DNA of 39,157 nt, from contig SVKE01000008.1 in assembly GCA_015068615.1 (NCBI GenBank), positions 1 to 39,157 on the forward strand, written 5' to 3'. The notes below the pieces were generated by a model. It was not told the origin of the DNA and made no database searches. It saw only the letters and a list, made by a program, of their open reading frames with translations. Below, piece by piece: positions 1 through 39,157 of this stretch (position 1 is the first letter of the stretch; the number at the start of each line of letters is the position of its first letter). Position numbers and translations under genes: made by a program. The stretch comes from Oscillospiraceae bacterium. GTDB lineage: Bacteria > Bacillota > Clostridia > UBA1381 > UBA9506.

Positions 1-60
1 TCCATCGGTGGTATGATGGTTAAGAAGATGGTCGAAGCTTACGAAAACAGCATTAAATAA
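1..60 (+). CDS. 3' end of an unidentified gene (partial)
   Basis: An open frame enters from the left edge and ends at TAA (58-60), leaving 19 residues ending in VEAYENSIK. The piece is too short to assign to a family. It is followed by a strong hairpin, so this is the end of a transcription unit converging on the permease gene. I call it coding because the open frame, the stop and the terminator agree. Confidence 0.5.
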   Translation, partial: SIGGMMVKKMVEAYENSIK

Positions 61-102
61 CAAATCCTCTCACAGCTTTACGCAGATAGTGTAAGCGATA
101 TA

Positions 103-140
103 AAGGGGCTGTAAAAAAAGCGATTTTTTTACAGCCCCTT
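103..140. terminator. Bidirectional intrinsic terminator
   Basis: A 15-bp perfect stem, GGGGCTGTAAAAAAA paired with TTTTTTTACAGCCCC, encloses a GCGA loop. It has T-rich sequence on one side and A-rich on the other. It lies between the plus-strand gene tail and the converging minus-strand permease gene, so it can serve both. Confidence 0.85.
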
Positions 141-144
141 TCTT

Positions 145-1248
145 TTATGAAAGCAAAAGCATAAAGCCTGTCAGAATCAATAAAAAGCTAAAATTATATA
201 GGGAAAACATGCCGATGTAATATCCCGTCCTGCCGGGGTTATGCCTGGTATATTCACGGAAGGTAATGAGGCTTGCCAGGGATGAAATCAGTGTGCCCAC
301 GCCGCCGATATTAACACCCACCAGCAAATCACGGTAGTTTTCGGTAAATTGCGAAAGCAGAATGGCCGTGGGAACGTTGCTGATGCATTGACAGGACAGA
401 ACGGAAAACAGCAGCGTGCTCTTAGCAAGCAGCATAGAGAAAAAATTGCGCACAAGCTCAATCCGTGCCATATTACCCGCAAAGATAAAGAAAAAGACAA
501 AGGTAAAAAGCAACGGATAGTCTACCTTTTTTAACGCCTTTCTGTCTGCAAAAAACAGGACGGCCAGGATAATGACAAGGCCAATTCCATATGGTATGCC
601 CCGGAACACAATGGCAATGGACAGGGCAAAGAGCAGAAGGTACAAAAGGGTTCGACCCGGGCTTAACGTAATCTGCACGTCATCAAGCTCTAACGGCTCA
701 GATTTGACAAAGAGCAGACAGCAAACTGTAATCAGCACCACCGACAAGATAAAGGGCGGCGCCATGATTTTTATAAATTCCAGGGTCGGAATATGAAATA
801 CCGAATACAGGTATAAATTCTGCGGGTTTCCAAAGGGCGTGAGCATGCCTCCCAGATTTGCTGCTATGTTTTGCATAATGAAGGTGAAGGCCATGTACTT
901 TTCCTTGCCTGTGCTGCTTAAAACAAGGTAACCCAACGGCAAAAAGGTGAGAAGTGCCATGTCATTTGCAATCAGCATAGAGCCGATAAAGGTAATGTAT
1001 ACCAATGCCAAAACGCTCATTCTGGCCGTTTTAAACAGCCGCACAAGCTTACGTGCCAGCATGTAAAAGAAATGAATATTTTTAAGTGCACACACCACCG
1101 CCAACACACAAAACAGGCAGGTCAGCGTTTTAAAATCAAAATACCCCAGATAGTCTTTGTCCACAGGCACGAAAAAGCACGTGACAATCGCTGCCAAAAG
1201 CGCAATGACCATCACAGTATTCTTTTTGATAAAGTTTTTTATCGCCAT
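145..1248 (-). CDS. ArsB/CitM (SLC13-like ion transporter superfamily) permease
   Basis: A 367-residue polytopic membrane protein with about ten hydrophobic segments. It resembles the CitMHS/ArsB/NhaD ion-transporter superfamily. The conserved hairpin-type motifs are NLGGMLTPFGNPQN in the first half and SNVPTAILLSQF in the second, plus IANDMALLTFLPL. Substrate cannot be read from sequence; family members move arsenite, citrate or other dicarboxylates, or exchange sodium and protons. I place the start at ATG 1248 (MAIKNFIKKN), which has GAGGGGGCGAGGGG just upstream. The ORF-track start at 1317 would run through a perfect palindrome and is unlikely. It lies downstream of the TIM/SIS/YjbQ cassette on the same strand, so it may import or export something related, but the palindrome between them may end that transcript. 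Confidence 0.8.
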   Translation of the reverse strand: MAIKNFIKKNTVMVIALLAAIVTCFFVPVDKDYLGYFDFKTLTCLFCVLAVVCALKNIHFFYMLARKLVRLFKTARMSVLALVYITFIGSMLIANDMALLTFLPLGYLVLSSTGKEKYMAFTFIMQNIAANLGGMLTPFGNPQNLYLYSVFHIPTLEFIKIMAPPFILSVVLITVCCLLFVKSEPLELDDVQITLSPGRTLLYLLLFALSIAIVFRGIPYGIGLVIILAVLFFADRKALKKVDYPLLFTFVFFFIFAGNMARIELVRNFFSMLLAKSTLLFSVLSCQCISNVPTAILLSQFTENYRDLLVGVNIGGVGTLISSLASLITFREYTRHNPGRTGYYIGMFSLYNFSFLLILTGFMLLLS

Positions 1249-1274
1249 ACCCCTCGCCCCCTCATAACGCAAAA

Positions 1275-1306
1275 CAATATGGTATGCCGAACGGCATACC
1301 ATATTG
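1275..1306. repeat. 32-bp perfect palindrome (operator or weak terminator)
   Basis: Arms CAATATGGTATGCCG (1275-1289) and CGGCATACCATATTG (1292-1306) are perfectly complementary around a 2-bp centre. It lies between the yjbQ stop and the permease start. On the minus strand it is followed only by TTTTG, so it is a poor classical terminator. An operator for the permease or a transcript-end structure both fit. Confidence 0.7.
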
Positions 1307-1326
1307 CAAAAAACCAACTGTCAGTT

Positions 1327-1947
1327 TTATCTCTTGAGCTGCAGATCGTAATGTACGTCATAAGCCTTTTCTTCGTCTGTATATTTACGCAGCGTGTTGA
1401 TGACTTCGCCGTTGTTCCACTTTCTGTCGCCGATGTCCTCGGTGGTACCCATAACGGTAACGTTCAGCTGTCTGCGGCGAGCGCGAACGTGATCCCAGTC
1501 GATAAAGTAGATGTGAGCAAATTCACCGCCGTCTAATACGCCGTCTTTAATGGTCATGGTTTCGCTTCTGCCAAAGAATACGCTACGCAGGTGACCATCT
1601 GTGTTCATGCTGGTGAAGTCGCCGGGCTCGTCAACGTATCTGCCGAACTGAGAATGAATCGGGCCGGGATGACGATACTGATGCTCTTCGGCAAAATCAG
1701 GAATCATCTTTCTCATGATGTCTAAAAGGTCATGCTGCAGATACTCTAAATCGAAAGAATCGATGTCATGAGAGCACTCCTGAATCATAACAGAGCAGGT
1801 GGTGTGATGAGAAGCGATGCAAACGGTACCGTTCTTAACGCCCGATGCCTCAACGATTTCCATAATCTCCTTAGATACGTCGTGGAAGGTGGGGATCCAG
1901 CCTCTGGACTGAAGCTCTAATTCCTTTTGAAATACTTTGAATTCCAT
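1327..1947 (-). CDS. YjbQ/UPF0047 family protein
   Basis: A 206-residue protein matching the YjbQ (UPF0047) family, sometimes labelled secondary thiamine-phosphate synthase because of a weak side activity; the true role of the family is unsettled. The diagnostic motifs are SHHTTCSVMIQE near residue 48, the second conserved His region around RHPGPIHSQFG, and GEFAHIYFIDWDH in the C-terminal half. It is longer than the usual 130-140-residue members, with a loop in the middle and a C-terminal tail past IGDRKW. AAGGAGG precedes the ATG at ideal spacing. It is third in the TIM-SIS-YjbQ cassette, which suggests a phosphorylated-metabolite role, but this is inference. Confidence 0.85.
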   Translation of the reverse strand: MEFKVFQKELELQSRGWIPTFHDVSKEIMEIVEASGVKNGTVCIASHHTTCSVMIQECSHDIDSFDLEYLQHDLLDIMRKMIPDFAEEHQYRHPGPIHSQFGRYVDEPGDFTSMNTDGHLRSVFFGRSETMTIKDGVLDGGEFAHIYFIDWDHVRARRRQLNVTVMGTTEDIGDRKWNNGEVINTLRKYTDEEKAYDVHYDLQLKR

Positions 1948-1981
1948 GTTTAGTTCCTCCTTAAAATTTAAATATAATGTG

Positions 1982-2578
1982 TTAATGGTTATTCAGCCGC
2001 TCACCCACGGCTCCGCCGGGGTGAATCACGGCAAACTGCTCGTTTTTAAAGCCCGTTTCTTCAATTAAAATGGTTTGCAGAATATGGAAGATGACCGCCA
2101 GCGCCGTTGAAGAGGTTGTGCCCTGAGAATTGTATTTGTCCGTCTCACGATTGACATGCTGCTTTAAAACGACATCCGCTCCCTGTGCCAGCGGTGATTC
2201 TAAATTCTCTGTCACGGTAATCACCTTCACGCCGTTGGTCTTGCAAATGTCTAAAATCGGCAACAGCTCCTTTGTTTTACCACCGCGGGAGGCAAACACC
2301 ATAACATCGCCCGGCTGCAAAAAGCCGGTGGCGCCATGGACGGCCTCTGCCGGAGAGATAAAGCGCGAGGGCTGCTCGATGCAGCACAAAAGATGCGAAA
2401 AATGCTGACAGATAATGCCGGAATGACCACAGCCGCAGGTGCCGATTCTATCCGCGTTCTTCAAAAGCTCTGCCGCCTCCGAAAAGGCCTGCTCGTCAAA
2501 ATGGGCCTCCATTTCCTTAATGCATTCTGCCTCGATTGTATACACCTGCTTTGCCTGCAGAAGTGATTCTTTTTTCAT
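1982..2578 (-). CDS. SIS-domain sugar-phosphate isomerase/binding protein
   Basis: A 198-residue single SIS-domain protein. The domain fills most of the chain: a nucleotide-fold start (RIGTCGCGHSG), the sugar-phosphate loop region VFASRGGKTKELL, and the C-terminal FAVIHPGGAVGERL also seen in KpsF/GutQ-type arabinose-5-phosphate isomerases. No CBS domains follow, so it resembles short hexulose-phosphate isomerase or GmhA-like members. I choose ATG 2578 (MKKESLLQ) with AAGGGG upstream over the ORF-track ATG at 2605, which would overlap the preceding gene. It lies 13 nt after the TIM homologue, so co-transcription is likely. Substrate is unknown. Confidence 0.8.
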   Translation of the reverse strand: MKKESLLQAKQVYTIEAECIKEMEAHFDEQAFSEAAELLKNADRIGTCGCGHSGIICQHFSHLLCCIEQPSRFISPAEAVHGATGFLQPGDVMVFASRGGKTKELLPILDICKTNGVKVITVTENLESPLAQGADVVLKQHVNRETDKYNSQGTTSSTALAVIFHILQTILIEETGFKNEQFAVIHPGGAVGERLNNH

Positions 2579-2591
2579 CGCCACACACCCC

Positions 2592-3290
2592 TTAATGTAA
2601 TTCATCCCATGCCTTGCGCAGATTGTAGAGCATTTCCTCTACCATCGCATAAGGATCGGCAGCCTTAATGATGCCGCTGGTGGAGCCGGTGGCCTGTGCA
2701 CCCAGCTTGATGGTGTTATACACATCCTCACCGTTGGAAATGCCGGCACCCTGCAGCACCATGATGTCAGGATTGATGTCGTTAACGGTTTTGATCGTGT
2801 CAAGCACATAGTTGCTGTCACTGGTCTGTCCGGTGCCGATGAGCTCCGTGGGCTCTGCCACAATCAGGTTCGGAGACATTTTGGCAATGGCCTTTACGTC
2901 CTCAACGGTATCAGCACAAACGATGGTGCCAAGTCCCACCTCGTCAGCCCGCGCAATGGTCTTTTTAATTTCCTCCATGGAAATGGGCTTTTCTGCATGG
3001 TTCAGCATAACGCCGACAGCACCGGCAGCCTTCACAGCCTCCGGCAGCACGCTACCCAAGCCACGACCAACCGGCAGAGAGTCCATATGCTGTGCAAATA
3101 CCAGAATTCTTTCGGTATTATCTGCTAAGAGCTGAATATCTGTGTACTGCGGAGTGACAATCACATCCACGTCATACTTCATGGCCGTTTTGTCAATCAC
3201 CTTAGCCAGCTTCAGCATTTCCTCGCCATAGAGATACGCCTTGGGACCGATTTCAAAAAAAGGAGCCTTAATTTGTAAACCCTTATACAT
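2592..3290 (-). CDS. Archaeal-type triosephosphate isomerase homologue
   Basis: A 232-residue TIM barrel of the short archaeal TpiA type rather than the roughly 250-residue bacterial type. Expected active-site residues are visible: Lys8 (QIKAP), His68 (FAQHMD) and Glu146 (VAEPTELIGTG), with the phosphate-binding stretch VLQGAGISNGEDV. It should isomerise a three- or four-carbon ketose/aldose phosphate. Since a Clostridia genome normally carries a glycolytic tpiA beside gapA/pgk, this copy is more likely a specialised isomerase, for example for a tetrulose phosphate; that is inference. It is first in a cassette with SIS and YjbQ proteins, behind a consensus promoter 63-91 nt upstream. Confidence 0.8.
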   Translation of the reverse strand: MYKGLQIKAPFFEIGPKAYLYGEEMLKLAKVIDKTAMKYDVDVIVTPQYTDIQLLADNTERILVFAQHMDSLPVGRGLGSVLPEAVKAAGAVGVMLNHAEKPISMEEIKKTIARADEVGLGTIVCADTVEDVKAIAKMSPNLIVAEPTELIGTGQTSDSNYVLDTIKTVNDINPDIMVLQGAGISNGEDVYNTIKLGAQATGSTSGIIKAADPYAMVEEMLYNLRKAWDELH

Positions 3291-3352
3291 AACAACCGAC
3301 CTTTCTAACTTGCGTTTTTGTTGTTTTTAATTTTCGTTTTATTTCGGTTTTT

Positions 3353-3381
3353 ATTATAGCATGAAGCATGGCAATTGTCAA
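3353..3381 (-). promoter_or_regulatory. Sigma-A promoter of the TIM/SIS/YjbQ cassette
   Basis: On the minus strand, TTGACA (3376-3381) is separated by exactly 17 bp from TATAAT (3353-3358). Transcription would start near 3346, leaving a leader of about 55 nt. Both hexamers are perfect consensus. Confidence 0.85.
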
Positions 3382-3430
3382 TATAAAATGATAAAATTTA
3401 CCACGAGAATATAGCATGCGCTTTATGTAT

Positions 3431-3463
3431 AAAGGGGCTGTAGCAAAATGCTACAGCCCCTTT
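3431..3463. terminator. Terminator-like hairpin, left end of the element
   Basis: AAAGGGGCTGTAGCA pairs with TGCTACAGCCCCTTT around an AAA loop. On the minus strand it would terminate transcription arriving from topA before the TIM promoter; the flanking A/T tract is short. The stem is closely related to the hairpins at 103-140 and 13541-13576. Confidence 0.65.
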
Positions 3464-3636
3464 AGGGGATGGACGAAAAATAGCGCAGATTGGACAAACT
3501 GAGTCCCGAAGGCGTACGTGGGTACGCCGAGAGGCGAAGTTTGTTCGAAGTGCAAAGCATTTTAATCTAGAAAATCGTTTTAAAACGATTTTTTACCACT
3601 CGTAATTTCATTCTTGTAATTTCTTTCCAACTACAA

Positions 3637-3695
3637 TGTGCTAATATAGGCTTTTTGTGCTTGCACGGTCTGAGCATTTTGCTACAGTCCCTTTT
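3637..3695 (-). repeat. Dispersed 3'-end repeat, copy A (after topA)
   Basis: Read on the minus strand it starts 4 nt after the topA stop. It contains AGCAAAATGCT and GTGCAAGCAC mini-hairpins, then AAAAAGCCTATATTAGCA. It aligns over about 58 nt with copies at 22288-22346 and 27983-28040. Confidence 0.65.
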
Positions 3696-3698
3696 AAA

Positions 3699-5777
3699 TT
3701 ACGCCTTTTTTTCATAATCACATTGTTCATTATAGCAAACAATCTTTTGGGATCTGCCCGCCTTCTTCAGCAAAAGACCGCCACACTTAGGACAGCTTTC
3801 ATTTGCCACAGGCGCATCCCAAGACATAAAGTCACAGGTTGGATTATGCTCACAGCCGAAATATTTTTTCCCCCGCTGGGATTTTTTTTCTAAAATCCGG
3901 CCCTGACATTTGGGGCAGTGGGCACCGGTTTCCTTTATAATGGGCTTGGCATTCCGGCAGGCAGGAAAGCCCGGGCATGCCAAAAATTTGCCGAAGCGTC
4001 CCATTTTATACACCATGTTCCGCCCGCATTTTTCACAGATAACATCCGAAACCTCGTCTGCAATTTTTACCTTCTCCAGCTCTTTTTCTGCCTTTTCCAG
4101 ATGCTTTTCAAACGGACCATAAAAGTCACGGATAATTTTCATCCAATCTATGGCGCCGTCCTCAATGGAGTCGAGCTCCTTTTCCATATTTGCCGTAAAG
4201 GCCACATCCACAATATCTGCAAAATAAGAGCCCATAATATCCGTCACAACCTGACCCAGCTCGGTGGGAATCAGCTGTTTTTTCTCCCGGGTGACATAGC
4301 CCCGACCGGTGATGGTGGTGATGGTGGGCGCATAGGTACTGGGACGTCCAATGCCCTTTTCCTCCAACGCCTTAATGAGTGTGGCCTCGGTATAGCGCGG
4401 TGGCGGCTGAGTAAAATGCTGCGAGCTGCTGATTTTCTCTTTTGTGAGCCTATCGCCGGCAGAAAGAGGCGGCAGCTTGGCATTTTTCTCCGTATCCTCC
4501 TCGTCGGTGCCCTCCACATACAGCACCATAAAACCCTTGAACTTCATTTGACGTCCACTGGCCTTAAACTGATATTTACCGGCTTCGATATCCACATTCA
4601 CCATGTTGTATACGGCAGACTCCATCTGGCAGGCAACAAACCGCTCCCAAATGAGCTTATATAGCTTATACATATCCGGCGTCAGAGAGGCCTTGAGCAT
4701 AGCCGGCGTCAGTGATACATAGGTAGGACGGATGGCCTCGTGGGCATCCTGTGCCGTATTCTTAGTTTTATACACGCGGGCAGATGCTGGCAGAAATTCC
4801 TTGCCGTATTGCTCGCCGATATAGGCCCGTGCCTCTGTCACCGCTTCCTTTGCAATGCGCAGCGAATCTGTTCTCATATAGGTAATCAGTCCCACGGTGC
4901 CATGGCCGGGTACCGCTACGCCTTCATATAAGTTCTGAGCCGCCAGCATGGTTCTTTTAACCGTAAAGCCCAGCTTGCGCGAGGCCTCCTGCTGCAGGGT
5001 GCTGGTGATAAACGGCGGTGCGGGATTGCGTTTCTTTTCTCCGGCCTTCACCGAGGAAACCGAAAATTCCGCTTGCTCCAAATCTGCCAGAATCTGATCC
5101 ACCTCAGCCCTTGAAGAAAGCTTAATTTTTTTACCATTTCTGCCATAAAACTCTGCAGTAAAATTCGTTTTGGAGTTCTTTTCAAAAAGAGCAGCCTCTA
5201 TCAGCCAATATTCCTCGGCCTGAAAGTTCTCAATCTCCTTTTCCCTGTCACAAATCAGCTTGCAGGTCACAGATTGCACACGTCCGGCAGATAGACCCTT
5301 TTTCACCTTTTTCCACAGAATCGGGCTGATTTTATAGCCCACAATGCGGTCTAATACCCTTCGCGCCTGTTGCGCATCCACCAGGTCGCGGTCTACAACG
5401 CGCGGCTCTGTGATGGCATTTTTCACAGCGGTTTTGGTAATTTCATTAAAGGTAATGCGGCACTTTTCCTTTTCGTCAATGTCAAGGAGCTGTGCTAAAT
5501 GCCAGCTAATGGCCTCACCCTCACGGTCAGGGTCCGTTGCAAGATAAATCTTCTTGGATTCCTTGGCAGCCTTTTTCAGTTTTGCCAACAAATCGCCCTT
5601 ACCGCGAATGGTTATATATTTAGGTGCAAAATCGTTTTCTATATCAATGCCGAGCTGACTCTTCGGCAGGTCGCGCACATGACCGAACGAGGCCATAACG
5701 CTGTAGGATTTCCCCAGATATTGCTTAATGGTCTTGGCCTTAGCCGGAGACTCCACAATCACCAGATTCGATGCCAT
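3699..5777 (-). CDS. topA: DNA topoisomerase I
   Basis: Type IA topoisomerase that relaxes negative supercoils through a transient 5'-phosphotyrosine bond. The 692-residue chain has the N-terminal Toprim domain (IVESPAKAKTI from residue 7, and the metal-binding DPDREGE at 82-88). The catalytic tyrosine is Tyr300 in LITYMRTDS, and GRPSTYAPT lies further on. Three C-terminal four-cysteine zinc ribbons begin CEKCGR, CPKCQG and CPKCGG, the usual clostridial and Bacillus arrangement. AAGGAGG precedes ATG 5777. dprA ends 44 nt upstream on the same strand, a common dprA-topA pairing, so they are probably one transcript. The structured element at 3431-3695 likely ends it. Confidence 0.97.
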   Translation of the reverse strand: MASNLVIVESPAKAKTIKQYLGKSYSVMASFGHVRDLPKSQLGIDIENDFAPKYITIRGKGDLLAKLKKAAKESKKIYLATDPDREGEAISWHLAQLLDIDEKEKCRITFNEITKTAVKNAITEPRVVDRDLVDAQQARRVLDRIVGYKISPILWKKVKKGLSAGRVQSVTCKLICDREKEIENFQAEEYWLIEAALFEKNSKTNFTAEFYGRNGKKIKLSSRAEVDQILADLEQAEFSVSSVKAGEKKRNPAPPFITSTLQQEASRKLGFTVKRTMLAAQNLYEGVAVPGHGTVGLITYMRTDSLRIAKEAVTEARAYIGEQYGKEFLPASARVYKTKNTAQDAHEAIRPTYVSLTPAMLKASLTPDMYKLYKLIWERFVACQMESAVYNMVNVDIEAGKYQFKASGRQMKFKGFMVLYVEGTDEEDTEKNAKLPPLSAGDRLTKEKISSSQHFTQPPPRYTEATLIKALEEKGIGRPSTYAPTITTITGRGYVTREKKQLIPTELGQVVTDIMGSYFADIVDVAFTANMEKELDSIEDGAIDWMKIIRDFYGPFEKHLEKAEKELEKVKIADEVSDVICEKCGRNMVYKMGRFGKFLACPGFPACRNAKPIIKETGAHCPKCQGRILEKKSQRGKKYFGCEHNPTCDFMSWDAPVANESCPKCGGLLLKKAGRSQKIVCYNEQCDYEKKA

Positions 5778-5821
5778 AAAATTCCTCCTTATTATAATGC
5801 CCTCCGGTCGAAAATTCGTTT

Positions 5822-7057
5822 CTATCGACTCAGGCAGAATTGCTTTCCTGGCAGAGCCTGCACCAGCCCCTTCATCTCCAGAGTGGTCAGTGCTGCAGAA
5901 AGCGTGGCCGGCGCAAGCCCGCTGGTGGTCAGCTGATCAATGTGTACCGGCACTTCAGAAAGAAGGGCGTACACAGCGTCCTCCTCCTTTGTCAGCCCCT
6001 CCGGTGCCTTGCGCGCCACAGCTTTTGGAAATACAGCATTTTTTTGCGCTGTCTTTTTATCTTTAGATTTTTTAATTTCCCTTTTCTCCGGGATTTCCGG
6101 CGTCCATGCCTCCACCTGTCCGGAAGAAGCCGGCCTGTTCTTTTCCATTACATGACCATAGAGGCCTTCGTAATGTTGAATGATATCCCGCGGTCCCAGC
6201 ACCGGAAAGGCGCCGTCTGCCAGCAATTGATTAGAGCCGACACTGCTGGCGCTGGTGATGTCGGCCGGAATGGCAAACACGTCCTTGCCCTCATCTAACG
6301 CTCGCCGTGCGGTTATGAGTGCACCGCTTACCTCCGGCGCCTCTACCACAATGCTTCCGTGCGAAAGACCGCTGATGATGCGATTTCTGATAGGAAAATG
6401 CTGTGGCAAAGAGGGCGTCCCGGGTGGGTACTCAGAGAGCACCATGCCGTTTTTGATAATTTCACGCATCAGTCCTGCGTGAGAAGGCGGCGAGGGACGG
6501 TCAACCCCACCGGCAAGCACCGCAACGGTTTTTCCTCCGCCGCGAATCGCACCCCTGTGCGCTGCTCCGTCAATGCCAAGGGCCATACCGCTGACAACTG
6601 TAATACCCTGCTCCGCCAAAATAGCAGAAAGCTTTTCTGCATTGGAAAGCCCATACCTTGAAGCCTTACGCGTGCCGACAACAGCAAGGGTCAAATGCTC
6701 ATTCAGGTTTATCCTTTCCGCGTATTTGGCATATAATACATATGGTGGGTCAGGCAGCTTAAGCAGCAGCTTGGGATACAGCTCATGCTCTTGCGTCAGT
6801 ATTTTAATCTGCTTGTCCCGACACGCATTATACACTGCCTCCGCCTTTTTTAACTCCTTATCCGAAAGAGCGGCAATGTCCGCCCGTCTAAAGACAGGAC
6901 GATCCCCTATTCTCCGGCTAAGAGCCGCCTCTATGGAGGACTTATCTGCCCGATAGATTGCCTCGGGTGTTTCAAAATAATTCAGGAGCTCGTGAATCTT
7001 TCCGGCAGTCATACCCCTCTTCAAGGACAGCCAGAGCCAGTAACGCAATTTCGCCAC
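5822..7057 (-). CDS. dprA: DNA-processing protein DprA (RecA loader)
   Basis: DprA binds single-stranded DNA and loads RecA during natural transformation and recombination. The 411-residue protein has an N-terminal SAM/HhH-like region (1-90), the Rossmann DNA-binding core (VVGTRKAS, VVSGMALGIDGAAHRGA, PIRNRIISGLS, GSNQLLADGAFPV) and a basic linker rich in Lys. A C-terminal winged helix covers about 355-411. The start is GTG 7057; an ATG eight bases further upstream has a better-spaced AAGGAAGG but is out of frame. A TATAAT (7081-7086, minus) has no good -35 box. Whether the organism is competent cannot be told; DprA is also widespread in non-competent species. Confidence 0.95.
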   Translation of the reverse strand: MAKLRYWLWLSLKRGMTAGKIHELLNYFETPEAIYRADKSSIEAALSRRIGDRPVFRRADIAALSDKELKKAEAVYNACRDKQIKILTQEHELYPKLLLKLPDPPYVLYAKYAERINLNEHLTLAVVGTRKASRYGLSNAEKLSAILAEQGITVVSGMALGIDGAAHRGAIRGGGKTVAVLAGGVDRPSPPSHAGLMREIIKNGMVLSEYPPGTPSLPQHFPIRNRIISGLSHGSIVVEAPEVSGALITARRALDEGKDVFAIPADITSASSVGSNQLLADGAFPVLGPRDIIQHYEGLYGHVMEKNRPASSGQVEAWTPEIPEKREIKKSKDKKTAQKNAVFPKAVARKAPEGLTKEEDAVYALLSEVPVHIDQLTTSGLAPATLSAALTTLEMKGLVQALPGKQFCLSR

Positions 7058-7220
7058 GGTGTCATTAATTCCTTCCTTATATTATACGACTACTCATATT
7101 ACACTACTACAAATCCGAAAAATTGTAAAGAAATTTTTTATCAATCTCCAAAATTACAATCAAACGAATGTATTTTAGCTGTTTCCTCCACTTTTCTTCC
7201 CTTTTACATAAAAAAAACTG
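7058..7220. other. Divergent dprA / SRP RNA spacer
   Basis: An AT-rich noncoding spacer. It holds a TATAAT (7081-7086, minus strand) that could be the dprA -10 box but lacks a convincing -35, and upstream sequence for the SRP RNA promoter. I see no gene in it. Confidence 0.5.
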
Positions 7221-7249
7221 TTGAATCTTACTTCCATGTATGATATAAT
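7221..7249 (+). promoter_or_regulatory. Strong sigma-A promoter of the SRP RNA
   Basis: TTGAAT (7221-7226), a 17-bp spacer, and TATAAT (7244-7249) with an extended TGA just before it. The start would be near 7256, matching the 5' end of the predicted SRP RNA. Confidence 0.8.
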
Positions 7250-7255
7250 ATTATC

Positions 7256-7470
7256 GCGGAGATTCTTCCGCAATAGTATTAGCGTTCAGCGCGCAAGCGT
7301 TGTCGGCCGGGTCCTGCGCAATCTGAGCCTGTGAACCTCGTCAGGTGGGGAACCAAGCAGCGATAAGCGGTGTCTTGGATGTGATGCAGGATCACCCGGT
7401 GTGAAAACACAAAAGGATGGCTAAATGGCCGAAATCCTTATGATAAATCCGCCCATGGTGCGGGTTTTTT
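7256..7470 (+). ncRNA. ffs: Signal recognition particle RNA (SRP RNA / scRNA)
   Basis: The S-domain is unmistakable: GGGTCCTGCGCAA, TGAACC, then GTCAGGTGGGGAACCAAGC and AGCGATAAG, closed by GCAGGATCACCCGG pairing back. This RNA binds Ffh and targets nascent membrane proteins to FtsY and SecYEG. The apical GGAA tetraloop is closed by GG/CC instead of the common CC/GG, a compensatory swap that preserves pairing. A 5' arm of about 50 nt is shorter than the full Bacillus Alu domain. The RNA ends at a CCGC/GCGG hairpin and TTTTTT (7465-7470). Its position just before dnaX matches Bacillus. The exact ends are inferred from promoter and terminator. Confidence 0.9.
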
Positions 7471-7539
7471 CGTATCAGCATAAAGTCAAAAGCAGCAGCT
7501 GTATAAAAACCGCTCGCTGCCTGCTAGGAGGTGTGTGCT

Positions 7540-9183
7540 TTGGCATATCAGGCCCTATACAGAACATGGCGACCCATGGTTTTTGACGATGTGGCAGGCC
7601 AGGAGCATATCACCCGCACCCTGCGCAACGAAATTAAAACGGATAGTCTGGCGCATGCCTATCTTTTTTGCGGTACACGCGGCACAGGAAAAACCTCCAC
7701 AGCCAAAATTCTGGCTCGGGCAGTCAACTGTGAGCACCCTGTGGACGGGAATCCCTGCAACGAATGTGAAATTTGCCGCGGCATTTTGGACGACAGCATT
7801 TTGGATGTTGTGGAAATGGATGGTGCCTCCCGCAATAAGGTGGAAAATATTCGTGAAATTATTGATGATGTGGCTTTTCTGCCCACCCGGGCAAGAAAAA
7901 AGGTATATATCATTGATGAGGTACACATGGTCACCACACAAGCCTTCAATGCGCTTTTAAAAACGCTGGAGGAGCCGCCGGCACATGTGCTTTTCATTCT
8001 GGCCACCACCGAGCTCAACAAAATCCCGCCCACCGTTTTGTCCCGTTGCCAGCGGTTCGACTTTAAAAGAATCACGCCCGATGCCATCACAGATCGTCTT
8101 TCTGAGATCGTAACCGCCTCCGGACGGGAGGTGAGCCGCGAAGCACTGCGCCTTGTGGCAGAGCTGGGTGATGGCTCCATGCGAGACTCCTTGAGCATTT
8201 TGGAACAGGCTCTTGGCTATACTGAGCAGGCCATCAGCTATGATGATCTGTTAAAGATTATCGGCATTACCGATTATGATGCGTTGTTTACCATTTGCGA
8301 GGCCTTTTGCCGCCGTGACGGCGGAGCGGCCCTGATGGTTTTAGACGAAATTATTGAAAGCGGCAAAGAGCCCGAGGTGTTTGTGGATCGGTTGAGCCGC
8401 TTTCTGCGCGACATTTTGGTGGTGAAGCTGACCCGGGATCCCCGGCAGATTTTAAACACCTCCGAAGAGCAGCTACAGCGCATGCAACAGCTGGCTGCGG
8501 CCTTTACCCGTGAAAAGCTGATTTTTGCCTTAAAAGTAATTAACGAAGCCACAGCAAACGCCAAGGGCTCCGGTTATGGCAGAACCATATATGAGCTGGC
8601 CTTAATCAAGCTGTGTGAGCCGTCATACGACAGCTCCTTTGAAGCGCTGGCAACCCGTGTGGCCGACCTGGAAAAGCGACTGGCAGAGGGAGCGCCCGTC
8701 GCAATGACAACACCGGCCGAAGCGGAGGACCTACCCCCCTGGGAGGAGCCGGTCAGTACGCCCGAGGTGCCGCAAGAGACGCCGGCAAAAGAGACGGAGA
8801 CTTCTGCCGCAGCCCCGAAGGAAGAAAAAACTCCCCCGGCAGGCGACGTTCCGGAGGTGGTTGTCCGTTGGAACGAGGTGAAGGATTATATCCGCGCTCA
8901 CGGCGGTGCACCTGTGTTGCCTCATATCAACCGTGCCACGCCTATGATTCTGCGAAAAAAGCTTTCACTTGTCTTTTCTAAAGACGCCGCGATGAATAAA
9001 ACCGTGGTAGGCCGGGCCGGAAATCTGGAGTTGATTCAGCTGGCCGCCAAGGCTGTTACCGGTGAGGATTGGGAGGTGCAGTGCCTGTCTGAAAAAGAGG
9101 CCGGCATTTCCTCCGGTGAGGAGGACTCCTTAAATCGCTTAATTGAGCTCAGCCGTGAGCACCAGGAAATCGAAATTCTTTAA
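7540..9183 (+). CDS. dnaX: DNA polymerase III subunit gamma/tau
   Basis: ATPase of the clamp-loader complex that opens the beta clamp on primed DNA and tethers polymerase cores. The 547 residues hold Walker A GTRGTGKT (45-52), a zinc module with Cys64/73/76/79, Walker B DEVHM (126-130), the LKTLEEPP segment and sensor SRC. An acidic Pro/Glu-rich linker near 390-440 precedes a tau-type C-terminal domain. I start it at TTG 7540 (MAYQALYRTWRP, the family N-terminus), 8 nt after AGGAGG; the ORF-track GTG at 7531 overlaps that ribosome site. No obvious A-tract for gamma frameshifting was noticed. ybaB follows, as usual. Confidence 0.97.
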   Translation: MAYQALYRTWRPMVFDDVAGQEHITRTLRNEIKTDSLAHAYLFCGTRGTGKTSTAKILARAVNCEHPVDGNPCNECEICRGILDDSILDVVEMDGASRNKVENIREIIDDVAFLPTRARKKVYIIDEVHMVTTQAFNALLKTLEEPPAHVLFILATTELNKIPPTVLSRCQRFDFKRITPDAITDRLSEIVTASGREVSREALRLVAELGDGSMRDSLSILEQALGYTEQAISYDDLLKIIGITDYDALFTICEAFCRRDGGAALMVLDEIIESGKEPEVFVDRLSRFLRDILVVKLTRDPRQILNTSEEQLQRMQQLAAAFTREKLIFALKVINEATANAKGSGYGRTIYELALIKLCEPSYDSSFEALATRVADLEKRLAEGAPVAMTTPAEAEDLPPWEEPVSTPEVPQETPAKETETSAAAPKEEKTPPAGDVPEVVVRWNEVKDYIRAHGGAPVLPHINRATPMILRKKLSLVFSKDAAMNKTVVGRAGNLELIQLAAKAVTGEDWEVQCLSEKEAGISSGEEDSLNRLIELSREHQEIEIL

Positions 9184-9205
9184 GCTATGGAAAGCTATAT
9201 ACAAT

Positions 9206-9270
9206 ATACGCCTTATCCGCCCATGATAAGTCTTGCGTATTTATTTCATACTATGTGGGCAGAAAGGCTA
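9206..9270 (+). promoter_or_regulatory. Candidate pseudoknot leader RNA of ybaB (twin of the darA leader)
   Basis: Stem ATACGC/GCGTAT (9206-9211 with 9235-9240) and stem CTTATC/GATAAG (9212-9217 with 9225-9230) enclose loop CGCCCAT, with a 3' bulge TCTT. After a 14-nt linker comes GTGGGCAGAAAGGCTA (9255-9270). Loop GCCCAT can pair with GTGGGC (six pairs, one G-U). The darA leader has the same layout and the identical 16-mer. I know no named class that fits. Confidence 0.5.
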
Positions 9271-9279
9271 TGAAGATAA

Positions 9280-9627
9280 ATGGCAAAACCCAATAAATTT
9301 ACAGGCGGTGGTGTCAACCAGAACAAGGCCGCCATGATGCAACGCGTACAGCAAATGCAGGAGGAAATGGAGCGCGTGCAGAACGAAATCAGCGAATCCA
9401 CCGTGGAGGCCACCGCCGGCGGCGGTGCCGTTACGGTTGTGATGAAGGGAAACCGCGACCTCGTTTCTGTCAGCCTAAAGCCTGAAATTGTAGACCCGGA
9501 TGATATTGAAATGCTGGAGGATTTAATTGTGGCCGCAGTGAACGAGGCCGGTAAAAAAGCCTCCGATATGATGGAGGAAGGTATGGCCGGCATCACCGGC
9601 GGACTGAATCTGCCGGGATTGTTTTAA
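9280..9627 (+). CDS. YbaB/EbfC family nucleoid-associated protein
   Basis: A small DNA-binding protein (115 residues) that forms a tweezer-like dimer, with a proposed role in nucleoid organisation and recombination or replication. The family signature is clear: a Met/Gln-rich helix (MMQRVQQMQEEMERVQ) then VEATAGGGAVTVVMKG and SLKPEIVDPDDIEMLEDLIVAAVNEA. Length is typical for the family (about 105-115). It follows dnaX by about 96 nt, and that gap contains the hairpin leader. The usual next gene, recR, is replaced by a glycosyltransferase. The ribosome site is weak (AAAGG far upstream, GAAG nearer), which fits translational control by the leader. Confidence 0.95.
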   Translation: MAKPNKFTGGGVNQNKAAMMQRVQQMQEEMERVQNEISESTVEATAGGGAVTVVMKGNRDLVSVSLKPEIVDPDDIEMLEDLIVAAVNEAGKKASDMMEEGMAGITGGLNLPGLF

Positions 9628-9642
9628 AACGGAGGTGTATCC

Positions 9643-10794
9643 ATGAAGATACTGTTTCTATCCGTTCCCACAGGACAAGGACATCATCAAGCCGCAAAGG
9701 CCGTGCTGGAATACTTTCAGCAGGACGATTCTGTGGAATGCCGTTTTTTGGATGTGGTGGATAATACCAGCTCATTTTTAGCCGATTCTCTGCAAAAGGG
9801 CTATCTGATTTCCACAACGGTAGCACCCAAGATGTATGGCACCTTTTATGATATGGCCGACCGACGGAATTATTCCAAATCCTCGAGTCTGGGCAAATTT
9901 GTAAAATCTATCCTAAATAAGAAGCTCTCAAAATATATTGAAATATATGACCCAGATATCATCGTAACGACACACATCTTCTCTGCTCTTGCCTTGACCT
10001 ATCTGCGCAAGAAGCAGGCAATTCGGGCCAAAACCATTGCCATTATCACAGATTTCACCATTCACCCCTACTGGGAGGATACGAAGCTGGATTATTATAT
10101 CACCGCCTCAGAGCTTTTGGGCTTTCAGGCGATGAAAAAGGGTCACGAGCCAGAAAAGGTAAAGCCCTTCGGCATTCCGATTCGCCCGCATTTTGCGCAC
10201 AAGCTGTCTAAGGAGGAGGCCCGCAAGCACCTAAAGCTTGAGAATCGCTTCACCATTCTGCTGATGATGGGATCCATGGGATATGGCAGCGACACGCTGG
10301 ACACCGTGCGTAATTTAGATCGCATGGAGGAAGATTTTCAGCTGGTCACCGTCTGCGGTACCAACAAGCGCTTAAAGGCGCGAATCGACCGAATGACCAA
10401 GCATAAAACCATTATCAATTACGGATATTCAAATGAGGTTGCAACATTGATGGACGCGGCCGACTGTATCATCACCAAGCCCGGCGGCCTCTCCACCTCT
10501 GAGGCGCTGGCCAAGGAGCTCCCCATCATTATGATGGATCCGATTCCCGGTCAGGAGGACAGAAACAAGGAGTTTATGTTAAACAATGGCATTGCCCTTT
10601 CTGTCAGCGATACCTTCCCGGTAACAGAGGCCGTATATCAGCTGATGCATTACGATTTTAAGGTTGAATCGCTGCGACGTAACATGAAAAACTTTTCCAA
10701 GCCAAATGCAGCCGCAGCTCTGGGTGAATTTATGCTGACGCTTTGCCAAAAGCCTGGTAAGGCGGCAGAGACACAACTTAAAGAAGCGCAGTAA
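9643..10794 (+). CDS. UgtP/MGDG-synthase-like diacylglycerol glycosyltransferase
   Basis: A GT28 family, GT-B fold glycosyltransferase of 383 residues. The N-terminal MGDG-synthase domain opens with PTGQGHHQAAKAV (the family GHG-H-AA motif). The C-terminal nucleotide-sugar site reads TKPGGLSTSEALAKELPIIM then DPIPGQEDRN. Relatives transfer glucose or galactose from a UDP-sugar to diacylglycerol, making membrane glycolipids at the inner leaflet. There is no signal peptide, as expected for a peripheral cytosolic enzyme. CGGAGG lies 8 nt before ATG, and the gap to ybaB is only 15 nt, so the two are co-transcribed. The acceptor and sugar are not determined by sequence. Confidence 0.85.
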   Translation: MKILFLSVPTGQGHHQAAKAVLEYFQQDDSVECRFLDVVDNTSSFLADSLQKGYLISTTVAPKMYGTFYDMADRRNYSKSSSLGKFVKSILNKKLSKYIEIYDPDIIVTTHIFSALALTYLRKKQAIRAKTIAIITDFTIHPYWEDTKLDYYITASELLGFQAMKKGHEPEKVKPFGIPIRPHFAHKLSKEEARKHLKLENRFTILLMMGSMGYGSDTLDTVRNLDRMEEDFQLVTVCGTNKRLKARIDRMTKHKTIINYGYSNEVATLMDAADCIITKPGGLSTSEALAKELPIIMMDPIPGQEDRNKEFMLNNGIALSVSDTFPVTEAVYQLMHYDFKVESLRRNMKNFSKPNAAAALGEFMLTLCQKPGKAAETQLKEAQ

Positions 10795-10833
10795 AGAGCC
10801 ATATATGCTGCTTTTTACTGGCAACAAGCAGCA

Positions 10834-10897
10834 ATGCGCACCACCGGCCCACAGTGGGGCTGCGCATGCTATAATAAATGAGTGGGCAGAAAGGCTA
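10834..10897 (+). promoter_or_regulatory. Candidate pseudoknot leader RNA of darA (twin of the ybaB leader)
   Basis: Stem ATGCGCA/TGCGCAT (10834-10840 with 10861-10867) and CCAC/GTGG (10841-10844 with 10854-10857) enclose loop CGGCCCACA, with a 3' bulge GGC. A 14-nt linker then leads to GTGGGCAGAAAGGCTA (10882-10897), identical to the ybaB copy. Loop GCCCAC pairs perfectly with GTGGGC. The ribosome site AAGGGG begins right at its 3' edge, so folding could control translation. A TATAAT (10870-10875) in the linker is an alternative reading as a promoter, but it has no good -35. Confidence 0.5.
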
Positions 10898-10907
10898 AGG
10901 GGATTCT

Positions 10908-11240
10908 ATGAAGCTAGTATTTGCAATTGTGAACAACGAAGACGGCAATCAGGTTATGCGTGAGCTGAATAAGGCCGGATTTTCCGTTACAAAAATGGCT
11001 TCCACCGGAGGCTTTCTCCGGGCGGGCAACACCACGCTTTTGGTCGGTACAGAGGAGAAAGACGTGCAGAGTGCCATGGACATCATTGCTAAACACAGCA
11101 TGAAGAGAAAGCAGATTATGTTCACACCCGAGCCCTTTATCGGCGCCGCCGGAAACGACTATGCTGCCTATCCGGAGGAAGTTGAGGTAGGCGGTGCAAC
11201 CATCTTCGTAGTGGATGTGGAGCGCTTTGAAAAGGTATGA
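10908..11240 (+). CDS. darA: Cyclic-di-AMP receptor DarA/PstA (PII-like)
   Basis: A PII-like trimeric protein that binds cyclic di-AMP (YaaQ/PstA/DarA family). The 110 residues follow the family throughout: MKLVFAIVNNEDGNQVMREL, then the ligand-binding loop start ATSTGGFLR-like ASTGGFLRAGNTTLLVG, and a C-terminal GGATIFVVDVERF strand. Its downstream target is not firmly established. AAGGGG precedes ATG by 6 nt. It starts the darA-holB-ricT gene run known from Bacillus, but tmk, usually upstream, is absent here and a glycosyltransferase precedes it. The 3' end overlaps holB, implying translational coupling. Confidence 0.95.
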   Translation: MKLVFAIVNNEDGNQVMRELNKAGFSVTKMASTGGFLRAGNTTLLVGTEEKDVQSAMDIIAKHSMKRKQIMFTPEPFIGAAGNDYAAYPEEVEVGGATIFVVDVERFEKV

Positions 11241-12252
11241 TTACAGCTCCGTAGTCGGGCACAGCTTAATTTGTGAAAAATTACGGCAAGCAATACGCAC
11301 CGGCCGAATCGTCAGTGCGTATTTGCTTTCCGGTGCCACGGGCATCGGAAAAAAAACCGTTTGCAGACCCTTTGCCGCTGCCCTTTTATGTGAGCATCCG
11401 GCAGATGGTGTGGCCTGTGGCACCTGTACAGCCTGCCGTTTACTGGCCTCTGGCAGCCATCCCGATTTAATCTGGCTGGAGCCGCCGGCGGATAAAAAAA
11501 GCATTGGCGTGGAGCTCGTGCGGGAAAGGCTTGTAAAAGAGGCCGCCATACGTCCGTTTACGTCGGCACGCAAGGTTTTTGTGATAGAAGCCGGTGAACT
11601 GATGACACAGGAGGCGCAAAACGCGTTGCTCAAAATTTTGGAGGAGCCACCCGCTTACGCGGTGTTTATCCTACTGGCAAAAACCCGTGACAGCTTGCTT
11701 GACACGGTTTTGTCGCGTTGCTTAAAGCTTCAGTTGTTGCCTCTTGATGCATCCCTCTGTCAGCGCTATTTTGCTATGCGCCCGGAGGCAGATGAAGCGC
11801 GAAGAGCCTTGGCAGCTTCCTTTAGTCAGGGCGTTTTGGGACGCGGCATGAAAATACTGACAGATAGCGAATATTACGACTTATATAAAAGCACCGTCTC
11901 ACAGCTGTGTGCCCTGGCAAAAAACCACACAGCTTTGACGGATTTGCAGCAATTCTTTACAGAAAACAAGGCCCGGATGAACGACATCATTGATTTTATG
12001 TTGTTGTTTTTGCGGGATTGTCTACGGCTGAAAATAAATCACGGCACAGCGCTTATTTTAAGCGACCAAAAAACGGCGATAGAGCACTTTACCGCCGTTA
12101 CCTCGCCTCGCGGTCTGGTACGTGCCATGGAGGCCGTTATAAAATACAGAGAGCGTCTTGAAAAAAATGCAAGCTTTGCTGTGGCAGGGCTGCAACTTTT
12201 GACAAGAATGCAGGAGGAAATTCATGATAAAGGTAATAGGAATCCGTTTTAA
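11215..12252 (+). CDS. holB: DNA polymerase III subunit delta'
   Basis: A clamp-loader subunit that acts with DnaX and delta. The 345-residue chain has the AAA+ P-loop SGATGIGKKTV, a zinc module CEHPADGVACGTCTACR, the LLKILEEPP segment and a sensor SRC (VLSRCLKLQL). It is shorter and more divergent than DnaX in the same window, as delta' proteins usually are. The start is uncertain: ATG 11215 overlaps darA by 26 nt with a poor ribosome site, while TTG 11227 (LKRYDYSSVVGH) lies 4 nt after GGAG and better matches the family N-terminus. ricT begins inside its 3' end, so the three genes are tightly coupled. Confidence 0.93.
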   Translation: MWSALKRYDYSSVVGHSLICEKLRQAIRTGRIVSAYLLSGATGIGKKTVCRPFAAALLCEHPADGVACGTCTACRLLASGSHPDLIWLEPPADKKSIGVELVRERLVKEAAIRPFTSARKVFVIEAGELMTQEAQNALLKILEEPPAYAVFILLAKTRDSLLDTVLSRCLKLQLLPLDASLCQRYFAMRPEADEARRALAASFSQGVLGRGMKILTDSEYYDLYKSTVSQLCALAKNHTALTDLQQFFTENKARMNDIIDFMLLFLRDCLRLKINHGTALILSDQKTAIEHFTAVTSPRGLVRAMEAVIKYRERLEKNASFAVAGLQLLTRMQEEIHDKGNRNPF

Positions 12253-13096
12253 ATCGGTCGGAAAGATTTATTACTTCGATCCGGATGAAAAAAAATTTGC
12301 TCTGGGTGACGGTGTCATTGTCGAAACCGCCCGGGGCACGGAATACGGTCAGATTGCTATGACCGAAAAGGAAATTGACGAAAAAAGGTTCCCCATTCCC
12401 ATTAAAAAAATTATCCGCAAAGCCACAGATGCTGATCGGAAAACACTGGAGGAGAACAGCAAAAAGGAAAAAGAGGCCTACGATGTGTGCCTTGCTAAAA
12501 TCAAGAATAACAAGCTGGATATGAATTTGATTGATGTGGAATATACATTTGACAGAAGCAAAATTTTGTTTTATTTCACAGCCGAGGGACGTGTAGACTT
12601 CCGCCAGCTGGTGAAGGATTTGGCATCGGTGTTCCGCACCAGAATTGAGCTGCGGCAAATCGGCGTGCGTGACGAGGCCAAAATGCGCGGCGGTCTGGGT
12701 ATTTGCGGCAGACCCCTGTGCTGCTCCCTCTTTTTAGGCGATTTTGAGCCGGTATCCATCAAAATGGCAAAGGAGCAGTCCCTGTCCTTAAATCCCACAA
12801 AAATTTCCGGCACCTGCGGTCGATTGATGTGCTGCTTAAAGTATGAGCAAGAGGCCTATGAGGCTTTAATTAGGGAGACCCCGAACAACGGCGCTGTGGT
12901 AGACACCCCCGCAGGACGCGGCACGGTTGTTTCCACCAGCCTGTTAAAGGGCCTGGCGCAGGTTCGCCTGGATTCTGCAGCAGAAAACGCACTGAGCGAA
13001 TTTAAAGTGTCTGATTTGGTTGTGATTAAAGACACCGCAAGACGACATCAGGAAGAAGAAATCGACCTTTCAACCTTAAAGGAGCTGGAAGGATAA
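12224..13096 (+). CDS. ricT: PSP1-domain protein RicT (YaaT)
   Basis: A PSP1 C-terminal domain protein; in Bacillus subtilis RicT (YaaT) works in the RicA-RicF-RicT complex, which carries Fe-S clusters and promotes RNase Y processing, sporulation and competence. The 290 residues hold the conserved cysteine pattern CGRPLCC (near 163) and CGRLMCC (near 200), plausible Fe-S ligands, and the motifs VDFRQLVKDLA and ELRQIGVRDEAK. AGGAGG lies 6 nt before ATG. It overlaps holB by 29 nt, so it is translated from a site inside holB. No ricA or ricF is visible here. Confidence 0.93.
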   Translation: MIKVIGIRFKSVGKIYYFDPDEKKFALGDGVIVETARGTEYGQIAMTEKEIDEKRFPIPIKKIIRKATDADRKTLEENSKKEKEAYDVCLAKIKNNKLDMNLIDVEYTFDRSKILFYFTAEGRVDFRQLVKDLASVFRTRIELRQIGVRDEAKMRGGLGICGRPLCCSLFLGDFEPVSIKMAKEQSLSLNPTKISGTCGRLMCCLKYEQEAYEALIRETPNNGAVVDTPAGRGTVVSTSLLKGLAQVRLDSAAENALSEFKVSDLVVIKDTARRHQEEEIDLSTLKELEG

Positions 13097-13139
13097 TATT
13101 GACTAAAGCCGCCTTGTGCGGACGGAGAGGAGATTTACC

Positions 13140-13463
13140 ATGGCAAAGAAGGAAAAGGAATTTCTATCATACGAGGGTCGCCCGCTTCTGCGTGACGGCA
13201 ATGTGTTATACTATGGCGACTTTAAGGAGAATTTTATCACCCGCTTTACTATTTTAGAAACAAAGAAGGTCAACGATTTAGAAGTAGCCTCCAAGGTCAA
13301 CATTGAGCTTTTGGAGAAACACGGCGACGACATCAGCACGGCGCGCTTAACCAAAAAGGCAGAGCGCTCCAGTCTGTACGCTGCTTTGGACATCGGCATC
13401 TATTGGCTGGAGGATATTCTGGAAATGGAACGAGAGTTCTTGCAGAAGCAGGCCGCACAATAA
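13140..13463 (+). CDS. Small conserved-looking protein of unknown function
   Basis: I do not recognise a family for this 107-residue, charged, probably cytosolic protein (MAKKEKEFLSYEGRPLL...). It has no cysteines, so it is not the zinc-binding YabA found after yaaT in Bacillus. The middle part (FITRFTILETKKVNDLEVASKVNIELL) suggests beta structure, followed by helical segments. The start is ATG 13140, 8 nt after GGAGAGGAG; the ORF-track start GTG 13116 precedes that ribosome site. It lies 43 nt after ricT and before a strong terminator, so it is probably the last gene of the darA-holB-ricT operon. Confidence 0.75.
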   Translation: MAKKEKEFLSYEGRPLLRDGNVLYYGDFKENFITRFTILETKKVNDLEVASKVNIELLEKHGDDISTARLTKKAERSSLYAALDIGIYWLEDILEMEREFLQKQAAQ

Positions 13464-13540
13464 GCTTTTTACTAAGAGTTATAGAAAATGCCCGAACCGG
13501 GCAAGGCAAAAATTCTGCAATAGCAGCATATTGTAACCCA

Positions 13541-13576
13541 AAAAGGGGCTTTAGCATTTTGCTAGAGCCCCTTTTT
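13541..13576 (+). terminator. Intrinsic terminator of the darA operon
   Basis: GGGGCTTTAGCA and GCTAGAGCCCC form a stem around TTTT, flanked by AAAA and TTTTT. It belongs to the same hairpin family as 103-140 and 3431-3463. Confidence 0.85.
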
Positions 13577-13623
13577 GAAAAATAATAAAAATACAAATAT
13601 TTTGGACTTTTTTATTTTTCATC

Positions 13624-13652
13624 TTGACTTTTTCTTTAATTTTCGGTATAAT
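13624..13652 (+). promoter_or_regulatory. Sigma-A promoter of the XRE regulator
   Basis: TTGACT (13624-13629), a 17-bp spacer and TATAAT (13647-13652). The start would be near 13659, about 31 nt before the GTG start. This excludes the ORF-track start at 13624. Confidence 0.85.
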
Positions 13653-13689
13653 TTCCTATATAATCCAACAAAAGAGAGGAAGATTCAAG

Positions 13690-14115
13690 GTGGAACCCAA
13701 TCACGCATCCCTTGCCTCACGTCTCAAAGCTCTGCGAAGGGAGTCCGGAAAGTCACAGGAGACTCTGGCCCGCGAGCTGGGTATTTCCCGCAGCTGTCTG
13801 GCTAATTATGAAAACGGCACGCGTATGCCGGATTGCGATATGCTCATACGTATCGCCAATCTTTTTCATGTGCTGACAGATTATCTCATTATGCGAACAG
13901 ATCACCGCTCTCCGGAGCTGAGCATGGATGAGCTCAATGAAACCATACGGCTGAAAAACTATATAAAAGCTTATGAAGCCGGGCTGGATATTACAAAGCT
14001 CGCACCGGAGGGACAGATGATTCTGCTCAATTACTATAGCTACCTAAGGGCTAAGAGCCATCAGCACGGCGAAGCTGCACCCATACCTAAATGTCAGTCT
14101 ACCTCGTCGAAATAG
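13690..14115 (+). CDS. XRE-family transcriptional regulator
   Basis: A 141-residue protein with an N-terminal Cro/CI-type helix-turn-helix at about 9-62 (LASRLKALRRESGKSQETLA, LGISRSCLANYENG, then DCDMLIRIANLFHVLTDYLI). A C-terminal helical tail lacks any domain I recognise. The GTG start is 10 nt after AGAGGAAG and downstream of a consensus promoter; extending to the ORF-track start would translate through that promoter. It is transcribed alone and faces the ceramidase/NagA genes, converging on them. Its target is unknown. Its 3' end overlaps a GlpP-like relic on the other strand, which suggests its tail was reshaped by a rearrangement. Confidence 0.85.
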   Translation: MEPNHASLASRLKALRRESGKSQETLARELGISRSCLANYENGTRMPDCDMLIRIANLFHVLTDYLIMRTDHRSPELSMDELNETIRLKNYIKAYEAGLDITKLAPEGQMILLNYYSYLRAKSHQHGEAAPIPKCQSTSSK

Positions 14116-14188
14116 CATGAGCGCCACTCTCTAGGGCAAGTGCCGCCTCCTCTTTTGCTGCAATGAGGCCGCCGGTCATAATCAGCAC
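14099..14188 (-). pseudogene. GlpP-like C-terminal relic
   Basis: On the minus strand a 29-codon frame ends at TAG and reads VLIMTGGLIAAKEEAALALE then SGAHAISTR. This is strongly like the end of GlpP (glycerol-3-phosphate-responsive antiterminator), where GGLI, a K-E-D/E stretch, AL-x-GA and a final IST/VST triplet form the phosphate-binding end of the barrel. A stop codon precedes the fragment directly, so the rest is gone. It overlaps the last 17 bp of the XRE gene. Identification rests on a short match, so certainty is limited. Confidence 0.4.
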
Positions 14189-14201
14189 TTATATAATGGC
14201 C

Positions 14202-15581
14202 TCAGGCTCTTTTGTGGAGCTCTGTAAGCAATGCCTTCCCTTCTGCAACAAGCTTTTCTGCCACACCGGCTTTATAGGGCGAGGTGCGTGCCTCATACCC
14301 TCCCTCATCGTAGGCAGACTGCATGGGGAAATATCCTTCATTGCCATTTGTCAGGGCGCAGGGCATAATCATGGCCCAGCCTTCGGCCTCTTTAATGCCG
14401 ACTCCGATATCTGTAAAGGGCTCTCCCGGTATACCCACCAAGGCTACACCTCCAATGCGCACGCCAACCAGACCAAGGTCAAAATGGTCGGGACCACCTT
14501 CCATTCTGCACATACGCAGCGCCTCTGCCACAACCGTGGTCAGCTCCATGGCCTCATAGGGAATCATGTCATCGCGATCGGCATCATGCCATTCCTTATA
14601 CTGATGCGCCAGCGGCAAATCCTCCGGAGCAGGCACATTAGCCGGAATCACCGCATCCCGGTGCAGTATGTCTATTGTATCTACATCCACATAATGTACC
14701 TTGTCGTATACCTGTAGCACCGTTCCTGCCAAAGCACGACCCACAAAGCGAGCCATGCCGGGGCTCTTCATTTCATTATCAAAGCTGATTTCCGTATCGT
14801 TCATGTCGCCACCCTCAGGAAAAACATGGGTGCTACCCACATCGCCCTGCGCACCGGCAAAGAACATGCACTTCGTTCCATCTAAGGCCTTTTCCACCGT
14901 TTGGCGCATCCAGCCCGGCCAGTCAGAGGAAAGAAGCTCACCGCCAATGGTATCGGCATGCAAGCCATAATTCACGAGCACAATGCTCTCTGCCCCTTCT
15001 CTGTCAAAGCGCAGCACGTGTACCCTTTGGTCAAGCTCACCGATGGGATGGTCAATATTTGGATCGCCAATGGGCGGACAGGTCATTGTCGTTCCGTCCT
15101 TCATTTTATATCTGCGAATGTAGGCCACCCTTTCCGGTGCATAGCCGGTGATATAGCCCATTTTTGCAGGCTTCATATCGGCCAGTGCGAGTTTTGCCAC
15201 ATCAGCAAGACGTCCGCCCAAAAACTCAGCATAATCCCGAATCACAGCTTCATCCGCTTCACTCAGCTCGAACATATCCATAGGCTTAAGAAATGGGCCT
15301 GTATGTGTGTGTGACGCGGAAATCATAATATCGTCCTTTGCAACGCCGGTGACCTGCTGAATCTTCAGGCAATATTCCTCAATCAAATCAGCGTCAATAC
15401 CACCATTATCCACCGCGATAAGCAAAATTGTTTTCCCCCCGCAGGAAAGCGCCATGGCCGAAGCCTCTAAGTCATCTAAAAAGCCCCTGGCAAACCTGGG
15501 AACATAATAGCCATAAATGCCTATGCCCAAGGGAGGGTTGATATTCACCCTTGCATATCCAACTCGAAAATCCTTCATCAT
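14202..15581 (-). CDS. Neutral/alkaline ceramidase-like hydrolase
   Basis: A 459-residue protein like the N-terminal catalytic domain of neutral/alkaline non-lysosomal ceramidases. The metal-site motif SASHTHTGP (His91, His93) and the C-terminal-half motif FFAGAQGDVGS are family hallmarks, along with NYGLHADTIGG. Eukaryotic-type ceramidases are about 650-780 residues with an extra immunoglobulin-like domain; this one has only the catalytic part. There is no signal peptide, so it is probably cytosolic, and its real substrate may not be ceramide. AGGAGG precedes ATG. It lies 9 nt after nagA and is co-transcribed with it, pointing to an amide or amino-sugar substrate. Confidence 0.8.
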   Translation of the reverse strand: MMKDFRVGYARVNINPPLGIGIYGYYVPRFARGFLDDLEASAMALSCGGKTILLIAVDNGGIDADLIEEYCLKIQQVTGVAKDDIMISASHTHTGPFLKPMDMFELSEADEAVIRDYAEFLGGRLADVAKLALADMKPAKMGYITGYAPERVAYIRRYKMKDGTTMTCPPIGDPNIDHPIGELDQRVHVLRFDREGAESIVLVNYGLHADTIGGELLSSDWPGWMRQTVEKALDGTKCMFFAGAQGDVGSTHVFPEGGDMNDTEISFDNEMKSPGMARFVGRALAGTVLQVYDKVHYVDVDTIDILHRDAVIPANVPAPEDLPLAHQYKEWHDADRDDMIPYEAMELTTVVAEALRMCRMEGGPDHFDLGLVGVRIGGVALVGIPGEPFTDIGVGIKEAEGWAMIMPCALTNGNEGYFPMQSAYDEGGYEARTSPYKAGVAEKLVAEGKALLTELHKRA

Positions 15582-15590
15582 ATAAGCCTC

Positions 15591-16754
15591 CTACTTGCCA
15601 AAATGACACATCGTTCCACCCAGCATCACCTGCTGCACGTTAAATGTATCGTCCACAAAAACCAAATCTGCCTGCTTGCCGACCTCAATGGAGCCAATTT
15701 CATCGTCAAGACCAATAACCCTTGCCGGATTCAGCGATGCCATGATAAAGGCCTGTGCAATACCGCTGTTTGTATGCATCATCACATTACGACAGGCCCG
15801 ATCCATTGTAAGCTTGCTGCCGGCAAGTCCGCCCTGATCATCAAAATTCAAATCTGTCACGTGAGCAAACTGCTCCGGTACAGCCTCCGCCGTATAGGTG
15901 CTGTCTGTAATTAGCACAACCCGATGAACACCCTTGCTGTGCAACAGCAGACGCTGCATATCTCCATGCACATGAATCCCACAGGAATCGCTGATGAGCT
16001 CTGTGTATACATCCGGCTCGCAGAGGCAATATTCATCCGGACCATAGCCGCGGGTACCGCTTGGTACCGGATGCCGTCCCGTGGCGCACATGGAATGGGT
16101 TTGCAGGGTGGGACGATATTTTCCCAGACTGCGGATTTGTGCCGGGGTCGCTTCGCTGTGACCGTTTGCAAAAACCACATCGGGATTTACCTTGCGTGCA
16201 TATTCTAAAAACGGCAAAATACCTTCACGCTCGGCTGCAATCGTCCAAACTCTCGCGGCGGTGCCGGCTGCATCCACCAGTGCTTTAAACTGCGCTTCAT
16301 CAATAGCCCCCCGCCAGGGATTCAAATGCGCATAAGCGCCATAATCCGTGTTGATATAAGGCCCCTCCATGTACAAGCCCTTTAAGCTCTTCACACGCCC
16401 TATCGCCTGTTTAGCCGTGCAAATGGCCTCTAAAAACTCATCAAAAGCAAGCTCATAAGGTGGCGTTGCCAAAAAAGAGGTCGTGCCATGAGCCAAAAAA
16501 TAATCCGCGGCCTTCTCCGGATGATAATAGGTTGTATGTGAGAGAGCCTCGTGTACGTGTATATCCACAAAGCCAGGTCCCACATAACTGCCGTGTGCGT
16601 CTATCCTTTGAGCTCCGGACGGGATGGAAAGCTCCCTCTCGTGCGCCACTTCTGCAATTTTACCATCTTGAATTAACAGAGCACCGTCCCAAAGGATACC
16701 TGTTTCCAGCACTATGTGGGCATTCGTAATGGCAGTCAACGCTTGCTGCTTCAC
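15591..16754 (-). CDS. nagA: N-acetylglucosamine-6-phosphate deacetylase
   Basis: An amidohydrolase that removes acetate from GlcNAc-6-phosphate before NagB converts the product to fructose-6-phosphate. The 387 residues show DIHVHE (His66, His68), YMEGPY (Glu130), NGHSEAT (His199), QTHSMC (His220) and ITDS (catalytic Asp284). The His220 segment reads HSMCATGRHP where classical NagA has HLFNAMSPLH, so this is a divergent subfamily and may act on another N-acyl amino sugar. The start is GTG 16754 with AGGAGGG upstream. The ceramidase-like gene follows by 9 nt. No nagB is seen nearby. Confidence 0.88.
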   Translation of the reverse strand: MKQQALTAITNAHIVLETGILWDGALLIQDGKIAEVAHERELSIPSGAQRIDAHGSYVGPGFVDIHVHEALSHTTYYHPEKAADYFLAHGTTSFLATPPYELAFDEFLEAICTAKQAIGRVKSLKGLYMEGPYINTDYGAYAHLNPWRGAIDEAQFKALVDAAGTAARVWTIAAEREGILPFLEYARKVNPDVVFANGHSEATPAQIRSLGKYRPTLQTHSMCATGRHPVPSGTRGYGPDEYCLCEPDVYTELISDSCGIHVHGDMQRLLLHSKGVHRVVLITDSTYTAEAVPEQFAHVTDLNFDDQGGLAGSKLTMDRACRNVMMHTNSGIAQAFIMASLNPARVIGLDDEIGSIEVGKQADLVFVDDTFNVQQVMLGGTMCHFGK

Positions 16755-16787
16755 TATAAATCCCTCCTGAAATTCTTTGTTCTTTTA

Positions 16788-16815
16788 ATTTAACATATTT
16801 GGAACTGAAAGTCAA
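16788..16815 (-). promoter_or_regulatory. Promoter of nagA and the ceramidase-like gene
   Basis: On the minus strand, TTGACT (16810-16815), a 16-bp spacer and TTAAAT (16788-16793). The start would lie near 16781, close to the GTG at 16754. Confidence 0.55.
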
Positions 16816-16868
16816 TTGAATTATCATGATAAAAAACTATAGAAACATGACTTTTTTTGTTGGCTTTT

Positions 16869-16897
16869 GTCACCCTTGTTCCATTTTTTCATATGCT
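16869..16897 (+). promoter_or_regulatory. Candidate sigma-E promoter of cotJABC
   Basis: GTCACCCT (16869-16876) and CATATGCT (16890-16897), 13 bp apart, partly match the mother-cell sigma-E consensus (TCATATT and CATACAAT). cotJ is sigma-E-controlled in Bacillus subtilis, so the match is sensible but imperfect. Confidence 0.4.
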
Positions 16898-16948
16898 GAA
16901 AGTAGAGATAACCCCATTTCAATAAATCAGAAAGGAAGAACGCTTAAC

Positions 16949-17107
16949 ATGAATGATATGTATGATGTAAAAGAGCGTGTAGGCTATGCCTTTGTGCCTG
17001 TACAAAAGTTTGGCGAAACCTATGCGCCGGAAGACGGCTTAGAACGCGGGACCATTTTCCCCGATTTGGATTTACCCATTTCGGTGTACGGGCCCGCTGT
17101 GGATTAG
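16949..17107 (+). CDS. cotJA: Spore coat-associated protein CotJA
   Basis: A 52-residue spore inner-coat protein made in the mother cell, matching CotJA in the pattern VGYAFVPVQKF...YAPEDGLERGTIFPDLDLPI. The start is ATG 16949 (MNDMYDVKER), with AAAGGAAG upstream; the ORF-track start at 16826 would read through the promoter region. It is first in a compact cotJA-cotJB-cotJC run. Confidence 0.92.
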   Translation: MNDMYDVKERVGYAFVPVQKFGETYAPEDGLERGTIFPDLDLPISVYGPAVD

Positions 17108-17117
17108 GAGGGTTTAC

Positions 17118-17375
17118 ATGACAGGATATGACAGAAATAAAGAGCGTCTGCTCAAGCAGATTCAGGCCTTGGCCTTTGCGCAGAACGAATGGGTTTTGTT
17201 TTTAGACACCCATCCCCACGAACGCCGGGCGCTGCGCGAATATCACAGAGTGACGGCACAACTCAAGGAGCTGGAGGAATATTATAACGCAAACTTCGGC
17301 CCGCTGACGCCTGCCGATATCAGATCTGAAACCGATTGGACCTGGGCGCATAGCCCATGGCCCTGGGAAATGTAA
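17118..17375 (+). CDS. cotJB: Spore coat protein CotJB
   Basis: An 85-residue partner of CotJA and CotJC in the spore coat. Family marks are the helical LKQIQALAFAQNEWVLFLDTHP and the aromatic, Pro/Trp-rich end (WAHSPWPWEM). AGGAGG lies 7 nt before ATG, and the gaps to cotJA and cotJC are 10 and 18 nt. Together these genes show that the organism forms endospores. Confidence 0.95.
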   Translation: MTGYDRNKERLLKQIQALAFAQNEWVLFLDTHPHERRALREYHRVTAQLKELEEYYNANFGPLTPADIRSETDWTWAHSPWPWEM

Positions 17376-17393
17376 AGGAGGAATAGTTTATCT

Positions 17394-17984
17394 ATGTGGC
17401 AATATCAAAAAAAGTTACAAATTCCCGTTAATATCAAGCGGCCCAACCCCAAGCTTGCAAATTATATCATCAGCCAGTACGGCGGACCGGACGGCGAAAT
17501 GGCTGCCTCCATGCGCTACCTGTCACAGCGCTTTTCTATGAAGGACGACGTGGCAAAAGCACTCCTGACTGATATCGGTACGGAGGAGATGGCCCATCTG
17601 GAGATTGTGGGCACACTGGTACATCAGCTGACCAAAAACGCCACCACTACAGAAATTGAGAACAGCCCGTTGGCGCTTTACTATGTGGACCACGCCAAGG
17701 GCGTATGGCCAACTTCTGCCGCCGGTCAGGCATTTACCTCCATGAGCTTTCAGGTAAAGGGCGACCCCATCGCCGATTTGGTGGAGGATTTAGCAGCAGA
17801 ACAAAAGGCTCGTGTGACCTATGACAACATCCTGCGGCTTTCTAACGACCCGGATGTAAACCGTGTCATCGCTTACCTGAGGGAGCGCGAAATCGTCCAC
17901 TTCCAACGCTTCGGTGAAGCTCTTGATAAATTGCAGGACGATTTGCAGAGGAAAAATAAGTTCTTTATGGGGATGAAAAAATAA
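17394..17984 (+). CDS. cotJC: Spore coat protein CotJC (manganese catalase family)
   Basis: A 196-residue ferritin-like four-helix protein of the manganese catalase family, assembled in the spore coat with CotJA. Likely dimetal ligands lie in the repeated E...ExxH pattern: GGPDGEMAAS, GTEEMAHLEI, AEQKARVTYDN and REREIVHFQR. Length is normal for CotJC (about 190). It may detoxify peroxide in the maturing spore, though activity in the coat is not settled. It is the last gene of the operon and runs into a strong terminator. Confidence 0.96.
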   Translation: MWQYQKKLQIPVNIKRPNPKLANYIISQYGGPDGEMAASMRYLSQRFSMKDDVAKALLTDIGTEEMAHLEIVGTLVHQLTKNATTTEIENSPLALYYVDHAKGVWPTSAAGQAFTSMSFQVKGDPIADLVEDLAAEQKARVTYDNILRLSNDPDVNRVIAYLREREIVHFQRFGEALDKLQDDLQRKNKFFMGMKK

Positions 17985-17988
17985 ACAC

Positions 17989-18025
17989 AAAAAGTTGTAT
18001 CATCGATAGGATGATACAACTTTTT
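17989..18025. terminator. Terminator after cotJC
   Basis: Perfect 16-bp stem AAAAAGTTGTATCATC / GATGATACAACTTTTT around GATAG, with A and T tracts on the two sides. It can work in both directions and separates cotJC from the GH36 remnant. The 119 bases beyond it hold no gene. Confidence 0.9.
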
Positions 18026-18144
18026 ATATGTCTTATAACAGCATAAATGCCTCAAATGTTTTCTGATATTCTGTTTCTTACCATAGTTTTTCGCCTCTTA
18101 ACCATAGTCTGTATTTAAGGATCATATCAAATAATTTTTAAAGA

Positions 18145-19344
18145 TCACAAAAATTCAACAATAATCTCATCTGTTCCGCCATCAACTTGAATTCTCAAAT
18201 CGTTGTCCATTTGGAAAAATTCAAGGTACTTTCCCTTTTGTGAAATATGCTTCACCGTTTTTTCCGCATAACAGATAAGTTTTCCTGATGAGTTAACGCG
18301 AATTTTTGCATAATCCTCCGTCACCTTTATATCATCAACAGTCCCGCCACAGTTATACTTTCCATCAATGCCGATTGTACCAAAGCCATTGGTAACTCTC
18401 GCCATAGTCAGAATGTCAAATTCATTATCCTTTACAGTGATGCTGATGCAATCAAAATCAGGATAAAGCTCCTTATATTTCCTGCTATACACTACGCATC
18501 TTCCAAAATCTTCACACCTGCCAAAGTCCTTTTTACAAACTGTGGTGGTTTTTTCTTCAGTATCATAGGAAAATACACCCACAACCATGCTATTTTCGTT
18601 AGCATTATATAGCTTGAATGGTGTTTTTTCCACCATTGGATTTGAGAAAATGCAATCCTCCGTAGGTCGGGCGGTATTTTTGCACCGCAGGACATTGCCA
18701 TTATCATCACAAAGGGCACTTATAATCTCAAAATTATGCTCACCAACTCGGTCAGAAACATACACAGGTCCACCGCTGATTGCCCTTGCACCTGCGTGAA
18801 ATTCGCCGTCCTTATGCTTTGTCTGGAACATATCCCAGTCGCACAACACAAATCTGCTCATCCAGATACTATTAATGGCATTAAAATAAATGTGCTTGGT
18901 GTGTGAGCCTGCTTCTTCAGGATAAAAATCCCTTGATGATCGCATCACCGCAGTGTTTACGGTGTTGTAAATTATGTCGTTTGAGCAGGACATACAGTTG
19001 ATCATTTCACCGCCAAAATTGTCCACCACAGATTTTTCCAATGCCTTTCGGTACTTTTTCACCAACTGGGCTCTTCCGCCTTTTCCACTTGCGTGTGCTT
19101 CCAGTGCTGACTGGACGTCTATCTTTACGCCATCCACACACTGATTCTTCAAATACAAATGGTAGTCTGCGTAAAATTCTTCCGCCTTATCCAGATCAAC
19201 AATGCCGTAGTCGAAGTATTCGCTTTCCCATCTTTCAGGGTTTACTGCCTTTATCTCCTGGGTATGCACACCACGGCTAAGCCTTGGCAGATACTTTTTC
19301 ATTTCAACAGAAGTTGTGTCCACACCGCCCCAGTATCCCACCAA
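18145..19344 (-). pseudogene. 5'-truncated GH36/raffinose-synthase-like glycosidase
   Basis: About 400 residues of an alpha-galactosidase/raffinose-synthase-type enzyme (GH36, seed-imbibition-like). The frame begins abruptly at GYWGGVDTTS, which is internal in the family. It keeps the nucleophile motif DGVKIDVQSALE and CDWDMFQTKH, the expected acid/base region, and the C-terminal beta domain. The N-terminal beta-sandwich and part of the barrel (about 250-300 residues) are missing. Directly upstream, in another frame, lies the xylulokinase N-terminus, so the gene was fused to foreign 5' sequence by a deletion or recombination. The remaining frame has no internal stops, suggesting a recent event. 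A short TTG-started product cannot be excluded. Confidence 0.8.
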
Positions 19345-19490
19345 TCCTCTGGCTTTTTCTCACTCCATCCTGACTTGGGATACATCACACTATATTCTTT
19401 TGTTACTGTTTTTATAATTTCACTATCCGCCCCAATAAGCATGAGTTTTAAGGCAGATGTTTCTAAATCAGCACCTATATACAAGTTCAT
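19338..19490 (-). pseudogene. Xylulokinase (FGGY kinase) N-terminal fragment
   Basis: 51 residues beginning MNLYIGADLETSALKLMLI and reaching the KPEDWW segment match the start of xylulokinase-type FGGY kinases, whose first strand holds the GxDxxT/S nucleotide-fold motif. A full enzyme has about 490 residues; here the rest is replaced by the GH36 fragment, out of frame, and the merged ORF ends at TGA 19299. ATG 19490 keeps a G-rich ribosome site (GGGGGC), so the original promoter side survived. The break lies in the TGGTGGGATACTGGGG stretch. Confidence 0.75.
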
Positions 19491-19530
19491 ATAAGCCCCC
19501 AAAGTATTTTTTGTTTATATTATACAATAT

Positions 19531-19557
19531 ACTACTTGACAAATCTTGTCAAGTAGT
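19531..19557. promoter_or_regulatory. 27-bp palindrome with two face-to-face -35 boxes
   Basis: ACTACTTGACAA and TTGTCAAGTAGT are perfectly complementary around ATC. Each arm holds TTGACA, one on each strand (19536-19541 plus; 19547-19552 minus). At 17 bp lie TTATTA on plus and TATTGT on minus, both modest -10 candidates. It sits between the xylulokinase fragment and the AraC remnant, so it looks like a shared divergent promoter or operator. Confidence 0.6.
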
Positions 19558-19596
19558 ATTATTAATGGACAAAATTTGTGTTTTTGGAGGAATATT

Positions 19597-20394
19597 ATGT
19601 TCTATCAGGCATTTGCTACCAACGATTCCGATTATTTCAAAAAAGAGACAGGTATTGATTTCAGTTTTCCGCAGCATCTTCACCCCTGCCTTGAGTTCAT
19701 CATTATTCAGGATGGTGAAATGCGGATAAATATCGATAACCCCTTGTATTGACTGCACAAAAACGATGCTGTTCTCATTTTTCCTAATCAGATTCACTCC
19801 CTTGAATCAACCAATTCAAAGCACACACTCTTCTTATTTTCAACAAATATTGTCAAGGCCTATTCCACTAAGAATCATGGACTTATTCCAAAAAATAATA
19901 TGTTTACACTTGACAATTACATGGTTAGCGTTCTAAATAATTTGAGTGAGGACTCGTCAAAATTTGAAATCAAAGGTGCTTTATATACAATATGTGGCAT
20001 ATTTGATCGGGTAACATCCTATCAACCTGCCTGTGACGATAAAAACAATCTACTTGTCAAAATATTCCGATTTATTGAAGAAAACTACAACGGCGACTGT
20101 TCCTTAGAGCAACTTTCCAAAAATACCGGATATGAATATACCTACCTTTCACGTATTTTCAAAAGATTTACCGGCTTATCGTATAACGAATATGTAAATA
20201 CTCTGAGACTCAATCACGCAGGGTATCTTTTACATAATACCAACTTGTCTATGCTCGAATGTGCCATGGACTGCGGATACAATTCTCTAAGAACCTTTAA
20301 TAGAAATTTTAAAGAGGTTTTTGGCATGACTCCTAATGAATACAGAAAAAAGCCTCAACTGGATACCCACATGCCTCAAAGAAACACAAAATAG
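19597..20394 (+). pseudogene. AraC-family regulator interrupted by an in-frame TGA
   Basis: A 266-codon frame from ATG 19597 matches a complete AraC-type regulator, broken only by TGA at 19750-19752. Before it: a cupin-like ligand start (FSFPQHLHPCLEFIIIQDGE...). After it, in the same frame: LHKNDAVLIFPNQIHSLE, the usual continuation, then a double helix-turn-helix domain (CSLEQLSKNTGYEYTYLSRI and SMLECAMDCGYNSLRTFNRN, ending GMTPNEYRK). One base change (TGA from GGA, AGA or CGA) would explain it. It presumably controlled the divergent xylulokinase/GH36 genes, which are also broken. A downstream reinitiated product carrying the DNA-binding half is possible. Confidence 0.75.
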
Positions 20395-20541
20395 AATGTC
20401 CGAGAATTAGATGGGTGTATTGGCTTTAAATATGAAAAATAATAAATACTGATAAGAATGCAACCAAAGTATCAGCAGAATTTATTGATGGCGGTGAATT
20501 TTCTCACAGAAGATTCTCTCAGAAGAAAAATAACGTAATAT
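20395..20541. other. Noncoding spacer after the AraC remnant
   Basis: Short frames here look faintly coding (for example SAEFIDGGEFSHRRFSQKK) but are broken after a few dozen codons. They could be debris of a lost gene. I see no supported gene or RNA. Confidence 0.3.
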
Positions 20542-20580
20542 AAAATACGTGTATTGAAAAAATTCCAATACACGTATTTT
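20542..20580. terminator. Bidirectional terminator
   Basis: Stem AAAATACGTGTATTG (20542-20556) pairs with CAATACACGTATTTT (20566-20580), followed by a T-rich tract. It lies between the AraC remnant and the converging GH13 gene. Confidence 0.85.
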
Positions 20581-20626
20581 TCTTTATTATAACATAAATT
20601 TTCACTACTGTCCGTTCAATACGAAA

Positions 20627-22222
20627 TTATGCATTTAATTTATAAACGGCACATTCATATGGAACATACGTTCCGTTTATTACCCTATTACCGCAGTTAG
20701 ACAACACCAAACTGCAATTTGTCGAAATATCAAGCTCAGTTTCATTCTCAAAATTGCACACCACTATATAACAATCAGTCTCGGTATATCTTTTATAAAC
20801 ATATATACCTTTTCTATCTCCCGTTATGTTCTCATATTTTCCTGATATAAATGCGTCATTTTCCAGTCGTAGAGAAATTAGTTTCTGGAAATATCTATAC
20901 ACAGACTTTTTGGCTTTCAAGTCCAATTCCACATTTATCTCCTTATATCTGTTATACACAGGTATCCATGGTTTTCCACCGAATCCGGAATTTTCTGTGT
21001 TATCCCATGCCATCGGTCTTCTACTTGCATCGCGTGTACCATAGTTCATGTTTTGGAACAACTGCTCTTCATCAAGATTTTTCGGGTTCATTTTGTAGTA
21101 GTTTACTGTTTCTATATCGTCGTAATCATCAATATTTTCCGAATACGGATTTGCTGTGCCTATTTCCTGCCCTTGATATATAAATGGTACACCTTTTTGC
21201 AAAAATGACATAGTAGCCATCATAGTAGCCGATTCATATCGTTTATCTGTATCATTTGCAAATTTTGAGACACATCTTGGCTGGTCATGGTTCTCAAAGA
21301 AAAGAGTTGCCACAAGGTCATTATCTTGCATGAAATCCTGCCATTTTATAAGCTTATCTGAAACATCATCCAAGGTGAACGGAACAGGATTAAATCTGTT
21401 TCCATCGCCGTAGCCCACTACTATATGGTCAAATTGAAATAATGTGGAAAGTTCTCTTCTATCTGCTCCAGTTAACAGTTTGATATTATTTTCCTTTGCA
21501 CCCCAGCATTCACCAATAACAAACAAATGCTCTGTTTCAGGTCTTCCAAAAAGCATTTTAATAAATTCGTGTAGCCTTGGACCATTTGCGTTTAAATCAT
21601 TCTCAAAATCCTTTGATATCTGGTCAAGAACATCACACCTGAAACCGTCAACCCCGAGATTTACCCAATAATCAATTACATCAACCATCTCCTTTTGAAC
21701 TTTTGGGTTTTCCCAATTAAGGTCAGGTTGTCCAACGGCATAGGAATGTAAATAGTACTGGTTTGTTGTCTCATCATACTGCCATGCAGATCCGCCAAAG
21801 ACAGATTGCCAATCATTCAGAGGCTCATCTACCCAATAGTAATAATCCCTGTACGGATTGTCCTTTGATTTTCTTGATTCCTGAAACCACATATGTTCAG
21901 CGGAAGTATGATTTGCCACAAAATCCATAATCAGCTTCATCCCTCTTTTATGCATCTCAGCAATCATCCTTTTCCAATCATCTAAGGTTCCAAATTCATC
22001 CATAATATCACGATAATCAGAAATATCATAGCCATTATCTTCATTGGGACTCTTATAGCAAGGTGATAGCCAGATTGCATTTACACCCAAATCCTTTATA
22101 TAATCCAGTTTTTCTATGATTCCATTTAAATCGCCGATTCCATCGCCATTTGAATCCTTAAAACTTCTCGGATATACCTGATAAACTACCAATTTCAAAT
22201 GTTCCAGTTGTCTTTCTGTCAT
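20627..22222 (-). CDS. GH13 alpha-glucosidase / oligo-1,6-glucosidase
   Basis: A 531-residue GH13 enzyme that looks like the oligo-1,6-glucosidase group (GH13_31-like). It should release glucose from the non-reducing ends of small alpha-glucans in the cytosol; there is no signal peptide. The N-terminus (VVYQVYPRSFKDSNGDGIGDLNGI) is typical. Catalytic residues appear as Asp197 (DGFRCDVL), Glu238 (VIGECWG) and Asp313 (ENHDQPR). Family length is about 530-560, so it is complete. GAGGTG precedes ATG 22222. It is separated from manA by 144 nt holding the repeat at 22288-22346, so its own promoter or read-through from the mannosidase operon are both possible. Confidence 0.92.
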   Translation of the reverse strand: MTERQLEHLKLVVYQVYPRSFKDSNGDGIGDLNGIIEKLDYIKDLGVNAIWLSPCYKSPNEDNGYDISDYRDIMDEFGTLDDWKRMIAEMHKRGMKLIMDFVANHTSAEHMWFQESRKSKDNPYRDYYYWVDEPLNDWQSVFGGSAWQYDETTNQYYLHSYAVGQPDLNWENPKVQKEMVDVIDYWVNLGVDGFRCDVLDQISKDFENDLNANGPRLHEFIKMLFGRPETEHLFVIGECWGAKENNIKLLTGADRRELSTLFQFDHIVVGYGDGNRFNPVPFTLDDVSDKLIKWQDFMQDNDLVATLFFENHDQPRCVSKFANDTDKRYESATMMATMSFLQKGVPFIYQGQEIGTANPYSENIDDYDDIETVNYYKMNPKNLDEEQLFQNMNYGTRDASRRPMAWDNTENSGFGGKPWIPVYNRYKEINVELDLKAKKSVYRYFQKLISLRLENDAFISGKYENITGDRKGIYVYKRYTETDCYIVVCNFENETELDISTNCSLVLSNCGNRVINGTYVPYECAVYKLNA

Positions 22223-22287
22223 CTCATCACCTCGTCGCCTTTCTCGTATTTCACACGTTGTATGTACATAATCACGATTCTTTGTTA

Positions 22288-22346
22288 TGCTGTTATTATA
22301 GGCTTTTTATGCTTTGCACGGTCTGGGCATTTTGCTACAGCCCCTT
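22288..22346 (-). repeat. Dispersed 3'-end repeat, copy B (after manA)
   Basis: Minus-strand reading, 20 nt after the manA stop: AAGGGGCTGTAGCAAAATGC, then CCAGACCGTGCAAAGCAT and AAAAAGCCTATAATAACAGC. Near-identical to copies A and C, with mini-hairpins GCA-AAA-TGC and GTGC-AAA-GCAT. Confidence 0.7.
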
Positions 22347-22366
22347 ACCGATTCGAATATTGTGTT

Positions 22367-23308
22367 TTACACATAGGATAAAACCGCTTCAAAATTTCCG
22401 CACAATTTCATTTCGTTGTTTTGCGCAGGAATAAATATGCTGTCACCCTTGGTAAACGCCATCTTCTCTTTGCCCAGTTGGATTTCCCCGTTGCCCGACA
22501 AAATAACCAGCGAGCGAAAGCTTTCATCTGTCAGCGTCACTTTTTCCTCGCCGTTACAGTCAACTTTTTCAACGGTAAAGTATTTGCAGTCAGCAAGTAC
22601 GTTGCCATCATATTTTTTCTGTTCAGGCGAAGGAGTGAGTTTTGATACAGCTTGTGCCTTTTCCACGTGAAGCTCTCTTGGATTTCCGTCTTTGTCCCTG
22701 CGGTCATAGTCATATATTCTGTATGTGGTATTGGAATTCTGCTGAATTTCGCAAATTAAAATTCCTGAACATATGGCATGGATTGTTCCTGCAGGAATAA
22801 AGAATACATCGCCTCGTTTGACAGGAACCTTGTTCAGCACCTCTAAAAGCGTGTTGTCTAAAATCCGGCGTTCAAACTCCTCTTTTGTGATGTCACGGTT
22901 TACCCCATAGTAAAGGAAAGAATCCTCCTCGCAGTCAACAATATACCACATTTCCGTTTTGCCGTACTCTCCCTCAACACGGAGCGCATACTCATCATCA
23001 GGGTGTACCTGAATGGAAAGGTTATCCTTAGCGTCAATAAGCTTGATGAGTATGGGAAAGAAATCAAATGTAGAAGCTTTACTGCCTATACATTCATTTC
23101 CGCCGTTTTTCGCTATGTACGCAGTAAGTGCATGCCCGGCAAACTCCCCCGATGCAACGACGCTTTCGCCGTCCTTGTGGGTGGAAAGCTCCCAGCTTTC
23201 TGCGGCTTTTTCCAAATCTGTTTTTTTGTTAAAATCGGTGATGAGTCGACGACCGCCCCAAAGGTATCCCTTCACACAAGACGTCAACTTAACAGGTAAA
23301 TAATTCAT
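22367..23308 (-). CDS. manA: Mannose-6-phosphate isomerase, class I
   Basis: Zinc-dependent isomerase converting mannose-6-phosphate to fructose-6-phosphate. The 313 residues show the metal site: IQVHPDDEYAL (Gln/His), GKTEMWYIVD (Glu) and PAGTIHAI (His). It is of the short Bacillus/Clostridium type. I use ATG 23308 (MNYLPVKL), 8 nt after GAGG; the ORF-track start at 23374 lies inside the upstream HAD gene. It follows the HAD gene by 14 nt and shares its operon with a GH38 alpha-mannosidase, so it passes released mannose into glycolysis once a kinase (not seen here) phosphorylates it. Confidence 0.93.
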   Translation of the reverse strand: MNYLPVKLTSCVKGYLWGGRRLITDFNKKTDLEKAAESWELSTHKDGESVVASGEFAGHALTAYIAKNGGNECIGSKASTFDFFPILIKLIDAKDNLSIQVHPDDEYALRVEGEYGKTEMWYIVDCEEDSFLYYGVNRDITKEEFERRILDNTLLEVLNKVPVKRGDVFFIPAGTIHAICSGILICEIQQNSNTTYRIYDYDRRDKDGNPRELHVEKAQAVSKLTPSPEQKKYDGNVLADCKYFTVEKVDCNGEEKVTLTDESFRSLVILSGNGEIQLGKEKMAFTKGDSIFIPAQNNEMKLCGNFEAVLSYV

Positions 23309-23322
23309 CTTCATCGCCTCTT

Positions 23323-24252
23323 TTACAGAATAATATTGAGCATTTCTTCTAATTTGTTGATTCTGTAATCGCACAAATCGCCCATGCCCGACTGGTCAAT
23401 GTTGCCTCCTGCAATACCTACGCAGCTAAAGCCTGCAAGCTTAATTGACACAACTCCTGCTGAGCTGTCCTCAATACCGATAACCTTGTGGCGGTTTTCA
23501 AAAGGAACACCTAAACCAACTCTTGCAGTTTCGGCATAAAGCCAAGGATGAGGCTTTGGAGCAAGCTCGCCCAGCGTTCCTGTCTGACCACGGCGCAGTG
23601 CCTGGCCTGCAGTAATAATTGCGTCATAAAAATCAACAGGGTCACCCATGCCAAGCTGCTTAAAAGCAGAAATAATTTCAGGCATAGCCTTCTCATAAAG
23701 ACCGCTTGTAACAAGACCGATTTTAATTCCCTCTGCTTTCACTGCAGTTAAGAATTGCTTTAGGCCGGGAGCAGGAGTGAATGCATCCTGCTTGCCTCTG
23801 CCTTTTAAGATTTCGTCCATTTCGTGGTTTACGATTTCAAAATAATACTTTCTTGCTTCTTCAAGGCTGGCACCTTTTGCGTATTTTTCAATCATATACT
23901 GAAGATGCTCGGACACAGAATGACCTGAGATAAATGGCTCGTCCTCTTCTTCTTTTTTGAAATCGGGCTTTCCTAAAAGCCTTGCTGTTGTCTGCTCAAT
24001 GACCCACATCCAGAAGCTTTCTGAGTGTACAGATGTTCCGTCTAGGTCCATCAAAATAGCCTCTGCTTTAGGTTCAAAATGTGTTTCATACATAGGATAT
24101 ATGGCAGGGTAACCCATAGAGCTTTTTACATAGCATAGCTTTTTGTTGTCGTCAAATTCTACAACGTCAATTTTCTTATCATCGGGTGTCCAAATTTTCT
24201 TAACGCCCTGCTTACCAACCTCAAAAAAATCACTTTTTGTTATTTCGTTCAT
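23323..24252 (-). CDS. HAD-superfamily sugar phosphatase / phosphomutase-like protein
   Basis: A 309-residue HAD protein of the beta-phosphoglucomutase/GPH type. The catalytic loop is LMDLDGTSVHSE, with nucleophile Asp69 and Asp71, then motif II VTSG, motif III Lys in APKPHPW, and motif IV GIEDSSAGV. An unusual N-terminal extension of about 60 residues precedes motif I (normally near residue 8) and has no family match I recognise. The start codon shares a base with the mannosidase stop (TAATG), so translation is coupled. The context suggests a phosphorylated mannose or mannoside substrate, but specificity cannot be read. Confidence 0.85.
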   Translation of the reverse strand: MNEITKSDFFEVGKQGVKKIWTPDDKKIDVVEFDDNKKLCYVKSSMGYPAIYPMYETHFEPKAEAILMDLDGTSVHSESFWMWVIEQTTARLLGKPDFKKEEEDEPFISGHSVSEHLQYMIEKYAKGASLEEARKYYFEIVNHEMDEILKGRGKQDAFTPAPGLKQFLTAVKAEGIKIGLVTSGLYEKAMPEIISAFKQLGMGDPVDFYDAIITAGQALRRGQTGTLGELAPKPHPWLYAETARVGLGVPFENRHKVIGIEDSSAGVVSIKLAGFSCVGIAGGNIDQSGMGDLCDYRINKLEEMLNIIL

Positions 24253-26993
24253 TATTTTTCCACCTCTATTGTTAAAATCTTATTAGGACCAACACTGATT
24301 TTATCAAGGTTGATACTTTCTTCTTTTTCCTCGTTCATATTTACCTTAACTGCATTTTTAAAGGTCGTTGTGATTTTGCCCTTAACTGTTTCTTCTAAGG
24401 GGTTAAACAGTCTTATAATGTATTTGTCGCTGTCCTCTGCCTTTTTAAATGCCGTTAGCACCAGCTTTTCAGGAATTTCAAGGTATGATGCGTTGTCAGC
24501 TTCTGTTCCTGTTCCTTTTGATGTCTGGACTGTCTTTGTAGGTGTAGAAAGCTTTTCTGCTAACATTTGCGTTTCATTTTCCTTACCAAAGGGGTAAAGC
24601 ATATAGGTAAATGTGAGTTCGCCCAACGACTGACCGCCGTTTTCGTGAGGAAATGCTCCTGCACTTCTGAATTCTGTACAGATAACATTTCTCACGCCAC
24701 GGAATAAGGTAATAAAGAGTCGTCCCTCGTTATTTGCTTCATATTCACAGGTAGAATTATCAATAAATGAAAAGCCGGATTTGCCGTCTGTAAGGGTTGT
24801 AAAATATCCCTTAGGCAACGTCTGCATTTCGGGGTAATAAAGGTCGCCCTGAGGAATTGTTGAGCGCTTGTCAACATAGAAATGACCTGCACTCTGTGCA
24901 ATATCTGTCATAATTCCTGTATCAAAGGCAACGCGCATGCGATGGTCCATAGCTGTGTTGTTGATAACTGTTTTTACCTCTACCGCTTTTGCGCCCTTTT
25001 TCAAGGTGTAGTAGGTCGTGATTTCAATTTCTGCAAGCTCATCTGAGCGTTTGCTTTCGCCCTGAACCATATTCTTATTGATAATACCGAATTTCGGAAC
25101 ATTCATCTTCACTTTAGCTGCAATGGTAGCAGAAAGCTCACCGTTTTCCTCGTACCAGATTTCAGCATTTGCACCTAAGGTATTATATGTCTTATTATGA
25201 TACGGCGGGTAATAAATCCAGTAGTCACCCTGGTCGCCTGTTTCTTCGTAGTAGTTAAGATTTGTATAGACCTTGCCTGATGCTTTTTCTGTGAGCGTTA
25301 GTGTACCATTTTGCTCAACCAAAACCTTCAGGAATTCATTTTCCATTGTGTTTACGCCGGATATAAGCTCTTTACCCGAGAATTTTCTCATTTCGTGCCA
25401 GAAAACAGTTTTTCTGTTTACGTCCTTTATTTTAACTGCCTTGATTGTCTTGTAGCCCATTGCAGGAAGCTCGCCTGTTTCAACAATAACCTCAAAGCGG
25501 TCAACCTCATAAGGTAAAGGTCTTGTGTGTAAGTTAGATACAGGTGTAACCACTTCTTTTCTTGAGATAACCTGTTTGTTGAGCTTTTTGTCGCCATCAT
25601 AAAGCTCAAAATCCCACACATTCATATCCTGAGGGAAGTCGATGTAAAGCTTAACTACCTCGCTTCTTTTATAAGGAAGTGTGTTAAATAAAACCAACAG
25701 CATATCGCTGTCATCATATTTTGAGAAATCAATTGTTTTTACAATGTTTTTGCAGGCAGTATTTGAGACGGTTTCTGCAATTTCCAATGCCTGATTTAAG
25801 CGGTACATTGTATCGTCAACTGTTTTGTCCTGTGTTACGCCGTTAATACTGTCGTGAGGATGTGAAAGCAGAAGGTATTCTACGGCTTTATCTAAAAATG
25901 CCTTGTTATACTTTCCTTCCATTACAGACAAAGGCTCTGCTGTTTTAAAGATTGAGTTTTCAACCTTTTTATTTAAAATCTTAATATTGGGTCTTGTTGC
26001 CAAAGCGTTAGCACTGCATTTATATGCAGGACCGTCACGAAGCTCGCCCTTGATTGTCTTTAATTTGCTTTCGTCCACGTGTTTTTTGAATTGATCAACG
26101 TACTCCTCCAAGGTTGAAAGCTTAAGCTCTAAATCGGGGAACAGCTCCTGAGATTTTTTAATAATTTCAACCAGCTGAGGCTGCGCAGTTGATGAATCTG
26201 AGCCGTTCATTAATATTCTCTTTTCGGGAAGTACTGTTTCATCCATTGATTTCCAGGCAAGCTGAATTGCTTCCTTTAAGCGGCTTTCGTGGATTGCGCC
26301 GTTATCCTGAATGATAAAGTAATCCTCCCAATAGCCTTTAGAATCAGCCTCGTGGTACACCTGACCATCTTTGCCGATTTTCATAAAGTATTCGTTTGAG
26401 TTATAGTCTTTATCTGTGGTAACAGCAAGGAACGCATTCATAAAGAAGTTTGCTCTTGCGTGCTCTCCCAAGCGTGTTGCAAAAACCTTTGTGCCGTCAG
26501 GTGCTTCCCACAAGAATTCGCAGTTGGGACATCTGTCCTTTGATACGTTTTTGGCTACAACCACAAAGTCAAGTCCGAAGTTTTTGTAAATCTGCGGGAA
26601 CTGTGCGGTCTGTCCCCAGCCGAAGGACTCATGTGCAACGTTTAAGCAGCGGCCTAACTTTTGAGATACTCTTCTGCCTTTAAGCAAATTTCTGACTAAG
26701 CTTTCTCCACAAACAGGATAAAGGTCAGGCAAGGTGTACCAGGGGCCTACATCAATTTTGCCAGATTTGATGTAATTTTCTACCTTTTCTCTGTTTTCAG
26801 GCTTAAATTCAAGATAATCCTCCATAATAACAGACTGTCCGTCCATTAAAAAGCAGGAATACTCAGGCTGAGTATCTAATATTTCCAGTAGTTCATCTAC
26901 CATATCTATTAAATACTGTCTGTTTTCCCAGACGGGATATCTCCACTCTCTGTCCCAATGAGTGTGGGTTACTATGTATGCTTCCTTTTTCAT
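24252..26993 (-). CDS. GH38 alpha-mannosidase
   Basis: A 913-residue GH38 alpha-mannosidase, probably cytosolic because no signal peptide is present. The N-terminal catalytic domain begins with the zinc motif HTHWDREWRYPVWENRQYL. Next come a GWGQTAQFPQI segment (region of the catalytic Asp) and CEFLWEAPDGTKV; a middle helical part (LLLSHPHDSINGVTQDKTVD) carries further metal-site residues. Large C-terminal beta domains follow, as usual for bacterial members. The start is ATG 26993 with GGAGGG 7 nt upstream; the ORF-track start at 27038 runs through the divergent control region. First gene of the mannosidase-HAD-manA operon, with a divergent AraC regulator. Confidence 0.93.
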   Translation of the reverse strand: MKKEAYIVTHTHWDREWRYPVWENRQYLIDMVDELLEILDTQPEYSCFLMDGQSVIMEDYLEFKPENREKVENYIKSGKIDVGPWYTLPDLYPVCGESLVRNLLKGRRVSQKLGRCLNVAHESFGWGQTAQFPQIYKNFGLDFVVVAKNVSKDRCPNCEFLWEAPDGTKVFATRLGEHARANFFMNAFLAVTTDKDYNSNEYFMKIGKDGQVYHEADSKGYWEDYFIIQDNGAIHESRLKEAIQLAWKSMDETVLPEKRILMNGSDSSTAQPQLVEIIKKSQELFPDLELKLSTLEEYVDQFKKHVDESKLKTIKGELRDGPAYKCSANALATRPNIKILNKKVENSIFKTAEPLSVMEGKYNKAFLDKAVEYLLLSHPHDSINGVTQDKTVDDTMYRLNQALEIAETVSNTACKNIVKTIDFSKYDDSDMLLVLFNTLPYKRSEVVKLYIDFPQDMNVWDFELYDGDKKLNKQVISRKEVVTPVSNLHTRPLPYEVDRFEVIVETGELPAMGYKTIKAVKIKDVNRKTVFWHEMRKFSGKELISGVNTMENEFLKVLVEQNGTLTLTEKASGKVYTNLNYYEETGDQGDYWIYYPPYHNKTYNTLGANAEIWYEENGELSATIAAKVKMNVPKFGIINKNMVQGESKRSDELAEIEITTYYTLKKGAKAVEVKTVINNTAMDHRMRVAFDTGIMTDIAQSAGHFYVDKRSTIPQGDLYYPEMQTLPKGYFTTLTDGKSGFSFIDNSTCEYEANNEGRLFITLFRGVRNVICTEFRSAGAFPHENGGQSLGELTFTYMLYPFGKENETQMLAEKLSTPTKTVQTSKGTGTEADNASYLEIPEKLVLTAFKKAEDSDKYIIRLFNPLEETVKGKITTTFKNAVKVNMNEEKEESINLDKISVGPNKILTIEVEK

Positions 26994-27031
26994 TTTACAT
27001 CCCTCCTGATTTAAGTATAGTATAATTTTTC

Positions 27032-27060
27032 TTGTCATTCTACATTAATTGTGATAAAAT
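27032..27060 (+). promoter_or_regulatory. Promoter of the AraC regulator (27096)
   Basis: TTGTCA (27032-27037), 17 bp, TAAAAT (27055-27060). Its -10 box overlaps the first ATTGTGATA repeat, which fits autoregulation. Confidence 0.6.
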
Positions 27061-27078
27061 AATAGAACTATTGTGATA
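27048..27078. promoter_or_regulatory. Paired direct repeats, probable AraC operator
   Basis: ATTGTGATA occurs twice, at 27048-27056 and 27070-27078, with starts exactly 22 bp apart (about two helical turns). This is the usual spacing of AraC-family half-sites. They lie between the divergent GH38 operon and the AraC gene, upstream of a minus-strand TATACT candidate -10. Confidence 0.6.
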
Positions 27079-27095
27079 TTTTAAGGAGTGCCGCC

Positions 27096-27947
27096 ATGAA
27101 AAAATCACCGTGCTTACCTGTTGCCGGCAACGTGGATACCGAGGCGCAATGCCTCTACAGATACGTTTACGGAGCCGACGATATATTTAATCTTCACAGT
27201 CATACCTTTTACGAAATTTTTATAACCACCTCAGGAACTGTTACACACCTGATAAACGGCATTACGCAAAAGCTACCTGAGGGTGCTCTTGTGTTTATTC
27301 GTCCCAACGATGTCCATGGTTATCTGTACGACACCCCCGAAAGTACGGATACCGCATATGTAAACCTCACATTTACATACGAAACCGCCGAACAGTTATT
27401 TGCTTATCTGTCCGAAACCTTTCCTTCACAAGAATTGTTGTTTTGTGATATGCCGCCTACTGTCATCCTGAACAAAGTTGAGAAAAAGCGCCTCCTCAAT
27501 CTGGTAAGTGAGCTTAACGCTGTAAACTGGCAGGACAAGAATGCCCTGAAGCTTCGCATGCGCTCGCTTTTATGCGAGATTTTTGTACGTTTCTTTTACA
27601 ATGTGCCTGAGCACGCTCAAAGTGATATGCCTGTCTGGTTTTCGCAGTTACTTTCCGATATGGAGCATCCTGATAATTTCTTAAAGGGTCCCCAGAGAAT
27701 GATTGAGCTATCACAAAGAACCCGCGAGCATCTGTCACGATGCATAAAGAAATATTTAGGAATGTCTGCCACCGAATATATAAACGAATTGAAAATCAAT
27801 TATGCGTCAAATCTTTTGTTGCGTACCAATACGCCGATTCTTTCTATTTGCTTTGACTGCGGTTTTCAAAATGCAAGCTATTTTAATAAGAGGTTTAAAA
27901 AGAAATACGGCATTTCGCCGAGAGAATTCAGAAAAACATATAAATAA
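27096..27947 (+). CDS. AraC-family regulator of the mannosidase operon
   Basis: A 283-residue regulator with an N-terminal cupin sugar-sensing domain (YGADDIFNLHSHTFYEIFI, and GALVFIRPNDVHGYLY, typical of the family). Its C-terminal double helix-turn-helix spans about 185-283 (TREHLSRCIKKYLGMSATEYI, and PILSICFDCGFQNASYFNKR ending YGISPREFRK). The domain order resembles ChbR-type regulators. TAAGGAG precedes ATG. It is divergent from the GH38 operon and sits beside the ATTGTGATA pair, so it most likely activates that operon in response to a mannose-containing sugar and represses itself. Confidence 0.9.
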   Translation: MKKSPCLPVAGNVDTEAQCLYRYVYGADDIFNLHSHTFYEIFITTSGTVTHLINGITQKLPEGALVFIRPNDVHGYLYDTPESTDTAYVNLTFTYETAEQLFAYLSETFPSQELLFCDMPPTVILNKVEKKRLLNLVSELNAVNWQDKNALKLRMRSLLCEIFVRFFYNVPEHAQSDMPVWFSQLLSDMEHPDNFLKGPQRMIELSQRTREHLSRCIKKYLGMSATEYINELKINYASNLLLRTNTPILSICFDCGFQNASYFNKRFKKKYGISPREFRKTYK

Positions 27948-27982
27948 GGCCCTTTAGGTCCGGATATTGTAACAGAGAAATG

Positions 27983-28040
27983 TGCTGTTATTATAGGCTT
28001 TGTATGCTTTGCATGGTCCGGGCTTTTTGCCACAGCCCCA
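27983..28040 (-). repeat. Dispersed 3'-end repeat, copy C (after malQ)
   Basis: Minus-strand reading, 15 nt after the malQ stop: TGGGGCTGTGGCAAAAAGCC, then CGGACCATGCAAAGCAT and ACAAAGCCTATAATAACAGC. Its hairpins GGC-AAAAA-GCC and ATGC-AAA-GCAT differ from copies A and B in matched pairs, preserving the folds. Confidence 0.7.
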
Positions 28041-28055
28041 TTAGCAAAGGACATT

Positions 28056-29489
28056 TTATATTCTGGAGTAAAGCTCATTCAATCGTCGGAATTTTGTTTT
28101 ATCAATGCTGTCAAGCTGCTCCTTTGTCATTCTGTATCCCCAGTTGCCCTCGGCTTTGCCGGGGGTATTTAATCGTGTGTCAGAGCCATATCCCAGCAAA
28201 TCCTGAATCGGCATAATGACAAGTGCCGCATGAGATGCAAGCATGGTACGGATGATGGCATCACAGCCGCTTTCCCAATTCGCGTCTTGGTGACCGCAAT
28301 ATTCCAGCATATACCGCCGGGTTTCTTCGTCAAGCTCCCAGAGATATCCAAGCAATGTGTTGTTGTCATGGGTTCCTGTATAGGCAACACAATGATTGGT
28401 ATAGTTATGAGGCAGATGGGGGGATGTTTTATCGCCTGTAAAAGCAAACTGAAAAACCCGCATGCCCGGGAATCCGCTCTCTTTTACAAGCCTTATCACA
28501 TCTTCGGTGATAAATCCCAAGTCCTCTGCAATAATCAACGTGTTTCCACAGCTTTCTTTGATTGCATCAATCAATTTCAAACCGGGACCTTTTGACATAG
28601 TGCCCTCTTTGGCGGTTTTTGCCTGAACAGGAATCTCCCAGAAGGACTCAATGGCTCTGAAATGGTCAATTCGGATTCCGTCAAACATCTTTGACATAAG
28701 GGCAATTCTGTCCTTCCACCAACGAAAGTTTTCCTTCTCCATGGCGTTCCAGTCATATATGGGGTTTCCCCAAAGCTGACCGTCTGCAGAAAAATAATCA
28801 GGCGGAACCCCCGCAACGGAAACGGGCTGGTTCTTTTCATCAAGTTTAAAAAGATGTTTATGACCCCAAACATCGCTGCTGTCTAGGTCAACATAAATAG
28901 GCATATCTCCAATAATTTGAATGCCTTTGCTGTTTGCGTATTGTTTAATTTCAGTCCACTCATAAAAAAACTCATACTGAATAAACTTCCACATAAAGAA
29001 GTCGTCTTCGTGATAATCCTCACGTTCCCATTCCTGCCAAGGCTTTTCACCGTTTGCTTTTTTTATTGCCATAAATCTGCAGAAATTTTCAATGTATGGA
29101 TTTTGGGAAATAAAAGCTTCAATTTCCCCTTGATTGGTCACTCTGCTTGCAGCAACCTTCAGAACGGCCAACCTCTCATGATACAATCGTTCATATTCAC
29201 AAACATAAGGAGTAGATTGTTTTTGACAGCTAAGCTCGCCGTCGGTCAACAAGCCCTTTTCGCGAAGGCCTTGCAAACTGATAAAATAGGGATTTCCTGC
29301 AAAAGCAGAAGGAGATTTATACGGAGAATGACACTGGTCGGAAGGGCAGAAAGGAAGCACCTGCCAATAGGAATACCCGCAATCAGCCAAAAAGTCTATG
29401 AAATACTTGGCTTCATTTCCAAAACCACCTATAGAATAATCGCCGAAAAGCGAAGAAATATGCATAAGCACGCCGCTTTTTCTATCCAA
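28056..29489 (-). CDS. malQ: 4-alpha-glucanotransferase (amylomaltase)
   Basis: A GH77 amylomaltase of 477 residues that transfers maltooligosaccharide units between glucans, releasing glucose and feeding longer chains to glycogen phosphorylase. Catalytic motifs: FDGIRIDHFRAIESFWEIP (nucleophile Asp), IIAEDLGFI (acid/base Glu) and TGTHDNNT (Asp). The N-terminus DRKSGVLMHISSLFGDYSIG is the family start. I start it at TTG 29489, 9 nt after GGAGG; the ORF-track start at 29567 would add 26 residues unlike the family. It is divergent from the glg operon and followed by repeat copy C. Confidence 0.93.
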   Translation of the reverse strand: MDRKSGVLMHISSLFGDYSIGGFGNEAKYFIDFLADCGYSYWQVLPFCPSDQCHSPYKSPSAFAGNPYFISLQGLREKGLLTDGELSCQKQSTPYVCEYERLYHERLAVLKVAASRVTNQGEIEAFISQNPYIENFCRFMAIKKANGEKPWQEWEREDYHEDDFFMWKFIQYEFFYEWTEIKQYANSKGIQIIGDMPIYVDLDSSDVWGHKHLFKLDEKNQPVSVAGVPPDYFSADGQLWGNPIYDWNAMEKENFRWWKDRIALMSKMFDGIRIDHFRAIESFWEIPVQAKTAKEGTMSKGPGLKLIDAIKESCGNTLIIAEDLGFITEDVIRLVKESGFPGMRVFQFAFTGDKTSPHLPHNYTNHCVAYTGTHDNNTLLGYLWELDEETRRYMLEYCGHQDANWESGCDAIIRTMLASHAALVIMPIQDLLGYGSDTRLNTPGKAEGNWGYRMTKEQLDSIDKTKFRRLNELYSRI

Positions 29490-29541
29490 AATACATCGCC
29501 TCCAATTACAAAAAAATTTAACATAAAAATATAGCATAAAT

Positions 29542-29576
29542 GCAAGCCGCAAATCGGCTTGCTGCACCCCGGTGCA
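29542..29576. repeat. Two tandem hairpins upstream of malQ
   Basis: GCAAGCCG/CGGCTTGC (29542-29549 with 29555-29562) is followed at once by TGCACC/GGTGCA. There is no T tract. On the minus strand they lie upstream of the malQ start, possibly as a leader structure or between divergent control regions. Confidence 0.45.
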
Positions 29577-29695
29577 CTAACCACATCGGAATGAAGTGCG
29601 TTAGAATTTCAAACTAATCCCATGTTTATTCTATCACATAGATACAAAGTTTTCAACGCTAATTTGGTTATAATGCAGATAAATACTTGCTCTGC

Positions 29696-29724
29696 TTGAC
29701 ATATAAATGTTCAAGATGTATAAT
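29696..29724 (+). promoter_or_regulatory. Consensus sigma-A promoter of the glg operon
   Basis: TTGACA (29696-29701), 17 bp, TATAAT (29719-29724): a perfect consensus pair. The start would be near 29731, about 45 nt before glgB. No catabolite-response element was seen. Confidence 0.9.
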
Positions 29725-29775
29725 ATAATTAGTATATAAGAATAGATATGCCGTTTTTAAAGGAGCGAACTCTGT

Positions 29776-31650
29776 ATGAAAAAGAATCCCCAGAATGGTT
29801 TGCATGCTATGCTTAACGAATTTGCTGCAGGCACCAGCTCGAAGGCCTATGAATTCATGGGGTGCCATAAAGTTAAAGAAGGATTTGTTTTCAGGGTTTG
29901 GGCGCCAAATGCAACCGGAGTTTGCCTGGTTGGTACGTTTAATGATTGGGATATTTCTGCCTGCCCTATGCACAGTATCGGATATGGTGTATGGGAGGCA
30001 ACGGTTAAGAATGCCAATATATATGATGAATATAAATATTATATCAGCAAGCAGGACGGAGGGTTTGTTTATAAGAGCGATCCGTATGCCTTTCATGCTT
30101 GCACACGTCCCGAGAATTCCTCTAAGGTGTATGATATAGAGGGGTTTAAGTGGACAGACAGTCGGTACCGAAAGGCAAAAGCCAAAGTGCAAATCCATAA
30201 ACAGCCAATGAATATCTATGAGGTTCATCTTGGCTCATGGTTGCAGCATGATGATGGTAATTTTCTATCATATACCGATATGGCAGATAAACTTGTAAAA
30301 TATGTTAAGTATATGAATTATACCCATGTGGAGTTATTACCTGTCAGTGAATACCCGTTTGACCCGTCATGGGGATATCAGGTTACGGGCTACTTTGCGC
30401 CCACATCACGATACGGCACGCCGAAGGATTTTATGAAGTTCGTAGATACGCTTCACGCAGCAGGCATAGGCGTCATATTAGATTGGGTGGGTGCTCATTT
30501 TCCAAAGGATGAGAACGGACTGTATGAATTTGACGGAAGTTGTCTTTATGAATCTTCTGACCCTTTGCGAAACGAACATCCCGACTGGAAAACAAGAATT
30601 TTTGATTATTCCAGATACGAAGTTAAATCGTTTTTAATATCGAATATCGTTTACTGGCTGGACAAATACCATATAGACGGCATCAGGGTAGATGCAGTAG
30701 CGTCAATGTTATATTTAGATTACGGCAGACGCGATGGTCAGTGGCGTCCCAATCAGTACGGCGGTAATTATAATCTGGATGCTATTGAATTTTTGCGTTC
30801 CATGAATAGCGCAGCCTTTGCCTTTGACCCTTCGGTTATCATGGTGGCAGAGGAATCTACTGCATTCCCAATGGTTACCAAACCCGGATATGACGGCGGA
30901 TTGGGATTCAGCTTCAAGTGGAATATGGGTTGGATGAACGACCTGTTGGGTTATATGTCGTCAGATCCGCTTTTCAGAAAGGGACGGCACAATGATCTTA
31001 CCTTTTCAATGACATACGCCTTTTCTGAGAATTATATATTGCCTTTGTCTCATGACGAGGTTGTTCATGGCAAATGCTCGATGATAGGAAAGATGCCGGG
31101 AGATTATGAGGATAAATTTGCTAACCTGCGCGCTTTTTATGCATATATGATGGCACACCCCGGCAAGAAGCTTAACTTCATGGGTAATGAATTTGCTCAG
31201 TTTATAGAGTGGAACTATAAAAACCCACTTGAGTGGTTTATGTTAGAACATGATAAGCATAAAAAAATGCAGAAGTTTGTAAAAGATTTAAACCGTTTTT
31301 ATATTGATAATAAACCTTTCTGGGAAAATGATTCTGATTGGCAGGGATTCCAATGGATTGCTCATGACGATCATGAACAAAGTGTTATCTCCTTTATACG
31401 CAGAGATGCGTCGGGAAATGAGGTTGTTGTTATATGTAACTTCTGTCCCGTGGAGAGAAAAGGGTATCGGATCGGAGTTCCCAAAAGCGGAGAGTACCGT
31501 CCTGTATTGTCAAGCGATAGTGCTAAGTACGGCGGCTCGGGCACACGCCTTAGAAAGGTTAAAACCAAAGACATTAAAATGCACGGATTTGATAAATCAA
31601 TTTCTATTACGCTACCACCGCTTTCCACTGTATATTATATGAATAATTAA
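29776..31650 (+). CDS. glgB: 1,4-alpha-glucan branching enzyme
   Basis: Forms alpha-1,6 branches in glycogen. The 624-residue enzyme has an N-terminal CBM48-type domain (FVFRVWAPNATGVCLVGTFNDW) and a GH13 barrel. Catalytic residues are Asp306 (GIRVDAVASMLY), Glu359 (MVAEESTAFP) and Asp427 (LSHDEVVHGK). It ends with the usual beta domain. It lacks the extra N1 domain of the longer (about 730-residue) Escherichia coli type, as in many Firmicutes. AAAGGAG precedes ATG at 10 nt. First gene of glgBCDAP. Confidence 0.96.
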   Translation: MKKNPQNGLHAMLNEFAAGTSSKAYEFMGCHKVKEGFVFRVWAPNATGVCLVGTFNDWDISACPMHSIGYGVWEATVKNANIYDEYKYYISKQDGGFVYKSDPYAFHACTRPENSSKVYDIEGFKWTDSRYRKAKAKVQIHKQPMNIYEVHLGSWLQHDDGNFLSYTDMADKLVKYVKYMNYTHVELLPVSEYPFDPSWGYQVTGYFAPTSRYGTPKDFMKFVDTLHAAGIGVILDWVGAHFPKDENGLYEFDGSCLYESSDPLRNEHPDWKTRIFDYSRYEVKSFLISNIVYWLDKYHIDGIRVDAVASMLYLDYGRRDGQWRPNQYGGNYNLDAIEFLRSMNSAAFAFDPSVIMVAEESTAFPMVTKPGYDGGLGFSFKWNMGWMNDLLGYMSSDPLFRKGRHNDLTFSMTYAFSENYILPLSHDEVVHGKCSMIGKMPGDYEDKFANLRAFYAYMMAHPGKKLNFMGNEFAQFIEWNYKNPLEWFMLEHDKHKKMQKFVKDLNRFYIDNKPFWENDSDWQGFQWIAHDDHEQSVISFIRRDASGNEVVVICNFCPVERKGYRIGVPKSGEYRPVLSSDSAKYGGSGTRLRKVKTKDIKMHGFDKSISITLPPLSTVYYMNN

Positions 31651-31675
31651 TACATGAAATAAAGGGGGATGTCTT

Positions 31676-32860
31676 ATGTTGGATAGAAGAAAAGATTGTA
31701 TTGCAATGTTGCTTGCGGGAGGACAGGGAAGCCGATTGCTAGTTTTAACGTACAAAACGGCTAAACCTGCCGTGCCCTTTGGCGGAAAATATCGCATTAT
31801 CGATTTCCCTCTTTCAAACTGCGTGAATTCCGGAATAGATACCGTGGGTATCTTAACCCAATATCAGCCCCTGGAGCTTAATAATTATATCGGAAACGGA
31901 CAGCCCTGGGGACTGAACAGAAACTTTGGCGGCGTACATATTCTGCCGCCATATGCACAGTCCGGAAAAATGGAATGGTACAAAGGTACAGCCAATGCAA
32001 TATACCAGAACATCCCATTTGTAGAGCGTTATAACCCAAAACATGTATTGATCTTGTCCGGTGACCATATATATAAGATGGATTATTCAAAGATGCTTAA
32101 GTATCATATTGAGAATGACGCCGAATGTACCATTGCCGTTCGTGATGTGCCTATTGAAGAAGCGAGTCGATTTGGTATTATGAATACCAATCCCGACAAC
32201 TCAATCTATCAGTTTGAGGAAAAACCGGCAAATCCGAAGAGCACCCACGCTTCGATGGGAGTGTATATATTCAAGTGGGACGTGCTGCGAAAATACCTCA
32301 TTGAGGACGAAGCAGACGAAACATCTGATAATGATTTTGGCAAAAACGTAATTCCTGCACTTCTCCGTGATGGCAGAAGGCTTTTTGCTTACTCCTTTAA
32401 TGATTATTGGAAAGACGTCGGTACAATCCACAGCCTATGGGAAGCTAACATGGAGCTGCTTGACGGCACTTTTAATATTCGTGATAAAGTATTTAAGACG
32501 TATGCAAGAAACTATGCTAAGCCTTCAAGCTATATAGCAAAAAGCAGTGATATTAAAAATTCATTTGTTGCTGAAGGATGCTCCGTTAAGGGCAAGATTG
32601 AACATTCCGTAATTTCTACAGGATGTACCATCGAAGAGAATGTGGAAATTTACAATAGTGTGATTATGCCTGATGCAGTGATTAAAAAAGGCGCAGTGAT
32701 AAAATATGCCATTATAAGCGAGGGCGCCGTTATAAGCGAAAACACCAAGGTGGGCGATGATCCTGTTTATTATGAAGAAAGTGAATGGGGCATCAGTGTA
32801 GTTGGCAAAGATAAGCAGATAGCTAAGAATAGCGTCGTAAAGCCGGGCGAAGTTATCTGA
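31676..32860 (+). CDS. glgC: Glucose-1-phosphate adenylyltransferase, catalytic subunit
   Basis: Makes ADP-glucose from glucose-1-phosphate and ATP, the committed step of glycogen synthesis. The 394 residues have the nucleotide-binding [10 protein letters not shown] loop, [21 protein letters not shown], the sugar site [20 protein letters not shown], and a C-terminal left-handed beta-helix of hexapeptide repeats (about 290-394). AAGGGGG lies upstream of ATG, and the gap to glgB is 25 nt. The next gene, glgD, is its regulatory partner; Bacillus-type enzymes are known to form GlgC-GlgD heterotetramers. Confidence 0.96.
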
Positions 32861-32876
32861 AGGAGCGTGACTGAAT

Positions 32877-33992
32877 ATGAAAAGATTATCAGGTATCATT
32901 TTTTCCAATATTTATGACAGTGCTTTGGGAGATCTTACAGCCAAGAGAACGGTAGCATCATTGCCTTTTGGCGGCAGATACAGGCAGATAGACTTCGTGC
33001 TGTCAAACATGGTAAATTCCAATATCGCTTCTGTGGGTGTTATTACTAAATACAATTATGAGTCTCTCATGGATCATCTAGGTTCCTGTGAGGAATGGGA
33101 TTTGAATCGCAAAAGCGGCGGATTGTATATCATCCCTCCATTTGCGTTTGGAAGATCGGATGTGTATCATGGGAAGTTAGAAGCGCTTTATACGGCACTC
33201 CATTTCTTGAAATCTCAAAACACGGAATATATTGTGCTTTCAGATACTATTACTATTTGTAATATAGATTATCGGGAGGTGCTTGCAAATCACATAAAAT
33301 CGGGCAGGGATATTACCGCTATTGCATCTAAGCCCCGAAGTGGGGCGGATAGTTACCCGGCAGTTTTTGAAGCGGATGGCGATGGTAGTGCCAAATCAAT
33401 TACTATAAACTGTGCAGCCAGAGAAAATTCCTTAGTTGGCATTGGTATGTTTATTATGGAACGCGAGGCGCTGATTAAAGTGGTAACAGAATGTGTTTCT
33501 GCAGGATTTTATCACTTTGAGAAGGACTTTTTACAAAAATACTTTAACGAAAATAAAATCACCGTTAATGTATATAACTTTGAAGAAACAGTATTGAGAA
33601 ACCGCGATATTGCCACGTATCTTAAAAATAACATACTGCTGACGGATGAAAAAATTCGTGGCAGCTTGTTCAAATCGAGTGCACCCATTTATACAAAGGT
33701 GCGTGACGAAATTCCGACATATTATGGCGAGAGTTCTGTTGTTAATGAATGTATCGTGGCAGACGGTTGTGTGATCAGCGGTGAATTAGAGAGCTCTGTG
33801 CTTTTCCGTGATGTTAAGATTGAAGAGGGTGCTAAGGTTATAGGTTCTATTGTTATGCAGGGCAGTAAAATTGGCAAGAACTCATATATAGAAAATGCAA
33901 TAATAGATAAAAATGTTACGATAACAGAAGGCACGCGCCTTATAGGTTCTAAGCTTAGCCCTGTTATTATAAGGAAAGGTGAAACCGTATGA
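32877..33992 (+). CDS. glgD: Glucose-1-phosphate adenylyltransferase, regulatory subunit GlgD
   Basis: A 371-residue paralogue of GlgC that raises the activity of GlgC but is not catalytic on its own. The nucleotide loop is lost: the start reads GIIFSNIYDSALGDLTAKR where GlgC has [10 protein letters not shown]. The fold core (SLPFGGRYRQIDFVLSNMVNS) and the C-terminal hexapeptide repeats (VNECIVADGCVISGELESSV onward) remain. AAGGAG precedes ATG, 16 nt after glgC. Its stop overlaps the glgA start (ATGA), so the pair is translationally coupled. Confidence 0.96.
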   Translation: MKRLSGIIFSNIYDSALGDLTAKRTVASLPFGGRYRQIDFVLSNMVNSNIASVGVITKYNYESLMDHLGSCEEWDLNRKSGGLYIIPPFAFGRSDVYHGKLEALYTALHFLKSQNTEYIVLSDTITICNIDYREVLANHIKSGRDITAIASKPRSGADSYPAVFEADGDGSAKSITINCAARENSLVGIGMFIMEREALIKVVTECVSAGFYHFEKDFLQKYFNENKITVNVYNFEETVLRNRDIATYLKNNILLTDEKIRGSLFKSSAPIYTKVRDEIPTYYGESSVVNECIVADGCVISGELESSVLFRDVKIEEGAKVIGSIVMQGSKIGKNSYIENAIIDKNVTITEGTRLIGSKLSPVIIRKGETV

Positions 33993-35413
33993 AAATATTA
34001 TTTGCAGCAAGCGAAGCAGCACCATATGTAAAAAGCGGCGGACTGGGCGATGTTGCCCAGGCACTTCCTGCAGAACTTGCTAAGGTGAAGGATGTTGAGG
34101 TATGTATATTTATACCTTACTATAAAAGTATTAAGGATAATCCTGATATTGAAGTGGAATTTGTCAAGAGCTTTTCCGTACCGGTGGCTTGGCGTAATGA
34201 GCACGTGGGTATATTTAAAGCTGTCAGCAGAAGTAAAAAGCTCAAATATTATTTTATAGATAACGAGTATTATTTCTATCGTGATGGCCTCTATGGGCAT
34301 TATGACGATGGCGAGAGATTTACCTATTTTTCTCTGGCCATTTTAGAAGCAATGCGCCAGCTTGATTATTACCCCGACATTATCCACTGCAACGACTGGC
34401 AGACAGCACTGATACCTGTTCTCAGAAAAGCGCTGTATGCAGGTATTTACGATCATGCACGTATTGTGTTTACGATTCATAATATTGAATATCAGGGTAA
34501 AATGCCAAACGAGTTTATGGCAGATGTCATCGGGATAGATGAATACTATAGAGGTGTGCTCACATATAATAATTGCATTAACTTTATGAAGAGTGCCATT
34601 GTGAGTGCAGATAAAATAACCACAGTATCAAGAACATATGCACACGAGATACGTCATGCTTTTTTTGCGCATGGGCTGCAGGACATTTTGAACGAAAATG
34701 CATATAAGCTTGAGGGGATAGTAAACGGCATTAATACTGACCTATACAACCCTGCAAAGGATACAACAATTTTTGAAAACTACACGTTTTCAGACCTTTC
34801 GGGAAAAGCAAAGAATAAGGCGGAGCTCCAGAAAATGCTGGGCCTTCCCGTAAATCCCGATGTACCTTTGGTGGCTATGATATCACGATTGGTATCTCAT
34901 AAAGGCTTGGATTTGGTAGAGTATGTTATGGGCGAGCTGATGCAGAGAGATTTGCAGTTTGTCGTTATAGGCACAGGCGATTCTAAATATGAAGATATGT
35001 TTAATTTCAACGCATATGTTCATAGTGATAAGATGTCTTCCAATATCACCTTTAACCCTGCGCTGGCCAATAAGGTTTACGCAGGTGCTGATATGTTCCT
35101 GATGCCGTCTAAGAGCGAGCCTTGCGGGCTGTCGCAGCTCATTGCAATGCGTTATGGTACTGTGCCGATTGTTCGCGAAACAGGCGGTCTGTGGGATACT
35201 GTTCCTCCTCTTAATGTGGAAACATTAGAGGGCAGGGGCTTTACTTTCAAAGGCTATAATGCCCATGATATGCTGGGTGCCGTTGACAGATGCATAGCGT
35301 TCTATGGTGATAAAACAAAGTGGAACAAACACGTTAAAAATCTTATCAAATACAACAGCAGCTGGAAAACGTCAGTTCAGGAATATTTGAGAATATATAA
35401 TGAAATTATGTAA
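33989..35413 (+). CDS. glgA: Glycogen synthase
   Basis: A GT5 glycosyltransferase that adds glucose from ADP-glucose to the glucan chain. The 474 residues begin MKILFAASEAAPYVKSGGLGDV, with the ADP-glucose KSGGLGD motif at 15-21. The C-terminal GT-B half holds ISRLVSHKGLDLV and the conserved PSKSEPCGLSQLIAMRYG with TGGLWDTV. Length is normal (about 475). It overlaps glgD by 4 nt. Confidence 0.97.
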   Translation: MKILFAASEAAPYVKSGGLGDVAQALPAELAKVKDVEVCIFIPYYKSIKDNPDIEVEFVKSFSVPVAWRNEHVGIFKAVSRSKKLKYYFIDNEYYFYRDGLYGHYDDGERFTYFSLAILEAMRQLDYYPDIIHCNDWQTALIPVLRKALYAGIYDHARIVFTIHNIEYQGKMPNEFMADVIGIDEYYRGVLTYNNCINFMKSAIVSADKITTVSRTYAHEIRHAFFAHGLQDILNENAYKLEGIVNGINTDLYNPAKDTTIFENYTFSDLSGKAKNKAELQKMLGLPVNPDVPLVAMISRLVSHKGLDLVEYVMGELMQRDLQFVVIGTGDSKYEDMFNFNAYVHSDKMSSNITFNPALANKVYAGADMFLMPSKSEPCGLSQLIAMRYGTVPIVRETGGLWDTVPPLNVETLEGRGFTFKGYNAHDMLGAVDRCIAFYGDKTKWNKHVKNLIKYNSSWKTSVQEYLRIYNEIM

Positions 35414-35425
35414 CAGGAGTAAGAA

Positions 35426-37888
35426 ATGAAAGAAAAAGAAACAAAAAAAACAACCGCACAGGCCCCGGTAGCCGATGCTCTAAAGTCAGGCGATACTGTT
35501 AAAATGCTTTCGGATGCCTGTGTAAGACTCTTTGGCTGTGATATTAAAGAAGCGACTCAGCAGCAGATGTATAAATCTCTTTGCAGTGTTGTACGCAACC
35601 TGCTCACAGAAAAGAGAAAGAAATTTCACGATAAGTATCGTGCCAATGATGATAAGCAGGTCTATTATATGTCCATGGAGTTTTTAGTGGGCACATCGCT
35701 GCGCAATAACCTGTATAACCTAGGTGTAGAAGAGGAGTTTGCAAAAGCCGTTAAAAAATGCGGTTTTGATATCCATGATTTGTATGATATGGAGCCCGAC
35801 GCAGGGCTTGGTAACGGCGGTCTTGGTCGACTGGCATCGTGCTACCTTGATTCTATGACGAGTGTGGGATTACCCGGCACAGGATTTTCCATTCGTTACG
35901 AATTTGGTATCTTCAAGCAGAAGATCGTTGACGGATGGCAAATGGAATTTCCTGATGACTGGCTGAGCATGGGAGATGTATGGCTCAATCCCAGAGAGGA
36001 CGAAGCCTTTGAAGTAAAATTCGGCGGCGATGTTACAGGTTGGTATGATAACGATAAGTATAAAGTTTCTCATACAAATTACAATTCGGTTATTGCGGTG
36101 CCATACGATATGTATATATCAGGATATGAAACTGATGCCGTTAATAAATTGGTATTGTGGAGTGCTAAATCAGCGAATAGGTTTGATATGGCAGCATTCT
36201 CCAGAGGAGACTATGCAAAATCTCTGGAGGAGAACACCATGGCAGAGGTTATATCAAAAGTCCTCTATCCTGCTGACGATCATATAGCAGGTAAAATCCT
36301 GCGCTTAAAACAGCAGTATTTGCTTGTTTCAGCATCCTTACAGAGCATTATTCATAACCATATGAAGCGTTATGGCACGTTGGACAATTTGCCTGAGAAG
36401 ATAGCCATTCATATTAATGATACGCACCCTGCACTGTGTGTACCCGAGCTTATGAGAATACTCGTTGACGACCACGAGTACGGATGGGATGAAGCTTGGA
36501 GGATCACATGTAAAACACTCACCTATACTAACCATACCGTTATGAGTGAGGCCCTGGAGCGTTGGAATGAACAGCTCTTCAAGGAGCAGCTTCCCCGCGT
36601 ATATCAGATCGTGTGTGAGATAAACCGCCGTCTGGTGGCACAACTCAATATTATATATCCCGGCGATGTGGCCAAGGTTGATTATATGGCAGTTATTGCT
36701 CATGGCGAGGTGCGAATGGCAAATCTTTGTCTGGCAGCATGCCACAAAGTAAATGGCGTATCAAAACTGCATAGCGATATATTGAAGAACGGAATATTTA
36801 GAGATTATTATAATATTGATAACGATAAATTTACAAACGTAACGAACGGAATTGCATACAGAAGATGGCTTTGTCAGGCGAATCCCGAGCTGACCGCATA
36901 CCTGGAGAAACTCATTGGTGACGGCTTTAAGCATGACAGCACGGAGCTTGAAAAGCTTCTTGCGTATATAGACGATGAGAAGGTTTTAACCCGTCTTGCT
37001 GAAATTAAGTATAATAATAAAGTGAGACTAGCTGAATACATTGAAAAAGCAAACGGTATCAAGGTTGATCCCAACTCAATGTTTGATATTCAGGTTAAGC
37101 GTTTGCATGAGTATAAACGTCAGCTTTTAAATGCACTTCATATTTTATATCTTTATAATAAGATTAAGGCAAATCCTGACGGCGATTATGTTCCGAGAAC
37201 ATTTATTTTTGCGGCTAAAGCATCAAGCGGCTACGTTATGGCTAAACAAATCATCCGCCTTATTGTAGCAATATCGGATATGGTCAATTCTGACCCTCAG
37301 GTTCGCGATAAGATTAAAGTTGTGTTTATTGAGGATTATAAAGTCTCTCTTGCTGAAATTATCATACCTGCCGCTGACCTTTCTGAACAGATTTCCATTG
37401 CAGGAAAAGAAGCATCGGGAACAGGTAATATGAAGCTTATGATAAACGGCGCTGTTACCATCGGTACATTAGATGGTGCCAATGTGGAAATTCACGAACA
37501 GGTAGGGGACGAGAACATGTTTCTGTTCGGTCTTCGTGCCAATGAGGTGGAGGCGCTCTGGCAGAGAGGCTATCGCCCAACAGATTATTATAACAACAAT
37601 CCTGACCTTAAGAAAGTCATCGAAATGCTTACATCAGGCGAGCTTGGCGTTAAGTTTGGCGATATTTCACGTTCGCTTTTAACAAACGATTTCGGTGTGG
37701 CAGATAGCTATATGATTTTAGCTGACTTTGCCGATTATGTACGCGCTCAGGAAGATGCAGCAAATGCGTATAAATCAAAACTTGATTTTGCACGTATGTC
37801 ACTTGTGAATATAGCCAAGGCGGGTATCTTCTCTTCCGATAGAGCGGTTAAAGAATATGCTGATAACATCTGGCATATGAAATATTAA
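35426..37888 (+). CDS. glgP: Glycogen/starch/alpha-glucan phosphorylase
   Basis: Releases glucose-1-phosphate from non-reducing ends of glycogen, using pyridoxal phosphate. The 820-residue chain is the usual length. The cofactor lysine is Lys670 in EASGTGNMKLMINGA, and the active-site loop is MEPDAGLGNGGLGRLASCYLDS, with IHINDTHPAL and RLHEYKRQLLN also present. It starts 12 nt after glgA. Glycogen synthesis and breakdown thus share one transcript in this organism, ending at the terminator just downstream. Confidence 0.97.
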   Translation: MKEKETKKTTAQAPVADALKSGDTVKMLSDACVRLFGCDIKEATQQQMYKSLCSVVRNLLTEKRKKFHDKYRANDDKQVYYMSMEFLVGTSLRNNLYNLGVEEEFAKAVKKCGFDIHDLYDMEPDAGLGNGGLGRLASCYLDSMTSVGLPGTGFSIRYEFGIFKQKIVDGWQMEFPDDWLSMGDVWLNPREDEAFEVKFGGDVTGWYDNDKYKVSHTNYNSVIAVPYDMYISGYETDAVNKLVLWSAKSANRFDMAAFSRGDYAKSLEENTMAEVISKVLYPADDHIAGKILRLKQQYLLVSASLQSIIHNHMKRYGTLDNLPEKIAIHINDTHPALCVPELMRILVDDHEYGWDEAWRITCKTLTYTNHTVMSEALERWNEQLFKEQLPRVYQIVCEINRRLVAQLNIIYPGDVAKVDYMAVIAHGEVRMANLCLAACHKVNGVSKLHSDILKNGIFRDYYNIDNDKFTNVTNGIAYRRWLCQANPELTAYLEKLIGDGFKHDSTELEKLLAYIDDEKVLTRLAEIKYNNKVRLAEYIEKANGIKVDPNSMFDIQVKRLHEYKRQLLNALHILYLYNKIKANPDGDYVPRTFIFAAKASSGYVMAKQIIRLIVAISDMVNSDPQVRDKIKVVFIEDYKVSLAEIIIPAADLSEQISIAGKEASGTGNMKLMINGAVTIGTLDGANVEIHEQVGDENMFLFGLRANEVEALWQRGYRPTDYYNNNPDLKKVIEMLTSGELGVKFGDISRSLLTNDFGVADSYMILADFADYVRAQEDAANAYKSKLDFARMSLVNIAKAGIFSSDRAVKEYADNIWHMKY

Positions 37889-37892
37889 AATA

Positions 37893-37931
37893 TTGGCATA
37901 AGAGATTATCTCTTATGCCAAAATATTTTTT
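37893..37931 (+). terminator. Terminator of the glg operon
   Basis: Stem TTGGCATAAGAGA / TCTCTTATGCCAA around TTA, followed by AATATTTTTT. It sits 4 nt after the glgP stop and before the GH13 gene, so that gene needs read-through or its own promoter, which I could not identify. Confidence 0.88.
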
Positions 37932-37945
37932 GAGCGGTGAAGGAA

Positions 37946-39157
37946 ATGCGAATTTTATATAACAGCAAAGACGAATACCATAAATCCCCGTTCGGCTGCT
38001 TGCGACAAAATGAAATGTGCAACCTGCGCATAAAAATCCCCATGAGCTGTCAGACTGTATCCGTATGCCTGTGTATCAAAAGCGAAGAGGGGTTTGAAAT
38101 GATCGTGCCCTTCCGATTTGAGGCAACAGATGATGGCTATGAAGTCTACACCACCACATTTTCTCTTTTTGCTAATGGCCTTTATTTTTATTACTTCAAA
38201 ATCACTACACAAAATGAGACATTTGACCTCTTTAAACAAGGCGATGATACCAACATTGCTGTTGGTGATTTGTGGCAGTTAACCTGCTTTGACAAAGACT
38301 ATGATACACCTGCCGATTTTAAAGGCAGGGTTATGTATCAAATTTTTCCAGACCGATTTGCAAAAAGTGGGACGGTTGACCCTGCAGGTAAGTTAGAGCC
38401 GTATCAACTGCACGAGAACACAACCGATACCCCGGTGTATCTGCCGAATGAAGAGGGGCGAATTACCAATAGTGATTTTTTTGGAGGAAACCTCAAGGGT
38501 ATTACCGAGAAGCTTCCGTATCTTAAAAATATGGGAATTGGCATCATCTATTTAAACCCCATCTTTATGGCGTATTCCAACCATCGATATGACACGGCAG
38601 ATTATAAGAAAATAGACCCTCTACTTGGCACAGAACAGGATTTTGTGTCCTTGTGCAAGGAGGCTCACAGGCTTGATATAAAAATTATTCTTGATGGTGT
38701 TTTTTCTCACACAGGAAGTAATAGCGTTTATTTTGATGAAAAAGGCGTTTTTGGTAATGGCGCAGTAAGCAACCAAAATTCTCCCTACAGAGATTGGTAT
38801 CAGTTTCAAGATTATCCAACCAAATACACCTCTTGGTGGGGCATTGATACCTTGCCTTGTGTTGATGAGCTGAATGAAGACTATATGGATTATATTATAT
38901 ATGCTCAGGATAGTGTTATCTCCCATTGGCTGAAACTGGGTGCAGACGGATTTCGTCTTGATGTTGCAGATGAGCTTCCTGATGAGTTTATTGCTGCGTT
39001 CCACAAAAAACTTAAAGAAATGAATCCGGACGCCCTTCTTTTAGGTGAAGTCTGGGAGGATGCATCAAATAAAATAAGCTATAGCAAGCGAAGGAAATAT
39101 TTTTCTGACAGCAACTTAGATTCTGTAATGAATTATCCCTTTAAAGAAGCAATTATA
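37946..39157 (+). CDS. GH13 alpha-amylase/cyclomaltodextrinase-like enzyme (3' end missing)
   Basis: A 404-residue open frame runs to the right edge without a stop; the ORF track omits it because it is open-ended. It starts at ATG 37946, close behind GAAGGA. An N-terminal beta-sandwich of about 120 residues (CBM34-like) precedes the barrel. GH13 motifs: GRVMYQIFPDRF, LDGVFSHTG, nucleophile Asp in DGFRLDVADELP, and Glu in LLGEVWED; the last catalytic Asp is beyond the edge. The start of the barrel resembles neopullulanase and cyclomaltodextrinase groups. No signal peptide, so probably a cytosolic maltodextrin-cleaving enzyme acting with malQ and the glg genes. Confidence 0.9.
   Translation, partial: MRILYNSKDEYHKSPFGCLRQNEMCNLRIKIPMSCQTVSVCLCIKSEEGFEMIVPFRFEATDDGYEVYTTTFSLFANGLYFYYFKITTQNETFDLFKQGDDTNIAVGDLWQLTCFDKDYDTPADFKGRVMYQIFPDRFAKSGTVDPAGKLEPYQLHENTTDTPVYLPNEEGRITNSDFFGGNLKGITEKLPYLKNMGIGIIYLNPIFMAYSNHRYDTADYKKIDPLLGTEQDFVSLCKEAHRLDIKIILDGVFSHTGSNSVYFDEKGVFGNGAVSNQNSPYRDWYQFQDYPTKYTSWWGIDTLPCVDELNEDYMDYIIYAQDSVISHWLKLGADGFRLDVADELPDEFIAAFHKKLKEMNPDALLLGEVWEDASNKISYSKRRKYFSDSNLDSVMNYPFKEAII

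Follow-up and report, generated by a model that had tools for sequence, protein, structure and literature searches.

A multi-copy structured leader RNA of Clostridia that probably takes over translation initiation of the downstream gene

Introduction

Pseudoknots in bacterial mRNA leaders can act directly on ribosome recruitment. In Escherichia coli tisB, a 5′ leader pseudoknot is needed for 30S and S1 binding and for translation, with the ribosome binding site (RBS) held in structure (PMC7708055). Among the short repeats found near gene starts, the TAACTGA repeats of Beggiatoaceae have been suggested to have a role in translation (PMC4679880). Here we describe an RNA element that recalls both kinds of system, starting from two gene leaders in a 39,157-nt contig of an Oscillospiraceae bacterium (hereafter the window). 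An earlier note on this DNA had pointed out that the leaders of ybaB and darA share a 16-mer and a hairpin, and had proposed a small pseudoknot regulatory RNA joining a nucleoid protein and a c-di-AMP receptor. We find that the two leaders belong to a multi-copy structured RNA of Clostridia, and we consider it probable (roughly 0.6) that this RNA takes charge of translation initiation on the gene that follows it.

Results

Two copies of the element in the window

The 16-mer GTGGGCAGAAAGGCTA occurs exactly at 9255-9270 and 10882-10897 of the window sequence. Allowing up to three mismatches gives three matches in the window against 0.29 expected, the third being inside dnaX and lacking the hairpin. 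Both leaders carry, as described in the earlier note, the same 16-mer and the same two-part hairpin with a 3′ bulge, and in both the hairpin loop (GCCCAT or GCCCAC) can pair with the GTGGGC of the 16-mer, with the sixth pair changing from U-G to C-G. The 14-nt linker that the note singled out is present in both window copies, but its length varies in other copies and the agreement is a coincidence.

The first copy (9205..9279, + strand) reaches the base before the ybaB ATG at 9280. Its hairpin (9206..9240, +) consists of P1 (9206-9211/9235-9240, +), P2 (9212-9217/9225-9230, +) and a 3′ bulge (9231-9234, +), and is supported by the sequence, by P2 covariation in 68 sequences and by a P1 permutation z of 9.1. 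The pseudoknot 5′ strand GCCCAT in the P2 loop (9219..9224, +) pairs with the 3′ strand GTGGGC (9255..9260, +), as indicated by sequence and covariation, with U-G as its sixth pair. Directly behind lies AGAAAGG (9261..9267, +), 12 nt 5′ of the ATG, which we propose as the Shine–Dalgarno sequence (SD) of the element on the basis of 16S-tail complementarity and a spacing survey. The gene itself (9280..9627, +) belongs to the YbaB/EbfC family (NCBIfam TIGR00103, E 3e-25). R1, a covariance model of the element, matches this copy at 9205-9274; in a search of its own genome the match scores 76 bits, with E 4e-23. As the ybaB copy is a seed sequence of R1, its independent support is the covariation in the alignment of 68 sequences.

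The second copy (10833..10907, +) likewise reaches the base before the darA ATG at 10908. R1 finds it at 10833-10901 with 38.6 bits (E 5.6e-10), and this copy is outside the model seed. Its hairpin (10834..10867, +), composed of P1 (10834-10840/10861-10867, +) and P2 (10841-10844/10854-10857, +), is supported by the sequence and by the orthologous leader of sister species G003, which has other, fully paired stems. The strand GCCCAC (10847..10852, +) pairs with GTGGGC (10882..10887, +), a pairing backed by the sequence and the G003 ortholog, and the sixth pair is C-G. AGAAAGG (10888..10894, +), 13 nt 5′ of the ATG, is again the proposed SD of the element by the same 16S-tail complementarity and spacing survey. 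A second and more conventional SD candidate, AAGGGG (10897..10902, +), adjoins the element 5 nt 5′ of the ATG, just as the note had stated. The downstream gene (10908..11240, +) matches the cyclic di-AMP receptor family (NCBIfam NF058593, E 1e-37) at 128.7 bits, slightly under the cut-off of 140. RNAfold, whose scope does not include pseudoknots, gives different nested folds for the two leaders. A TATAAT before GTGGGC in darA was considered as a promoter and rejected, being absent from other copies.

The helices covary strongly

Strong covariation was observed for P2, P1 and the pseudoknot. In an alignment of 68 sequences, P2 and the pseudoknot together are paired in 98.4% of cells, against 36-41% in slid controls, and show 47 double-change cells against 8.9 in shuffles (0/500 shuffles as high). 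The pseudoknot alone is paired in 99.3% of cells, with 12 double-change cells against 1.7 in shuffles (0/500), although these shuffle tests do not fully correct for relatedness. Permutation tests gave z 13.2 for the pseudoknot, 9.1 for P1 and 9.2 for P0, a closing helix of longer copies, compared with -1.4 for a control region; P2 was located by its own pairing in this test and so has no independent z. Within the copies of a single genome, G057, P1 reached z 1.9, without clear significance.

Compensated pseudoknot variants are also found outside the 68-copy alignment (GCCTAC/GTAGGC and GGCTCAC/GTGAGCC, and GCCTGT/GCAGGC in the genome of the window, G000), while the GCCC/GGGC core is near-invariant, an identity inflated by the seeding of R1 from pattern-selected copies. 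In the darA leader of G003 the pseudoknot reads GCCTGC/GCAGGC and an 11-bp P1/P2 stem has a different sequence: between the two species all three helices have been rewritten and pairing has been kept. That old copies change in this compensatory way speaks for a function at each of their genes. The H-type pseudoknot of the earlier note is therefore borne out by covariation, permutation and the G003 ortholog, as is its statement that pairing is preserved despite changes in the stems. A coding reading was rejected: long open runs occur in single copies (loci L138 and L035), but by eye the frame and stops differ between copies, so that there is no conserved peptide.

AGAAAGG as the probable Shine–Dalgarno sequence

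Immediately 3′ of the pseudoknot, every aligned copy has AGAAAGG. In two complete carrier genomes the 16S rRNA 3′ end reads CCTCCTTTCT, and its last seven bases (CCUUUCU) are the exact complement of this motif. An ORF start follows AGAAAGG in 181 of 187 parsed copies, nearly always within 18 nt and mostly at a spacing of 8-18 nt, so that the pseudoknot adjoins an SD-like sequence just before a start codon. Because of this complementarity, and given established knowledge of initiation, AGAAAGG is most likely the element's own SD. The rather long distance to the AUG in the long form described below (14 nt) and the conventional SD also present in some short copies, darA among them, count against a takeover of initiation.

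Many copies, varying between close relatives

The genome of the window (1.32 Mb in 74 contigs, ~90% complete) contains the 16-mer in five exact copies and in several near ones. About 15 copies of the element are credible, with R1 giving 14 at E <1e-5 and one more before a gene that resembles ribulose-phosphate epimerase by eye. All 15 credible copies are located 8-18 nt upstream of gene starts, and the downstream genes are varied, including efp, asd, pfkA, hisIE, mntP, pyrH and an indolepyruvate oxidoreductase gene. In other genomes dozens of unrelated genes are preceded by the element, and the proposed link between nucleoid protein and c-di-AMP receptor is not supported; nor is one specific to ybaB and darA, as most species of the genus have neither leader.

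The search for further copies in related genomes that the earlier note had suggested was productive, and the covariation check gave the strong result reported above. A paired-pattern search was positive in 20 of 41 relatives, while the reversed control pattern gave 0. R1 was positive in 19 of 20 genomes of the family, 61 of 95 of the order and 47 of 391 Clostridia genomes, and in an even phylum-wide sample 0 of 397 other genomes matched at E 1e-8. Scan matches in other phyla were low-scoring. Carriers include Ructibacterium gallinarum and many metagenome-assembled genomes labelled Oscillospiraceae or Clostridia. A first motif scan was too permissive (349 matches versus 275 on reversed sequence) and was replaced by the covariance model. 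Copy number differs sharply between close relatives, as expected of an interspersed repeat: G057 has at least 53 copies and its sister genomes 0-7, so that a single genus spans from no copies to 53 or more.

At the gathering score, Rfam 15 found in the window only the small bacterial SRP RNA (RF00169) at 7305-7404, upstream of dnaX and away from the element; a permissive Rfam scan of 9150-10960 gave matches at chance level only. For 15 long-form loci the Rfam matches were a T-box and a lysine riboswitch, both away from the element, and the earlier view that no Rfam class fits can stand. A text search of the open-access literature returned no earlier description of the element and no occurrence of its 14-mer, and the same literature on structured or mobile elements in the gap between SD and AUG yielded analogues only. 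With no match in Rfam or in the text search, the element appears to be an undescribed RNA class, carried by gut Clostridia.

A long form closed by an additional helix

The element exists as a short core form of ~70 nt, as in the window, and as a long, full form of ~200 nt. The latter consists of two hairpins, S1 and then S2, followed by the core as 3′ domain, with helix P0 closing the structure. S1 is a hairpin of the type AACGUGA-loop-UCACGUU and S2 a longer bulged hairpin. P0 is formed by an upstream AAUNNCCAU and by AUGGNNAUU, placed 3′ of the element's SD but before the AUG; the helix comprises at least 6 bp in 78 of 159 parsed copies, so that about half are of the long form. Its compensating variants include TATCCAT/ATGGATA, TTTCCAT/ATGGAAA, TCTCCAT/ATGGAGA and TCACCAT/ATGGTGA, and among the G057 copies alone it reaches z 6.5. 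S1 is prolonged into the variable 5′ flank by complementarity (z 7.7 within G057). S1 has an SD-like 4-mer in front of it in 53 of 64 copies, compared with 15 of 112 control windows, and some copies have a CCTCC in the S1-S2 linker that can pair with this upstream SD. Both forms are found within one genus (G008 and G001 long, G000 short), and the short forms in the window appear to be older or reduced versions of the long one.

Three further observations concern the long form. The upstream SD is often 6-9 nt before a GTG or TTG inside S1, making a short upstream ORF possible, though its frame and length are not conserved. The P0 3′ strand starts with AUG (GGCUAUGGNNAUU, e.g. in L282), which is in frame with the gene start in 85 of 187 parsed copies and would there give N-terminal extensions such as MDIIM or MEIYM. 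Finally, four long copies of G057, L273, L276 and L278 among them, have a ~60-nt GC-rich palindromic insert at the S1 apex, CCCGCCGGCGCAATAAATTGCGGGCGGG; they include the copies before recN and an argR-like gene, as if S1 hosted another module.

Empty sites between SD and AUG

Comparison of orthologous loci revealed empty sites at three genes, as for an interspersed repeat. At cmk, G057 reads GCAGAGGAGAAATAACGTG...ATGGATATTAACATGAATTAT with the long form in between, its sister G055 reads GTCAAGGAGAAATAATTATGGCATAC, and 15 other species of the genus have a plain SD-ATG without the element. At queC, too, G057 carries the long form; 13 further species of the genus have only the plain SD-ATG. At ybaB the long form of G014 (locus L035) is missing in G016 and G018, which read TTGGAGGAAA...ATG. 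Because of these empty sites, the reading of the long form as an insert in the SD-AUG gap is well supported by sequence comparison. Most ybaB and darA orthologs in the genus lack the element, and the short copies at ybaB, darA and efp are common to G000 and G003. Several element-less sister species (loci L331-L385) have instead a short GC-rich hairpin before ybaB and darA, e.g. GCCGCTTTGCGGCAGAATGGAGG, with CAGAATGGAGG or CAGAAATGGAG immediately behind it; this could be a simpler leader that is related or ancestral.

One copy is viral: an 18-kb IMG/VR contig (L386) carries a long copy with SD, S1, S2 and P0 before a gene (element 6899-6974, - strand), positioned as in the chromosomal cases. 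It was the only one of ten viral contigs with paired patterns to be convincing by the model, and plasmid and phage record collections gave no match to the element. No gene for a transposase, an integrase or a reverse transcriptase was seen near the copies examined. Proliferation, for which the copy bursts, the empty sites and the phage copy speak, is compatible with function at each gene. Ordinary transposition would hardly account for an element that always arrives in the SD-AUG gap and always in one orientation.

Several features had escaped the earlier note because they are invisible in a single window: the occurrence in many copies, the long form with S1, S2 and P0, the putative SD in AGAAAGG and the apparent insertion between SD and AUG.

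Discussion

A possible mode of action can be outlined from these features. The full form would spread by inserting precisely between a native SD and its AUG, leaving the native SD stranded upstream, in some genomes opposite a CCUCC of the element, so that initiation would have to use the SD that the element brings along. In the core, the P1/P2 loop pairs with its 3′ strand as an H-type pseudoknot, and the AGAAAGG directly behind would serve as SD. The pseudoknot may keep this SD single-stranded beside a compact fold able to recruit or hold the 30S subunit; in the long form, AGAAAGG would lie in a single-stranded stretch between pseudoknot and P0, and P0 may throttle access to the start region.

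Other readings of the same data have to be weighed against this one. The element could be where one trans-acting protein, ribosomal protein S1 or a specialised RNA-binding regulator for instance, binds to coordinate many genes as a regulon. The uniform position at the RBS, the invariant AGAAAGG, the near-invariant GCCC/GGGC core and the structure kept in old copies would all suit such a site, and the tisB pseudoknot does bind S1 and the 30S subunit, as required for standby translation (PMC7708055). A stable regulon, however, would not be expected to have its element at an ortholog in only some species of a genus, and we regard this reading as unlikely, while noting that it is not exclusive of a takeover of initiation. 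A conventional cis-regulatory switch, in which the pseudoknot binds a metabolite or ion and P0 or a GCCUU/AAGGC helix hides the SD in the other state, seems a shade less likely still. It is consistent with a compact pseudoknot beside the SD, an arrangement known from the translational riboswitches for preQ1 and SAM/SAH (PMC11625349), and GCCUU-AAGGC is pairable in 91% of cells, allowing a nested SD-masking fold; yet we rejected this helix as a candidate since its covariation does not exceed that of shuffles. Moreover, the target genes are functionally unrelated and differ between genomes instead of belonging to one pathway, the 53 or more copies of G057 far exceed the usual number for a riboswitch, and the mostly variable linkers, bulge and loops leave little room for a conserved pocket.

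The empty sites in sister species, the copy burst in G057, the copy in a viral contig and the variable apical S1 insert in four copies would also be expected of a purely selfish interspersed repeat, whose fold has no regulatory role but aids mobility or keeps damage to the host gene low. Against this stand the old short copies, which keep their pairing by compensatory change at the same locus and so point to selection at each gene, and the position of the copies found, at gene starts and in sense orientation; we rate this reading as improbable, marginally more so than a riboswitch. The location of long copies between native SD and AUG could also mean that the RNA is spliced out, or that ribosomes skip over its fold and still initiate at the AUG from the native SD, and the match of the S1 arm to the 5′ flank is reminiscent of intron guide pairing. 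This we consider very improbable: no Rfam intron family, group I or group II, matched in the scans of the window and the 15 long-form loci, known self-splicing introns are larger than ~200 nt, S1, S2 and P0 are absent from the short forms, and an invariant SD-like AGAAAGG at near-constant spacing would be pointless.

We return to a structured RNA that takes over translation initiation as the preferred reading. A bolder version, for which we would give somewhat less than even odds, is that of a mobile RNA translation-initiation module that inserts between SD and AUG in chromosomes and phages, cuts off the native ribosome site in favour of its own pseudoknot-borne one and so places dozens of housekeeping genes under one RNA switch. 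No interspersed RNA described so far is known to target the translation start itself. If the reading is right, bacteria have a class of interspersed RNA aimed at the translation start, by which the translation of many essential genes can be rewired at once, and the element would be a new case of domesticated or selfish RNA as well as a candidate portable, regulated ribosome site. It would also raise the question of which machinery places a ~200-nt element into an SD-AUG gap of a few bases, always in one orientation.

Comparison with known systems

By analogy, the element resembles both the pseudoknot translational riboswitches and the tisB standby pseudoknot without apparent membership in either. 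With tisB it shares a pseudoknot in a leader, but tisB is a single locus whose pseudoknot is ~100 nt from the RBS and has no sequence in common with the element (PMC7708055), whereas the pseudoknot described here adjoins the SD and occurs in many interspersed copies. A small H-type pseudoknot adjoining the SD just before the start codon is also the arrangement of the preQ1 and SAM/SAH riboswitches (PMC11625349, PMC10516623); unlike these, the element has no Rfam match, precedes diverse genes instead of those of one pathway, reaches tens of copies per genome and has a long form with P0, S1 and S2.

In its spread the element resembles interspersed repeats (PMC3049150, PMC11109978). With the TAACTGA repeats of Beggiatoaceae, a multi-copy motif found within a few nucleotides of start codons in front of functionally unrelated genes, it has only this position in common; those are short heptamer direct repeats in another phylum, with no covarying structured RNA and no insertion between SD and AUG shown (PMC4679880). 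BOX, RUP and MITEs (PMC3049150, PMC6382973), and likewise the mobile or repeat candidates of a 50-genome survey of non-coding RNA (PMC11109978), are similarly non-coding, multi-copy, structured and variable between close relatives. Whereas these need no fixed place or orientation, the element described here lies in the SD-AUG gap, in sense orientation, and apparently brings an SD of its own.
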